A stretch of DNA of 56,272 bases from Candidatus Dormiibacterota bacterium (lineage in GTDB: Bacteria > Chloroflexota > Dormibacteria > Aeolococcales > Aeolococcaceae): positions 46,717-102,988 of the forward strand of contig PKXZ01000026.1 of the NCBI GenBank assembly GCA_003132525.1, given 5' to 3'. Below, piece by piece: positions 1 through 56,272 of the stretch (its first letter is position 1; the number at the start of each line of letters is the position of its first letter). Position numbers and translations under genes: made by a program. The notes beneath the pieces were generated by a model that was given only the letters and a program-made list of their open reading frames with translations, had not been told where the DNA came from and did not search any database.

Positions 1-1795
1 ATGTGTCGGCATCCGTGCTGCGGCCGGTCTTGGTCTTGCGTCCGCTCGCCAGCCCGAGCTCGTCGTAGAGGAAGCGCCCCAGCTGCTGCGTGCTCCCGGG
101 ATTGAACGTGTACCCGGCGATCTCCTGCACCTCGTTCTCGATCGCCGTGATGCGCGCGTACATCTCGGCGCTGATGGAACCGAGCAGGTCGCAATCGACG
201 GCGACGCCCTCCACCTCCATCGCAGCGAGAATCGGAACCAGGGGCAACTCCATCGAGTCGTGCAGTCGCGTTGCGCCCGCGCGCTCCATGTCGCGAACCA
301 ACGCGTCGCCGACTGGGTCGAGCAGTCCGATCCAGACGCCGTAGTACGCGGCGGCTTCCTCCACAGGCACGTCGGCGATGCCGCGTTTCCCACGGCCGCT
401 ACCGAGCAGCGTCTCCTCCGCCTCGACGCTGAGAGCCGCGAGATCGTGGGCGAGCACCGGGAGGGTCGGAACCTTGAGGCGCGAGTTGGTGAGGTAGGCG
501 GCGAGCAGCGCGTCGAACTGGAGACCCTGGATGGCGATGCCGCGCCGCCGCCACGCCAGCAGCTCGCGTTTGAGGTCGTAGCCGCGCTTCGGAATGCTGC
601 TGTCGGCAAGGACCTCCTCCACGGCAGCGACGGCCGCCGGGTCAGCGTTGCGCTCCAGTCCGGCATGCCATACGGGCATGTAGTAGGCGACGTCCGCACC
701 CTTGGGCGCAAAGGCGACACCGATCATGTCGCCGGTTCTCGGGTTGCCGTCAATCACGGTGCGCAGCGCCATCGCACCAGCAGTGCGAACGCGCTGCACA
801 GCGTCAGATGCCTGATGCGCATCGATCACGATCTCGACATCCGTCGCGGGCGATTGCAGGTCGCCGGGCAGGGCAGGCGCATCGCTTGCGGGTGGCGCAG
901 CACCAATCGTGGCGGCGCCGTCATCGGTGCGTCCGGGCAGCCGCGGGAGCAGGCTGCGAAACTCGAGACGATCGAACAATTCGCGCACCACAGACTCGTC
1001 GTAGTTGAAGAGGCGCGCGCTCTCGAGCGGCAGGTCGATGTCCAGGTCGACCTTGATGGTGGCGGTCCACTTGCTCAACCGCGCCTGCTCCACATGGCTT
1101 TCCAGGGCGCGCTGCACACGGCCTGGCGGCATCGTCGGCACCGCTGCGAGCACGTTCTCGAGCGGACCGTACTGCTGCACCAGCGACATCGCGGTTTTCT
1201 CACCAATCCCCGGAACCCCGGGGATGTTGTCGCTCGGATCGCCTTGCAGTGCCTTGAAATCGACCACCAGCGGCGGCTCGAAGCCGTAGCGTTCACGCAC
1301 CTTGTCGATGTCATAGATGATCGTGTCACTGAGCCCACGCCGGCTCGCGAAGACGCGGATGTGCTCGGTGACCAGCTGCAGCACATCGAGGTCGCCGGTC
1401 AGGATGATGACGTCGAGTCCAGCAGCCTCCGCCTTCTGGGCGAGCGTGCCGATGACATCATCGGCTTCGTACCTGGGAACCTCGATGATGGGAATACCGA
1501 GCGCCAGAACGACCTCGCGCGCCCACGGAAATTGCGCACGAAGCTCGTCAGGAGCGCGCAGACGTTGCGCTTTGTACTCTGCGACTCGCTCGTGGCGAAA
1601 GGTGGGACCGGAGAGATCGAAGGCCGCGATTGCATACGTTGGCGCGGTGTCGTTGAGCGCCTTGAAGAGCATCGACGTGAAGCCGTAGGCGGCGTTGGTC
1701 ATCTCGCCCCGGCTGTTGCTCAACGCGGGCATCGCGTGGAAGGCGCGATACACAAGGTTGTGCCCATCCACCAGCAACAAAGTCTCGCGAGCCAC
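1..1795 (-). CDS. polA: DNA polymerase I, 5' part (runs off window start)
   Basis: Replication/repair polymerase; about 598 N-terminal residues are present and the frame is open to base 1. It begins at a GTG (1795) and opens with the 5'-nuclease signature LLLVDGHNLVYRAF. The helix-hairpin part GDPSDNIPGVPGIGEKTA follows, then a 3'-5' exonuclease-like domain, and the start of the polymerase domain (FNPGSTQQLGRFLYDELGL, KTKTGRSTDAD). In the exonuclease domain the catalytic Asp-x-Glu pair is replaced (MALRTVIDG) and the late YxxxD motif reads YYGVWIG, so proofreading is probably lost, as in Taq-type enzymes. The catalytic palm residues lie outside the window. It is transcribed divergently from the nuclease-family gene at 1863. 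Confidence 0.95.
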   Translation of the reverse strand, partial: MARETLLLVDGHNLVYRAFHAMPALSNSRGEMTNAAYGFTSMLFKALNDTAPTYAIAAFDLSGPTFRHERVAEYKAQRLRAPDELRAQFPWAREVVLALGIPIIEVPRYEADDVIGTLAQKAEAAGLDVIILTGDLDVLQLVTEHIRVFASRRGLSDTIIYDIDKVRERYGFEPPLVVDFKALQGDPSDNIPGVPGIGEKTAMSLVQQYGPLENVLAAVPTMPPGRVQRALESHVEQARLSKWTATIKVDLDIDLPLESARLFNYDESVVRELFDRLEFRSLLPRLPGRTDDGAATIGAAPPASDAPALPGDLQSPATDVEIVIDAHQASDAVQRVRTAGAMALRTVIDGNPRTGDMIGVAFAPKGADVAYYMPVWHAGLERNADPAAVAAVEEVLADSSIPKRGYDLKRELLAWRRRGIAIQGLQFDALLAAYLTNSRLKVPTLPVLAHDLAALSVEAEETLLGSGRGKRGIADVPVEEAAAYYGVWIGLLDPVGDALVRDMERAGATRLHDSMELPLVPILAAMEVEGVAVDCDLLGSISAEMYARITAIENEVQEIAGYTFNPGSTQQLGRFLYDELGLASGRKTKTGRSTDADT

Positions 1796-1862
1796 AGCGA
1801 TCCATGGTAGCGGCGAGGCATGGATGTCCTCGCGGGCTCCGTCCCGGGGTTATGATCGAGGC

Positions 1863-2393
1863 ATGGCCGACCTGGTGGAAATGACCGTCGACAGCATCAG
1901 GGTGCACATGCCGACGGGCCAGCACGTCGTCATCCTCAAAGAGAAGACGGCTGATCGCTACCTCCCGATCTGGATCGGCATCAACGAGGCGAATGCGATC
2001 GCGCTGAAGATCACCGGCATCACCCCGGAGCGACCGATCACGCACGACCTGCTCGCCAACCTCCTGAGCGCGGTGGAGGTGACCGTCGAGCGGATTGTGG
2101 TGACATCGCTCAGCAATGAGGTCTTCTACGCTCGAATCCTTGCCCAGGTGGACGGGCGCCGGCTGGAGATCGACTCCCGCCCGTCGGACGCGATTGCCGT
2201 GGCGGTGCGGGTCGGCGCTGGCATCTTCGTCGCTGATGAGGTGCTCGACAAGGCGGGCGTCCTCCCCGAGGCGGACAAGGACGGCGATCTGACGGAGGCC
2301 GACCCGGAGAGCGAGGAGCGGCTCGCCAAGATCCGAGACTGGGTGAACACCCTCAACCTCCCCGACCTGGGCACGGGCGCCTCCGAGAGCTAG
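1863..2393 (+). CDS. Bifunctional nuclease (BFN/DUF151) family protein
   Basis: A 176-residue protein whose first ~135 residues match the BFN (DUF151) domain: an MVEM-like start followed by VILKEKTADRYLPIWIGINEA, then RPITHDLLANLL, and the conserved DSRPSDAIAVAVR segment. Residues ~140-176 form an acidic tail. The family includes plant and bacterial proteins reported as DNase/RNase, but many bacterial members have no proven function. The start at 1863 was preferred over upstream in-frame codons because homology begins here and those codons lie inside polA on the other strand. It ends 7 bases before the convergent GH18 gene. The family assignment is firm; the activity is inferred. Confidence 0.88.
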   Translation: MADLVEMTVDSIRVHMPTGQHVVILKEKTADRYLPIWIGINEANAIALKITGITPERPITHDLLANLLSAVEVTVERIVVTSLSNEVFYARILAQVDGRRLEIDSRPSDAIAVAVRVGAGIFVADEVLDKAGVLPEADKDGDLTEADPESEERLAKIRDWVNTLNLPDLGTGASES

Positions 2394-2400
2394 GCGCGGC

Positions 2401-3975
2401 TCAGGCGCTGAAGAGCGACCAGAACCCCGGGTCCTCGAAGCCGAGCCTCCAGGCCGCGATCCCCAGCAGGCCGTAGGTGTGGACCAGCGCGACCTTGCGC
2501 GCCAGACTGTCGGCGTCGTCGAAATAGGTGATCAGGGACCCGTTGGGCGAAAGCACGTAGGGGGTCTGCGCGTTGAAGTCGTAGTCGACCCGAGCCCCGG
2601 GCACCGCGAGCGCGTTGTAGAGGACGTTCGAGTACGCCGACGCGCCGCCGAAGGCACTCCCCCAGGCGCGACCGTAGAGCGGCACGCCGAGGAGCACGTG
2701 CGCTGGGTTGAGGTCCGGCAGGGTTGCCTGCAGGACCGCGTTGTCCCAGTCCAGTCCGGCCACCGGTCCCGGCGTGCCGCCGTCGCCATGCTCGTCATAC
2801 GCCATGAGGTCGACGTAGTCGGCCGCCTTCCCGATCGCGGCGATGTCGTACGCAGCGGAGTACGGATTCACCCCGGCGAAGTCGTGGGGGACGATGTCGA
2901 CGATCAGCTTGGCGCCGTGCGCGTGGACCGCGGTCGCCAGCTGCTGGATGAACGCCGTGAAGGGCGCCTTATCGGCCGCCAGCATCCCCTCGAAGTCCAC
3001 GTTGATGCCGCGGTATCCGTCGTAGTGGATCGCCGCGACCATCTCATTGATGAGCACGTTGACTGCGCTTGGATTGTTGAGGAGCTGATCAGTCGCCGTG
3101 GGGTTGGTCGAGTCGTTGGCGAGTGACGGCCAGATCGGCAGGCCCGCCGCACCCGCACGACCCACGGCGGACTGATCGGGCGTGCCGAGCAGGGTGCCGT
3201 TCGCCTGCGCCTGCCATCCCGTCGGAGTCACCTCGGTGACGGCCCCCAGGTGGAACGCCAGCGACGAGTTGGACGGCGCGGTGTTGATGACGAAGGCGTC
3301 CACGGGGATGCCCTTGACCGAAGGCGGGGGCGGTACCGTGACCCGGCGGAGCGTGTGCGGGGCGATACCGACGAGCGACAGGGTTATCCCGGGGTCGAGA
3401 TGGGCCTCGCCGGCCGTTGGGATCGACGCCGGCAGTGCGATCGACGCGGGTGGCTTGCCGCTCCAGGAGATCCGTGCGTGGGTGCCATCGACCCAGGTGA
3501 TCTTGGCGCCGGGCAGTGCCGCGGCGATGGACGGCTGCGACGGAGCATCGTCGAACACGGCGTCAACCACCAATCCGGTCGACGGGTCGATGTGGGCCGC
3601 GAGCATCGCCGCGGTCGGTGGGATCACCGTGAAATTGATGTTCTGGGTGCTCATGCCCGCCACGGCCACCGAAAGGCGGTGCGGCGTGGAGAGCGGGAGC
3701 AGCGGCTGCACCGTCGCGACAAGATCCTGTGCCTCGGTGGCGAGCGAGAGCGGGTGCCCGTCGAGCGTTGCGGTCACGTCCGATGCCTGGAGCGCCGCCC
3801 CGGTGGCATGCAGCCGCAGATCGAGATTGGGGGGCACGTTGGTGGAGCCGGAGCGGAGGCCGACGCCGCCCGCGGTGATCACGAGGTAGCCGTAGTTTGG
3901 GGGTGGGCCGAGCCCGCTGAAGCTGCAGCCGGAGACCAGCAGCGCCACAGCCAGGCACGCCAGGCGGCGGTGCAT
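2401..3975 (-). CDS. Lipoprotein with C-terminal GH18 (spore-germination-type) hydrolase domain
   Basis: This 524-residue protein has a lipoprotein signal (LLVSGC, Cys17). Residues ~30-215 look like beta-rich, Ig-like adhesion domains. Residues ~225-524 are a GH18 TIM barrel of the YaaH/SleL type. The GH18 signature GINVDFE gives a catalytic Glu at 329; YVDLMAYDEHG, VLLGVPLYGRAW and the C-terminal GLLGIAAWRLGFEDPGFW are family landmarks. It should act outside the cell on peptidoglycan or another GlcNAc polymer, tethered to the membrane. The first Asp of the long DGxDxDxE consensus is Arg here, but the catalytic DxE pair is kept. It is separated by about 50 bases from the anti-sigma gene upstream on the same strand and could be co-transcribed. 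Confidence 0.85.
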   Translation of the reverse strand: MHRRLACLAVALLVSGCSFSGLGPPPNYGYLVITAGGVGLRSGSTNVPPNLDLRLHATGAALQASDVTATLDGHPLSLATEAQDLVATVQPLLPLSTPHRLSVAVAGMSTQNINFTVIPPTAAMLAAHIDPSTGLVVDAVFDDAPSQPSIAAALPGAKITWVDGTHARISWSGKPPASIALPASIPTAGEAHLDPGITLSLVGIAPHTLRRVTVPPPPSVKGIPVDAFVINTAPSNSSLAFHLGAVTEVTPTGWQAQANGTLLGTPDQSAVGRAGAAGLPIWPSLANDSTNPTATDQLLNNPSAVNVLINEMVAAIHYDGYRGINVDFEGMLAADKAPFTAFIQQLATAVHAHGAKLIVDIVPHDFAGVNPYSAAYDIAAIGKAADYVDLMAYDEHGDGGTPGPVAGLDWDNAVLQATLPDLNPAHVLLGVPLYGRAWGSAFGGASAYSNVLYNALAVPGARVDYDFNAQTPYVLSPNGSLITYFDDADSLARKVALVHTYGLLGIAAWRLGFEDPGFWSLFSA

Positions 3976-4027
3976 TGCCTAGCAGTCTAGTAAAGGAGAC
4001 GCGCTTGGGACCGGCGCAGCTCCGGAA

Positions 4028-4984
4028 TCAGTGGATCGTGAGCGTCAATTCCGCGGTGAGCGCGGGGCTGTTCGGGCCGGTGGTCCCGGCGGGTACGGTC
4101 GCGATGACCCGGAGTTCGGTGCCCGGCGCAAGTCCCGCAGGAACCGTGAAGCTGAGCAGCGGACCGTTTGTTCCGATCGCTGGGACGGATCCGGACGCCC
4201 CTTCGCTCGTTCCTCCGGCCTGCGGCTCCGGCGCGGAGGTCTGGGCAATGCTGAAGTCAGGGGGTACCGCCAGCTGACCGTTCGAGTTCGAGCCCGTGCC
4301 CGCCACCGTGACCGAAACGCAAGGCAGCGCAGCCCGGGACGGGGCTGTGGCGGACACCGCCCCCGGGATCGAGAGTGACGTCACCGGTTCCGACAGTTGC
4401 GCGTAGACAATCGCCTGCTTGCCCGAGGTGACGGTCAGGGTTGGCGCAGCGAGCACCAGGTGGAGCGCGGGCTGAGCGGGATCAGTGGCCAGATCCTCCT
4501 GGCTGAAGCTGGCTGGCGGCGAGGCACCGGTGATGCCCACGATCGAGGTGCAGGACGAGGTGGTGCTCGCCCCGGCGTGCTGCGCGGCGCCACGGGGAGC
4601 CGTAGCCGGCTGGAGGGTCCCGTTGACCGAACCTCCGCCCCCATGCACCACGGCGGCGATCGCGATCACGAGCACAAAGGCGCCGGCAAGCGCCGTTGCC
4701 GGGAAGCGGCGGAGCAGGCCGAGGTTGAACCAGCTCAGGCCGATGCGCGGCCGCGCGGGGATCTCGGCGACGGGCGGCGTCGACGGCAGGTGCACCACGT
4801 GGGGCATCCGCGCCTTCGGCACCTCGCGGAGCGCTTGGATACTCGCCCTGAACTCCGCATAGGCCGCGGCGCAGGGTTCGCAGGACTGCATGTGCGCGTG
4901 GAAGCGTGCCTCCTCGATGGGCGTTAGCTCATCCTCGTAGGCCGCAGAGAACAGGTCGTCGAGGTGGCGGCGCGGGCTACTCAT
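4028..4984 (-). CDS. Anti-sigma factor, zinc-finger (zf-HC2) type, membrane-anchored
   Basis: A 318-residue protein with an N-terminal ZAS domain carrying the H31-x3-C35-x2-C38 motif (HMQSCEPC). A Pro-rich linker and one transmembrane helix (about residues 90-112) precede an Ala/Thr/Pro-rich extracytoplasmic part of ~200 residues without a recognised domain. It overlaps the preceding sigma factor gene by 4 bases (ATGA), the usual arrangement for an ECF sigma and its cognate anti-sigma. It should hold that sigma factor at the membrane until an envelope signal releases it. The signal and any protease cannot be read from the sequence. Confidence 0.9.
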   Translation of the reverse strand: MSSPRRHLDDLFSAAYEDELTPIEEARFHAHMQSCEPCAAAYAEFRASIQALREVPKARMPHVVHLPSTPPVAEIPARPRIGLSWFNLGLLRRFPATALAGAFVLVIAIAAVVHGGGGSVNGTLQPATAPRGAAQHAGASTTSSCTSIVGITGASPPASFSQEDLATDPAQPALHLVLAAPTLTVTSGKQAIVYAQLSEPVTSLSIPGAVSATAPSRAALPCVSVTVAGTGSNSNGQLAVPPDFSIAQTSAPEPQAGGTSEGASGSVPAIGTNGPLLSFTVPAGLAPGTELRVIATVPAGTTGPNSPALTAELTLTIH

Positions 4985-5556
4985 GCGTGCTCCTCGGCAA
5001 AGCCCGGCGCTGCGGCGGTACCACGCAGGGCCTTGGCAAGCATGGTCCGCGCCCGGTTCAGCCGCGACTTGACCGTGCCGATCGGAACACGGAGCGCCTC
5101 AGACATCTCCTCGTAGCTCAGCTCGTTGACGTCCCGGAGGACGACGACGGCGCGGAAGTCGGGATGGAGCGCGAGCAGTGCTTCACGGACCGCGGCCACG
5201 CGCTCGCGGGACAGAACGGTCGCCTCCGGGCCGAGTGCCGGGTCGGGAAGCTCAACGATATTGCCCTCGGCGTCCTCCAGGGGATCAGCGGGCCGGCGGA
5301 CGGTGCGGCGCTGGACGTCATGACTGCAGTTGATCGCGACCCGAAACAGCCAGGCCCGGATGGTCTGACCGCGCAGCACCGGGATTCTGACGTAGGCGCG
5401 CAGGAAGGTCTCCTGCACGACGTCCGCCGCATCGGCCGGTGTCCCGAGAATCCTGAGTGCCATCGTATAGAGCTCATCCTGGTGGCGAGTGACAATTGCT
5501 GCAAAGGCATCGCGGTCGCCGCGGCGTGCCCGCTCGAGGAGCGCCTCGTCGTCCAT
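4981..5556 (-). CDS. ECF-type RNA polymerase sigma factor (RpoE/SigW-like)
   Basis: A 191-residue group 4 sigma factor. Region 2 (about 18-88) includes DAFAAIVTRHQDELY and ADAADVVQETFLRAY. Region 4 (about 118-172) includes LPPxFR-like LHPDFRAVVVLRDV and the helix-turn-helix ELSYEEMSEALRVPIGTVKSRL. There is no region 1 or 3, as expected for ECF factors. It is coupled by a 4-base overlap to the zinc-finger anti-sigma gene. A GGAACC-N16-CGTAC element lies just upstream and suggests autoregulation with a nearly leaderless mRNA. The exact ECF subgroup is not determined. Confidence 0.95.
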   Translation of the reverse strand: MDDEALLERARRGDRDAFAAIVTRHQDELYTMALRILGTPADAADVVQETFLRAYVRIPVLRGQTIRAWLFRVAINCSHDVQRRTVRRPADPLEDAEGNIVELPDPALGPEATVLSRERVAAVREALLALHPDFRAVVVLRDVNELSYEEMSEALRVPIGTVKSRLNRARTMLAKALRGTAAAPGFAEEHA

Positions 5557-5566
5557 GCATTTGAGG

Positions 5567-5594
5567 GTACGCGCCAGGTAGCGCTCCGGTTCCC
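5567..5594 (-). promoter_or_regulatory. Putative ECF-type autoregulatory promoter
   Basis: Read on the minus strand, GGGAACC (5594-5588) is followed by a 16-base spacer and CGTAC (5571-5567). This matches the GGAAC / CGT pattern and spacing known for many ECF sigma promoters. The predicted transcript would start only a few bases before the sigma factor ATG at 5556, leaving little room for a leader. This is inference from the pattern; the start site is unmapped. Confidence 0.55.
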
Positions 5595-5621
5595 GGCTTG
5601 AGCCGGTACGCTGTCAATCCG

Positions 5622-5704
5622 GCCGGGGTGGCGGAATGGTAGACGCAGCGGTCTCAAAAACCGCCGAGGACAACCTCGTGAGGGTTCGACTCCCTCTCCC
5701 GGCA
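5622..5704 (+). tRNA. tRNA-Leu (anticodon CAA)
   Basis: An 83-base class II tRNA. The acceptor stem GCCGGGG pairs with TCCCGGC (one G-T pair), with discriminator A at 5704. The anticodon stem GCGGT/ACCGC encloses the loop CTCAAAA, giving anticodon CAA. There is a long variable arm (CGAGG..CCTCG) and a T-arm GAGGG-TTCGACT-CCCTC. CCA is not encoded. It reads codon UUG. Confidence 0.96.
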
Positions 5705-5719
5705 CTCGGACAGCGTGTA

Positions 5720-6244
5720 CTAAGCGTCGGACGCGGCCAAGGGATGATTCTTCAGGCCGCTTTGAATGACCTTGGCGATGGCAATTGGACCACCATCAAG
5801 GGAGAGGAGAAGCAAGACGACGGCAGCGCCTGCGCCCAACACGGCGCACTGCCACGGCGCGAAGGTGAACGGCGCCATCCCCATATAGGCAGCGCACCGA
5901 CCGTACGGAGGGCAGTATGGGAGCGATCGCAATTGAGAGGTCAAAAGACCGACCCCAACCCCGACGGGCACCGATAGCACCCGAAGTGCGTTCGCGAGGC
6001 TGTCCACCAAAGAGAGGGCAAGCAAAGTAACCGCGGCACCCCCACCGAACAAGACGCATTGCCAAGTCGCGTAGGTATACCTCGCAAAAAAATTGGGAAG
6101 GGGGCAGAGGATTGCAGGTGGGCCTCCAGCGTACAGTGCGCACTCGGGTCTCACACCTGTAATAAGTTGCGCGGTCCACAGGCCAACGCCAACTCCCACC
6201 GGCACGGAAGCCACCCGAAGGACACTCGCCAGAATGCGCTTCAT
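5720..6244 (-). CDS. Small membrane protein made of a tandem duplication
   Basis: A 174-residue protein with four predicted membrane segments arranged as two homologous halves. Each half begins with RV(A/L)SVPVGVGVGL, continues through a Cys/Pro-rich loop, and ends in a WQC(V/A)L-G-GAAV-LL-LSL helix. The ATG at 6244 was chosen because the repeat starts at residue ~10; the frame stays open further upstream but that part is not repeat-like. I do not recognise the family. It lies convergent to tRNA-Leu and divergent from the DUF664 gene. Paired Cys in each half could form disulfides in the exposed loops. Confidence 0.6.
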   Translation of the reverse strand: MKRILASVLRVASVPVGVGVGLWTAQLITGVRPECALYAGGPPAILCPLPNFFARYTYATWQCVLFGGGAAVTLLALSLVDSLANALRVLSVPVGVGVGLLTSQLRSLPYCPPYGRCAAYMGMAPFTFAPWQCAVLGAGAAVVLLLLSLDGGPIAIAKVIQSGLKNHPLAASDA

Positions 6245-6350
6245 CCAAGCGATGTTACAGCGCGCCGAGGCCGAGCCAGAATTCCGCCCGTATGCGCGAA
6301 CAACTGCCGCTTTTTCCGGCACCCAGTACACGTGGGATACAAATACCGGT

Positions 6351-6947
6351 ATGAGTTCTCCAGATAAGACCGGCGAGTCGGTGCCGGAGCGATGGACCGC
6401 GTCGGCGGTGTTCCCCGACATGTGGGTGGATCCGGATAACGATCCCCGTGACACCGGTTTGGAGTTGGCTGACGAGCGTTCCACCCTCATCGACTACTTG
6501 CGTGCCTACCGATTGACGCTCCGACTGAAGTGCGCCGATCTCGACGCCAGTCAGATGGCGCTCCGATCGGTACCGCCGTCGACGATGTCGTTGTTAGGCC
6601 TCATCCGGCATATGGCGGACGTCGAGCGGAACTGGTTCCGATGCGTTATGGCAGGTGAGGATGCCCCGAGTCTGTTTTGGTCCGACGATGACCGCGAAGG
6701 CGGGTGGGACGGTGCGGTTGCGGACGCCGCCGTGGTCGCTCAGGCGTGGGCGGCGTGGGAGGACGAGATCGCATTCGCCGAGCGATTCGTCGCCGAGACA
6801 ACTGATCTCAGCACGGTCGGCCGCATGTCTGACGGCAAACCAATTCGACTGCGCGAGGTCCTCGTGCACATGATCGAGGAATACGCGCGCCATTGCGGAC
6901 ACGCCGACCTGATTCGTGAGCGGATCGACGGTCGCGTGGGTCAGTAG
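6351..6947 (+). CDS. DinB-superfamily DUF664 protein (mini-mycothiol-transferase type)
   Basis: A 198-residue four-helix-bundle protein of the DinB/DUF664 family. Metal-ligand histidines are visible: H87 in LIRHMADVERNWF, and H181/H184 in the C-terminal EEYARHCGHADLIRE block, which is diagnostic of DUF664. LIDYLRAYRLTLRLKCADL forms the first helix. In actinobacteria many members are mycothiol-dependent S-transferases or related detoxification enzymes; bacillithiol relatives exist. The start at 6351 is the last ATG before the conserved part; upstream in-frame sequence is antisense to the neighbouring gene. Substrate is unknown. Confidence 0.85.
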   Translation: MSSPDKTGESVPERWTASAVFPDMWVDPDNDPRDTGLELADERSTLIDYLRAYRLTLRLKCADLDASQMALRSVPPSTMSLLGLIRHMADVERNWFRCVMAGEDAPSLFWSDDDREGGWDGAVADAAVVAQAWAAWEDEIAFAERFVAETTDLSTVGRMSDGKPIRLREVLVHMIEEYARHCGHADLIRERIDGRVGQ

Positions 6948-7039
6948 CGACACCCGCGGCGCGGCCCACCGACGCCTTCACCGGATAGACGCCGACAAGG
7001 GCTTCGTCCAATAGCACCGCCAGCAACGAGGACACGAAT

Positions 7040-7249
7040 ATGCAGTCTCGATACAGGAATTACTGGGTGTACAGCATCGGTGTCGGGATCGTCCCGGCCG
7101 TTGTCGCAGTGATTGTCGCGGCCATCAAGCAGGACAACCTGCACACCTATCTCCTGGTGTTCGCGGGATGGGCCATCGGGTGGGTGTCCGGCACCATCGC
7201 CCGGTACGTTTATCCGCCGCCGAGTAAGTGGCACGCGCAGGTCAGGTAG
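7040..7249 (+). CDS. Small two-helix membrane protein
   Basis: A 69-residue protein with two predicted transmembrane helices (about residues 9-28 and 36-57) and a short basic C-terminus. A purine-rich stretch (cgagga) lies about 8 bases upstream of the ATG. No family was recognised. It sits in a run of small membrane genes (5720-7960). Its reality rests on the hydrophobic pattern and the ribosome-binding site. Confidence 0.5.
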   Translation: MQSRYRNYWVYSIGVGIVPAVVAVIVAAIKQDNLHTYLLVFAGWAIGWVSGTIARYVYPPPSKWHAQVR

Positions 7250-7315
7250 GTCACCAGGGCACGTCACAGGCACCGTCTGCTGCGGGAATGGCGCTTCGCC
7301 CGGCATCATTCGCGC

Positions 7316-7960
7316 ATGGACATCGCGCGCGTCAGCGGTGCATCGCCGCCGCAGCAGGAACCGTTGTCGCCACTGATCAAGTGGGTGCTTCCCGGCGGTG
7401 TCGTGGCGCTGACGATCGCACTCCTCGGCGGGTACGAGTTTCACTGGTCCTGGACCGGTGTCACGCCCGGCGACCAACTCTGGGATCTCCTCCACGTGAT
7501 CGTGCTTCCGGTGGTGCTGGCGACCCTGCCGATCTGGTACCGGACCCGGCAGCGCTGGATGATGGAGTGGCATCTGGTCTTCGGCATTGCAACCCTCGCG
7601 TTCGCTGTCCTGGTGGTGGGTGGGTACGCGCTCGACTGGGGGTGGACCGGCTTTCAGGGCAACACCTTCTGGGACTGGCTCGAGCTGCTTGCGCTGCCGG
7701 TCGTCGTCGCCTCGTTGCCGCTGTGGTTCGCGACCAACAAGCGCTTCGAGCGCCGCTGGCGCGCAGTGGGCCTGTGCGGACTCGCGATCTTTGTGGTCGT
7801 GGTGGTCGGTGGCTACGCCCTCAGTTGGGGCTGGACGGGCTTCCAGGGCAACACGCTTTGGGACTGGCTGCGCCTCCTCCTCGTCCCCTTCGTGCTGCCG
7901 GCGGCGCTCGCATGGTTCTCGGCCCGGGCCGAGTCGCAGCGTGAGCGGGAGCACGCATAG
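7316..7960 (+). CDS. Membrane protein of three tandem Trp-rich repeats
   Basis: A 214-residue protein consisting of three consecutive ~63-residue units. Each unit has a hydrophobic helix ending GGY, a W-x-WTG motif (HWSWTG, DWGWTG, SWGWTG), then G-x-x-(L/F)WDWL and a second helix around LPVV-A-LPLWF, closing with a basic patch. This predicts six membrane helices. Units 2 and 3 are the most alike (GGYALxWGWTGFQGNT in both), so they look like the latest duplication. No known family is recognised. It is convergent with the secreted repeat protein at 7964 with a 3-base gap. Confidence 0.65.
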   Translation: MDIARVSGASPPQQEPLSPLIKWVLPGGVVALTIALLGGYEFHWSWTGVTPGDQLWDLLHVIVLPVVLATLPIWYRTRQRWMMEWHLVFGIATLAFAVLVVGGYALDWGWTGFQGNTFWDWLELLALPVVVASLPLWFATNKRFERRWRAVGLCGLAIFVVVVVGGYALSWGWTGFQGNTLWDWLRLLLVPFVLPAALAWFSARAESQREREHA

Positions 7961-7963
7961 GAA

Positions 7964-9133
7964 TCAGTAACGCAAAGCGACCGTCAGATACCCATCGGAA
8001 CTGGTGTCGTAGTCGAATCCGACCGCCGTGCAACTCGTGGCAGCCGAGCACGACACTCCATAGGGAAAGGTGTCGGCAAACGGGTTGGGGGTCGTCTGGG
8101 AGGACCATGCGCTCCCATTCCACCGCTCAGCAAGCGGGAGATCCGCGGAGCTGGTTGCATAGGTCCCGACCGCCGTACAGTCATTGCTCGTCGGACAGGA
8201 CACGGAATCCAACCCCGCCGTCACGCCGGGATCCGATATGGACTGGACGGTCCATGCGCTCCCATTCCACCGCTCGACAAGCGGGTTGTTCACGTCGGCG
8301 CTGGTCACCCAGAACCCGACAGCGGTGCAGCTGGTGGCCGATGGACAGGAGACGCCCTCTGCCTCTCCTGTGTTTGAACCTGCCGGCAGGGGCATCGACT
8401 CGAGGGTCCAGACGCTCCCATTCCAGAACGCGGTGAGGGGGAGCAACGAATAGACGGACTCGGTGTTGTAGTAGCCCACCGCCATGCAAGCAATCGCCGA
8501 CTTGCAGGAGACGCCGAGAAGCTCACCTCGTTCGAAGTCGGGTGGTTCGGGAACTGTATGAATCGTCCACGTGCTGCCATTCCACGTCTCGGAGAAGCCG
8601 ACGTCGGCGCCGGGGTCTGACGTTTGGTAGAAGCCGACCGCGATGCACGCGCTCGGCGTTGGGCACGACACGCCCGTGAACTGACTGAAGGTCGCGACAC
8701 TCGGAGCGGGTGTGGGCTGGATGGCCCAGTGGCCCCCGTTCCACCTCTCGGCGAGGGTCACCACAACCTTGGAGGTGTTGTCGTAGCTGCCGACCGCAGT
8801 GCACACAGTTGTCGACGCACAGGAGACGCCGAACATCCGGTAGGAGCGAGCACCCGTCGGTTTGGGAAGGGTTTGCACAGCCCACACGCTGCCGTTCCAG
8901 CGTTCAGCCAGCCCGTTTGTGGCTCGGCCGGATGGGATGTCGTAATAGCCGACGGCGGTGCATGCGCGCGCACCCGGGCAGGACACGCCGAAGAGCTCGT
9001 TGTCACTTGAGGTACCCGCCGGGTTGAGTGTCGTCTGCGTTGTCCAGCTCAGTGCGACAGCCGCACTTGCCTGACCGCCGGCCACCAAGATTGACGCAAC
9101 CAACGATATGGGTACCGCTGCCAAGCGTCTCAT
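7964..9133 (-). CDS. Secreted seven-repeat beta-propeller-like protein
   Basis: A 389-residue protein with an N-terminal signal peptide ending near QASA. It then has seven repeats of about 50 residues with the pattern (F/L)xGVSCPxxxxCTAVGxY...LAERWNGSxWxxQxxPxP. The two Cys in each repeat probably form a disulfide. The last repeat lacks its final W-x-Q strand, while the mature N-terminus starts with an isolated LSWTTQTTLNP strand, as if one strand from each end closes a seven-bladed ring. Such repeat proteins are common among exported proteins of high-GC soil bacteria, with unknown function. A GGAGG-like site lies before the ATG at 9133. Confidence 0.75.
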   Translation of the reverse strand: MRRLAAVPISLVASILVAGGQASAAVALSWTTQTTLNPAGTSSDNELFGVSCPGARACTAVGYYDIPSGRATNGLAERWNGSVWAVQTLPKPTGARSYRMFGVSCASTTVCTAVGSYDNTSKVVVTLAERWNGGHWAIQPTPAPSVATFSQFTGVSCPTPSACIAVGFYQTSDPGADVGFSETWNGSTWTIHTVPEPPDFERGELLGVSCKSAIACMAVGYYNTESVYSLLPLTAFWNGSVWTLESMPLPAGSNTGEAEGVSCPSATSCTAVGFWVTSADVNNPLVERWNGSAWTVQSISDPGVTAGLDSVSCPTSNDCTAVGTYATSSADLPLAERWNGSAWSSQTTPNPFADTFPYGVSCSAATSCTAVGFDYDTSSDGYLTVALRY

Positions 9134-9238
9134 TTCGACCCTCCGCAGACCCGACGAGTGTCGCGGCCTCTAGGTCGGCGATTATATGGACTCTCATCCG
9201 GGATCTGGGAATATCCCAACTCACCAGGAGGCACACCA

Positions 9239-9559
9239 ATGCTTATCAGCACCGCCAATGACCTGCCCGGTTACGAGATCACCGAAGTGCTCGGCGAAGT
9301 CTTCGGACTCACCGTCCGATCCCGGAACATCGGCTCCCAGTTCGGCGCCGGCCTGAAATCACTCATGGGTGGCGAACTGAAAGGAATGACCGCGAACCTC
9401 GCGCACAGCCGCCAGGAAGTCATCGAGCGCATGTGTGGCGAAGCGGCGGCAAAGGGCGGCGACTCCATCGTCGGGATGCGCTTCGACACCTCCGAGATGG
9501 GTGGCACCTGGACCGAGATCTGCGCCTACGGCACAGCGGTCAAGACCCGGAAGCTTTAG
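9239..9559 (+). CDS. YbjQ/UPF0145 family protein
   Basis: A 106-residue protein matching the YbjQ (heavy-metal-binding-like, UPF0145) family over its full length. Landmarks are an early GYEITEVLGEVFGLTVRSRN, the middle GAGLKSLMGGELKGMT, a helix with REEVI-like RQEVIERM, and GGDSIVGMRFDTSEM before the C-terminal strand AYGTAVKT. Family members form homopentamers; the biochemical role is unresolved. The start is fixed by a strong AGGAGG eight bases upstream of the ATG at 9239. Its last four bases overlap the convergent oxidase gene. Confidence 0.9.
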   Translation: MLISTANDLPGYEITEVLGEVFGLTVRSRNIGSQFGAGLKSLMGGELKGMTANLAHSRQEVIERMCGEAAAKGGDSIVGMRFDTSEMGGTWTEICAYGTAVKTRKL

Positions 9560-10728
9560 ACCGCCGCTCCAAATCGATCGAGCCGGAACGGCGAGAGGTC
9601 CGCATCGCTCCCGCCCGTCGTGACGCGCTGTGCGATCGCCTCGCCGACCCCGGCCGAGTGCTTGAACCCGTGTCCCGAGCAGGGCGAGACGAGCAGCACG
9701 CCGGGGAGATCCGGGTGGTCGTCAATGATGAAGTTCGCGTCCGGCGTGACTGTATAGAGGCAGCGCACCGCGCGCAGGCAATGCGATGACAGGCCCGGAA
9801 GCCGCTTGCTGATCAGTGATTCGTGGAGGTGGCGCGGCTCATCGGGGTCGACCTCGAGTGACGCCTCGTCAGCGGCGGTGGCAGTGTCGAGCTGCTCGTC
9901 GGCGACCTTGATCTCGCGGGTGCCGTCGATCGCCGGGAACCCGTAGAAGGCGCTGCCGTCACTCAGGCCCCAGATGAACACCGGCATCGCACCAGGTGTG
10001 TGGTCGACGGCGTTCGGCCGGAGCTCGAACCACGAGAGCACCTGCCGGTAGATGCTGAACAACTGGAGCTGCTCGACGGCAACGAAGTCACGAACCCAGG
10101 CCCCCACCGCGAGCACCACCTTGTCCGCGTCGATCACCCCGCCGTTGGTGCGCACCTCCACGCCACCGCCCGACGACTCCATGGCGAGGACCCGCTCATC
10201 ACGGCGGATCTCGGCGCCGAGGCGGGCTGCGACGGTGAGCTGCGCATCGACGCAGCGCTCGGGCCGGACGAACCCGGCGCTGGGCTCGTAATACGCGGAC
10301 TCGTTTCCATCGAGCCCGAACTGCGGGAAGCGCCGGGCCACATCCGCCGCGTCGAGCAACTCGTGCTTGATGCCATATCGGTTGGCGCAGGCGATGGTGC
10401 TGGCCAGGAACTCGTGACGGTGGTGGCCGGCGGGCCCGCCACCGGCGGACTCGAGGATCAGGCCGCCGCACTGGGTGAGCAGATCCTGACCGGTCTCGGC
10501 CTCGAGCTCCCGCCAGATGGCGTGGGAGCGCTGAACCAGCGGCGTGTAGGCCTCGCCCTCCCCGATCGCCTCACGGGTGATCCGCGTGTCCCCGTGGGTC
10601 GAGCCATAGATGTGGGGAGGTGAGAACCGATCGATCCCGACCGCTCGGATCCCGCGCTGCGCCAGCTGGTACAGGGTGGCGGCACCTGCCGCGCCCAGGC
10701 CGACGACGGCCACTTCGTACCTGCTCAT
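9556..10728 (-). CDS. FAD-dependent oxidase, monomeric sarcosine oxidase / N-methyltryptophan oxidase family
   Basis: A 390-residue flavoprotein of the MSOX/SolA family. The Rossmann motif is VVGLGAAGAATLYQLAQRG at residues ~8-26. A typical STHGDTRITREA follows. The covalent-flavin Cys lies in RCLYT (about residue 323), next to TPDANFIIDDHP, and the C-terminal SPCSGHGFKHS block is present. It oxidises a secondary N-methyl amine to the primary amine, formaldehyde and hydrogen peroxide. Whether the substrate is sarcosine, N-methyltryptophan or another amine cannot be told. The gene is divergent from the methyltransferase gene with only 26 bases between their starts. Confidence 0.9.
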   Translation of the reverse strand: MSRYEVAVVGLGAAGAATLYQLAQRGIRAVGIDRFSPPHIYGSTHGDTRITREAIGEGEAYTPLVQRSHAIWRELEAETGQDLLTQCGGLILESAGGGPAGHHRHEFLASTIACANRYGIKHELLDAADVARRFPQFGLDGNESAYYEPSAGFVRPERCVDAQLTVAARLGAEIRRDERVLAMESSGGGVEVRTNGGVIDADKVVLAVGAWVRDFVAVEQLQLFSIYRQVLSWFELRPNAVDHTPGAMPVFIWGLSDGSAFYGFPAIDGTREIKVADEQLDTATAADEASLEVDPDEPRHLHESLISKRLPGLSSHCLRAVRCLYTVTPDANFIIDDHPDLPGVLLVSPCSGHGFKHSAGVGEAIAQRVTTGGSDADLSPFRLDRFGAAV

Positions 10729-10754
10729 CGACCGCAGCCTACTACCCTGCGCAG

Positions 10755-11384
10755 GTGAGCCAGGATCACTACTTCAGTCGGGATCCGACGGTCGCTTCGC
10801 GCTCGAAGACGATCCAGGTCACGCTCCCGGACGTGAGCTTCGAGCTCGACACCGACCGAGGCGTCTTCGCGCACGGTCACCTCGATATCGGGACCGACCT
10901 CCTGCTCCGAACGGTTCCAACGGTGCCGCCCGGAGAGCTCCTCGATGTCGGCTGCGGATATGGCGCCATCGCCATCACCGTCGCGCTGCGCAACCCCGAC
11001 GCCCGGGTGTGGGCGGTGGACGTCAATCGCCGGGCGCTCGACCTCTGCGCGCGCAATGCCGAACGTGCCGGGGCGGTGAATGTCGTGGCGGCTGAACCGG
11101 ACGCGGTTCCCGGTGGTATCAAGTTCGCCGCGATCTACTCCAACCCGCCCGTGCGGCTCGGCAAGGAGGCGCTCCACGAGCTGCTCCTCACCTGGATCGG
11201 ACGGCTCGAACCGGACGCGCTGGCGACCCTGGTGGTGCAGCGCCACTTGGGCTCCGACTCCCTTGCCGCCTGGTTGACGAGCCTCGGCCATCGCGTCGAG
11301 CGAGTTCGATCGAGGTTCGGCTATCGAGTGCTCGAGGTGCATGCCGTCGCCGCGAGCCCGCATGATGACAGCCGTGCCCGCTAG
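10755..11384 (+). CDS. Class I SAM-dependent methyltransferase (RsmC/MTS small-domain type)
   Basis: A 209-residue methyltransferase. SAM motif I is LLDVGCGYGAIAI, motif II is VWAVDVNRRALDLC, and the catalytic motif IV is SNPPVR, as in N2-guanine methyltransferases of the RsmC/RsmD group. The N-terminal stretch DHYFSRDPTVASR is typical of the short RsmC-like proteins in Gram-positive lineages. A GTG at 10755 gives the N-terminus expected for the family. Its 3' end overlaps the start of lgt by about 23 bases. Target is likely rRNA, but this is inferred from family only. Confidence 0.85.
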   Translation: MSQDHYFSRDPTVASRSKTIQVTLPDVSFELDTDRGVFAHGHLDIGTDLLLRTVPTVPPGELLDVGCGYGAIAITVALRNPDARVWAVDVNRRALDLCARNAERAGAVNVVAAEPDAVPGGIKFAAIYSNPPVRLGKEALHELLLTWIGRLEPDALATLVVQRHLGSDSLAAWLTSLGHRVERVRSRFGYRVLEVHAVAASPHDDSRAR

Positions 11385-12288
11385 CCCCGGCCTCGTCGGC
11401 TTCATCACCATCAACGTCGACCCGGTCCTGAACATCGGCCCGATACCGATTCACTGGTACGGGGTCATGTACGCCGTGGCGTTCCTGGCCGCCTACCAGT
11501 TCGGCGTGCTTCCCTACGCGAAGTGGCGCGGTCTTCCCAAGCCAATCGCGGAGAAGATCTGCGTCTGGACGATCATCTTCGGTCTCCTCGGCGGCCGTCT
11601 TTACTACGTCGTGCAGCAACCCGACCTGTGGCAGAACTACATCCTCAAACCGATCAACATCATTGCGTTCTGGCAGGGCGGCATGGCCTTCTTCGGCGCC
11701 ATCATGGCCGGCTTCGTGACGCTCGCCATCTGCGCATGGCGCTACGGATACAACCCGTGGATCGCCCTCGACGGTGGCGTCATCTTCGCCGTTGTCGGTC
11801 AGCCGATCGGCCGGATCGGCAACGTCATCAACGGCGACATCCTGGGATCGCCGAGCACACTGCCCTGGGCCACCGCGTACTCGAATCCACACGCGATCTT
11901 GCAGACCGGGTTCTCACTCTGCACGCGGATCCAGTGCATCGCATACCAACCGGCCGCGGTGTATGAGGCACTCGGCACCATCTGCATCGGGCTCATCCTG
12001 TTGGTGCTGGTGCGCCGCAACGTCCGTCCGGGCATCCTCGCGATCGCGTACGTCGCGCTCTATGGCGTGAGCCAGTTGATCCTCTTCGAGTTCCGCAAGA
12101 GCGAGCCGCCCGGGCCACTCGGGCTGCGCGAGGCGCAGTGGACGTCGATCGCGACACTCGTGCTCGCGGTTCCACTCCTGTACCTGCTGTGGCGGAAGAC
12201 CAACGTGCGCCTCGAGAAACGCTTTCCCCCCGGACCTGCGGCAGACGAGGAGCCGCCAACGGGCCAGCAGCCGGCCGCAGCCCGGTGA
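11362..12288 (+). CDS. lgt: Prolipoprotein diacylglyceryl transferase
   Basis: A 308-residue polytopic membrane enzyme that transfers diacylglyceryl from phosphatidylglycerol to the lipobox Cys of prolipoproteins. The N-terminal IHWYGVMYAVAF block, GGRLYYVV, the WQGGMAFFGAI block (family HGG-type region) and the signature GRIGNVINGDILG are visible, plus late YEALGTICIG and FEFRKSE. The first two codons are both ATG (11362, 11365), and another ATG at 11341 lies in frame, so the exact start is uncertain. It should process the GH18 and the solute-binding lipoproteins in this window. It overlaps the methyltransferase upstream and the YggT gene downstream. Confidence 0.93.
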   Translation: MMTAVPASPGLVGFITINVDPVLNIGPIPIHWYGVMYAVAFLAAYQFGVLPYAKWRGLPKPIAEKICVWTIIFGLLGGRLYYVVQQPDLWQNYILKPINIIAFWQGGMAFFGAIMAGFVTLAICAWRYGYNPWIALDGGVIFAVVGQPIGRIGNVINGDILGSPSTLPWATAYSNPHAILQTGFSLCTRIQCIAYQPAAVYEALGTICIGLILLVLVRRNVRPGILAIAYVALYGVSQLILFEFRKSEPPGPLGLREAQWTSIATLVLAVPLLYLLWRKTNVRLEKRFPPGPAADEEPPTGQQPAAAR

Positions 12289-12854
12289 CACAACTCTTCC
12301 TGTACAACGTCATCGCCTTCGTCGAGGCGGCCTTGACGGTGCTGATCATTGCGCGGATCGCCGTGTCGTGGATCGGGCTCAGCCCATGGCATCCCATCGT
12401 CCGCTGGTTGCGCGTGATCGTCGACCCGATCCTCGCTCCGTTTCGCCGCATCCTCCCCACCTTCAGCGGTATCGACTTCTCGCCGATCCTCGCGCTCGTC
12501 GTCATCAACATCGTGGCGCAGGTATTGCAGACGCTGGTCATCGGTGGAGGCGTCGACCCGGCCGCGACCATCGAGTTGCTCATCGAGGAGGTGGTGGTCG
12601 ACATCGCGATCGCGATCGCAATCTTCGTCTTCATCCGCATCCTGCTTGCCGTCTTCCATGCCGATCCGTGGCACCCGTTGGTACAGATGGTTCGATCGCT
12701 CACCAACCCGTTGGTCGCACCGTTCTCCGGCTTTCACCGCGGCGGCGCGACAGCCGGAGTGGATATCCCGGCGATCGCGGCGCTGGTCATGTACATCGTC
12801 CTGATCATCGTGATCAAGGTCGTCTTCGGATTGCTGCTCGGGCAGCCGTTCTGA
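12285..12854 (+). CDS. YggT family membrane protein, duplicated
   Basis: A 189-residue protein with two YggT units. Each has a hydrophobic helix, then (D/S)PWHP(I/L)VxxxRxxxxP(I/L)(L/V)APF, then a second helix; they sit at residues ~10-80 and ~100-185. YggT proteins are small membrane proteins linked to cell division or osmotic shock in some bacteria. The GTG start at 12285 overlaps the lgt stop (GTGA), so the two are translationally coupled. It ends 12 bases before the convergent dnaE gene. Confidence 0.85.
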   Translation: MTQLFLYNVIAFVEAALTVLIIARIAVSWIGLSPWHPIVRWLRVIVDPILAPFRRILPTFSGIDFSPILALVVINIVAQVLQTLVIGGGVDPAATIELLIEEVVVDIAIAIAIFVFIRILLAVFHADPWHPLVQMVRSLTNPLVAPFSGFHRGGATAGVDIPAIAALVMYIVLIIVIKVVFGLLLGQPF

Positions 12855-12866
12855 CCGAAGGCGAGG

Positions 12867-15800
12867 TCAGCGCCGAGCCGTAGTGCGCTCGCGTTCCGGG
12901 GCGCGCACCCGGCGCATCTCGACTCGATACGTGTTGTCACCGACGAGGAGCTCCACCGCGCGCTCGAGCGCCGGACACGGCTCAACAGCGAAGTCAACGC
13001 TGAGCGTGATCTCGTCGACGCTCGTCCCCGAGTCGACGTGCAGGACCACGGCGCAGTCACCCTGATGCTCCTCGAGCGCCTTGCGAAGCGCCCCGAGACT
13101 GCCGATCTGCGACGCGCTGACGCTGATGTGCACAGTGCTGTCGCGGCGCCAGGTTGCGAGCCGGGGATCGTCATAGGCGTAGACCGCTTCGGCGAGGATC
13201 TGCGGCGGCTCGAGCTCGACGCGATCCTCCTCCTCCGTTCCGGGCGTCGTGGTTCCACCAGCGGCGGTGCGACCGGCCTCGACCTTGCCACGCACCACGA
13301 TCACCGCGTCCGGCCGCAACGCCGACACACACTCTTCGAACACGCGGGCGAACACCACGACCTCGACGCTGCCAGTCAGATCCTCGATCTGCAGTGCGGC
13401 CATGCGCTGTCCAGTTGTGCTCCGGCGCGGCACGAACGTGCGCATGTCGCGGATGGCACCACCCACCTGGACGATGAGCCCGTCGAGATGCGCGCCGAGC
13501 TCGTTGATGGTGGTGTCCACACGCTGCTGCAGCTCGGCCGCGATCCTGCGCAGTGGGTGGTCACTCAGATACATGCCGAGAAACTCGCGCTCCCAGCTCA
13601 AGCGCTCGTCGGCCGCGATCGCGAACGGTCCGCTGGCCTCGCGACCTTCGAGGTCGTCCGCGGCCTGCGATACCGGCTCGATGAGCACGACGGTCTCGCC
13701 GAACAGGGATGTCTGACCGGACTCACGCTCGCGGCGGATCGACGCGGCCCGGTCGATGACACGGTCGAGCACCGCGAGCATCGCCCCGCGCTCGCCGAGC
13801 GAGTCGCACGCACCGCTCCGGATCAACGCTTCGACAACGCGACGGTTGAGGTCGCGGCTCGCTACGCGCAGGCAGAGGTCAAAGAGCGAGACGTACGGAC
13901 CGCAGGCATCGCGCTCGGCCACGATCTCGGCGGCGATACGCTCGCCCACGTTCTTGATGTGCCGCAGCCCATAGAGGATCTCGCCCTGCGCCTCATCGCC
14001 GAGGCTGAAGGCCGAGGCGCTGCGGTTGACATCCGGGGGGCGGACGACGAGCCCCCGGGCATGCGCATCGAGGATCGACTGCTTGAGCCGGTCAAAGTTG
14101 TCCGCACGGCTGTTGAGCAGCGCGGTCATGTACTCGCGCGGGTAGTTCGCCTTGAGATACGCCGTCTGGTACGCGATCAGCCCGTAGGCCATCGAATGCG
14201 CCCCATTGAAGCCGTATCCGGCGAACAGGGCGATGAGCTCGAAGAGCTCGAGCGCGGTCTCCGCCGCGACGCCTCGCGCTGCAGCGCCGCTCAGGAACTG
14301 CTCGCGCTGCTTGGCCATCTTCACCTTGTCCTTCTTGCCCATCGCAGCGCGCAGAACATCGGCTTCGCCGAGGGTGAAGCCGGCGACGGCTGACGCGATC
14401 TTCATCACCTGGTCCTGGTAGAGGATCGCCCCGTATGTCTCCTTGAGAATCGGCTCGAGCTCCGGGAGCATGTACGTCACCGGCTCTTCGCCCCGCTTGC
14501 GCCGCATCCAGGTTCCGGTGGCGCCGCCCTCGATCGGACCCGGACGGTTGAGCGCCACCGCAACGCCCATATCCTCGAGCGTCTTGGGTTGCATGTCGAG
14601 GAGGATTCGCTTGGCGAACGTCGCCTCGAGCTGGAAGATGCCATGCGTGTCGGCCTTGCCGAGGAGCTCGTACGTCTTGGCGTCGTCGAGCGCGATCTGA
14701 TCGATGTCGAGCTCGATCCCGCGGGACGACCGGACCATCTGGGCAGCGTCGTCGATGACCGTTAGGTTGGACAGACCGAGCAGATCGATCTTCAGCAGTC
14801 CGATCTGCGACACGCCGTTCATGTCGTACTGCGTCACCGCCGTGCCGTCGCCCGCGGTCGAGCGCTGCAACGGCACGATGTTGGCGAGCGGCTCCGAACC
14901 GATGACGACGGCTGCCGCGTGTGTCGAGGCGTTGCGGCAGATCCCCTCCAGGCGCTTCGCGTTGTCGATGATGTGCTTCGCCCAGTCCTCGTGGTCGTAG
15001 AGATCCTTGAGTTCGCGGCTCTCTTCGAGCGCTTGCTTCAGCGTGATGTTCACCACCTGCGGCACAAGCTTCGCCAGCCGGTCGACATCCGGAAGGGCCA
15101 CATTGAGCACTCTTCCAACGTCGCGGATCGCTGCTCGGGCCGCCATGGTTCCGAACGTGATGATCTGCGCGACACGGTCGCGGCCGTACTTCTCCTGCAC
15201 GTACGTGAGGACGCGATCGCGTCCGCGGTCGTCGAAGTCGATGTCGATATCGGGCATCTGCACGCGCTCGCGGTTGAGGAACCGCTCGAAGATGAGCCCG
15301 TAACGGAGCGGCTCGATGTCGGTGATGCGGAGCACGTAGCTCACCACTGAACCGGCGGCGCTGCCGCGGCCGGGCCCGACGCGAACGCCGTCGCACCGTG
15401 CCGCCCTGATCAGGTCCCAGACGATGAGGAAATACGCTGAGAAGCCCGTCTCACGGATGACGTCGAGCTCCATGTGCAGCCGTTCTCGTACCTCGTCATT
15501 GACCGCGTCCGCGTAGCGCTCCCGCACGCCTGCCTCGCAGAGCTCGCGGAGATACGAATCGGCGTCGAGCCCCTCGGGAATCGGCGAGTACGTGGGCAGG
15601 AGGTTGCGGCCCAGCGGAATCTCGACGTGGCACCGGTTCGCGATCGCCATCGTGTTGGACACGGCGTCGCCGTAGGCCGCGAAACGCTCGCGCATCTGCT
15701 GGGTGCTCGCGAGGTAATACTCCGGCCCCGAGAAACGGAATCGCTTCTCCTCCTCGCGGCGCGATGCCGTCTGCAGGCAGAGCAGGATGTCGTGCGCTTC

Positions 15801-16481
15801 CGCATCCTCGGGCTTGATGTAGTGCGAGTCGTTGGTGGCGACGAGCGGCAGGCCGGTCCGGCGCGCGATCTCGACCAGCCCTGCGCGCACTGTGTCCTCC
15901 TCGGGGATGCCATGGTCCTGGAGCTCGAGGAAGTAGTTGTCCGTCCCAAAGATCTCCGCGTGCTCGCGCGCCACCGTCTCTGCAGCTGCCATGTCACCGC
16001 GAAGGATCGCCTGCGGCAGCTCGCCACCAAGACACGCCGACAAGCAGATCAGGCCCTCGGCGTGCTCCGCGAGCAACTGGCGATCGATGCGCGGCTTGTA
16101 GTAGTAGCCCTCGAGATGCGAGGTGCTGACCAGCTTGATGAGGTTGCGATAGCCGGCGTCGTTGCGCGCAAGCAGGATGAGGTGGCTGGGGTCGCGGTCC
16201 GCCCTACCCTCGCGATCGTGGCGCGAGCGCGGCGCCATGTACATCTCGCAACCGAGCACCGGGTTGATCTTTGCCGCACGCGCGGTGGCGTAGAAATCGA
16301 TGGCGCCGTAGAGGACGCCGTGATCGGTGATGGCGATCGCCGTCTGTCCCATCGCCTTCGCGCTGTCGATGAGTTCCTTGACGCGCGAAGCACCGTCGAG
16401 CAGCGAGAACTCGCTGTGCGTATGCAGGTGGGCGAAGCCTCCCGACTCGATCTCGTCGCCGGTCGCGGATGGCTCCTCCAC
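12867..16481 (-). CDS. dnaE: DNA polymerase III subunit alpha
   Basis: A 1204-residue replicative polymerase. The N-terminal PHP domain starts FAHLHTHSEFSLLDGA with TDHGVLYGAIDF. The C-family catalytic core shows GPGRGSAAGS and the acidic PDIDIDFDD. The tandem helix-hairpin-helix part and an OB-fold (near GLIVQVGGAIRDMRTF) follow, and the protein ends in a short tau-binding-like tail. The length fits the DnaE1 class. The start is a GTG at 16481 with AGGAGG about 5 bases upstream. It is the last gene of the minus-strand run gatC-gatA-gatB-rlmD-dnaE, with an 88-base gap from rlmD. Confidence 0.96.
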   Translation of the reverse strand: MEEPSATGDEIESGGFAHLHTHSEFSLLDGASRVKELIDSAKAMGQTAIAITDHGVLYGAIDFYATARAAKINPVLGCEMYMAPRSRHDREGRADRDPSHLILLARNDAGYRNLIKLVSTSHLEGYYYKPRIDRQLLAEHAEGLICLSACLGGELPQAILRGDMAAAETVAREHAEIFGTDNYFLELQDHGIPEEDTVRAGLVEIARRTGLPLVATNDSHYIKPEDAEAHDILLCLQTASRREEEKRFRFSGPEYYLASTQQMRERFAAYGDAVSNTMAIANRCHVEIPLGRNLLPTYSPIPEGLDADSYLRELCEAGVRERYADAVNDEVRERLHMELDVIRETGFSAYFLIVWDLIRAARCDGVRVGPGRGSAAGSVVSYVLRITDIEPLRYGLIFERFLNRERVQMPDIDIDFDDRGRDRVLTYVQEKYGRDRVAQIITFGTMAARAAIRDVGRVLNVALPDVDRLAKLVPQVVNITLKQALEESRELKDLYDHEDWAKHIIDNAKRLEGICRNASTHAAAVVIGSEPLANIVPLQRSTAGDGTAVTQYDMNGVSQIGLLKIDLLGLSNLTVIDDAAQMVRSSRGIELDIDQIALDDAKTYELLGKADTHGIFQLEATFAKRILLDMQPKTLEDMGVAVALNRPGPIEGGATGTWMRRKRGEEPVTYMLPELEPILKETYGAILYQDQVMKIASAVAGFTLGEADVLRAAMGKKDKVKMAKQREQFLSGAAARGVAAETALELFELIALFAGYGFNGAHSMAYGLIAYQTAYLKANYPREYMTALLNSRADNFDRLKQSILDAHARGLVVRPPDVNRSASAFSLGDEAQGEILYGLRHIKNVGERIAAEIVAERDACGPYVSLFDLCLRVASRDLNRRVVEALIRSGACDSLGERGAMLAVLDRVIDRAASIRRERESGQTSLFGETVVLIEPVSQAADDLEGREASGPFAIAADERLSWEREFLGMYLSDHPLRRIAAELQQRVDTTINELGAHLDGLIVQVGGAIRDMRTFVPRRSTTGQRMAALQIEDLTGSVEVVVFARVFEECVSALRPDAVIVVRGKVEAGRTAAGGTTTPGTEEEDRVELEPPQILAEAVYAYDDPRLATWRRDSTVHISVSASQIGSLGALRKALEEHQGDCAVVLHVDSGTSVDEITLSVDFAVEPCPALERAVELLVGDNTYRVEMRRVRAPERERTTARR

Positions 16482-16569
16482 GCTGCCTCCTGGGTACGGT
16501 CGATGACAACGAACAGACGTACGCTACCACTCCCCGGCGATCGGCCGCCGAGCCTCTTGAGGGTACCCC

Positions 16570-17847
16570 TCAGCGGGTACCGGAGGGCTCAGGAGCCTGG
16601 TCGTCGGGAGCCGCTCCGGTGCGTGTGAGCTGGACCACGCTCTCGACGTGATACGTCTGTGGAAACATGTCGACGATATCGAGCGAGTCGACGCGATACG
16701 GGCCTGACGCGACCAGCGTGTGCAGGTCGCGGGCGAGCGTCGCCGGGTCGCAGGAAACGTAGACGACGCGCTCCGGGCCGGCGAGCGCGAGCCAGCCGGT
16801 GACCCGGCCCGAACATCCCGCCCGCGGCGGATCGAGGATCACGACGTCGGCCATCTCGGCGGCGCCCACCTGCGGCAATGCATCCTCCACCGGCGACAGC
16901 ACGAAGTGCATGCGCTCCGCAACGTCGTTGACACGCGCGTTGAGCACGCCGAGCTGCGCCGCGCCCCGGTTGCTTTCGATACACACGACCTCGCGCGCAT
17001 CCGCGGCGAGGTGACATGCCAGCACACCAATTCCCGCATATGCATCGACCACGCGCAGACCGGCGTGGTCGCGGAGCGCGTCGATGGCACATTGGTACAG
17101 CACGTCCATCTGCGCCCAGTTGACCTGGATGAACGCATCGGGCGTCACGCGAAACGTCATGCCGCGCCAGCGCAGCGTCGTCGACGTTGTGCTGACGCGT
17201 CCGCCGTCGGGCAGATCGAGACCACCATCGAGCGAGCCGCTCGCCAGCCCCTTGGTTGGCTTGGCGTGGATGAGCAGCTCCTGACCCTCCTCGCCGACGG
17301 TGAGGTGGAGCGTGCCCAGCGCGTGCGTGGCGCTCGAGTTGAGGAGCTTGCGCAGCGCGGGCAGCGATGTGGTGATCCGCGGATGGTGGATCAGGCAATC
17401 GTCCACCGCGATCGGCCGCCAGCTGCGAGCCCGGTTGAACCCCAGCGCCGGCGGTGCCGTCTCGGTACCGGGGATGACATGGAACTCACCGCGGATGCGA
17501 TACCGCCAGGGGTCGCCGACCGCGTGCATGCGCGGGGCGGGGTGCTCGATGTGCTGCCGGTGCAGGGCGTCGAGCACGATGTCTCGCTTGAGATCCACCT
17601 GGTGGGGATATGCGATGTGCTGGAGCTGGCAGCCGCCGCACTTCGGGACGTACGGACACGGCGGCGTGACCCGATGCGGCGACGCCTCGGTGACACGGAC
17701 GACCTCGGCGAATGACGTCGATCCCTTCCGGTAGCGGACCGATACCTCCACCTCTTCGCCGGGGATGCCGCCCTCAACCATCATCGTGGCGCCCTGCTCG
17801 TCATGGGCGAGGCACAGTCCACCATGGACCATGCGTCCGAGACGCAC
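16570..17847 (-). CDS. rlmD: RlmD/TrmA-type (uracil-C5)-methyltransferase
   Basis: A 425-residue TrmA-superfamily RNA m5U methyltransferase, probably acting on 23S rRNA. It has an N-terminal TRAM-like domain and a 4Fe-4S site with C64, C70, C73 (CPYVPKCGGC) and a later Cys in VDDCLIHH. The SAM fold shows VVDAYAGIGVLACHLA, DVVILDPPRAG and the catalytic-Cys motif VSCDPATLARD. The start is GTG at 17847, four bases after the gatB stop. Which uracil it methylates (1939, 747 or tRNA U54) cannot be fixed from sequence alone, so the symbol is by best fit. Confidence 0.85.
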   Translation of the reverse strand: MRLGRMVHGGLCLAHDEQGATMMVEGGIPGEEVEVSVRYRKGSTSFAEVVRVTEASPHRVTPPCPYVPKCGGCQLQHIAYPHQVDLKRDIVLDALHRQHIEHPAPRMHAVGDPWRYRIRGEFHVIPGTETAPPALGFNRARSWRPIAVDDCLIHHPRITTSLPALRKLLNSSATHALGTLHLTVGEEGQELLIHAKPTKGLASGSLDGGLDLPDGGRVSTTSTTLRWRGMTFRVTPDAFIQVNWAQMDVLYQCAIDALRDHAGLRVVDAYAGIGVLACHLAADAREVVCIESNRGAAQLGVLNARVNDVAERMHFVLSPVEDALPQVGAAEMADVVILDPPRAGCSGRVTGWLALAGPERVVYVSCDPATLARDLHTLVASGPYRVDSLDIVDMFPQTYHVESVVQLTRTGAAPDDQAPEPSGTR

Positions 17848-17851
17848 CCGG

Positions 17852-19333
17852 CTACTGCTCCGAGAGCCGGTCGCGAAGCAGACGGTTCACCAGTGGCATA
17901 TCGGCCTTGCCACCGGTCGCATCCTTGACCGCGCGCATCAGCTGCCCGAGTGCCTGCTGCTTGCCGGCGCGGAAGTCCGCGGCTGCCGCGGGGTTCGCGG
18001 CGATGGCGGCGTCGACGAGCGCGCTCAGCTCGGCGGTATCGCTCACCTGGGCGAGTCCGCGATCCCGCACCAGCGCTTCGGGATTGCCACCAGCGACATA
18101 GAGCTCGGCGAGCAGTTCCTTGGCGGTCGGACCGTTGATGGTGCCTGCTTCGACGAGGCGAAGCAGGCTCGCGAGGCCGTCGCTGCCCAGACCGCTGTGC
18201 TGCAGCGGCGTGTGATGCTCGTTGGCCAGAGCTGCGACGTCGCCGCTCTGCCAGTTGGCGGCAAGCTTGGCGGGAACACCGGCGGCGACAAGCGCCTCGT
18301 AGGTGTCGGCTTCCTCACGGGTGTCGGTGAGCACGGCGGCGTCATACGCGGTGAGCCCGTACTGCTCCTGGAATCGGCGGGCGCGTGCCTCGGGAAGCTC
18401 GGGGAGCGTTGCCCGCACCCGCTCCACGAACGCCGCATCCAGGCGCAGGGGTGGCAGATCGGGCTCCGGGAAGTACCGGTAGTCGTGCGCCTGCTCCTTG
18501 CTCCGCTGCGAGATGGTGCGTCCCTGCGCCTCGACCCATCCGCGCGTCTCCTGGACGAGCGTGCCACCGGAGTCGAGCACGCCCGTCTGGCGCTCGATCT
18601 CGGACTCCAGCGCCCGCTGCACAGCGCGGAACGAGTTCATGTTCTTGACCTCGACCTTGACGCCGAGCTCCTGCGCGCCCGGAGTCCGGAGCGAGATGTT
18701 GGCGTCGCAGCGGAAGGATCCCTTCTCGAGGTTGCCATCGTTCACGCCGATGTAGGTGAGGATCTGGCGCAGGCGCACCAGGTACTCGCGCGCCGCCTCC
18801 GGGGTGCGCAGGTCCGGTTCGCCGACGATCTCCATGAGGGGCACGCCGCAGCGGTTGAGGTCGATGAGCGAGGATGTGGCGCTCTGGAGCACGTCGCCGG
18901 CGTGGTGCATCGTGCCGGTGTCCTCCTCCAGGTGAACACGCGTGATCCCGCATCGAACCGCCTCACCGCCGACGGGAAACTCGAGATATCCGTTGAGGGA
19001 TAGGGGCAGGTCGTACTGCGAGATCTGGTATCCCTTCGGCAGATCAGGGTAGAAGTAGTTCTTCCTGTCGAACTTGGTGAACGGCGGGATGTCGCAGTGC
19101 AGCGCGAGCGCCGTGCGCACCGTGAAATCGACGGCTTTCTCATTGATGGTCGGCAGGACGCCGGGCAGTCCGAGGCAGACGGGGCATGTGTTCTCGTTCG
19201 GCGCCGCGTTGATGTAGTCGGCCGGGCACGGGCAGAACATCTTGCTGCGGGTGAGCAGTTGCGCGTGCACCTCGAGACCGATCACCACCTCGTAGCGGCC
19301 GAGCGCGGCGGGTCTGGTCGCGGTTTCGGTCAT
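17852..19333 (-). CDS. gatB: Asp/Glu-tRNA(Asn/Gln) amidotransferase subunit B
   Basis: A 493-residue GatB. Family landmarks are [30 protein letters not shown], the [21 protein letters not shown] block and [12 protein letters not shown] zinc-type Cys set (CPCP..CPVC) is visible. Residues ~330-493 form the helical and YqeY-like tail that binds tRNA. With GatA and GatC it transamidates mischarged Glu-tRNA(Gln) and/or Asp-tRNA(Asn). It overlaps the gatA stop by 4 bases (ATGA). Confidence 0.97.
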
Positions 19334-20793
19334 GCGGCCACGGTCGCATAGGGCGACAGTTGCGCGTGGAAGTCGGTCGCCTGCTCATATGCATGCGCGA
19401 CGCGAAGCACGCGCGAGTCCTCGAAGCGCGGTGCGATGACCTGCAGCCCCACCGGGAGCCCGTCGACGAAGCCGCAGGGCACCGAGATGCCCGGGGTGCC
19501 GGCGAGGTTCGCGGGCAACGTGACCACGTCGCACATGTACATGGATAGCGGGTCGCTGCGCGATCCCATCGGGAACGCGACGCTCGGCGAGGTGGGCGAC
19601 ACGATCGCGTCCACATTCTTGAAGACCGCGTCGAATTCCTGGCTCACGAGCGTGCGGACCTTCTGCGCCTGCCTGTAGTAGGCGTCGTAGTAGCCGCTCG
19701 ACAACGCGTACGTGCCGAGCATGACCCTGCGCTTGACCTCGTTGCCGAAGCCCGCGTCGCGCGTCTGCAGATACATCTCTGTGAGTGATGGGCGCTCGAC
19801 GCGGACGCCGAAGCGAACGCCGTCATAGCGCGCCAGGTTGGACGAGCATTCAGCAGGAGCGATGATGTAGTAGACGCTGAGCGCGACGTCGGTGCTCGGC
19901 AGTGAGACCTCCTGAAGCGAGGCGCCAAGCCCTTCGAGAACACGGAACGCAGCCTCGACGGCGTCGCGAACGCCGGGTTCGGTGCCCGCGCCGAGATATT
20001 CGCGCGGGATCCCCAGGCGCATTCCGGCAACGCCGGCGCGCAGCGACGCGAGCGGGTCGTCGACCGCGCGTGGATCGGACGTGCTGTCACGCGGATCGTG
20101 GCCGGCGATGGCCGCATAGACCATCGCGCAGTCCTCGACGGTGCGCGTGAACGGGCCGATCTGGTCGAGCGAGGACGCGAAAGCGATGAGCCCATAACGC
20201 GAAACGCGGCCATACGTCGGCTTGAAGCCCACCACGCCGGTGAGTGCGGCGGGCTGGCGGATCGACCCGCCTGTGTCGGTGCCCAGCGAGAACGGCACGG
20301 TGCCGGCGGCGACCGTGGCAGCGCTGCCTCCGCTGCTGCCGCCCGGCACACGCTCGATGTCCCAGGGGTTGCCAACCGGCCCGTAGGCGGAGTTCTCGGT
20401 CGACGAGCCCATCGCGAACTCATCGCAGTTGGTCTTGCCGACACACACGGCTCCTGCATCGAACAATCGCTGCACGGCGGTGCCGGTGTACGGCGGCTTG
20501 AATCCGCGCAGGATTTTGGAGCCCGCGGTGGTGTCGACGCCGTTGACGCAGAGCACATCTTTGAGCGCCATCGGAATGCCGCAGAGCGGTGATGCCGTCT
20601 CGGGATGCGCCTCGAGCGTGTGCGCAGCGGCGTCGGCCTGCGCCTCGGCGAGCTCACGGGTCACCGCGAGATACGCGTTCAGGTCGTTCTCGGTGCGATC
20701 CACGTGCGCAATCGCGCCGGCGAGCAGCGCGCGAGGTGTCGTGCTGCCGTCGCGAAGCGCCGCCGCGAGCTGGGTGATGGTGCTAGCCGTCAA
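19330..20793 (-). CDS. gatA: Asp/Glu-tRNA(Asn/Gln) amidotransferase subunit A
   Basis: An amidase-signature enzyme of 487 residues that releases ammonia from glutamine for GatB. The Ser-cisSer-Lys site is visible: Lys in [11 protein letters not shown], and the Gly/Ser-rich [16 protein letters not shown] with [12 protein letters not shown]. The start is most likely a TTG at 20793, which overlaps gatC by 11 bases and yields the normal family length (~485). The frame remains open far upstream but that part is antisense-like and overlaps gatC. Operon gatCAB is intact. Confidence 0.95.
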
Positions 20794-21085
20794 GTTCCGC
20801 GCCCTGGATGGCTCCAACCACGAAATAGTTGCCGTCGGAAACGGGCGCGTTGCGCAGCGCTGCAGCGGCGCCGATCGGTTCCTCCGGTACATCGGCGCGC
20901 ATGACATTGACGAGGTCGCCGACCTGCGCTGTCTCCGCCAGCGCCGACGTGTCGACCTGCTGCAGCCGTGCGATGTGCTCGAGAATCGCCTCCAGCTCGC
21001 CGAGAAGTCGGTCCTTCTCCGCATCGCTGAGGCCGATTCGGGCAAGCATGGCGACGTGATCGACTTCGGCGCGAGAAAGTGTCAT
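20783..21085 (-). CDS. gatC: Asp/Glu-tRNA(Asn/Gln) amidotransferase subunit C
   Basis: A 100-residue GatC, the small linker subunit that clamps GatA to GatB. The N-terminal [19 protein letters not shown] helix, the leucine-rich middle ([12 protein letters not shown]), the LRxDxP-like MRADVPEEP, and a C-terminal GNYFVVGAI match the family. It is the first gene of the gatCAB-rlmD-dnaE run and lies 10 bases downstream of the acetyltransferase gene, so that gene may be in the same transcript. Confidence 0.95.
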
Positions 21086-21095
21086 GGAGCGGCTA

Positions 21096-21590
21096 TTATC
21101 CCGGCCGCTCGACTTCTTCGAGCGGGAGCCAGGTGAGCACCGTCTGCTCGGTCGGCGCGAAACCGGCTGAGAGGTAGGCGGACAGTGCGGCCTCGTTGTC
21201 GCCGCGAGTCCAGACGCACGCGAAGGTCACCCCGCGACTGCGGATGAGTTGCATCGCCTCCGCCATGAGGTTTCGGGCGACCCCGCGGCCGCGTTCGCCG
21301 GGACGGACGTACAGCTCCGCGATTTCCGCCTCAAGCCCGGTTCCGGGGTCGAAGAGCACCACCCAGCACAGGCCGATCGCCTCCCCATCCGATGTTCTCG
21401 CGACGAGGATGTGGTTCTCGCCGGAGAATCGCGGGGACGTCGTGAGCCGCTCGCTCAGCTGATCCGAGGTCTCCTCGGGATGGTCATAGTGCCGCTGCTC
21501 GGCGAGCGCCAGGTCGACGAGCATCGCGCGAACCTGGACGTCCTCGTGGTCCTCGAGCGTTTCGATGCGGACGTCATCGAGATCTGCCAT
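21096..21590 (-). CDS. GNAT-family N-acetyltransferase
   Basis: A 164-residue acetyltransferase. Motif A, which binds acetyl-CoA, reads AEIAELYVRPGERGRGVARNLMAEA (core RGRGVA), followed by the beta6 strand region and DNEAALSAYLSAGFAPTE, the usual motif B. The start at 21590 was chosen because homology begins at DVRIETLEDHEDVQVRAM. Substrate is unknown. It reads into gatC with only 10 bases between them. Confidence 0.88.
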   Translation of the reverse strand: MADLDDVRIETLEDHEDVQVRAMLVDLALAEQRHYDHPEETSDQLSERLTTSPRFSGENHILVARTSDGEAIGLCWVVLFDPGTGLEAEIAELYVRPGERGRGVARNLMAEAMQLIRSRGVTFACVWTRGDNEAALSAYLSAGFAPTEQTVLTWLPLEEVERPG

Positions 21591-21609
21591 GGCCAGCCAT
21601 TGTGGCGGC

Positions 21610-23148
21610 TCAGGATGTGGCGGCCCCGCCCGCAGAGGCGATCCCGGTGGCGCCACCGGTGCTGTTGTTGCAGATCGTTGCAGGCTGGGCCGTCGCCGTG
21701 CCGGCGGGCTGGTCGGGTTCGGGGACCGGATGGCAGGGCAGGCCTGGCGGAACGCTCACCGGCGACGGAACCGGGATGACCACGCTCGGCCCCGCGCTTC
21801 CACCCCGTTGGGTCCAGTTCGAGCCGTCCCACGTCCAGGTCTGGTCGAAGAGGCCGGTCGTGTGCGACGACGTGCCGGAGCCGCCGAAGACCACGATCTG
21901 CCCGGTCGTCGCGTCGTACGCGGTGGCGGCCCCACTGACGGCAGGCGGCGTCATCGCGGGGTGCGCCCGGGTCCAGACCCTGGTCCAGATCCAGGTCCGC
22001 CCGCCGGCGAGGGCAACGTCGCTGTGGGTTGAGGTGTCGCCGACGAACGCAGTTCCCGGCATCGCCGGACCGCCGGTGTACGTGGTCACCTTCCGCCACG
22101 AGGTCCCGGTCCAGATGCTCTCCGTGCCGGTGTTGGACGCAGAAGGCTGCTCGGCGTTATTGCCGACACAGCCCGAGCAGGGGAATGGCACCGGTACCGG
22201 CTGGGCGACGTTGCCGCCGAAGGTGGCGAGCTTGCCGGTGACGGCGTCGTCGACGATCGAGGAGCTGAACAGTTCGTATGACGTCGCGCCGAGATTGGGT
22301 GCCATCACCTTCCATGCATGTCCGTCCCAGGCCCAGGCGGGAGCAGCGATGATCGGCAAGGAGCACTTCGGCTGGGCGCCGGGGTCCGCCGGGCTCTGCA
22401 TCGGGCAGGCGATCGCCGGCTGCGCTGCCCCAAGCGCGGGCTCCGCGAACGGCCCGCGAGGGAGCAATACGACCCGCCCGGAGACGGGGTCGGTGGCCAT
22501 CGCAGCACTGCCGAAGATGACAAGCGGTGTCGACGCCGTGGCCTTCGACCAATCACTCCCGTTCCACATCCACGTGGCCGCATCCGGCGCGACCACGCTG
22601 TCGCAGCCGGACGCCGCCGCTGCAGTGCCCTGCCTGGCATTCGCGGACGCACTCGGAGCAGGCGCAACGGCGGGTATCGGCTCGTCTGGCGGCACAGAAA
22701 TGCCGGTTGAACCGGTGGAACCGGAGGACGACGACCCGGAGCCTCCCGAGCACGCGACGGAGCCGCTGTCCGGCGTGGCGAGCTGCTGACCGCCAACCAG
22801 AAGCACGTCGTGGCTCAACGGGTCATAGGCCATCTGAGCGTTGTCGAGCGCAGGGGGCGATGTCGCGGGGTGCGCCTGAGTCCATCCCGATCCGACCCAG
22901 ATCCAGGTGTCGGTGAGCGTGCGAAATCTGCTCTGACCGCCGAACAGGACGATGGAACCGTTGGCGACGTCATAGGCCATGGCAGCCCCGGTGCGTGCAG
23001 GTGGCTGTCCGGTGGGCGTAGGCGAGCTGCCGGCCCCAGCGACAGCACGGATCCCGAAGAAAGCGCCCATCCCCGCTCCGACAACCGCGACCGTCGCGAT
23101 ACCCACAAGCGGTCGCGACCAGCGCGAGCGAACTACCTCAGTGCTCAT
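21610..23148 (-). CDS. Membrane-anchored Kelch-like repeat protein
   Basis: A 512-residue protein with an N-terminal membrane anchor (about residues 12-37) and at least five Kelch-like repeats. The pattern is (A/G)xAMAYDxxxGxIVLFGG...DTWxWxGxxWTQxHPAxxPP, clearest in the first and last copies. Two Ser/Gly/Pro-rich insertions carry Cys pairs. It is predicted to be exported with a propeller fold. The ATG at 23148 was chosen as the first start ahead of the anchor. A smaller relative is at 35817-36887. Function unknown. Confidence 0.75.
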   Translation of the reverse strand: MSTEVVRSRWSRPLVGIATVAVVGAGMGAFFGIRAVAGAGSSPTPTGQPPARTGAAMAYDVANGSIVLFGGQSRFRTLTDTWIWVGSGWTQAHPATSPPALDNAQMAYDPLSHDVLLVGGQQLATPDSGSVACSGGSGSSSSGSTGSTGISVPPDEPIPAVAPAPSASANARQGTAAAASGCDSVVAPDAATWMWNGSDWSKATASTPLVIFGSAAMATDPVSGRVVLLPRGPFAEPALGAAQPAIACPMQSPADPGAQPKCSLPIIAAPAWAWDGHAWKVMAPNLGATSYELFSSSIVDDAVTGKLATFGGNVAQPVPVPFPCSGCVGNNAEQPSASNTGTESIWTGTSWRKVTTYTGGPAMPGTAFVGDTSTHSDVALAGGRTWIWTRVWTRAHPAMTPPAVSGAATAYDATTGQIVVFGGSGTSSHTTGLFDQTWTWDGSNWTQRGGSAGPSVVIPVPSPVSVPPGLPCHPVPEPDQPAGTATAQPATICNNSTGGATGIASAGGAATS

Positions 23149-23215
23149 GGCTGTGAGACGCGCAGCCCGCCCCGGAGGTTCCCGCACGGTGCTCCTCCGT
23201 AGACTTGAGCATCAG

Positions 23216-23641
23216 ATGACTGAGATCAGCGCGCAGGCCAGGAATCCCGAACGTCTCGAGCTCGAGCAGCTCACCGCGCTCCAGCCGGGACTGGCGCGCT
23301 TGATGCCGGAGGTCGGCGCGCGATTCTGGAAGGCCTTCTACGCCGCCCAGGCGAGCAACTGGCCGCTGGCGAACTGGCAGCTTCGCGAGATGCGCAAGCT
23401 TCTTCGCCTCTGCGAGGTGACCCGGCCGAAGTACACCGACGATATCGAGGAGTGGATCGTCGACGACCTCGACCCCCTGATGGCAGCGCTCGACGCCCAT
23501 GATTTCCCTGCCTTCGACAGGCTGTATCACGAGGCGGTGGACTTCGCGAATGAGCTGCACCGCCGCTGGCAGAAAGAGTGGATCGTCTGGAAGCTTCCGG
23601 ACACTCCGCCGCCAGATCTGGATCTCACACCTCGAGGCTAA
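23216..23641 (+). CDS. Conserved helical protein of unknown function
   Basis: A 141-residue soluble protein that looks all-alpha. It is rich in Trp and aromatic residues (ARFWKAFYAAQASNWPLANW, then LREMRKLLRLCEVTRPKY) and has an acidic turn DDIEEWIVDDLDPLM. It ends in KEWIVWKLPDTPPPDL. No catalytic motif was seen; a four-helix bundle or small cytochrome-like fold without heme Cys is possible. It is followed by the isoaspartyl methyltransferase after 23 bases and may be co-transcribed with it. Confidence 0.65.
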   Translation: MTEISAQARNPERLELEQLTALQPGLARLMPEVGARFWKAFYAAQASNWPLANWQLREMRKLLRLCEVTRPKYTDDIEEWIVDDLDPLMAALDAHDFPAFDRLYHEAVDFANELHRRWQKEWIVWKLPDTPPPDLDLTPRG

Positions 23642-23664
23642 CCGCCACGTCGGATCGTGATCGC

Positions 23665-24291
23665 ATGATGGCGTCGCTGATCGAGCACGGTATCCGCTCG
23701 CGGCAGGTGCTCAACGCGATGGCGGGCGTGCCCCGGGAGGAATTCGTCCTCAAGAGTGACCGTGAGAACGCCTACGCGGACCGGGCGCTGCCGATCGACG
23801 CTCCCGGGCAGACGATCAGCCAGCCGCTCATGGTCGCAGTGGTCGTCGAGGCGCTCGAGCTGCATCTCGGGGACCGAGCCCTCGACGTCGGCACCGGCTC
23901 CGGGTACCAGGCCGCGGTGATGGCCGCCTGTGGCGCTCACGTCGTGAGCATCGAGCGGGTCGCGTCGCTCGCGCACACTGCCGCAGAGCGCCTGCGCCGG
24001 CTCGACTACGACGTGGAGGTGGTCGAGGGCGACGGGACCCTCGGCATTCCGGAACGCGCTCCGTTCGATGCGATCGCGGTTGGCGCGGCCGCGCCGCGCC
24101 TCCCGGTGGCGCTCGCCCGCCAGCTCGTCGAGGGCGGGCGCCTGGTGGTTCCGATCACGGACAACCCCAACGGCGAGGAGCTCACCCGCCTGCGCCTGGT
24201 CAACGGGCGCTGGCAGACCGAGTCACTCGGACCCTGCCGCTTCGTGCCGTTGATCGGCGCTGACGGCTACGAGGTCGCCGACCCCGGCTGA
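23665..24291 (+). CDS. pcm: Protein-L-isoaspartate O-methyltransferase
   Basis: A 208-residue repair methyltransferase acting on isoaspartyl residues of damaged proteins. The family N-terminus is present as GIRSRQVLNAMAGVPREEFV. ADRALPIDAPGQTISQPLMVA is the PCMT substrate-site block, SAM motif I is ALDVGTGSGYQAAVMA, and motif II is VSIERVASLAHTA. The C-terminal strand QLVEGGRLVVPI is typical. Start at 23665 (ATG ATG) was chosen by family alignment. Its 3' end overlaps the convergent gene at 24267 by 25 bases. Confidence 0.93.
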   Translation: MMASLIEHGIRSRQVLNAMAGVPREEFVLKSDRENAYADRALPIDAPGQTISQPLMVAVVVEALELHLGDRALDVGTGSGYQAAVMAACGAHVVSIERVASLAHTAAERLRRLDYDVEVVEGDGTLGIPERAPFDAIAVGAAAPRLPVALARQLVEGGRLVVPITDNPNGEELTRLRLVNGRWQTESLGPCRFVPLIGADGYEVADPG

Positions 24292-24650
24292 CCAATGCCG
24301 TGCGCTTCTTCGCCCGCAGGGACCCGGAACATCCTGATCCTCGACGAACCGCCCGACCGCTCGACCGCCCTGGTCGCGGCATCGCCGAAGGCACCGGAGA
24401 GCACCGTCACGAGCTCCTCGTTGGCGGGCGGCCGGTCCAGGTCGGGCCGCGACAGCGTGACCGCGTACTGATCGATGCCATCCGGTCGGTTCGGGTAGCG
24501 AGACCGGGTCACGCTCACCCGCAGCCCGAGTTCCGGGAGGTCGAGCTGATGCCTGCCGGCCTCGCGTATCCCGTCCGGGTGGAGGTAGTCCTCGTCGGCG
24601 CGACGACGGAGATCCTGCAGCTGCTCCTCGATCGGTCTGGAATCACTCAT
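24267..24650 (-). CDS. Hypothetical protein between pcm and dnaK
   Basis: A 127-residue protein without a recognised domain. It begins with a charged helix (EEQLQDLRRRADEDY) and continues with beta-like segments (LGLRVSVTRSRYPN, QYAVTLSRPDLDRPP). No signal peptide or membrane helix is seen. Coding likelihood is moderate: the codon third positions look GC-rich as in neighbours. It overlaps pcm by 25 bases tail to tail and diverges from dnaK. Confidence 0.5.
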   Translation of the reverse strand: MSDSRPIEEQLQDLRRRADEDYLHPDGIREAGRHQLDLPELGLRVSVTRSRYPNRPDGIDQYAVTLSRPDLDRPPANEELVTVLSGAFGDAATRAVERSGGSSRIRMFRVPAGEEAHGIGQPGSATS

Positions 24651-24697
24651 CCCTCTACGTTTAGCATGTTGGTGAGGCGCGGTATTCGATAAGGGCA

Positions 24698-24712
24698 GCG
24701 TCCGTCGGACGC
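24698..24712. repeat. Perfect palindrome in the dnaK leader
   Basis: GCGTCC-GTC-GGACGC is a 6-bp perfect inverted repeat about 40 bases before the dnaK ATG. It may be an operator or an mRNA hairpin. It does not match the CIRCE (TTAGCACTC-N9-GAGTGCTAA) or HAIR consensus. Confidence 0.4.
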
Positions 24713-24751
24713 GTCATCGAACATTGAGTTATCAGTCCCGGAGGACATCTA

Positions 24752-26692
24752 ATGGCTAAAACAGTCGGTATCGATCTCGGCACCACTAACAGCGTGGTCG
24801 CAGTGATGGAGGGCGGGGAGCCCACCGTCATCGCCAATGCCGAGGGAGGCCGCACCACCCCGTCGGTGGTTGCTTTCACGCGCACCGGCGAGCGCCTCGT
24901 CGGGCAGCTGGCCCGCCGCCAGGCGGCAGTCAACCCCGAAAACACCGTCTACTCGATCAAACGCTTCATGGGGCGCTTGCTGAGCGAAGTCAGCACTGAG
25001 GCCAAGCAGGTTCCATACAAGGTGGTGGCCGGCAAGGACGGCCGCGCCGAGGTGGAGATCAACAACGAGACCTTCACGCCGGAGCAGATCTCCGCGATGA
25101 TCCTGCAGAAGCTCAAGACCGATGCTGAGGCGTACCTCGGCGAGAAGGTCACCGACGCCGTGATCACGGTTCCCGCGTACTTCAACGACGCCCAACGCCA
25201 GGCGACCAAGAACGCCGGTCAGATCGCGGGCCTGAACGTCCTGCGCATCATCAATGAGCCCACCGCGGCGGCGCTCGCGTACGGTCTCGAGAAGAAGGAG
25301 AACGAGAAGATCCTCGTCTTCGACCTCGGTGGCGGAACGTTCGACGTGTCGATCCTCGAGGTTGGCGAAGGCGTCTTCGAGGTGAAGTCCACCAACGGCG
25401 ATACGCACCTCGGCGGTGACGACTACGACCGCCGCATCGTCGACTGGCTCGCCGACGAGTTCAAGAAGGACCAGGGCATCGACCTGCGCGGCGATCGCCA
25501 GGCACTGCAACGGCTTACCGAGGCCGCCGAGAAGGCGAAGATCGAGCTCTCGCAACGTCAGGAGACCGAGGTCAACCTTCCCTTCATCACCGCTGATGCC
25601 TCGGGTCCGAAGCACCTTGCGATCACGCTGTCGCGGAGCAAGTTCGAGCAGCTGACCGAGGATCTCACTGCACGCTGCCGCGGTCCGTTCGAGGCGGCGC
25701 TCAAGGACGCGGGCATGTCGGCCTCCGACCTCAACGAGGTCATCCTCGTCGGCGGGTCGACGCGCATGCCGGTGATCCAGGAGCTCGTCAAGAGCTTCAC
25801 CAACAAGGACCCACATCGCGGCGTGAACCCCGATGAGGTCGTTGCGGTCGGCGCTGCCATCCAGGCCGGCGTCCTCAAGGGTGAGGTCAAGGACGTGCTG
25901 CTCCTCGACGTGACCCCGCTATCGCTCGGGATCATGACCGAGGGCGAGGTCAACACCAAACTCATCGAGCGCAACACCACCATCCCCACCGCGAAGACGC
26001 AGGTGTTCTCGACAGCGTCGGACAGCCAGCCGTCCGTCGAGATCGTGGTGCTCCAGGGCGAGCGGCCGATGGCGCGGGACAACCGCATCCTCGGGACGTT
26101 CAGCCTCGACGGGATCCCACCCGCACCGCGCGGCATGCCGCAGATCGAGGTCGGCTTTGACATCGACGCCAACGGCATCCTCAACGTCAGCGCCAAGGAT
26201 CGTGGCACAGGCAAGGAGAACAAGGTCACCATCACCGGTTCGACGACGCTCCAGAAGGACGAGGTCGAGCGCATGGTGAAGGAGGCCGAGGTCCACGCCG
26301 ATGAGGACCGCAAGCGTGCCGAATCGGTGGAGACGCGCAACCGCGCCGACGCCCTTGCCTACCAGGCCGAGAAGGCACTCGCCGATGCGGGTGACAAGGT
26401 GCCGGCCGAGCTGCGTACCGATATCGAGACCAAGGTCAAGGCAGTTCGTGACGCAATTGCCAGTAACGACTCCGATGCGATGAAGAAGGCGCATGACGAC
26501 CTCGCGGCGTCGATCCAGAAGATTGGCGAGGCGGTGTACGCCCAGACTCAGCAGGCCCAACCCGGAACCGGTGAGCCGCATGCCGGCAACGGTGACGGCG
26601 GTGCTCCCGATGACGGGGCAGGTGCCGGCGCGGGTGAAGGCGCAGGCGCGGGCGCAGACGACGTCGTGGACGCCGAGTTCAAAGAGGTCTGA
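24752..26692 (+). CDS. dnaK: Chaperone protein DnaK (Hsp70)
   Basis: A 646-residue Hsp70. The ATPase domain opens [17 protein letters not shown] and contains [34 protein letters not shown]-like [14 protein letters not shown], and [11 protein letters not shown]. The linker/substrate domain has [14 protein letters not shown]. The tail is Gly/Ala-rich and ends [11 protein letters not shown] clear GGAGG lies about 9 bases before the ATG at 24752. It is not followed by grpE or dnaJ; a terminator hairpin comes right after the stop, so the gene looks monocistronic. Confidence 0.97.
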
Positions 26693-26716
26693 CCAACCAA
26701 CTCCTGAGGCATCAAA

Positions 26717-26747
26717 TGCGCCTGGCGAGGACGTCTCGTCAGGCGCA
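26717..26747 (+). terminator. Terminator hairpin after dnaK
   Basis: A 12-bp stem (GCGCCTGGCGAG pairing with CTCGTCAGGCGC, one G-T pair) with a 5-base loop and a flanking T-A pair, followed by GTTCTCTATGT, a weak T-rich tail. It could act from both directions, because a minus-strand gene ends at 26830. Confidence 0.7.
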
Positions 26748-26829
26748 GTTCTCTATGTGCCTACCGTCGGATGGACGCGAGGTGGATTCCGGCGTGCGCC
26801 TCACGCATCTCGCTGCCTGACGCGGCGCG

Positions 26830-27426
26830 CTACCGTCGTGGCAAGGCGTCGCGAGTCGATGCCGATGTTGGCGGCGACGGTATCGGCCCGGGAGGCAGCC
26901 CAGCGACCGTGGTGATCGACGTCTGCCCACTGCCCCGGTCGCGGCCCTTGGGCACGCCTCGATGGAAGGCAGCCCGGAGCAGGATCGGCACCGCCGCGGA
27001 CAGCACTCCGGTGAAGAACGTGAGGCCGTTGGGCAGGTGGTTGTAATCCGAGAGGCCGAGGTAGCAGAAGAGCGCTGTCAGGAACGCGGCGATGATGATC
27101 ACCGCCATGCCCACGACCAGGACGATCTCCTGGTTGCGCTCGTTCACGATCGGGTGGTCCGGCCGGCGCTGCTGGAGCATGCGGTAGATGTTGAGACCGG
27201 CCCAGGAGTTGAGCATCAGCCCGCTGACGAAGGCGAGGATGGAGATCGTGATGCGGAACTCAGGCAGGTTCTTGACGATGAACACCGCGATGTTGACCAC
27301 GATCAGCGCAGCGGGGGTCAGCGCGCCGATCAATGGGATCGTCCAGCGCTTCAGGAACGGGCCCACGCCGGTGCGCTCCGGCTGAGCCGTGGCGATTCTC
27401 GAGGGCCTCCGGCGGCGAAAGGGCAT
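26830..27426 (-). CDS. Membrane protein, about four transmembrane helices
   Basis: A 198-residue protein. A basic N-terminus is followed by hydrophobic helices at about residues 31-50, 58-78, 101-122 and 132-152, then a long Gly/Pro/Ser-rich, basic C-terminal tail. The cytoplasmic loop QQRRPDHPIVNERNQE is strongly charged. No family was recognised. It is divergent from the histidine kinase gene. Confidence 0.6.
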   Translation of the reverse strand: MPFRRRRPSRIATAQPERTGVGPFLKRWTIPLIGALTPAALIVVNIAVFIVKNLPEFRITISILAFVSGLMLNSWAGLNIYRMLQQRRPDHPIVNERNQEIVLVVGMAVIIIAAFLTALFCYLGLSDYNHLPNGLTFFTGVLSAAVPILLRAAFHRGVPKGRDRGSGQTSITTVAGLPPGPIPSPPTSASTRDALPRR

Positions 27427-27562
27427 GCCGTAAGCGTACGGGTCCCGGGCCCCGCAGGAACGCCCATCCGCTCGAGTGGCCGGGATCGTTCGTCACTGCC
27501 CCGTTTCCGGACTGCGAGCGGTCACCCATTCGGCGCCCCCTTCGCCCCAATAGGCTCGACTC

Positions 27563-30043
27563 ATGCGCGCGCGTCGGCCGGGCCGCGGCCTCTTTGTCGG
27601 CAGGTTCGGGCTGCGAACCAGCCTCGCCGGCCGCCTCCTGGCCGGTGGGGTCGTCTTCACCGCGCTCGTGATCGCCGGCGTCAGCGGGTTCCTGCTGGTG
27701 AGCCGCTCGCAGCAGACCAACGCGGGTGCGCTGTCCAACGCGGACAACCGGGCCGGCGTCGCCGGTGAGCTCATCTCGCGGGTCATCCAACCGCAGGCGC
27801 AGTACGCGGCCACGGCGGTCGCGTCGCTGACGTCCCTTCAGCTCGCGCTCAGCGGCACCAATCCGACGACTTTGGTCGCCGCCGAGTTCGGCGACAAGCG
27901 GATCGTCGACCTGCCGGGGCTCGGCGTGGTCGTCCTCAACAAGGCGGGCAGCATCCTCTACACGAGCGAGTGCGACAGCGTGAACCTGCTCGGCGCCGCC
28001 ATACACCCGACGACCAGCGCGTGCGAGCAGGGTGCGATTCCTCACGTCACCGCCTCGCTCGCGTCGGTTCGCGATGCGCTGAACATCGAGACAACCAGCG
28101 CGTGCCAGCAGCCCAGCCCGGCGATTGCGGCGAGCCCGGCGTTGCGGGCGCAGTGCCCATCAGGGGTCGAGGGCGTGGAGATGCTCGCCGGCGGCCTGCC
28201 CGCGCTGGACGTGGCCGTACCGGTCTATGACGTGCAGGCCGGTACCGAGGCGCCGCTCGGGATCGTCGTCTACAGCGCCCAGCTGCAGACCCAGTTCGCG
28301 CGGTACGGCCCGGTCATCGGGTACACGCCGGTATTTCTCAGCGCCGGGTCAACCGCGAGCCTCATCCGCTTCACCGGTGCGACCGATACCCCCACTCCAT
28401 CGGCCGTGCCGCCGGCCATCGCACAGGACGTGGCGCATCGCACCTCCGGACAGGTCGCTCACGCCATCTACACAGTCGGTGGGGTCGGCGCCGTGGCAGG
28501 GAGCTTCGTTCCGCTTGACGCGCCGGGTGGGACCAGCATCGCCGGGTACCTCGGCGTCGAGGTCCCACTGTCGATCTTTGCCGCCGGCACCGCTCAGGAC
28601 GAGGCGACGATCGCGCAGATCGCCTTCACCGCGCTCGTGGTTGTGTGTCTGCTCGTGCTCCTCTTCGTCGATCGGTTCGTCCGCCGCCCGGTGTCGCGAC
28701 TGGAGCGAGGGGTCGAGCGCATCGCCGCCGGCGACTACGCGACCGATATTCCGGTCACGTCGCGCGATGAGCTCGGGCGGCTCGCCGCAGGTGTCAACCG
28801 AATGCGCCAACAGATCGCCGGGTACATCGAGCACATCGACGGATCGGTCGGCCGGCTGCAGGAGGTGTCCCGCGCGCTGACCATGACCACGGGCGGGATC
28901 GAGCAACTCCAGGACGCGGTGCTCGGTGCTGCCGACGCTATCGCGGGCGGGTCCGCGAGCGCGACCGTTTACACCCGGCGTGGTTCGGAGTTCCTGCGCA
29001 TGCGCAGCCGCGGCCCGGAGATGCCTGACATGGCCGACACGATGCCGGTGGAAGCGTTGAGCGCGGGACACGCCGTGCGTCTCGACTGGGGCGGCCGCGC
29101 CGGGATCGCCGTGCCGATGCTCTTCCAGGAGGCTCTCACCGGTGTGCTCGTGGTCGGGTCGGAGCGTCCTGTCGCAGAAGGTGATGAGCGGGCCCTGATC
29201 ACTCTCGCCAACAACGCCGCGGTCGCGGTCGAGAACACTCGCACCCTCGAACAGGAACGGGAGGCGGTGCGCAGGCTCAAAGAGTTGAACCAGTTGAAGA
29301 GCGACTTCCTTGACACCGCACAGCACGAGCTGCGCACACCGGTGCTCGCCATCCAGGGACAGATCGAGTTGCTCAACGTGGCGTGGGACAAGTGGGACGA
29401 TGCGACCAAGCTCGAGATCGTGCGTGATGTCGACATCTCGGTGAAGCTGCTTGGTGAAACCGTCGAGAACGTCGTCGACTTCGCGCTGGTGAACTCCGAC
29501 ACGATCGACGTGCGCATGTCATCCGTGGACGTTGCCGCCGCGATCAGGGACGCGTCAAACGACGTCCGCCGCCACTTCAAGGACGGTCTGCCCGTCGAGC
29601 TCACCACTGACGTGCGCGGGACGCCCGCGCTGATGGCCGACCCGTTCCGTCTGCGCCAGGTCCTCCGCGCCCTGATCGACAATGCTGTGAAGTTCACGCC
29701 GGAAGGCGGACACGTGCGCGTCACCGCCGGTCCGGTCAAGGGCACGGGACACTGTCGCATCGAGGTGGTCGATGACGGCATCGGGATCAGCCCCGAAGCG
29801 ATCCCGCGCCTCTTCGATCGCTTCTACCAGGAGGACAACAGCCGCACGCGGCGCCACGGCGGTATGGGCATGGGTCTCGCCCTGGTGCGCCGCCTCTGCG
29901 ATGCGCATGGCGCGACGGTGACGGCGACGAGCCACGAGAAGCGCGGCAGCACGTTCACGATTCTCTGGCCGCTGGCGGACGTCGAAGCCGAACCCGCGCC
30001 GAGCGCCCTCTTCTTCGAACCTGTCCCGGCTACCAGCACCTAG
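27563..30043 (+). CDS. Sensor histidine kinase (HAMP, GAF-like, HisKA, HATPase)
   Basis: An 826-residue membrane sensor. TM1 is at ~25-47, an extracytoplasmic region spans ~48-350 and TM2 ~354-372. HAMP (~372-425) shows DRFVRRPVSRLERGVERIAAGDY. A GAF-like domain covers ~440-560. HisKA carries the phospho-acceptor H588 in AQHELRTPV. HATPase_c shows the N box near LIDNAVKF, G1 VVDDGIGI and G2 HGGMGMGLAL. No response regulator gene is adjacent, so the partner is elsewhere. The sensor domain has several Cys but no recognised ligand fold. The start is an ATG at 27563. Confidence 0.9.
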   Translation: MRARRPGRGLFVGRFGLRTSLAGRLLAGGVVFTALVIAGVSGFLLVSRSQQTNAGALSNADNRAGVAGELISRVIQPQAQYAATAVASLTSLQLALSGTNPTTLVAAEFGDKRIVDLPGLGVVVLNKAGSILYTSECDSVNLLGAAIHPTTSACEQGAIPHVTASLASVRDALNIETTSACQQPSPAIAASPALRAQCPSGVEGVEMLAGGLPALDVAVPVYDVQAGTEAPLGIVVYSAQLQTQFARYGPVIGYTPVFLSAGSTASLIRFTGATDTPTPSAVPPAIAQDVAHRTSGQVAHAIYTVGGVGAVAGSFVPLDAPGGTSIAGYLGVEVPLSIFAAGTAQDEATIAQIAFTALVVVCLLVLLFVDRFVRRPVSRLERGVERIAAGDYATDIPVTSRDELGRLAAGVNRMRQQIAGYIEHIDGSVGRLQEVSRALTMTTGGIEQLQDAVLGAADAIAGGSASATVYTRRGSEFLRMRSRGPEMPDMADTMPVEALSAGHAVRLDWGGRAGIAVPMLFQEALTGVLVVGSERPVAEGDERALITLANNAAVAVENTRTLEQEREAVRRLKELNQLKSDFLDTAQHELRTPVLAIQGQIELLNVAWDKWDDATKLEIVRDVDISVKLLGETVENVVDFALVNSDTIDVRMSSVDVAAAIRDASNDVRRHFKDGLPVELTTDVRGTPALMADPFRLRQVLRALIDNAVKFTPEGGHVRVTAGPVKGTGHCRIEVVDDGIGISPEAIPRLFDRFYQEDNSRTRRHGGMGMGLALVRRLCDAHGATVTATSHEKRGSTFTILWPLADVEAEPAPSALFFEPVPATST

Positions 30044-30060
30044 TCCGAGTCACGACAGCG

Positions 30061-30077
30061 CTGCGCGGCTGGCGCAG
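30061..30077. terminator. Bidirectional hairpin between convergent genes
   Basis: CTGCGC-GGCTG-GCGCAG forms a 6-bp stem with a 5-base loop, followed by TTCTCT on the plus strand. It lies between the stops of the histidine kinase (30043) and the helicase (30093). The 14 bases GGCGCAGTTCTCTA also occur at the end of the dnaK terminator. Confidence 0.5.
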
Positions 30078-30092
30078 TTCTCTACGGGGCTC

Positions 30093-33000
30093 TCAGTGCG
30101 CTGACACGGTCGCGAAGGTTGGCCCCACGCTCGTTACCGGCAGGCCATCCTCGAAGACGACGTTGTTGGTGCGAACCGACGTGATGCGCGGACCTGGCAG
30201 CAGGATGCCTGCGACGTTCAACGGGTCGGTGGCCGAGACACGGACCACTTCCGAGGAGCGCTCGCGCCGGCGCACGCTGCGCAACTGATCGACGGCTTCG
30301 GGCAGCGCGAACTGCTCACCGGCAAAGCCCGTGACAAAACGTCCGCCGCGCGCGGTGCCGCGTGCTTCCATGCGACGCAGCGCCCACACCACGTCGCGCC
30401 ACGGCAGCGCGATCGTCTCGCGGGCGACGACGTCGCGGAAGACGACGCCCCAACGCACGAGCAACTGCTCGGCGATCGCCTCGGCGAGGGCATCGTGCTC
30501 CGCGACCGATGACATGCGCGGCACCAGCGACCATCGACCCTCACCGGACGAGTAGCCGCTGACGCCGTGTCGAAGTCCGCGGTGGTGTGGGCGTGGACGT
30601 CCGAGGCCACGGCTGACCAGCAGGCGCCGCACGGCACTGAACCCGTCCGCGGTGAGCAGGCCTCGCGCAACGCCGTCCCACAAGGCGTTCTCGACTTCGC
30701 TGGGGAGCCTGCGTGCGAGCGTGACGATGTCATTGGTAAAGAGCGCGCCGCGCTCGCGCAGCGCGTCGAGCACGTCCAGGGTTGCGCCGGAAACGGGCTC
30801 GAGCGGCTGGGCTTCACCGCGCACCGACTGGAGAAGCCACGGCAGGTCGGAGCGCATGACCAGGGTCACGGGCGTGGCCCGTGACGCCGACGAACTGCTG
30901 CGTGGCGGCGCAGTGGCGCCCGGTTCGTCGCGCACCTTCAATCGTGCCCACGCGACCTCTCCGGACATGCACAGCTCGTCGAGCCAGGCGCTGCGGTAGC
31001 CGGACACGCGGCTGGGCAGGACCGTCTCCTCCCACACGCCGGCGGGGATCTCGAAGCCCTGCAACTGCGCAATGGTGGCGGCGACGCCGGCACGGCCCTC
31101 GCGCTGGGTCCCGGGAGCAACTCGTTGCCAGCGAAGCAGAAAACGCACGAAATCCTGTGCGGTGACCGGCTCGATCTCCTGCCGCAAGCGCTGCTGCGTG
31201 TAACCGTGAATGCGGGCGAGCAGCCTGCGCGCGCACCACTGCTCGTCGCTGATGCCGGGATCGAAGTGGCCGCGAATCACAAACCCCTCGCCCTCGATCG
31301 CGGCAAGACCGATCGCCACGTCGGATTGGCGAAGCCCCGTGCGCGCGGCAAGTGCCTCGGTGGTCATCGGACCGCTGACTTCCAGGTGTCCGCGAAGGAT
31401 CGCTGCGACGAGCGCGTCGCCGTCCAACGGCGCGAGGCTCAGTCCGCCGGGGCGCGGGGTCAGCGTCGCGCCCGGCCACAGCGACTCGATTCCCGCGGCA
31501 CGCTCAGTGGCGCACCAGAAGACATCGCCGGCCTTGGTAACAGCGAGGGCCCTGCGCCGCTCCACGAGGGCGTCGAACCACGAGGTCCACGCGGGGTCCG
31601 CCCTGGTCACCACCAGCGAGATCAGCAGATCGTGCAGCTCGTCATGGTCGCGCGGATCCGGTGTCGCCTCGGCGCGGACGCGCGCTATCGCATCCGGATC
31701 GAGTGCTGCGAGGTCGCGCGCCTCCACCGGGAGACCCCGGCGCAGCGTGATCGCCCGGCTCCGGCGTTCCTCGAGCGGGGCGTCGTCAAGGAACGTATAC
31801 GGCCGGCCATTGACGATCTCGTGGGCAAGCGGTGACGGTTCGACGGTGTCGCGAAAGCTGATCTCGACTTCCTTGCGCTCGATGCGCATCACCAGCTCGC
31901 GCAGCGAGTCGACGTCCATCACCTCATGCAAGCAGTCGTACATCGTCTGGTTGACCAGCGGATGATCGGGCGCCTCGACCGGTCCCGTCGGGTTCTCGTT
32001 CTGGCACGCGACCAATTTCGGAAAGACCGCGCCCATGATGTCGTCGGACTCGAGCCGCTGGATCGGCGCCGGGTTCTTGCGCCCGCCCTTGAAGCGCAAC
32101 ACTGTGAGCGAGCGATTGAGGTTCCAGCGCCAGCGCACGGCCCACATCGGTGCGAAGATCGCCGCCTTGCGCAGCGTCTCCTCCACCGTGTTCGAGGAGA
32201 GGAACTTTGGGATGTCCTCGAGCGGAAAGCTGTGCTGCGGACCGAGCGAGAGCAGCACGCAATCGTCGCTGGCCGCGGCCTGCAGCTCGAAGTCGAATGT
32301 CGCGCAGAATCGCTTGCGCAGCGCAAGACCCAACGCGCGGTTGACTCGGCCACCGAAGGGCGCATGCACCACCAGCTGCATGCCACCGCTGTCGTCGAAG
32401 AAGCGTTCGAGCACGATGTGCTCGAGTGTGGGCAACACACCGAGCGCAGTGCGACCCGCCGCCAGGTAGCGCACCACCATCGACGCAACATCGTTGTCGA
32501 CCCCGGCGCTTTGCTCAACCCAGGTGATCGCCTCATCGGCACCGCCCTCGGCGAGCAGCGCATCCACACCGCTGCGTAGGTCCGACACCTCGCGCGACAG
32601 TTCCTCGGTGCGAGCCGGGGCCTCACCGAGCCAGAACGGCACCGACGGCGGCGCGCCGTGCGCGTCCACAACACGGACGGTACCGGCGACCACGCGACGG
32701 ATCTTCCACGACGTGCTTCCCAGCAGGAAGATGTCACCCGCCGATGACTCGATCGCCCAGTCCTCGTTGACTGTCCCGATGAACGTGTCGTCCGGCTCCG
32801 CGAGCACCCGGTAGTCCCCGGTCTCCGGAATCGCGCCGCCCGACGTCAAGGCCGCAAGACGCGCGCCGCGCCTCGCCCGCACCTCACCGTTGATCTGATC
32901 CCGGTGCAGATATGCTGCAACCCGGCCGCGCCCGGTCGGGATCCCGTCGGAGACGAGTTCCACGATGCGGTCGAAGTCATCGCGGGTCAGCTCCGCGAAG

Positions 33001-34340
33001 GGCGCCGCCGCGCGCATCAGCTCGAAGAGATCGTCCTCGCGCCAGCTGTCTGCCGCGCATTCGGCAACGATCTGCTGCGCGAGGATGTCGAGCGGAAGGC
33101 GTGGCGGATGTACGGCGTCCAGCGCGCCACTTCGGACGCCGGCGAGCAGTGCGGTGCACTCGACAAGCTCATCGCGTGTCATCGGATACAGCCGTCCCTT
33201 TGGTATGCCGCCGCGGCTGTGACCGGAACGACCGACACGCTGCAGGAAGGTTGCGATGCTGCGCGGCGAGGCGATCTGGCAGACCATCTCGATCGGCCCG
33301 ATATCGATGCCCAACTCGAGGGAAGCGGTGGCGACCAGTGCGCGCAACTCGCCTGCACGGAGCTGGGATTCGACGCGTTGGCGGCGGTCTCTCGAGAGGC
33401 TGCCGTGGTGCGCCGCAACGGCGTCATCGCCAAGGCGTTCCGCGAGCAGATGCGCGACCCGTTCGGCCATCCGCCGGGTGTTGACGAAGACGAGCGTTGT
33501 CCGGTGCGCGCGGACGTGCGCGGCGATGGCGTCGAGCACCTCGCCAAGCTGCTCGCGAGACGCCACTGCCTCGAGCTCACCCGAGGGCAGTTCGATGGCC
33601 ACGTCGAGCGCGCGCCGGTGACCGACATCGACGATCGCGCAGCGCGGACTGCCGTCTGCGTTGCTGCGCGACGGACCGGCCCCGACGAGCAACCGGGCAA
33701 CCGTTTGAATGGGTCGCTGGGTGGCCGAAAGACCGATGCGCACCGGTCGCGTTGCGCAGAGACGCTCGAGACGTTCGAGCGTGACCGCGAGATGTGAACC
33801 GCGTTTGTCGCGCGCGACCGCGTGGATCTCGTCGACGATGATGGTCGTCACCGTGCTCAGCGCCGCACGACTCCGCTGCGCCGTGACGAGAAGATACAGC
33901 GACTCGGGTGTCGTGACCAGGAAATTCGGTGGGCGCTTGATCATCGCCGCGCGCATCGACTGCGTGGTATCCCCGGTGCGCACCTCGGCACGCAGCGCCG
34001 GCAGGGTCATCCCCATCTCGGCCGCGACCTCGGCGATCTCGCGGAGCGGCGTCTCCAGGTTCTGCTGCACGTCGACCGCGAGCGCCTTCAATGGCGAGAC
34101 ATAGACGACCTGGGTGGCACCCTCGACCACCTCACCGCGGTCGGCCGCGCGGTAGAGGGCATCGATGCAGACGAGGAAACCCGCGAGCGTCTTGCCGGAG
34201 CCGGTCGGGGCGGCAATGAGGGTGTTGTTCCCAGCCGCGATCAGCGGCCATCCCTCGCCCTGCGCGGGCGTTGGGCCTTCGGGAAAACGGCGCTCGAACC
34301 ACGCCCGCACCGCGGGGTGGAACCGGCTCATGTCGCTCAT
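30093..34340 (-). CDS. lhr: Lhr-family ATP-dependent DNA helicase
   Basis: A 1415-residue superfamily 2 helicase. The N-terminal Q-motif region TPAQGEGWPLIAAG is followed by Walker A APTGSGKT, motif Ib TTPESLYLL, motif II DEIH, motif III SATQRP and motif VI QRVGRSGH. A winged-helix/beta-barrel Lhr core and the long Lhr C-terminal extension follow, ending near residue 1415. Lhr proteins translocate 3'-5' on single-stranded DNA and act in repair. The length fits the large Lhr class. On the minus strand a TAGAAT box lies about 20 bases before the start. No nei or adjacent repair gene is seen. Confidence 0.93.
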   Translation of the reverse strand: MSDMSRFHPAVRAWFERRFPEGPTPAQGEGWPLIAAGNNTLIAAPTGSGKTLAGFLVCIDALYRAADRGEVVEGATQVVYVSPLKALAVDVQQNLETPLREIAEVAAEMGMTLPALRAEVRTGDTTQSMRAAMIKRPPNFLVTTPESLYLLVTAQRSRAALSTVTTIIVDEIHAVARDKRGSHLAVTLERLERLCATRPVRIGLSATQRPIQTVARLLVGAGPSRSNADGSPRCAIVDVGHRRALDVAIELPSGELEAVASREQLGEVLDAIAAHVRAHRTTLVFVNTRRMAERVAHLLAERLGDDAVAAHHGSLSRDRRQRVESQLRAGELRALVATASLELGIDIGPIEMVCQIASPRSIATFLQRVGRSGHSRGGIPKGRLYPMTRDELVECTALLAGVRSGALDAVHPPRLPLDILAQQIVAECAADSWREDDLFELMRAAAPFAELTRDDFDRIVELVSDGIPTGRGRVAAYLHRDQINGEVRARRGARLAALTSGGAIPETGDYRVLAEPDDTFIGTVNEDWAIESSAGDIFLLGSTSWKIRRVVAGTVRVVDAHGAPPSVPFWLGEAPARTEELSREVSDLRSGVDALLAEGGADEAITWVEQSAGVDNDVASMVVRYLAAGRTALGVLPTLEHIVLERFFDDSGGMQLVVHAPFGGRVNRALGLALRKRFCATFDFELQAAASDDCVLLSLGPQHSFPLEDIPKFLSSNTVEETLRKAAIFAPMWAVRWRWNLNRSLTVLRFKGGRKNPAPIQRLESDDIMGAVFPKLVACQNENPTGPVEAPDHPLVNQTMYDCLHEVMDVDSLRELVMRIERKEVEISFRDTVEPSPLAHEIVNGRPYTFLDDAPLEERRSRAITLRRGLPVEARDLAALDPDAIARVRAEATPDPRDHDELHDLLISLVVTRADPAWTSWFDALVERRRALAVTKAGDVFWCATERAAGIESLWPGATLTPRPGGLSLAPLDGDALVAAILRGHLEVSGPMTTEALAARTGLRQSDVAIGLAAIEGEGFVIRGHFDPGISDEQWCARRLLARIHGYTQQRLRQEIEPVTAQDFVRFLLRWQRVAPGTQREGRAGVAATIAQLQGFEIPAGVWEETVLPSRVSGYRSAWLDELCMSGEVAWARLKVRDEPGATAPPRSSSSASRATPVTLVMRSDLPWLLQSVRGEAQPLEPVSGATLDVLDALRERGALFTNDIVTLARRLPSEVENALWDGVARGLLTADGFSAVRRLLVSRGLGRPRPHHRGLRHGVSGYSSGEGRWSLVPRMSSVAEHDALAEAIAEQLLVRWGVVFRDVVARETIALPWRDVVWALRRMEARGTARGGRFVTGFAGEQFALPEAVDQLRSVRRRERSSEVVRVSATDPLNVAGILLPGPRITSVRTNNVVFEDGLPVTSVGPTFATVSAH

Positions 34341-34384
34341 CTGGGACCGCTTATTCTACCATCCCAGAGGGAACAGACGTTCGG

Positions 34385-34963
34385 TCAGAGCGGCCCCTTC
34401 AGGATCTCACCGAGGCCACCACCGCCTGCCAGTCCACCGAGCCCGCCAAGGACGCCCAGCTCGCCTTCGCCGCGGTTGTGCTCCGAGCTCCGATCCTGCT
34501 CGGCTTCGAGGGCCAGCACGGCGCACAGGATCAGCAGGTCGTTCTGGCCCTCAACGATGTCGACGCCATACGAGTCGGCGAGGCTGATCCACGCCTTGGA
34601 CACCGTCGCGACGGTCTGACCGTTCTCGGTGATGGTGAAATCGTGTCCCGCAAAGTTTCCTGTCATCTCCATGTCGCTGCCACCGGCCACGGAGATCGTC
34701 CATTTGGGATGGAATGGTCCGGAGAAGCGTTGATGCAGCTCCGCGCTGACTCCGCCGGTGAGGGTGATGTCGTAGGTCGCCATCAGCGAAACCAGCTTCC
34801 GGCTCACCCGGCCGACCTCGGTCCCGGCCAGGTCGTTGACGAGCATCAGACCGTGCAGGCTCAGCACCTTGCCGTCGACCTGCAACGCCGGCTGACCAGC
34901 CTCGTTGAGGATGTCGTTGTCCTCTCCAAGGCGGAAGATCTTCTCGCGTACCTGGTACTTCAT
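34385..34963 (-). CDS. LURP-one-related / YxjI family protein
   Basis: A 192-residue protein of the Tubby-like LURP1/YxjI family. The N-terminal MKYQVREKIFRLGEDNDI and LNEAGQPALQVDGKVLSLHG are typical, with a twelve-stranded barrel implied by alternating strands and a closing hydrophobic helix (DLLILCAVLALE). The C-terminus is Gly-rich. Bacterial members are of uncertain function, perhaps lipid or membrane associated. The ATG at 34963 was chosen by family start; the frame is open upstream but is not family-like. Confidence 0.85.
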   Translation of the reverse strand: MKYQVREKIFRLGEDNDILNEAGQPALQVDGKVLSLHGLMLVNDLAGTEVGRVSRKLVSLMATYDITLTGGVSAELHQRFSGPFHPKWTISVAGGSDMEMTGNFAGHDFTITENGQTVATVSKAWISLADSYGVDIVEGQNDLLILCAVLALEAEQDRSSEHNRGEGELGVLGGLGGLAGGGGLGEILKGPL

Positions 34964-35081
34964 TGGCCGCCTCCGGGTGACTCCCTCCCCGAATGCGTGG
35001 GCTCGCAGTCTAGCCGAGTGCCTGCGAGAGCCCCGCGGTCGGCACAAGCCTCTCGACCACGATGACGATGCTTCCGAAGCG

Positions 35082-35807
35082 TCACAGGACTCGTGTCGGC
35101 AGCGCGGTTTCATGGGCGCTGTCGCCATCGCGGCGGATCTCATACGCCAGGGCGCCTTGCTTCTCGGTGAATGCCTCGTAAAGATCGGTCCCGTGGTAGA
35201 TCAGGCCAGCGCCGTTGTCGGTCGCGTACGTCAGGGGCAGCGTCCCGTCGGCCACGAGCCTGTGGATCAGAGGTCGCCGCTGCTCCTCGGCGTCGTGGTG
35301 CGGACTGTTGCCATAGGGCAGGAATCCAAGCGCGTCGGTCACCGGTCGCAGGTTTAGACCAAAGGAGTCGGTCGTGCCACCGACGTGCCAGCAGAGCGAG
35401 CCAGCCGACACCCCCATCAACACGACGCCGGCCTCCCAGACTCTTCGCAGGATCACATCGAGTCCATGGACACGCCAGAGCGCGAGCAGGTTGGCGGTGC
35501 TTCCTCCGCTGACCCAGATGACGTCCTGACCCAACAGGTGCGCCTCGACGTCGTCGAAGTTGGGCATGGGAAACAGATCCAGGTGCGACACCACCATGTC
35601 GAGCTTGGAGAACGCGTGATGCAACGTTGCGAGCCACATGGAGCTGTCGCCCGTCGCCGTGCCGATGATGCAGAGGCGCGGATGTGCGCCGGCTCGGGCG
35701 ACCTTGGTTGCGAGTGAATAGGCAGGGCCCGGCTTGATGTTCCAGGTGTCTCCGTCCGGCTGAAACCCGATGCTCGTGGCGATGATGGTTGGCTGGGATG
35801 CGGTCAT
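35082..35807 (-). CDS. Peptidase E-like hydrolase (family S51)
   Basis: A 241-residue protein of the peptidase E/cyanophycinase-like family. The nucleophile elbow is GVSAGSLCW, preceded by WVSGGSTANLLALWR, and the later GNSPHHDAEEQRRPLI block supplies the His/Glu side typical of PepE. It would cleave Asp-Xaa dipeptides or a related substrate in the cytoplasm. Start at 35807 (ATG) places TIIATSIGF at the N-terminus, as in relatives. The start lies only 9 bases from the start of the divergent Kelch-like gene. Confidence 0.88.
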   Translation of the reverse strand: MTASQPTIIATSIGFQPDGDTWNIKPGPAYSLATKVARAGAHPRLCIIGTATGDSSMWLATLHHAFSKLDMVVSHLDLFPMPNFDDVEAHLLGQDVIWVSGGSTANLLALWRVHGLDVILRRVWEAGVVLMGVSAGSLCWHVGGTTDSFGLNLRPVTDALGFLPYGNSPHHDAEEQRRPLIHRLVADGTLPLTYATDNGAGLIYHGTDLYEAFTEKQGALAYEIRRDGDSAHETALPTRVL

Positions 35808-35816
35808 CGGACGATT

Positions 35817-36887
35817 GTGCCCGTGCAGACTGGGGCGGTGAGATCTTCGGCGGTGCTCCTGGCCGTGATCGCCGCCGCGGCAGTCGCCGGCATCGCCATC
35901 TCGACGGCGCAGCGGCCGCCGACCCCGAAGCCACCTCCGACGCCGGCACCGTCCGCCGGGCCGACTCCGATCCCGAGCGGCCCCATCTCCGGGATCGGCT
36001 ACACCGTCGCCGACGATCCGGCGGCCGACCAGGTCGTGCTCTTCGGCGGTGTTGACAACTACGCCAACACCTGGCTGTGGTCGGGCCACTGGATCCTGGC
36101 CGCGCCTGAGATCAGCCCTTCCGGGCGCATCGACGCTGCTTCCGCCTACGACCCGCTGACGCAACAGGTGCTGCTTTTCGGCGGACGCCGGGCCCCGGTG
36201 ACCAGCGGCCCCCTGCTCCACGACACGTGGGCCTGGAATGGAGCGATCTGGCGCGAGCTTGACGAAGGATCGGGCGGGCCTCCACCCGGCGAAGGGGCCT
36301 CGATGGCATGGGATAACGCCCTCAACGAGATGGTCCTGGTCACCGCGGCCGGCAACGTGCCCGGCGGCGACCAGACGTGGGTCTGGAGCGGGACACACTG
36401 GGTGCTCAGGGTCCATGGCGGAGTCGCTCCAAGCGCTTTTGATCTCCCGATGGCGTTCGATCCGGTGACCCACTCGCTCATCGCCGAAGGCTGCTGCTAT
36501 GCGCCGCAATCGCAGCTGGGCGCGCTGGATACGACATGGCGCTGGGATGGGGAGCGGTGGGACCAACTGGCCGGCACCGCACAACCGCTCCCGGGCTCTT
36601 CGCTCGCGCTCGACCCTGATACCGAACGCCTCGCGCTCTGCAACTGCGGTCCGACGCTGTCCCTTCCGGTGCTCGCGTCCTGGACAGGACGTACCTGGGA
36701 GCTCATGAACGTGGCACGCCTCCCGATCGAGCCTGACGACGTGCTGACCGATGCCACGACCGGTCAACTCCTGATCCTCGGGTCGGCGATGCCCAGCAAC
36801 TCCTTCGTCGCGCAACCAGTGCACCTCTGGACGCTGAACGGCTCGAAATGGCAGGAGCTCGACGCCACCGCGGTCAACGGCGTGTGA
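35817..36887 (+). CDS. Membrane-anchored Kelch-like repeat protein
   Basis: A 356-residue protein with an N-terminal hydrophobic anchor, a Pro-rich linker (PPTPKPPPTPAPSA) and about six Kelch-like repeats (VLFGGV..TWLWSGHW, VLLFGGR..DTWAWNGAIW). A Cys pair in EGCCYAP and another in CNCGP are exposed. It is a shorter relative of the protein at 21610. The start codon is a GTG at 35817; GTG at 35838 is an equal alternative and would give a better gap to the divergent gene. Function unknown. Confidence 0.7.
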   Translation: MPVQTGAVRSSAVLLAVIAAAAVAGIAISTAQRPPTPKPPPTPAPSAGPTPIPSGPISGIGYTVADDPAADQVVLFGGVDNYANTWLWSGHWILAAPEISPSGRIDAASAYDPLTQQVLLFGGRRAPVTSGPLLHDTWAWNGAIWRELDEGSGGPPPGEGASMAWDNALNEMVLVTAAGNVPGGDQTWVWSGTHWVLRVHGGVAPSAFDLPMAFDPVTHSLIAEGCCYAPQSQLGALDTTWRWDGERWDQLAGTAQPLPGSSLALDPDTERLALCNCGPTLSLPVLASWTGRTWELMNVARLPIEPDDVLTDATTGQLLILGSAMPSNSFVAQPVHLWTLNGSKWQELDATAVNGV

Positions 36888-36991
36888 CGGTCAGGTGATC
36901 GAGCTGCTGCGCGATGTCCGATCGAACGACTTTGTTGTGACAGGGCATCAACTCAAAGGAGGCGGTCAAGGCCGCGCCCTATCGTGCGGGC

Positions 36992-38644
36992 ATGGCTCCA
37001 CATTCGGGCGGTGCCGCAGCACCTCGACTCAGGGTGATTCCCGGTGCCTCGGACATCGGCGATGCGGCGCCTGGCGCCAGGCCCGTCTCTGCCGCCACCC
37101 GGCAACGCCTGGAGCGGCTGCGCGTCGAGCTGGACGTCCTAGAGATGGTCCCGTTCTCGGACCCTGACGCAGCCTATGCACCTGCGGCTGCACTGGAGCG
37201 GCGCGCACGTGCGCTCGGTGACGAGACTGCGGAGCGACGGGCCCAGCTGATCCAGGCGGACGTGCTCTGCCGCAAGGGCAAGCACACCGCGAGCGGGCAG
37301 GTGATCCGGGAGATCAACGAGTGGGCGACCGAGCACGGGGATCGTCATCTCATGGCGCGGAGCCACCGCCTGCTCTCGGTTTTCTTCGACTTCATCGGCG
37401 ATGTGCCCAGCGCATGGGAGCACGCGGTGCCGGCCGTCGACCTGCTCGACGACACCATGCCCGAGCGTATGCGCGCCGACCACATCTTCGGCCTCGGCCA
37501 AGTGCTCGTCCGCACCGGCGCGTGGGATGCGGCCCGCGAACGGTACCGCGCCGCGCTCGAGCTCGCCGACGGTCTTGACGACGTTCCTCTTCGCGTCAAG
37601 ATCCTCAACAACCTCGCATGGCTCGAGGACGACGCGGGCGACGTCCATCAGTCGATGGAGATCGCCAAGCGGATGCAGGCGTTCGCGGAACGGCACAACG
37701 TCGCGCTCGACGCGGCTTGTCTCGACACCATCGCCAACGCGCAACTGAAGCTTGGCCTCTACGCCGAAGCCGAGGCGACGCTGCGCCCGATCCTCGACGC
37801 CGGCGACCTCGACACCCGGCCGATCGAAGGACTGGCGGAGGCACTCAACACCGCCGCTGGTGCGCAACGGCTGCAGGGCCACATGGAGGACGCCGGTGCG
37901 ACGCTCGATCGCTGCATCGAGCTGTGCGCGTCGCGCGGAATGGTGGCCATTCGCGTCGAGGCGCTCGAGGAGCGAGCACGTCTCTATGCCGATCAGGGTC
38001 TCTTCGAGCGCGCATACCAACAGTACATCGAGTTTCACGCGGAGGACGCGGCGCTGCGCGCCGCCCAGCGTGAGGCGAACGCGCGCACCCTCCAGGCGGT
38101 CTTCGAAACCACGGAGGCGCGGCGCGAGGGCGAGCGCTTTCGCCAGCTGTCACTCCGCGACGCGCTCACCGGCCTGCGGAATCGCCGTCACGTCGATACC
38201 GAGCTGCCCGTCCTGCTCGCGCGTTCTCGCGAAGACGGCACCCCGCTGTCAATCGGGCTCGTCGACCTCGACAAGTTCAAGGATGTCAACGACCGCTTCT
38301 CCCATGCCGTCGGCGACACCGTGTTGGTGCGCGTGTCGGGCATTCTCGCCGCCGCCACGGCCGAATCCGGCTGGGCCGCGCGCATGGGCGGCGAGGAGTT
38401 CCTGCTCGTCTTCCCGGCCGTCAGCATCGACGAGTCGCTTCGACGCTGCGAGGACGTGCGCACAGCAATCGAATCAGTGCGCTGGGACGGCGTGATGACC
38501 GGCGAGCGGGTCACCGCGAGCATCGGGTTCACCATGCTGCAGAGCGGTCGCACCAGCCAGGCAGCGCTGCTTGGCCAGGCCGACCGCAACCTCTATGCCG
38601 CCAAGGACCAGGGGAGGAATCGAGTAGTCTCAGACTCCGCCTAA
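36992..38644 (+). CDS. TPR-containing diguanylate cyclase
   Basis: A 550-residue protein. Residues ~30-370 form tetratricopeptide-like helical repeats (e.g. AWDAARERYRAALELADGL). Residues ~385-545 are a GGDEF domain with DALTGLRNRRHVD, the metal-binding DLDKFKDVND and an active GGEEF at 466-470. No RxxD inhibitory site is visible before GGEEF. No transmembrane segment is seen, so it is a cytosolic c-di-GMP synthase regulated through protein contacts. It has a 12-base gap to the next gene and could be co-transcribed with it. Confidence 0.9.
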   Translation: MAPHSGGAAAPRLRVIPGASDIGDAAPGARPVSAATRQRLERLRVELDVLEMVPFSDPDAAYAPAAALERRARALGDETAERRAQLIQADVLCRKGKHTASGQVIREINEWATEHGDRHLMARSHRLLSVFFDFIGDVPSAWEHAVPAVDLLDDTMPERMRADHIFGLGQVLVRTGAWDAARERYRAALELADGLDDVPLRVKILNNLAWLEDDAGDVHQSMEIAKRMQAFAERHNVALDAACLDTIANAQLKLGLYAEAEATLRPILDAGDLDTRPIEGLAEALNTAAGAQRLQGHMEDAGATLDRCIELCASRGMVAIRVEALEERARLYADQGLFERAYQQYIEFHAEDAALRAAQREANARTLQAVFETTEARREGERFRQLSLRDALTGLRNRRHVDTELPVLLARSREDGTPLSIGLVDLDKFKDVNDRFSHAVGDTVLVRVSGILAAATAESGWAARMGGEEFLLVFPAVSIDESLRRCEDVRTAIESVRWDGVMTGERVTASIGFTMLQSGRTSQAALLGQADRNLYAAKDQGRNRVVSDSA

Positions 38645-38656
38645 ACGCGGATCTGC

Positions 38657-39460
38657 ATGACCACTCTTCTCCTCGTTCACGCGCATCCCGACGATGAGTG
38701 CATCGCGACGGGCGGCGTGATGCTGCGTGCGCATCACGACGGCATACGGGTGGTGCTGCTCACGGCAACGCGTGGTGAGGAGGGTGACATCCACAACATG
38801 GACCCCGCGGTCACGCGCCCACGGCTCGGCGAGGTGCGTACCGAGGAGTTGCGCAGGTCCTGCGAGATCCTCGGCGTCGACCGGCAGGCGTTCCTCGGCT
38901 ATCGCGACTCCGGCATGGCGGGCGCGCCCAGCAACGATGATCCGCGCGCGTTCCATGCCACTCCGCTGCCGGAAACTGCGCGGCTCGTGGCGAAATTCCT
39001 TCGGGAGGAGCGTCCCGATGTCGTGGTCACGTACACCGCGGACGGCACGTACTGGCACCCCGACCATGTCAAGGCGCATCAGACCACCGTCGCCGCACTG
39101 GACCTGCTCCAGGATGAGGGCTGGTCGCCGGCGAAGTTCTATATGCACGCGGTTCCCCGCAGCGCGGTGGAGGGCATCGAACGCCGCGCGCGGGACGCGG
39201 GCGTCGAGCTCCCAATCGAGGTCGGCCAGATCGTCGGCATTCCCCACGATGAGATCACCACCGACGTGGATGTCTCGGCGTTTCTCGACCAGAAGCGCGC
39301 GGCCTTTCACGCGCACCTCAGTCAGTACGAGCCCGACAGTCCTTTCTCCACCATCGCCGCGCAGATCTTCGAAGCGACGCTCGGGATCGAGCGCTTCATC
39401 ATCGCTCGCGGTGCGATCGGTGAGCCGCGACCGGAACGCACCCTGTTCGCGGGACTGTAA
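38657..39460 (+). CDS. PIG-L/LmbE-family zinc deacetylase (MshB-like)
   Basis: A 267-residue zinc N-deacetylase. Zn ligands are seen in HAHPDDE (H10, D13) and HPDHVKAH (H137). The block GYRDSGMAGAP is characteristic of the mycothiol enzymes MshB (GlcNAc-inositol deacetylase) and Mca. MshB is the closest known reading. An alternative is deacetylation of another GlcNAc compound, since it lies tail to tail with a sugar operon (6-base gap). Together with the DUF664 protein at 6351 it hints at mycothiol-type thiol metabolism, but mshA, mshC and mshD are not in view. Confidence 0.88.
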   Translation: MTTLLLVHAHPDDECIATGGVMLRAHHDGIRVVLLTATRGEEGDIHNMDPAVTRPRLGEVRTEELRRSCEILGVDRQAFLGYRDSGMAGAPSNDDPRAFHATPLPETARLVAKFLREERPDVVVTYTADGTYWHPDHVKAHQTTVAALDLLQDEGWSPAKFYMHAVPRSAVEGIERRARDAGVELPIEVGQIVGIPHDEITTDVDVSAFLDQKRAAFHAHLSQYEPDSPFSTIAAQIFEATLGIERFIIARGAIGEPRPERTLFAGL

Positions 39461-39466
39461 CCGCCG

Positions 39467-40489
39467 TCAACGCGTCAGCGTCACCTTGGTCAGCCCGATT
39501 GGAGCATCGGGATCGAGGTGCCGCGCGAGCGCAGCCGACAACGCGATCTGCTGACCTCGAACAGCGGCCACGATCGGTTGCAGCGCCTCAGGAACGGCGC
39601 GCGGCAGCGGCAGGTCGGATCCCGGCTCCGCACTGATCGTGCTCACCGTCACGCCACGTTGCCGCAGCACCGCGCAGAGCTCCACGACGTCGGCCGCAGC
39701 CGGGCCGGGAGCCGAGAACGCGAGGACCGGAACATCAGGGGTGACCGCGGCGATCGGACCGTGCCGCAGGTCGGCTGCGGAGAATGCCTCGGCGAAAATC
39801 GCCGACGTCTCGCGGATCTTCAGCGCGGTTTCACTTGCCGCCGCGAGCAGTGGGCCGCGGGCAACGGTGAGCACGCGGTCGGCGCCATCGAGGCGGCGTG
39901 CGATGACGTCGGAACGATGGCGGTCGTCCAGCACCTGACTGACGTGCTCGGGGAGAGCACTGAGGTCACCGTCACTCCAGGGCAGCGGCCCCAGCGCATC
40001 GGCCACGAGCGCCAGCGCCAGAAGGGTCGCGGTGAACGTCTTGGTCGCGGGGACTGCAAGCTCACTGCCGGCGGAGAGGTCGATGACCACGTCGGCGGCA
40101 TCGCTGAGCGGGCTCGAGGTCGCATTGACGATCGCCACCGTGCGAGCCCCGGACGCGCGCATCTGCTCCAGCACGCTGACGACCTCGGGCGTGCGGCCGG
40201 ACTGGCTGATGCCAACCGCCAGGTAGCCGCGATGGTCGGCGGGGATCCGGTAGAGCGTGTGCAGGCTCGGCGACGCGAGCGCGACCGGGCGGCCGCTCGC
40301 CATCTCGAAGAGATATCGCCCGTACAGCGCGGCCGTGTCCGACGAACCGCGCGCCACCAGCACGGTGCCGCAGAGGTGCTCGGGCACGAGCGCTGCGATC
40401 GACGCCGCGATCTCGACGCGTCGTCTCACCAGGCGCTCGAGCACCTCCGGCTGTTCGGCCATCTCGGCAGCCATGTTCGTGCCGTTCAC
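39467..40489 (-). CDS. SIS-domain sugar-phosphate isomerase/deaminase (GlmS-isomerase/NagB-II type)
   Basis: A 340-residue protein with two SIS domains like the isomerase half of GlmS. SIS1 (about 30-165) has ARGSSDTA and ISQSGRTPE. SIS2 (about 190-320) has ALKIRETSAIFAEAF. The GlmS catalytic Glu, His and Lys are matched by E234, H243 (ADLRHGP) and K335 (GLTKVTLTR). Without an amidotransferase domain it fits a GlcN-6-P deaminase (NagB-II) or ketose isomerase. The GTG start at 40489 overlaps the kinase stop (GTGA); an ATG at 40474 is an alternative. It is the last gene of the operon. Confidence 0.85.
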   Translation of the reverse strand: MNGTNMAAEMAEQPEVLERLVRRRVEIAASIAALVPEHLCGTVLVARGSSDTAALYGRYLFEMASGRPVALASPSLHTLYRIPADHRGYLAVGISQSGRTPEVVSVLEQMRASGARTVAIVNATSSPLSDAADVVIDLSAGSELAVPATKTFTATLLALALVADALGPLPWSDGDLSALPEHVSQVLDDRHRSDVIARRLDGADRVLTVARGPLLAAASETALKIRETSAIFAEAFSAADLRHGPIAAVTPDVPVLAFSAPGPAAADVVELCAVLRQRGVTVSTISAEPGSDLPLPRAVPEALQPIVAAVRGQQIALSAALARHLDPDAPIGLTKVTLTR

Positions 40490-41490
40490 GCGATGCCGCC
40501 GACGGTTCCTTCGTCGAGCCACGCGCCCAGCCGCGCGTCGGCGCCGGCGTCTGCGCCCGCCAGCGACAGCCCGGCGAGCGCGGCGCCGACCACGGGCCGT
40601 GTGGTGCACAGACTCGTCTGCGCTTTTGGCGCTTCCGCGCGGATGCTCGTCGCAATGTCGTCGAGCAGGATCGAGCGACTCGATGCGAGCACCGACCCGC
40701 CGAGCGCGATCTGGACCGGTGCATCCTCCATGCCAAGCTGACGCAGTGCCGCAACGGCCAGGCGGGTGACCTCGGAACCCTGGCGTCGCATGATCGCGAG
40801 CGCCTCGGCGTCGCCTTCCTCGGCGGCGCTCACCACGAGTGGCGGCAGTTCGACGACCCGTGCGGCGTCGAGGCTGCCCTGGTGGATCGCGACAGCAACC
40901 TCGAGGGCCGTCGCAAAGCCGAAGTACGAGGCAACAGCACGAGCAAGCGCTGTCGGTGCGCCCCGTCCATCCTCGCTCCGCACGCCGGCGCCGAGCGCCG
41001 CCATGCCGATGTCGGGTCCGCCACCCCAGTCGCCGGTGATCTCACCAAGCGCGGGGAACCATGCGCGGCGACCCGATGGGGAGGCTCCGACGCAGTTCAC
41101 TCCGGCGCCGACTGTGACCGCAACACCGTGACCCGTCCCCGTGGCCGCCCACAGGACCGCGAAGACGTCGTTGGCCACGTGGTTCTGCATCGCCCAGCCC
41201 TGCGCTGTCACGGCGTCCGCGAGCGCAATCTCTTCCGACGGGAGGTCCGCGCCCGCCATGAATACCGCCGCCACCGCCGCCCTGTCGCCGTTGCGCGGCG
41301 CAAGTCCACCTGCGAGCCAGGCGCGATCGATCAGGTCATCGACGACCTGGAGGGCAGGTCCGAGGCCCAGCTGGTGCGGCGACGACCCGGCTCCCCGAAC
41401 CGAGGCGAGCACGGTTCCATCGACGCGGAGCAGCAGCACGTCCGTCTTGGAGTTTCCCCCGTCGACGGCGACGATCAGGGGCTCGTTCAT
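40486..41490 (-). CDS. BadF/NagK-type sugar kinase (GlcNAc kinase-like)
   Basis: A 334-residue actin-fold ATPase of the BadF/BadG/BcrA family, close to eukaryotic-type GlcNAc kinases. The phosphate-1 loop is VDGGNSKTDVLL. The second is near VTVGAGVNCVG, and the adenosine motif ALGGSVL is at the C-terminal side. WFPALGEITGDWGGGPDIG is the family substrate block. The substrate is probably a hexose or amino sugar (Glc, GlcN, GlcNAc) or a disaccharide. It overlaps the GH4 gene by 4 bases upstream and the SIS gene by 4 bases downstream. Confidence 0.85.
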   Translation of the reverse strand: MNEPLIVAVDGGNSKTDVLLLRVDGTVLASVRGAGSSPHQLGLGPALQVVDDLIDRAWLAGGLAPRNGDRAAVAAVFMAGADLPSEEIALADAVTAQGWAMQNHVANDVFAVLWAATGTGHGVAVTVGAGVNCVGASPSGRRAWFPALGEITGDWGGGPDIGMAALGAGVRSEDGRGAPTALARAVASYFGFATALEVAVAIHQGSLDAARVVELPPLVVSAAEEGDAEALAIMRRQGSEVTRLAVAALRQLGMEDAPVQIALGGSVLASSRSILLDDIATSIRAEAPKAQTSLCTTRPVVGAALAGLSLAGADAGADARLGAWLDEGTVGGIA

Positions 41491-42746
41491 GCGAAGGCCG
41501 GCAAGAACTTGCGATTGGCGTCGAGCAGGTCGGTGAGCAGCTGCTCGGCAAGCGCGCTCTGCCCGATGAGCGGATGGGTGAGCAATGCGCGAAACGCGAT
41601 CTCGCGATCACCGCTCACCGCCGCAGCCGCGGCCAGCGACTCGTACGCCGCGGTGTGCGCGATGAGGCCTGCCTGATGCGCGGGCAGCGCCGGGACCGGG
41701 AGCGGTGCCGTGCCGGTGGGGCTGACGTGCGCGGGCACCTCGATCACCGCATCAGCAGGCAGCTCCGGAATGAGCCCGTTGTTGCGGACATCAACGACCT
41801 GAACATCGCTGCCGTCGCCAAACAGTCCGCAGAGCAGGTTGATCGCCGCCTCGCTGTAATAGGCGCCGCCGCGCTGCATGAGCAGGTCGGGTTTGTCGTG
41901 GAGCTGCGGATCGCGGTACAGCGTGAGCAGGTCTCGCTCGACGTCCATGACCTCCTCGGCACGGCTGCGCGATTCGAGGAGCTCCTGCACGACGAGATCG
42001 TGCTGGTAGTAGTAGCGCAGGTAGTACGAGGGCACGGCCCCGAGGCTGTCGATGAGGTGGCGGGGCAGCTCGACGTGAGCCGCGATCTCGTCGCCGTGGT
42101 CCCGGAGCAAAGCGGGCAGGACGTCCTCACCGTCGACGCACACCGAACGGATCCATGTGAGGTGATTCAGCCCGGCGTGCCCGAGTTGCACGGACTCCGG
42201 CGTCACGCGCAGCCATTCGGCGAACAGCCGCTGGAACCCGATGGCCACGTTGCAGAGCCCGACCGCTCGGTGGCCGTGGTCGAGCAGGGCACGCGTGACA
42301 ATGCCGACCGGGTTCGTGAAATCGACAATCCACGCGTCATCCGCTGCGAGCTCTCGCACCCGTTCGGCGATGCCGAGCACCACCGGCACGGTGCGCAATG
42401 CCTTGGCGAATCCGCCCGCACCGGTCGTTTCCTGACCGATGCACCCGCAGCGAAGCGGGATGGTCTCGTCGGTGAGTCGCGCTGCCTGCCCACCGACGCG
42501 GATCTGCAGGAGCACGGCTGAGGCGCCAGCCACCGCCGCATCGAGGTCGCTGGTCAGTGTGATCGTGCCCTCATAGCCGTGCGCGCGGGCGATGCGCTGC
42601 GCGGCGCCGCCCACCACCGCGAGTCGCTTGTCGTCGGTGTCCTGGAGCACCAGCTCGCCGACGCCGAGGCGCTCGCCGACCCGCCCGAAACCTTCGACCA
42701 ACTCGGGGCTGTACGTGCTGCCCCCACCAACGACGGCTACCTTCAT
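41487..42746 (-). CDS. Family 4 glycoside hydrolase (6-phospho-beta-glucosidase type)
   Basis: A 419-residue NAD- and Mn-dependent glycosidase. The Rossmann N-terminus is VAVVGGGSTYSPELV. The family blocks QIRVGG, GQETTGAGGF, VDFTNPVGIVT and the metal ligands C165 (LCNVAIG) and H195 (AGLNHLTW) are all present. GH4 enzymes open by redox elimination; beta-type members often need a 6-phosphorylated substrate. No PTS gene is in view, so phosphate, if needed, would come from the kinase beside it. It overlaps the ROK gene and the kinase gene by 4 bases each. Confidence 0.92.
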   Translation of the reverse strand: MKVAVVGGGSTYSPELVEGFGRVGERLGVGELVLQDTDDKRLAVVGGAAQRIARAHGYEGTITLTSDLDAAVAGASAVLLQIRVGGQAARLTDETIPLRCGCIGQETTGAGGFAKALRTVPVVLGIAERVRELAADDAWIVDFTNPVGIVTRALLDHGHRAVGLCNVAIGFQRLFAEWLRVTPESVQLGHAGLNHLTWIRSVCVDGEDVLPALLRDHGDEIAAHVELPRHLIDSLGAVPSYYLRYYYQHDLVVQELLESRSRAEEVMDVERDLLTLYRDPQLHDKPDLLMQRGGAYYSEAAINLLCGLFGDGSDVQVVDVRNNGLIPELPADAVIEVPAHVSPTGTAPLPVPALPAHQAGLIAHTAAYESLAAAAAVSGDREIAFRALLTHPLIGQSALAEQLLTDLLDANRKFLPAFA

Positions 42747-44011
42747 GCGCTCTTGTCGGCGGGGGTTTCCTCGCCGCGGCGCTGCTCGCGAACCTTCATG
42801 AGATCGATGGCGGTGCGGGCGATCGGCGTATCGGACCCGAAGATGCGATCGAAGGCGAGACGAAGCCCAGTCGTGCTGCAGCCTGCGATGACCGCATCCA
42901 CACCGAGCGTCGACACCTCGAGCCGCGGTGTGAAAGGCGAGATCGAGGCGAGTGCGTCGGCCATCGGCCGGAGCAGCAGATCTCCCCCACCGGTCCCGAT
43001 GCCGCCACCGAGGACCACAAGCTCCGGGTCGAGCACCGCCGCAACCGCCGCGATCGCATGCGCGAGCCGGCGGGCCTCGATGCGCACCACCTTGTCCGCG
43101 TTCGGATCGCCATGGCGGGCGGCATCGAAGATCTCGGCCACGGAATTTGCGGCGCTCATGCCGTGCTCTCGCGCGAGGGTCACGATGGCGGCGGAGCCGA
43201 CGAGGCTCTCGTAGGCGCCGGTCCCCCATGTCTCGCGGTGTCCGTCGCGGACCTCCGCGCCCAGGTCGAGCCGCAGGAACCCGATCTCGCCCGCGAGCCC
43301 GGCTGCACCGCGACGCAGCGCGCCGTCAACGAACACCCCGGTTCCGACACCGCTTCCGACCGACAGCAGCACGAAGTCCTCACTGTCCTGCGCGACGCCG
43401 TGGACGTGCTCCCCGACTGCCGCCATGTTCACATCGTTCTCGAACACGACCGGCGCAACCAGTGCCTCGCGAATGGCCGGGATCACCTTGGGGCTCTCCC
43501 ACCCAGCAAGCTGCGGCGCGAGCGACAGATGATCTGCGCCGGGGCGGAGCACACCGGGCGTTCCGACCACGACCTGGTTGATGTCGTCCAGGCTGATACC
43601 GGCTTCGGCAGTCAGCGTTTCCGCGGCATTGCGCAGTTGCGAGATGACGGCTTTGGCGGTGGTGCGCGGTGTTCGCGTCGCGCAGCGTCCGACCACCGCG
43701 CCGGTGAGATCCACGAGCGCCGCCCTCACCCACTCCCGGCCGACATCGAGGCTCAGCACCCATCCGGCGCGCGGGTTGACGTCATAGAGCTGCGCACTCG
43801 GCCCCGGGAGCCCGCTGGTTCGCCCTACCCGGCGCAGCAGCCCCAGATCGACGAGCTGTCCGAGGACCTCGGAAACCGTCGGCTTGGAGAGACCCGTGCT
43901 CCGCACCACGTGGGGCGCGGCAACGGGTCCACCCGTGTGCACCAGCTCAAAGGTGGTGCGCAGGTTGATGGCGCGAAGCAGGCTGGGCTTCGCAGCTTCC
44001 GGTGCCGGCAT
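42743..44011 (-). CDS. ROK-family transcriptional repressor
   Basis: A 422-residue NagC/XylR-type regulator. An N-terminal winged helix (about 12-72, GLSKPTVSEVLGQLVDLGLL) precedes a ROK sugar-binding actin fold (DVGREWVRAALVDLTG, VGTPGVL, NDVNMAAVGE, SVGSGVGTGVFVDG, VLGGGIG). The usual zinc motif CGxxGCxE is absent; the equivalent stretch reads DGHRETWGTGAYESL. It is the first gene of the operon ROK-GH4-kinase-SIS. It probably represses this operon, the GH9 gene and the ABC operon through the shared motif upstream of all three. Confidence 0.9.
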   Translation of the reverse strand: MPAPEAAKPSLLRAINLRTTFELVHTGGPVAAPHVVRSTGLSKPTVSEVLGQLVDLGLLRRVGRTSGLPGPSAQLYDVNPRAGWVLSLDVGREWVRAALVDLTGAVVGRCATRTPRTTAKAVISQLRNAAETLTAEAGISLDDINQVVVGTPGVLRPGADHLSLAPQLAGWESPKVIPAIREALVAPVVFENDVNMAAVGEHVHGVAQDSEDFVLLSVGSGVGTGVFVDGALRRGAAGLAGEIGFLRLDLGAEVRDGHRETWGTGAYESLVGSAAIVTLAREHGMSAANSVAEIFDAARHGDPNADKVVRIEARRLAHAIAAVAAVLDPELVVLGGGIGTGGGDLLLRPMADALASISPFTPRLEVSTLGVDAVIAGCSTTGLRLAFDRIFGSDTPIARTAIDLMKVREQRRGEETPADKSA

Positions 44012-44033
44012 CCAGTGTGTCTCCCGACGAACG

Positions 44034-44050
44034 TTAGTAAGGTTGGTTAT
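44034..44050. promoter_or_regulatory. ROK operator-like site A, upstream of the ROK gene
   Basis: TTAGTAAGGTTGGTTAT. It agrees with site B at 10 of 17 positions and keeps TTA/TAT ends. The inverted repeat is imperfect. It lies 22 bases before the ROK start, where autoregulation is expected. Confidence 0.4.
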
Positions 44051-44074
44051 CTACAGCATCCTGCCGGACGGCTG

Positions 44075-46051
44075 TCAAGGAACACGCGGGTCGTTGTCGA
44101 TCTGCCACGCAAACGCCATCGGTGTCGCGGCAGTCAGATCGAGTGCGGGCTCATCGGTCGACCACGACTGCACGTTGTCCTGGTACACGGCCGTCGCGCT
44201 GTTGAACTGCGCAAAAGTGTCGACGCCGTTGGCGGGGCACCGGCGCATACCCGCGACAACACCGGTGGCAGCGAAGGAGTTCGGGCCTTCGACTGCCGCA
44301 CCGACGAGCACCGGGGCTGTGCCGTTGCGCGACCCCACGAGGTTCGCGACCTGGTGCTGCATGCAGTCCGGGAAGGTGCTGCCGTCGCCGACGATGAGCG
44401 AGGTCCCCCACGCGTTGGCGCCGAGGATGTTGCCGAGCCAGCGTGAATCGTCGCGAGCGAATTCGTCGGTACCCGTGAGCTCGTCGTACTCCGCGGCCAT
44501 CACCACCAGGCCCGCGCCGTGGCTCGTGGTGTCGAACGTATCCCACGGGAATCCGAATCCGAACGGGTCGGAGTTGCTCTGCGTGACTGCCTTGTCGAGC
44601 TGCTTGCGGAGGTCGCCGAGCAGTTGCGCCCTGGTCACCTCGAGACCGCCCGGATTTCCGGCGTGTTCGATGGCGTTGTACAGCTCGAAGTGCGCCAGTC
44701 CGGTGACGTCGTACAGATTGAGCGTGTCGGCTGCGTCGTTGGGCCCGGTGATGTACGCGTGCGCCCAATGTGCGGCCTGCCGTAGGTAATACATCGCGTT
44801 TGTGTTGGGCATTCCGGCGGGCACCGGGCCTGCCGACAACGCATCGTAGATTTCCGTCGCTCCCCATTCGAGATCGTCGCGCCATTCCTTCTCAGGGTAG
44901 AAGTCGTAAGGAATCGCGGTCTGCAGCTGTCCGGGGTGCGTGTCCGCGAGGGCGAACACATCCTCGGCGTCCTTGAGGCAGGTCGCGGCCTGCTTCGGCT
45001 CAGTGACGCGGTCGAGCTGGTAGCACAGCGCGAAGTCGGCCGCGAGCCGTCCCGCGATGTTGGGGCTGACCAACGACCCCGGTGGTCCCGCCCGGAAGAC
45101 CGGACGGTTGCGGATGTATCGATCCTCGGGATTGGTGCCACCGTACGTGTCGTCCGCCTGAGGCAGCCGCCAGATGTCGTGGTCGCCGACGATGGCATTG
45201 TTGCCCTCGCCGATGCCGACCTGCAGGTAGAGCGTCTTGGTGCTGTCGTTCCACATGTTCTCGAGCCAGCTCAGGCCGAAGGCCGCCTCGGCGCTGTAGT
45301 TGGCGGTGGCCGATCCGGGTCCGAGCTGATTCGGGAAGTCGCGGACGTCGGTCTCCATCATGCCCACGACGTAGCTGATGGTCTCGGTGAACTTCAGATA
45401 GTCACCCGCGTCCCACCAGCCACCTGCGGCGTCGACGGTCACGCCGAGCGAGGTCAGGTCACCCTTGAAGTTGCCGTTGCTGTCGACCTTGGGGATGAGA
45501 TACGTCATCGCATCCTCATCGTTGAGGTGCCCTGGCTCGTTGCGCAGCGCGGATGGGATGAAGTCGGGACCGTCGCGCTCGTTCTCATAGAACGACAGCG
45601 AATTCGCCATCGCGGTCGCGTAGACCCGGGCCGGCGTATCGATGCGAAACACCGGCGAGCGCACCTGCATCGACCCGTCGCTCACGACGATGTGGAACGA
45701 ACCCTCACGGTGGAGAAGGTTGAAGTCGAGCGCGTACACATGGTTGTAGGTGGTGCTCCACGCTCCCTGGTCGGCACCGATGCCTGACGAGTACGCGACA
45801 TCGCCCCGCGAATCCACGACACGGAACACCGCTCCCGGCTCTGCCGCCGCTGTCATCAGGTACGCGCGCTTGGTTGCCGTGGTGGCGTAGCCGACCTGGT
45901 CCACGCGGACCTGGGCTCGAGCCGAAGTCGGCGCTGCCTCGGCGGCGTTGATCGGGATGAGCGCCGGCACCGTGACCAGCAAGGAAGCGGCGACCATCAA
46001 CACGCGCCGTGCGGTCGATCCGGGGCGTCGCGGTCGCAGTCGTGTAGGCAT
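44075..46051 (-). CDS. Secreted glycoside hydrolase family 9 enzyme (cellulase-type)
   Basis: A 658-residue exported GH9. A signal peptide (cleavage near AEAAP) is followed by an N-terminal Ig-like CelD-N domain (~47-138) and the (alpha/alpha)6 barrel. Catalytic-base aspartates are in GGWWDAGDYLKF (D214, D217). The acid Glu is E634 in the C-terminal STDEPALDLTA block, with WGTSLIVGDG before it. GH9 is mostly endo-beta-1,4-glucanase but includes exo-glucosaminidases. Its stop is 63 bases upstream of the ROK operon; it may read into it. A palindrome covers the region just before its ATG. Confidence 0.92.
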   Translation of the reverse strand: MPTRLRPRRPGSTARRVLMVAASLLVTVPALIPINAAEAAPTSARAQVRVDQVGYATTATKRAYLMTAAAEPGAVFRVVDSRGDVAYSSGIGADQGAWSTTYNHVYALDFNLLHREGSFHIVVSDGSMQVRSPVFRIDTPARVYATAMANSLSFYENERDGPDFIPSALRNEPGHLNDEDAMTYLIPKVDSNGNFKGDLTSLGVTVDAAGGWWDAGDYLKFTETISYVVGMMETDVRDFPNQLGPGSATANYSAEAAFGLSWLENMWNDSTKTLYLQVGIGEGNNAIVGDHDIWRLPQADDTYGGTNPEDRYIRNRPVFRAGPPGSLVSPNIAGRLAADFALCYQLDRVTEPKQAATCLKDAEDVFALADTHPGQLQTAIPYDFYPEKEWRDDLEWGATEIYDALSAGPVPAGMPNTNAMYYLRQAAHWAHAYITGPNDAADTLNLYDVTGLAHFELYNAIEHAGNPGGLEVTRAQLLGDLRKQLDKAVTQSNSDPFGFGFPWDTFDTTSHGAGLVVMAAEYDELTGTDEFARDDSRWLGNILGANAWGTSLIVGDGSTFPDCMQHQVANLVGSRNGTAPVLVGAAVEGPNSFAATGVVAGMRRCPANGVDTFAQFNSATAVYQDNVQSWSTDEPALDLTAATPMAFAWQIDNDPRVP

Positions 46052-46053
46052 GG

Positions 46054-46070
46054 TTAGGAATTCTTCCTAT
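46054..46070. promoter_or_regulatory. ROK operator-like site B, upstream of GH9
   Basis: TTAGGAATTCTTCCTAT contains the perfect inverted repeat TAGGAA-N3-TTCCTA. It ends 2 bases from the GH9 start codon (46051), so a bound repressor would cover the translation start and the promoter region. Confidence 0.55.
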
Positions 46071-46172
46071 CGGTTGGCCCGATGTCAAGCGGCGTGGTGA
46101 ACCTCCACGGCAGAAGGCGGGACGATGATCTGGATCTTGTCAGCACCAAATGGTTGACCACCGCGCCGATGT

Positions 46173-46189
46173 TAAGGTAGCTTTCCTAT
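46173..46189. promoter_or_regulatory. ROK operator-like site C, upstream of the ABC operon
   Basis: TAAGGTAGCTTTCCTAT matches site B at 12 of 17 positions, with half sites AAGGTA and TTCCTA separated by 3 bases. It lies about 70 bases upstream of the binding-protein start. A possible -35 TTGACC (46154) and -10 TAGCTT (46178) with an 18-base spacer would place the motif over the -10. Confidence 0.5.
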
Positions 46190-46259
46190 AAATTACCGGC
46201 CGCGGATCATCTCTCACTCCACCGCACGGTGGTAGCCCCAGACTTCGGAGGAAACCCGG

Positions 46260-47978
46260 ATGGTATGGACGTGGCGACCGAACACACGGCGCATGAGGCC
46301 GATGACCCTGCTGGTCGTGGCCGGCGTCCTTGCCGCAGCGTGTGGCTCCACCTCATCGACGACGAGCGGCGGAACTGCAAACACCGGCAAGGTGGGCGGC
46401 AAGCTGCTCATCGACAACGAGAGCGGGAGCACCTGGACCTGCCAGTTCAACCCGTTCAACCCGTCGGTGAACATCACGTCGATCGGCTTCATCTACGAAC
46501 CTCTCGAGTTCATCAATATCCTCGAGACGAATGCCGATGGCACCCCGAAGGTGACTCCGTGGCTCGCAACAGGATCGAGTTGGAGCAACGGCTTCATGAC
46601 GCTGACCATGACCATCCGGTCGGGTGTCAAGTGGAGCGACGGCTCGCCGTTCACGGCCAATGACGTTCTGTATACCTTCGACGCCCTGAAGGCGGACCCG
46701 GCACTCGATCTCAACGCGCTCTGGTCGGTGGATAGCGGACCGCTCACCAACGTCGCGCTCCAAGGGAGCAACCAGGTCGTCTTCACCTTCAACGCACCGG
46801 CGCAGTCGTACTTCTACTACGTCGCCGATCAGACTCCGATCATTCCGCAGCACATCTGGAGCACGCTCGACCAGACGAAGCTGGACACCTACGCCGACAC
46901 AACACCCGTCGGCACCGGCCCGTATCTGATGTCGAACTGCTCGCAGGACAACATCAAGTACCTGCGCAACACGTCCTACTGGCAGAGCAAGCCGGGACAT
47001 CCGGTTCCCCAGGTGGCAGAGGTCGACTACCCCGCGTTCCTCAGCAACACATCGGCCAACCTCTACCTCGCCCAGGGTGAGGCCCAGTGGGGCGCCCAGT
47101 ACATTCCCAACATCCAGTCGTACTACATCAGCAAGAGCCCCTCGACGCGCCACTACTGGTTCCCGCCGACGCTCAACGTCTCGCTCTTCCCCAATCTGAA
47201 CAACCCGCTGCTCGGCAACCTGGCGGTTCGCCAGGCGATCTCGATGGCGATCGATCGCTCGCAGGTCTCGCAGCGCGGTGAGAGCGGATACGAGCCTCCC
47301 GCGAACCAGACCGGCATCGTCCTGCCCACATACAAGGCGTGGTACGAGAAATCGCTCGACACGACGACCTATAGCCCGTCCAAGGCGGAGTCGACGCTCC
47401 AGGCGGCCGGGTTCACCAAGGGCTCCGATGGGATCTACGCGAACGCGCAGGGTCAGAAGCTGTCCTTCACCATCAAGACGATCAGCGGCTACACCGACTG
47501 GGACGCCTCGCTCCAAGTGATCACCGAGGAGCTCAAAGCCGTGGGCATCCAGGTGACCGTCCAGGACGAGGACAGCACGCCGTATACCAACGACACCCAG
47601 AACGGCAATTTCCAGCTCGCATATGGGGAGATGCCGGTGGCCGGCCCGGGCCCCTACTACGAGCTCCGGCCGATGCTCTTCAGCGGCAGCATCGGCTCCA
47701 CCAACTACGAGCGCTACAAGTCGAGCTCAACGGACGCGCTCTTCAACCAGTACTCCGGCGCGACGCCCGCTCAGCAGTTGCAGATCATCCATCAGATCTC
47801 AGCTGTCATGGCCCAGGATCTCCCCGTGATACCGGTGGTCGAGGGCGTCGACTGGTACCAGTACGACACGACGAGCTTCGGAGGCTGGCCGACCCCGTCC
47901 AATCCCTACGCACAGCCTCCGGTCTGGGCGACGCCCGATAACGGAATGGTCCTCACGCAACTCTATCCGGTGAGCTAG
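46260..47978 (+). CDS. ABC transporter solute-binding lipoprotein, family 5 (Dpp/Opp-type)
   Basis: A 572-residue lipoprotein with lipobox LAAACGS (Cys28) and the SBP_bac_5 fold: LTMTIRSGVKWSDGSPFTA near 110-130, NPLLGNLAVRQAISMAIDRSQV near 320-340. A good GGAGG precedes the ATG. Family 5 proteins bind peptides, but a subset bind beta-oligosaccharides such as cellobiose, mannobiose and chitobiose. The divergent GH9 gene and the sugar operon favour an oligosaccharide here. It is the first gene of a five-gene operon. Confidence 0.92.
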   Translation: MVWTWRPNTRRMRPMTLLVVAGVLAAACGSTSSTTSGGTANTGKVGGKLLIDNESGSTWTCQFNPFNPSVNITSIGFIYEPLEFINILETNADGTPKVTPWLATGSSWSNGFMTLTMTIRSGVKWSDGSPFTANDVLYTFDALKADPALDLNALWSVDSGPLTNVALQGSNQVVFTFNAPAQSYFYYVADQTPIIPQHIWSTLDQTKLDTYADTTPVGTGPYLMSNCSQDNIKYLRNTSYWQSKPGHPVPQVAEVDYPAFLSNTSANLYLAQGEAQWGAQYIPNIQSYYISKSPSTRHYWFPPTLNVSLFPNLNNPLLGNLAVRQAISMAIDRSQVSQRGESGYEPPANQTGIVLPTYKAWYEKSLDTTTYSPSKAESTLQAAGFTKGSDGIYANAQGQKLSFTIKTISGYTDWDASLQVITEELKAVGIQVTVQDEDSTPYTNDTQNGNFQLAYGEMPVAGPGPYYELRPMLFSGSIGSTNYERYKSSSTDALFNQYSGATPAQQLQIIHQISAVMAQDLPVIPVVEGVDWYQYDTTSFGGWPTPSNPYAQPPVWATPDNGMVLTQLYPVS

Positions 47979-48020
47979 CGTAGTCCCGATGCGCAGGGTC
48001 AAGGCGCGGCCGACGCGGCG

Positions 48021-48992
48021 GTGAAGTACGTCTCCCGTCGCGTCGGCTTATTCCTCATCACGCTCTGGGCGGCGCTCACGGTCAACTTCATCATCCCGCG
48101 GGTCATGCCGGGCAATGAGGCAACCGCGGTGCTGGCCACATTCCGCGACGTCAACCCGGCAGCGTTGCATGCGCTGCAGATCGAGTTCGGCGTCAACGTC
48201 CATCAGAACATCCTCCTGACATATGTTCAGTACATCGGGAACTGCCTCACCGGTCAGTTCGGCCTCACGGCGCAACGGGTCCCGGTGCTGACCGAAATCA
48301 TCAGCAAGCTGCCCTGGACGCTGGGGCTGGTCGGTGTCACGACCATCATCGCGTTCGCCATCGGAACGCTCGTCGGCGTCCTCGGCGCGTGGCGGCGCGG
48401 CGGCAAGCTCGACGGTCTCCTTCCTCCAATGCTCTTCATCGTCGCGTCGTTTCCGGTGTTCTTCGTCGGGTTGCTCTTGCTCTATGTGTTCGCGGTGACG
48501 CTCAACTGGCTTCCGCTCAGCTCCAACTACAGCATCGGCCTCGAGCCGTCGCTGTCGTTGTCGTTCATCGGAGATGTTCTCGTCCATGCGGTGCTCCCCG
48601 GCCTCAGCCTCGTCGTGGTGACAGCCGGGCTCTGGATCTACTCGATGCGCAACAACATGATCACCACGCTGGCCGAGGACTACGTGAAGATGGGTCGCGC
48701 CAAGGGGCTGCGCAGCTGGCGGATCATGGTCGACTACGCCGCGCGCAACGCGATCCTTCCCAATCTGACGGGATTCGCCATGCAACTGGGATACGTCCTC
48801 GGCGGGTCGATCCTGGTTGAGTACACCTTCTCGTACCCCGGACTGGGATATCTCTTCTACACCAGCACGACCGACCACGATCTGCCGCTGATGCAGGCCC
48901 TGTTCCTCGTGTACACGCTTGCGGTGCTCGTGTGCGTGCTGCTCGCGGACCTGGCCACCGCCGGGTTGGATCCGCGGACCCGTGATGCGTAG
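48021..48992 (+). CDS. ABC transporter permease (DppB-like)
   Basis: A 323-residue permease with about six membrane helices. The N-terminus VSRRVGLFLITLWAALTVNF and the EAA loop DYVKMGRAKGLRSWRIMVDYAARNAILP are diagnostic of the DppB/OppB class. The GTG start at 48021 follows the binding protein by 42 bases. It pairs with the DppC-like gene directly after it. Confidence 0.93.
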   Translation: MKYVSRRVGLFLITLWAALTVNFIIPRVMPGNEATAVLATFRDVNPAALHALQIEFGVNVHQNILLTYVQYIGNCLTGQFGLTAQRVPVLTEIISKLPWTLGLVGVTTIIAFAIGTLVGVLGAWRRGGKLDGLLPPMLFIVASFPVFFVGLLLLYVFAVTLNWLPLSSNYSIGLEPSLSLSFIGDVLVHAVLPGLSLVVVTAGLWIYSMRNNMITTLAEDYVKMGRAKGLRSWRIMVDYAARNAILPNLTGFAMQLGYVLGGSILVEYTFSYPGLGYLFYTSTTDHDLPLMQALFLVYTLAVLVCVLLADLATAGLDPRTRDA

Positions 48993-49004
48993 GCGGAAAA
49001 ATAT

Positions 49005-49940
49005 ATGAGCACAGCCACCATCGCCGCCGAAACGGAGCCGATCGAGGTGGTCGCCGGCACGCGTAGCCAGAGTGCCTTTGCGCGTTTCACGCGGGCCATC
49101 CTTCGCAACCGCAAGGCTTCCGCCGGGACGGTGATCCTCCTGATTCTCGTCCTACTCGCCATCTTTCCCGGCGTCATTGCGCGTGATGATCCCGAGGCGG
49201 CCATCTACGGTCAGAACCTCGGTCCGTCAGCGCAGCATCTGCTCGGTACAACGCAGCTCGGGCAGGATGTTTTCTCACAGCTGATCTGGGGCACTCGCCT
49301 TACGCTGATCGTGACCGTCGTGGTCAGCGCGCTCGCCACGGTCATCTCCATGGTCATCGGGGTCAGCGCCGCGTACATCGGCGGCCTCACCGATCGCTCC
49401 CTCTCCCTGCTCACCGACATCTTCCTGATCATCCCGACGTTGCCGCTCCTGATCGTGCTCGCCTCGTACCTTCCTCCTGGCTCGGTCACCATGATCGTGG
49501 TGCTCACCCTCACGAGCTGGGCGTTCCAGGCCCGGCAGCTGCGGTCGCAGGGACTTTCGCTGCGCGCCCGCGATTTCCTTTCGGCGGCGAAGGTGCGAGG
49601 CGAACGCACCTCGTACATCATCTTCGTCGAGATCATCCCGACGATGACGTCGCTGATCGTCGCGTCATTCCTCGGACTCTCCGTGTTCGTGGTCGGGTTC
49701 GCCGCCGGCCTCCAGTTCCTCGGTCTCGGCAACAGCACGGAACTGACCTGGGGAACGATGCTGTATTACGCGCAGCAGGGCGGCGCACTCGAGGCCGGGA
49801 ATGCTTGGTGGGCGTTGGCGCCCGGCGCGGCGGTCGCCTTCATGGGAGCCGGCTTCGCGCTTGTCAACTACGCCTTCGACGAGATCGGCAATCCCGCGCT
49901 GCGGCCGGTGAGAAAGCGACGTGCCAGAACCACTGCTTGA
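49005..49940 (+). CDS. ABC transporter permease (DppC-like)
   Basis: A 311-residue permease with an N-terminal cytoplasmic segment, an OppC-type first helix region (NRKASAGTVILLILVLLAIF) and the EAA loop (RARDFLSAAKVRGERTSYIIFVEIIP). HLLGTTQLGQDVFSQLIWGTRLTL is the conserved OppC motif. A purine-rich site (GGCGGAAAAAT) sits before the ATG. Its 3' end overlaps the DppD-like start by 20 bases. Confidence 0.93.
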   Translation: MSTATIAAETEPIEVVAGTRSQSAFARFTRAILRNRKASAGTVILLILVLLAIFPGVIARDDPEAAIYGQNLGPSAQHLLGTTQLGQDVFSQLIWGTRLTLIVTVVVSALATVISMVIGVSAAYIGGLTDRSLSLLTDIFLIIPTLPLLIVLASYLPPGSVTMIVVLTLTSWAFQARQLRSQGLSLRARDFLSAAKVRGERTSYIIFVEIIPTMTSLIVASFLGLSVFVVGFAAGLQFLGLGNSTELTWGTMLYYAQQGGALEAGNAWWALAPGAAVAFMGAGFALVNYAFDEIGNPALRPVRKRRARTTA

Positions 49941-50904
49941 AGTCGAGAACCTGTCGGTCTCCTACCTCACGGACACGGCGGACATCCGGGCGGTGGAGAA
50001 GGTCAACCTGAGCGTCCAGGCGGGCGAATTCCTTGGCATCGTGGGCGAATCCGGCTGTGGAAAGTCAACGCTGCTCTTCGCAATCGCGCAGCTGCTGTCG
50101 CCGCCCGCTGAGGTTACTTCGGGGCGGGTCGTGTTCCGAGGCCAGGACCTTGTCCGCCTGACCGACAACGAGCTCCGGCTCGTGCGCTGGCGGGATTACT
50201 CGGTGGTGATGCAGAGCGCCATGAATGCGCTCAACCCGATGAAGAGCATTGGCGCGCAGTTCAAGGACACGATGCGCGCACATGAGCGGGTGTCCGCGAA
50301 TGCCATCCGAACTCGATCGGCCGAGGTGCTGCATCTGGTCGGCATCGACGCGACACACCTCGAGAGCTACCCCCATCAGCTGAGTGGCGGCATGCGCCAG
50401 CGAGCGATGATCGCTATGGCGCTGCTCTTCACGCCGCAACTGGTGATCATGGACGAGCCCACGTCAGCGCTCGACGTCGTGGCGCAACGCTCGCTGATGA
50501 CGCAGATCAAGGAACTGCAGCAGAAGCTCGGCTTCGCGGTCATGTTCGTGACCCACGACATGTCGGTCATCGCCAATTACTCGGACCGGCTGATGGTCAT
50601 GTACGCCGGTCAGGTGGCCGAGATCGGTGCGACCAGATCGATCTTCGAGCGACCGCTGCACCCATACAGCAAGGGGCTCCTGGATGCGTTTCCATCGGTC
50701 CGCGGTCCACGCCGGCCGCTCACCGGCATCCCCGGAAGCCCACCGGATCTCGGCCGCCCACCCACGGGGTGCCGCTTCCATCCCCGGTGCAGCGAGGTGA
50801 TGACGCAGTGCCTCACCACCGAGCCCGAGCTGTTCTCCGTTGAGGCCACGGAGGTGCGCTGCCTCCTGTACGCGGACAGCGCCGAGCCGGCGGTGGCGCG
50901 ATGA
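49921..50904 (+). CDS. ABC transporter ATP-binding protein (DppD-like)
   Basis: A 327-residue ATPase. Walker A is GESGCGKST, the signature LSGGMRQR, Walker B LVIMDEPTSALD, and the switch His lies in FVTHDMSV. The C-terminal oligopeptide extension carries the GCRFHPRC-type Cys set typical of the Dpp/Opp ATPases. The start is a GTG at 49921 that overlaps the permease; its end overlaps the next gene by 4 bases (ATGA). Confidence 0.95.
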   Translation: MPEPLLEVENLSVSYLTDTADIRAVEKVNLSVQAGEFLGIVGESGCGKSTLLFAIAQLLSPPAEVTSGRVVFRGQDLVRLTDNELRLVRWRDYSVVMQSAMNALNPMKSIGAQFKDTMRAHERVSANAIRTRSAEVLHLVGIDATHLESYPHQLSGGMRQRAMIAMALLFTPQLVIMDEPTSALDVVAQRSLMTQIKELQQKLGFAVMFVTHDMSVIANYSDRLMVMYAGQVAEIGATRSIFERPLHPYSKGLLDAFPSVRGPRRPLTGIPGSPPDLGRPPTGCRFHPRCSEVMTQCLTTEPELFSVEATEVRCLLYADSAEPAVAR

Positions 50905-51980
50905 TCTCCACTCCGGCCACCGTCGCCGACGACAACGTGCTGCTCCGGACCACCGGTCTCACCCGGCACTTCCGCCTCGGTGGTCTGCTCTCGCGCCGGA
51001 TGCTCCACGCGGTCGACGACCTCGACATGGTCATCCATGAGCGTGAGATCGTGGCCCTTGTTGGAGAAAGCGGGAGCGGCAAGACCACCGTCGCCCGCCT
51101 CCTGGCGATGATCTATCCACCGACCCGCGGCGACATCCTCTACCGTGGGCGCTCCGTGCACAAGTTGCACTCGCGCAAGGACGTGCTCTGGTACCGGGGC
51201 GAGGTGCCGATGGTCTTCCAGGATCCGTACAGCGCGATGAATCCGGTGTTCCGTGTTGCCCATGGCGTGATGCGCAATCTCAAACTGCATCGCCGTGACC
51301 TTGACGGTGCGCAGCGACGCGAGGAAGCCGAGCGAGTTTTCGACATCGTGGGTCTCAACCCCGCGGCCGACATGCTCCGAAAGTTTCCGTATGAGATGAG
51401 CGGTGGCCAGCGCCAGCGTGTCGGCTTCGCCCAGGCGCTCGCGGTCCGACCCAAGCTGATCCTTGCCGATGAGCCGGTGTCGATGCTCGACGTCTCGATC
51501 CGCGCAGGGATCCTCAACATGATGGCCCGGCTGCGTGCCGAGGAAGAGACGTCGATCCTCTACATCACGCACGACATCGCGAGCGCACGCTACGTCGCCG
51601 ATCGGATCATCGTGATGTATGCGGGGCATGCGGTCGAACAGGGACCCACCGAGGTCGTGCTCTCACGACCCAAACATCCATACACGCGACTCCTCCTCTC
51701 CGCAGTGCCCGACCCTCGCGAGAAGGCTGTGCCAGTCTCAGCGGACAGCGGGGAGCCGCCCCGTGTCATCGATCCCGGTGAGGGATGTCGCTTCCGGCAG
51801 CGGTGCCCTTACGCGATCGACAAGTGCGCAACAGTGACGCCATTGCCGAGGCCGATGGGTCCGGCACATGATGCCGCTTGCCATGTTGCCGTCCCCGACG
51901 TGGTGGATGGGGATGAGGCCGGGACTGCAGGTGAGTGGCGGAGGACACCCGCGCCCGCGGACCAGTCGCTGTTCGGGTGA
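50901..51980 (+). CDS. ABC transporter ATP-binding protein (DppF-like)
   Basis: A 359-residue ATPase. Walker A is GESGSGKTT, the signature MSGGQRQRV, Walker B LILADEPVSMLD, and the switch ITHDIASA. The oligopeptide C-terminal domain has the GCRFRQRCPYA Cys cluster. It forms a heterodimer with the DppD-like ATPase. It is the last gene of the operon and is followed by a weak hairpin. Confidence 0.95.
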   Translation: MISTPATVADDNVLLRTTGLTRHFRLGGLLSRRMLHAVDDLDMVIHEREIVALVGESGSGKTTVARLLAMIYPPTRGDILYRGRSVHKLHSRKDVLWYRGEVPMVFQDPYSAMNPVFRVAHGVMRNLKLHRRDLDGAQRREEAERVFDIVGLNPAADMLRKFPYEMSGGQRQRVGFAQALAVRPKLILADEPVSMLDVSIRAGILNMMARLRAEEETSILYITHDIASARYVADRIIVMYAGHAVEQGPTEVVLSRPKHPYTRLLLSAVPDPREKAVPVSADSGEPPRVIDPGEGCRFRQRCPYAIDKCATVTPLPRPMGPAHDAACHVAVPDVVDGDEAGTAGEWRRTPAPADQSLFG

Positions 51981-51981
51981 G

Positions 51982-52001
51982 ATGGGTCTAGGCACACCCA
52001 T
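51982..52001. terminator. Weak hairpin after the ABC operon
   Basis: ATGGGT-CTAGGCAC-ACCCAT is a 6-bp stem between convergent genes. It has no T tract, so a terminator role is uncertain. Confidence 0.3.
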
Positions 52002-52020
52002 GCGTCACCTCCATATACGC

Positions 52021-52821
52021 TCAACTCTTGGCGCTTGCGGCTGCATCAACGATGCTGCACAGCCTGCGCTTCTCCTCGGGGATGTCGTCGCCCAAACGAG
52101 CAGCGGCTACGACCGGCCTCCAGGCGGTGATGTCAGCACGCCGCACCATACTCGCGCGAATGTAGGCGGCAAACCAGCGCGCGCGGAATTCGCGGCGACC
52201 GCTCGCAATCACTGTCCGTCGCGTCGCGGGCAGTCCGGGCGGTGGAGAGCCGAGCTCCAGGATCAACGCTGTCCGTGCAGCATCTGCCGCGGCGTCACCG
52301 CGAGCAGCTCCCATCCAGTCAATTGCGATGGCGCCTCGAGTGCCCAAAATAACGTTGTCCGGGTGAAGGTCTCCATGGAGCAGGTGATCTCCGTTGGGGA
52401 GGGTCTCCAGCCGAGCCAGCGACCAGTCACGCGCGCGGCTCGACAGTTCGCCGGCGGACTCGATCCGCGATCGGAGCCGCTCGCGGAGCATCGGCAGCCC
52501 GACGCCGTCGCACGCGTGGATATCCGCTTGGAGTTGCGCTAGGCGTGTTGCGAGGGGCAGAACCTGCGAGGGATGGGCGGTGAACTCATCAAGCATCGAG
52601 GGTCCATCGACGCGTTCCAGGACCAGCCCTGTTCGTCCGTCCCGCTCGACGCGGCCGAGTAGGCGTGGTGCCGGAGCGTTCGCCGCGACGGCCGCGGCTG
52701 TGGCGTGCTCCTCCGCATCGATGAGGTGGATCGGCACCCAGTCGAAAAAGAGCTTGACCACAGCGCCATCGTTTTCGGCGAGAACCTGCGCGGTGCGCCC
52801 GACCCCCAGCACCTCACGCAT
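52021..52821 (-). CDS. Aminoglycoside phosphotransferase-fold kinase
   Basis: A 266-residue APH-family kinase. The catalytic loop is HGDLHPDNVILG and the metal motif IDWMGA. The N-lobe strand has VVKLFFDW with the nucleotide Lys, and LVLERVDGPSM is the hinge. It could phosphorylate an antibiotic, a sugar, choline or a similar small molecule; nothing points to resistance specifically. The start at 52821 was chosen by family alignment. It is convergent with the ABC operon and divergent from the esterase. Confidence 0.85.
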   Translation of the reverse strand: MREVLGVGRTAQVLAENDGAVVKLFFDWVPIHLIDAEEHATAAAVAANAPAPRLLGRVERDGRTGLVLERVDGPSMLDEFTAHPSQVLPLATRLAQLQADIHACDGVGLPMLRERLRSRIESAGELSSRARDWSLARLETLPNGDHLLHGDLHPDNVILGTRGAIAIDWMGAARGDAAADAARTALILELGSPPPGLPATRRTVIASGRREFRARWFAAYIRASMVRRADITAWRPVVAAARLGDDIPEEKRRLCSIVDAAASAKS

Positions 52822-52994
52822 GGTTGGGATCGTACTGGTGCGAGGCGAATGGCGGCAGAGCCCACAAAGCAGACGGGTTGACGCCACGGCGGCAGCGACC
52901 GGAGCCTGCGTACCTCTATCCTGCCGAATCGCGTCAAGGGATGCGGGGTGGCCTCGGAGAGCCGCCTCGATGTACCCCGTCAAGGAGTTCTACG

Positions 52995-53747
52995 ATGGAT
53001 GGCGAAACAGCAGGCGGCGCCGGCGGTCCCGAAGCCCCGCAGGGATCGACGCGTGCTCACCCGATAGCGGGTGAGTATGTGACCGAGACGCTGCTCGAGT
53101 ACGACGGAGGTCGCCAGGTCACGGTGTACGTCCCTCCGGATCCGCCCGAGGCAGTTGTCTTTACCGGTGACGGTCAAGGGTTCTCGAAGTGGGGTCGGTT
53201 CCTGGAAGCGGCCGTCGTACCGCCCACGATGATCGTCGGCGTCCACGGGCTGGCCGAGGAGATGCCGCGGCTCCATGAGTACTCAGCGGTCTTTGACGCG
53301 GAGCGATTCTCCGCACATGAGAAGTTCTTCGTCGAGGATGTCCGCCGATGGGTGCGGTCGCGTTTCGGAGTCGCGCTGCCCGCCGAACGCACCGCGGTGT
53401 TCGGTTACTCGGCGGGCGGGGAGCTCGCGCTCGCCCTGGGGCTTCGCCATCCGGACGTCTACGGTGCGGTCTTCTCTGGCTCACCGGGCGGTGGTTACAA
53501 GCCGCCTGATGAGATGCCGAGGTCGCTTCCGCGGGTGTACCTCTTCGCCGGCACGCTGGAGCCGTTCTTCCTCGACAACGCGACCAGGTGGGCGGTCGCG
53601 CTGCGCGATGCAGGCGCGGACGTCGTGATGAGCGAGCGGGACGTGTCGCACGGAGCCAAGCTGTGGCGAGCAGAGTTTTCACTGATGGTGGCGTGGGGGT
53701 TTGGACGGCGAAGCATCGCGCTGCAGCCGGGAGATCAAGCGACATGA
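52995..53747 (+). CDS. Esterase D / enterochelin-esterase-like alpha/beta hydrolase
   Basis: A 250-residue hydrolase with nucleophile motif GYSAGGE (Ser in FGYSAGGELALALG). The strand-loop VFTGDGQGFSKWGRFLE gives the oxyanion side, and the late SERDVSHGAKLWRAEF contains the likely catalytic His. The Asp would lie in the LFAGTLEPFFLDNA region. An AAGGAG site lies upstream of the ATG at 52995. Substrate is unknown. Another open frame on the opposite strand spans most of it (see 53161-54666). Confidence 0.85.
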   Translation: MDGETAGGAGGPEAPQGSTRAHPIAGEYVTETLLEYDGGRQVTVYVPPDPPEAVVFTGDGQGFSKWGRFLEAAVVPPTMIVGVHGLAEEMPRLHEYSAVFDAERFSAHEKFFVEDVRRWVRSRFGVALPAERTAVFGYSAGGELALALGLRHPDVYGAVFSGSPGGGYKPPDEMPRSLPRVYLFAGTLEPFFLDNATRWAVALRDAGADVVMSERDVSHGAKLWRAEFSLMVAWGFGRRSIALQPGDQAT

Positions 53748-54666
53748 GTGAGTGCGCGCCTGGCGAGTGCCGCGCTCGGACGGTTGGCCACCGACATTGA
53801 ACGGAAAGAGTTAGTCGGACTTGCTGGACACCCACGTAGGAACTCCAACCTTCCTCGCTCGTTTCGCTCTGCTCTACACGCAGCGTCAGCGACTGCTCGC
53901 CGGGGCGGAAAGCGGCGAGGACGAGGAGCAGTCCATGCCACTGTCCATCGCCCGGGAGCAGCCAGGAACTCCAGCCGACGGTGTCATCGACGCTGCCGCG
54001 CACCCGTCTCCAACCTGCTCGGGCAAGCTGTTCGGCGAAGTGGGCCTCTGTCTCACCAACAGACCAATCGGTCTGGATGGTCGAGTCGGAACTCCAATGG
54101 CTGCTTCCCCCTCCTCCGTGTTGTCCCCGTAGGCGAGCCCCGGCCGGCGCACTGATCAACGGTAGCCGCTCCGCCCCGTCAGGTCGCACCTGCCGGGTCC
54201 GAGAGAGATACGCGCGCGTATCCCAGTCCAACCTCACGCGCACGTCTGTCGCAATGCCCTCGCGACTGACGCCGCGGATCGACAGAACTGGGCCCTCCCC
54301 TCCTCGGCGAAATGCTCGGGCCTCTCCCGAGTCGGCAGAGACGAAGCCTCCATGCATCGGAGCAGTGGGCTCGAGGACCGTCCATCCGGTCGCGCCTAGA
54401 GCAGTCTGGAAAGGCGCCACCAACTCGGCAAATGAGTTCGGTGCGTCGATGACCGCCTCCAGCAGCGTTGGTCGACCGCTACGCGAGTAGAGCGCGCTCC
54501 CGACGACGCGCCAATCGGGCGACATCGGAATTGCGGCCGCAATCGATTCCGGCAGACGGCTCACGAAGAGCTCCACGTGGGTCGGACCATCCGGATGGGA
54601 ACGGTCCAGTAAGCGCACGCACAACGCTTCGATGTTCCGGCTCTCCACGTCATCTCCACCAGCCAC
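53161..54666 (-). CDS. Hypothetical protein, C-terminal part likely a read-through artefact
   Basis: The GTG start at 54666 has a strong AAGGAGGTGA site. The first ~280 residues look like a real soluble protein (e.g. HVELFVSRLPESIAAAIP, SPDWRVVGSALY, then a Trp-rich SSWLLPGDGQWHGLLLVLAAF). From about 53820 downward the sequence becomes basic, Arg/Pro-rich and exactly antisense to the esterase. A stop in a neighbouring frame at about 53815 would end the protein after KSD. A lost stop or one-base frameshift near 53830 is likely, so the true 3' end is probably ~53810. No known domain. Confidence 0.5.
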   Translation of the reverse strand: MAGGDDVESRNIEALCVRLLDRSHPDGPTHVELFVSRLPESIAAAIPMSPDWRVVGSALYSRSGRPTLLEAVIDAPNSFAELVAPFQTALGATGWTVLEPTAPMHGGFVSADSGEARAFRRGGEGPVLSIRGVSREGIATDVRVRLDWDTRAYLSRTRQVRPDGAERLPLISAPAGARLRGQHGGGGSSHWSSDSTIQTDWSVGETEAHFAEQLARAGWRRVRGSVDDTVGWSSWLLPGDGQWHGLLLVLAAFRPGEQSLTLRVEQSETSEEGWSSYVGVQQVRLTLSVQCRWPTVRARHSPGAHSLMSLDLPAAARCFAVQTPTPPSVKTLLATAWLRATRPARSSRRPRLHRAARPPTWSRCRGRTAPACRRRGTPAEATSASHQAACNHRPVSQRRPHRRRPDGEAPGRARAPRPPSNRTPRCVRRAARLRNATAPIGGHPRRRTSHVRRIAPRQRPLSTHGAAASPRPARGRRRSSWAVRRPLPGTDPTSRTLDRHR

Positions 54667-54972
54667 TCGTCACCTCCTTATCGCGGACTCTAGCGCTGCA
54701 AGGCGTGTTGCTCAGAGCCTCGATGTAGTGCCTCTTTGGTTTCACGGTAGGTAACCATTTTGCAGCCGCTTTCATGCAACAGACCGTGCCAATCTGCTCG
54801 CACAAGGCATGCAACCTGCGCAACACATCACCCAACGGAATGATTTTGTGTGCTCATGCTTTTCATAGGCGAAACCGGTGCGTATGGTTTGCGCATCAGG
54901 TTGTTCGTGGATCGTCCATGAGGAGCATTGCAGCTAGGCCGCCCTCGTGCGGTGATAAGCGGAGGTGTCACG
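54667..54972. other. Divergent intergenic region (306 bp), no gene seen
   Basis: The stretch is AT-richer than its surroundings and separates divergent genes. It holds a 21-bp imperfect palindrome at 54737-54757 (TGGTTTC-N7-GTAACCA, 6 of 7 pairs) and two copies of CATGCAAC (54774 and 54808 areas). It ends in GGAGGTG before the TTG of the next gene. It likely carries promoters and an operator for the binding-protein gene. The ROK-type 17-bp motif is not present. Confidence 0.5.
54737..54757. promoter_or_regulatory. Imperfect palindrome, possible operator
   Basis: TGGTTTC-ACGGTAG-GTAACCA; six of seven positions pair. It lies about 215 bases before the solute-binding gene and 70 bases before the divergent gene. 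An operator role is inferred only from symmetry. Confidence 0.3.
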
Positions 54973-56272
54973 TTGCGTGTCAATAAATTCACCATTGGTG
55001 GCATCGGCTTGGGCATGCTTGGGCTGCTCACCGCCGCTGCCTGCGGGAGCACCAGCAATACCCCGACGACCGGCGCACTGGCCGCGTCGCAGGTGCTGCA
55101 CTTCCCCGTCTTCCAGGACCCAGGGACATGGGATCCGGGTGAGATGGACGCCGAGGTCGACAGCGAGCTCATGCAGAACGTGTTCGACAATCTCTGGCGC
55201 TTCGACGACAAGCTGAACATCATTCCGGACATCGCCACCACCGTGCCGACGCAGGCCAACGGTGGCATCTCCGCCGATGGGCTGACCTATACCGTGCACT
55301 TGAACCCAGCCGCGAAGTTTTCGAACGGCGATCCCGTCACGGCCAAGGACGTGCTCTACTCATGGAATCGCGGGGCTGATTTGCACGGTGCTTACGCATC
55401 CATTCTCAGCGCGATCCAGGGATTCAATCAGGCGCAGACCGCGGCCGGCGCTCCGCCGTCGTCCGGGACGCCCGAGAGCTTCCAGGCCAACATCGAGAAG
55501 CAGCTTGCTGCCAAGAACCCCGCCTTCATGATGAGTGGACTGACCGCGCCCGATGGCCCCAATGGCTACGTGGTGCAGATCAAGCTGAGCACCGCTTGCG
55601 GCTGGTGCCTCACCGCATGGACACTCGAGAGCACCGTCGGCGCGATCGTCGATGAGAAGGTCATCGATGCTCCTGGCGTCGACCCCGTGAACTGGTGGCA
55701 GACTCCCGCCGACCTGGTCGGTACGGGCGCCTACAAGCTCACCTCCTACATCCCCTCGCAGTCGATGGTTTTCTCGGAAGTGCCGAACTGGTGGGGTTCT
55801 CCGAAGCCCACGTTGAAGACGATCGACATCGACATCAAGGATCCGTCGACGGCCCCGACGACCGTTGATGCCTTCTTCCAGAAGGGCTACGACATCATCG
55901 GCTACGGCGGTGACAGCGCTCTCATCCCGCTGGCCAACGTCCTCGCGATCCAGGCCAACTCGCGTGAGAAGCCGGATCTGCTGGTCCAGCCCAAGGGGCG
56001 CACCACCTGGGTGAGCTTCAACATCGGATATCCGTCCACGGGTGGGCCCTTCCTTGGCACCAGCGCGAAAGCGACCAACCTGCGCCTGGCGTTCGACCTC
56101 GCCGTCGACAAGCAGGGCCTCGCCACAACGGTGTGCCACAACCTCATCTGCTCGGCGGCAACCGGTGGTCTCATCACGACCGGGTTGATCGGCAACGGCG
56201 GGCCCAACTCAGACCCGCTCGCCAAGTACGACCCGACTGAGGCAAAGGCACTCATCGCGCAGTACGACCCGT
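54973..56272 (+). CDS. Second ABC solute-binding lipoprotein, family 5 (cut by window end)
   Basis: About 433 residues are present and the frame is open at the window end. The TTG start at 54973 is fixed by GGAGGTG five bases upstream. The lipobox is LLTAAACGS (Cys24). SBP_bac_5 features include FPVFQDPGTWDPGEMDAE at the mature N-terminus, SNGDPVTAKDVLYSWNRG, VGTGAYKLTSYIPSQSMVF and NLRLAFDLAVDKQGLA. It probably starts another Dpp/Opp-type operon beyond the window. It is a distant relative of the protein at 46260; the ligand is unknown. Confidence 0.92.
   Translation, partial: MRVNKFTIGGIGLGMLGLLTAAACGSTSNTPTTGALAASQVLHFPVFQDPGTWDPGEMDAEVDSELMQNVFDNLWRFDDKLNIIPDIATTVPTQANGGISADGLTYTVHLNPAAKFSNGDPVTAKDVLYSWNRGADLHGAYASILSAIQGFNQAQTAAGAPPSSGTPESFQANIEKQLAAKNPAFMMSGLTAPDGPNGYVVQIKLSTACGWCLTAWTLESTVGAIVDEKVIDAPGVDPVNWWQTPADLVGTGAYKLTSYIPSQSMVFSEVPNWWGSPKPTLKTIDIDIKDPSTAPTTVDAFFQKGYDIIGYGGDSALIPLANVLAIQANSREKPDLLVQPKGRTTWVSFNIGYPSTGGPFLGTSAKATNLRLAFDLAVDKQGLATTVCHNLICSAATGGLITTGLIGNGGPNSDPLAKYDPTEAKALIAQYDP

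Follow-up and report, generated by a model that had tools for sequence, protein, structure and literature searches.

The window, that is, the whole 56,272-nucleotide stretch of DNA analysed here, belongs to the 3.2-Mb genome of a Candidatus Dormiibacterota bacterium (113 contigs, completeness 87.6%), and the nearest relatives of its ROK protein (91–96% identical) are found in Candidatus Dormiibacterota MAGs. It contains an island in which genes for a SIS deaminase-like protein, a BadF kinase, a GH4 glycosidase, a ROK protein and a GH9 enzyme lie on the minus strand and are followed by a divergent Opp operon on the plus strand, coding for a binding protein, two permeases and two ATPases. Three palindromic sites, A, B and C, are found exactly where the sequence-only reading had placed them, B being a perfect copy of TTAGGAA-N3-TTCCTAT. 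That reading had also counted 12 matches out of 17 for C and 10 out of 17 for A; the matches are right and the denominator is not, as only 14 positions are fixed and the N3 is free. The features of the island are the following:

39467..40609, minus strand: SIS protein resembling the glucosamine-6-phosphate deaminase NagB-II (NF046059, 188.2 bits, under the cut-off of 430)
40486..41490, minus strand: BadF-type amino-sugar kinase (PF01869)
41487..42746, minus strand: GH4 glycosidase; nearest solved structures are 6-phospho-beta-glucosidases
42743..44011, minus strand: ROK repressor (HTH plus ROK), 422 aa; PF00480 at 1.2e-42, HTH matches to MarR_2 and HTH_IclR
44034..44050: predicted, weaker operator A, TTAGTAAGGTTGGTTAT; mismatches at 4 of 14 positions, 22 bp upstream of the ROK start codon
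44075..46051, minus strand: GH9 enzyme, divergent (CelD_N plus GH9), with a start that by eye resembles a signal peptide
46054..46070: predicted operator B, TTAGGAATTCTTCCTAT; no mismatch to TTAGGAA-N3-TTCCTAT, ends 2 bp before the GH9 ATG
46060..46088, minus strand: predicted GH9 promoter, TTGACA-N17-AAGAAT, from a promoter scan
46154..46183, plus strand: predicted transporter-operon promoter, TTGACC-N18-TAGCTT, recognised by eye
46173..46189: predicted operator C, TAAGGTAGCTTTCCTAT; 2 mismatches in 14 fixed positions
46260..47978, plus strand: solute-binding protein SBP_bac_5, by sequence nearest to chitin-oligosaccharide-binding proteins
48021–48992 and 49005–49940, plus strand: two Opp-type permeases, from family matches
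49921–50904 and 50901–51980, plus strand: two Opp-type ATPases (ABC_tran plus oligo_HPY)

The ROK protein and its neighbours

The ROK protein combines an N-terminal HTH with a ROK domain, as NagC and Mlc do, and predicted palindromic operators lie at its own putative promoter (the weaker A) and at those of its putative targets. In an alignment of ROK proteins, the HTH helix region GLS[KR]PT[VA][SG] is present in eight of nine rows, the ninth being gapped there. GEIGF and a set of zinc cysteines are motifs of the ROK family; the protein of the window has the former and lacks the latter, and by eye the zinc cysteines are also missing from the other rows of the alignment. Zinc cysteines are usual in ROK proteins, and the zinc-type repressors NagC and Mlc have this cysteine motif together with palindromic operators. 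Since the zinc cysteines are absent here, ligand binding may differ from that of NagC and Mlc. Regarding the neighbours, the kinase scored 56.2 bits against NagK_SO3507, under the cut-off of 370, and 75 bits against the MurNAc/GlcNAc kinase 8zo3, and the SIS protein reached 139 bits against the glucosamine-6-phosphate deaminase 8eol. The SIS reading frame as listed runs into the kinase gene (overlap 40474–40609); because of this overlap, and because the family matches start only near residue 45, the true start is probably near 40477. A longer GH4 reading frame, listed from 43229, is a read-through across the ROK gene in another frame.

Standing and conservation of the sites

With up to three mismatches, B (on both strands) and C are the sole matches to the 17-mer in the window; 0.23 matches are expected from shuffled windows, and none of 100 shuffles reached three. 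A whole-genome scan, proposed as a check by the sequence-only reading, returned B as the sole exact copy found in the genome, but the motif had fewer matches (6 forward and 5 reverse) than its reversed control (19 and 19), and the core motif was also rarer than its control (10 and 10 matches against 45 and 45), so that there is no genome-wide enrichment. This result fits a local regulon, and counting over the genome could therefore not have proved one. Ten core sites with up to two mismatches are present in the genome. C is one of these, with its start 119 bp away from that of B, and a hand calculation (9 x 240 / 3.2 Mb) puts the probability of such a neighbour by chance at about 7e-4. A wider regulon in this genome was also considered and rejected, there being no second exact box. 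Two further matches were inspected in their surroundings; L002 lies where a reading frame begins and L006 within a different one, so that both are probably chance occurrences. By eye, these frames are ArsR-like (L002) and hisI-like (L006). A weight matrix was also built, from 16 distinct sites outside the genus that had been located by similarity to the core of B, and it placed B (27.1 bits), C (21.4 bits) and A (13.3 bits) at ranks 1, 2 and 3 of the 56,254 window positions, the next non-overlapping position scoring 6.2 bits. As the matrix sites were picked with B's core, there is some circularity in how B and C rank, and the test is fairer for A.

Conservation of the sites within the genus has also been observed. 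All three sites are found at corresponding places in four relatives (L020, L021, L022, and L025), with B identical at 16 and 17 of 17 positions in L020 and L021. In an ungapped comparison with these two relatives, 16–17 of 17 bases are kept in B and C, and the GH9 -35 is kept at six of six, whereas of the 66 columns lying between, as far as the transporter promoter, only 18 and 24 are kept, near chance. B and C thus stand out as a clear footprint. Site A is identical in L025 and has one central change in the other three relatives, although its conservation is less telling because the flanking DNA is conserved too. From start to start, B and C are 119 bp apart in the window as well as in L020 and L021, despite a diverged spacer, and 126 bp apart in L022; looping between the two sites was rejected, as the helical phase is not kept. 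In L025 (genome G027), the ROK gene is split over two frames and an NN gap lies between B and C, both probably being assembly faults.

Outside the genus, 23 loci with a ROK homologue (37–67% identical) and readable upstream DNA were compared. Within 350 bp upstream, a box with up to two mismatches was found in 20 of them, and with up to one mismatch in 10, against means of 0.40 (maximum 9) and 0.10 (maximum 3), respectively, for control palindromes made of permuted half-sites. The 23 loci are not all independent (L041–L044 share a genus, and so do L100, L101, and L105), and they leave aside the genus loci, second loci of the same genomes, L023 (which ends at the ROK start), L024 (on L034's contig), and L109 (a 32% paralogue). 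A plasmid collection provided ten further records with a ROK match, seven of them rhizobial; the other three, two from Embleya and one from Nonomuraea, were examined, and with these three added the count is 21 of 26. In Nonomuraea gerenzanensis (L112), ROK (33% identical), GH4 (60%) and kinase (45%) genes stand in the window's order, and a 1-mismatch box, GGTTAGGAAACTTTACTAACC, is found directly upstream of ROK. Not every related ROK protein is accompanied by the box, which is absent at up to two mismatches within 350 bp of ROK in L038, L106, and L108, and at up to three mismatches in approximately 17 kb of each Embleya locus (ROK 41% identical). L106 and L108 (G013 C135 and G015 C260), whose ROK homologues are 37–38% identical, possibly form a sister group with another operator. 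In L034, L026, L027, and L097, the best box lies 155–252 bp before ROK, within a gap shared with the binding-protein gene, and for this reason it may serve the latter; L027 and L097 have a second box 41 and 46 bp before ROK.

Co-occurrence was also examined in 40 genomes, picked by presence or absence of matches to the ROK or the binding protein, with the box already seen in many positives, so that the comparison is not blind. An 18-mer with up to one mismatch was found in 14 of 20 genomes having the ROK protein (E <= 1e-40) and in none of the 20 others; at two mismatches, where chance matches enter, the figures are 18 of 20 versus 6 of 20. In fact, the 2-mismatch match of G013 is on a different contig from its ROK gene, and several ROK-bearing genomes have extra matches of this kind on other contigs (e.g., G030 C53, G429 C144, and G305 C1). 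In G015 and G212 the ROK protein is present and the 18-mer is unmatched, the shorter core giving boxes with one or two mismatches. Finally, of 13 genomes outside the genus, 10 have a box-like site 56–58 bp ahead of GH4 (two mismatches in four, three in five, and four in one), a count without chance control in which loci duplicated within a genome entered only once and L103 was left out; near the GH4 gene of L023, L026, and L112 no such site was seen.

Promoters and proposed mode of action

The promoter scan of 43950–46300 gave the GH9 promoter as its sole hit, with 0.3 expected by chance, and its -35 TTGACA stands at equal distance in L020–L022 (L025 is unreadable there because of the assembly gap). 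Its predicted -10, AAGAAT, lies within B, and the ATG follows 8 nt after it, so that the GH9 mRNA may be leaderless or nearly so. The sequence-only reading had B blocking the start of translation, a view that gives way here: although B ends so close to the ATG, it overlies the predicted -10 and should block the start of transcription instead. Its other proposal, that C covers a -10, finds support in the conserved TTGACC-N18-TAGCTT, even though TAGCTT, which lies inside C, matches TATAAT at only three of six positions and the scan missed this promoter. The arrangement is kept in the four genus relatives, and L024, L026, L027, and L060 show it too, with a C-equivalent box and spacers of 16–18. 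As B and C each lie over a predicted -10, both operators would act by blocking polymerase.

From what can be read directly in the DNA (the sites, their conservation and co-occurrence with ROK, their overlap with promoter-like elements, and the gene families), we infer a mode of action, from binding and repression to inducer, substrate and the order of the enzymatic steps. With no inducer present, repressor bound to B and C would mask both divergent promoters, that of GH9 and that of the transporter, at their -10 elements and keep RNA polymerase out, and repressor at A would add autoregulation of the ROK–GH4–kinase–deaminase genes, which are possibly also transcribed from the GH9 promoter. The inducer would belong to the amino-sugar oligosaccharides, with (GlcN)2, as in the case of CsnR, the likeliest candidate, and its binding by the ROK domain would release the DNA. 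The GH9 enzyme, probably secreted, would trim polymer or oligomers, and the binding protein and Opp transporter would bring the oligomers in. The BadF kinase might then phosphorylate them, GH4 would split the phospho-sugar, and the NagB-II-like protein would channel glucosamine-6-phosphate to glycolysis. In this manner, the genes for taking up and degrading what are probably glucosamine sugars would be switched on jointly.

Relation to known systems, substrate and alternatives

The island can be compared with the csnREFGHK cluster of Streptomyces and its regulator CsnR, as described in four papers (PMC6097792, PMC4856308, PMC3048496, PMC5635096). This cluster comprises ROK, ABC transporter, GH4 and kinase genes; CsnR governs chitosan genes, and in vitro it binds the boxes of csnA and csnR, with (GlcN)2 as the strongest competitor (PMC6097792). 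The CsnR site of S. lividans, CCTCTTCTGGTAGGAAACTTTCCTATCAGT, contains TAGGAA-N3-TTCCTA exactly (PMC4856308), and the CsnR-box consensus is AGGAAANTTTCCT, in which positions 5 and 9 matter most (PMC6097792). By hand count, B and C each match this consensus at 10 of 12 fixed positions and A at 7 of 12, with positions 5 and 9 kept in all three. The likeness extends to the ROK repressor, the S. lividans box, a predicted autoregulation, an ABC importer, an operator near the start of transcription, and GH4 and kinase genes alongside that of ROK. On the other hand, the window differs in its SBP_bac_5/Opp transporter, its extra NagB-II-like deaminase, a GH9 for GH46, and its phylum. The CsnEFG transporter is of a type other than SBP_bac_5/Opp, and no CsnEFG-type transporter was found in the island. 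GH46, considered as the missing chitosanase, was found in none of 11 genomes, and a GH9 gene stands in the place of a box-controlled chitosanase gene. The island is read as CsnR-like on the grounds of the box match, the Nonomuraea gene order and the shared helix region; it is not filed as csnREFGHK because of the different transporter and the GH46 not found, and the likeness does not rest on SCO2657 orthology. RokB of S. coelicolor is also a ROK regulator, but its motif (TVCVT centre, A-rich ends) is unlike the box of the window (PMC4856308). Conservation at the levels of genus, class and phylum, together with the published CsnR site, supports the earlier proposal that the ROK, GH9 and transporter units would form one regulon. 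We consider it highly probable that A, B and C are operators of the adjacent ROK repressor and make up a local regulon, probably for glucosamine oligosaccharides, working like CsnR. Judged by sequence, this is a real and conserved ROK operator set, ordinary in kind.

The substrate is uncertain, since the transporter is not of csn type, GH46 was not found in the 11 genomes and the GH9 is by sequence nearest to cellulases. The same ROK regulon might respond instead to, and serve the use of, something other than glucosamine oligosaccharides, such as cello-oligosaccharides or a different beta-glucan; the GH9 would then be a cellulase and the GH4 a 6-phospho-beta-glucosidase. We regard this as unlikely. 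The GH4 has 6-phospho-beta-glucosidases as its nearest structures, and the GH9, which keeps DAGD and the C-terminal Glu, has weak matches to cellulases, glucanases and J30 (the best single match), VC0615-type structures being absent from its listed matches; its predicted model is unusable (pLDDT 34.8). Other binding proteins of the SBP_bac_5 kind bind cello-oligomers, and a related mannoside-binding protein is among the matches of the window's binding protein (151 bits). Against this, the best scores of the binding protein are with chitin-oligosaccharide-binding proteins: 189 bits with 1zty (Chitin Oligosaccharide Binding Protein) and 215 bits with 6lzu/5yqw, named as peptide-binding, which we take to be the Vibrio chitooligosaccharide-binding protein. 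The gene row also includes a NagB-II-like deaminase and an amino-sugar kinase, each under its NCBIfam cut-off, and it shares the box and the ROK–GH4–kinase set with the csn cluster. A GH9, a 1zty-type SBP_bac_5 and an amino-sugar kinase are common to the window and the Vibrio chitin-utilisation operon with VC0615; the window differs in its box, its ROK gene and the signal-peptide-like start of its GH9. Exo-acting GH9 glucosaminidases are known in Vibrio (PMC6096475).

Another alternative concerns A, which might resemble B and C by chance while these are real operators; transcription of the ROK genes would then begin at either the GH9 promoter or an unregulated one. Its four mismatches, by which mismatch counting cannot separate it from chance, are compatible with this, as are a TTGACA lost in three of four relatives with no good -10 seen, and a GH9 stop that is followed after only 63 bp, on the same strand, by the start of ROK. 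However, A is the third-best window site with a matrix that holds no genus site; its score was reached by none of 2000 shuffles of the 63-bp gap and by 8 of 5000 random 63-bp window stretches, and the second boxes of L027 and L097 stand at a similar distance before ROK. A chance origin of A therefore seems rather improbable, and A is probably a real but weaker operator. More remote by far is the idea that the palindromes are fortuitous, belong to another regulator or reflect mRNA structure. The lack of genome-wide enrichment could be invoked for it, and the five ROK-family matches of this genome could in principle compete for the sites, but the conservation, co-occurrence and position of the sites speak for the adjacent ROK protein, and the two next paralogues are only 27% and 30% identical to it.

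With the adjacent ROK repressor as the preferred regulator, an uncultured soil lineage gains a testable regulator, operator and likely inducer. A CsnR-like operator, known from actinobacteria in the cited papers, is also suggested as a marker of amino-sugar loci in other phyla; if so, box-bearing genes of unknown function (here GH9) could be assigned to an amino-sugar pathway and tested. Going further, and tentatively, since we hold it to be somewhat doubtful, the ROK operator code of approximately GTTAGGAA-N3-TTCCTAAC might be an old cross-phylum marker of the use of chitosan or glucosamine oligosaccharides, kept despite ROK divergence (33–48% identity) and exchange of transporter and depolymerase, and here controlling a secreted GH9 enzyme, which would represent a novel type of GH9 with activity on chitosan. 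Among the literature matches listed, taken at the level of titles and abstract beginnings, no such regulon appeared outside actinobacteria; subscription journals were mostly outside this scope, and absence from print is not claimed. Finally, two further genes adjoin the island. One of them (38657–39460), on the other strand, codes for a PIG-L deacetylase near MshB (188.9 bits, cut-off 224.35) that could be either mycothiol-related or an amino-sugar deacetylase, with no box at up to three mismatches nearby, and the other (36992–38644) for a TPR plus GGDEF protein.
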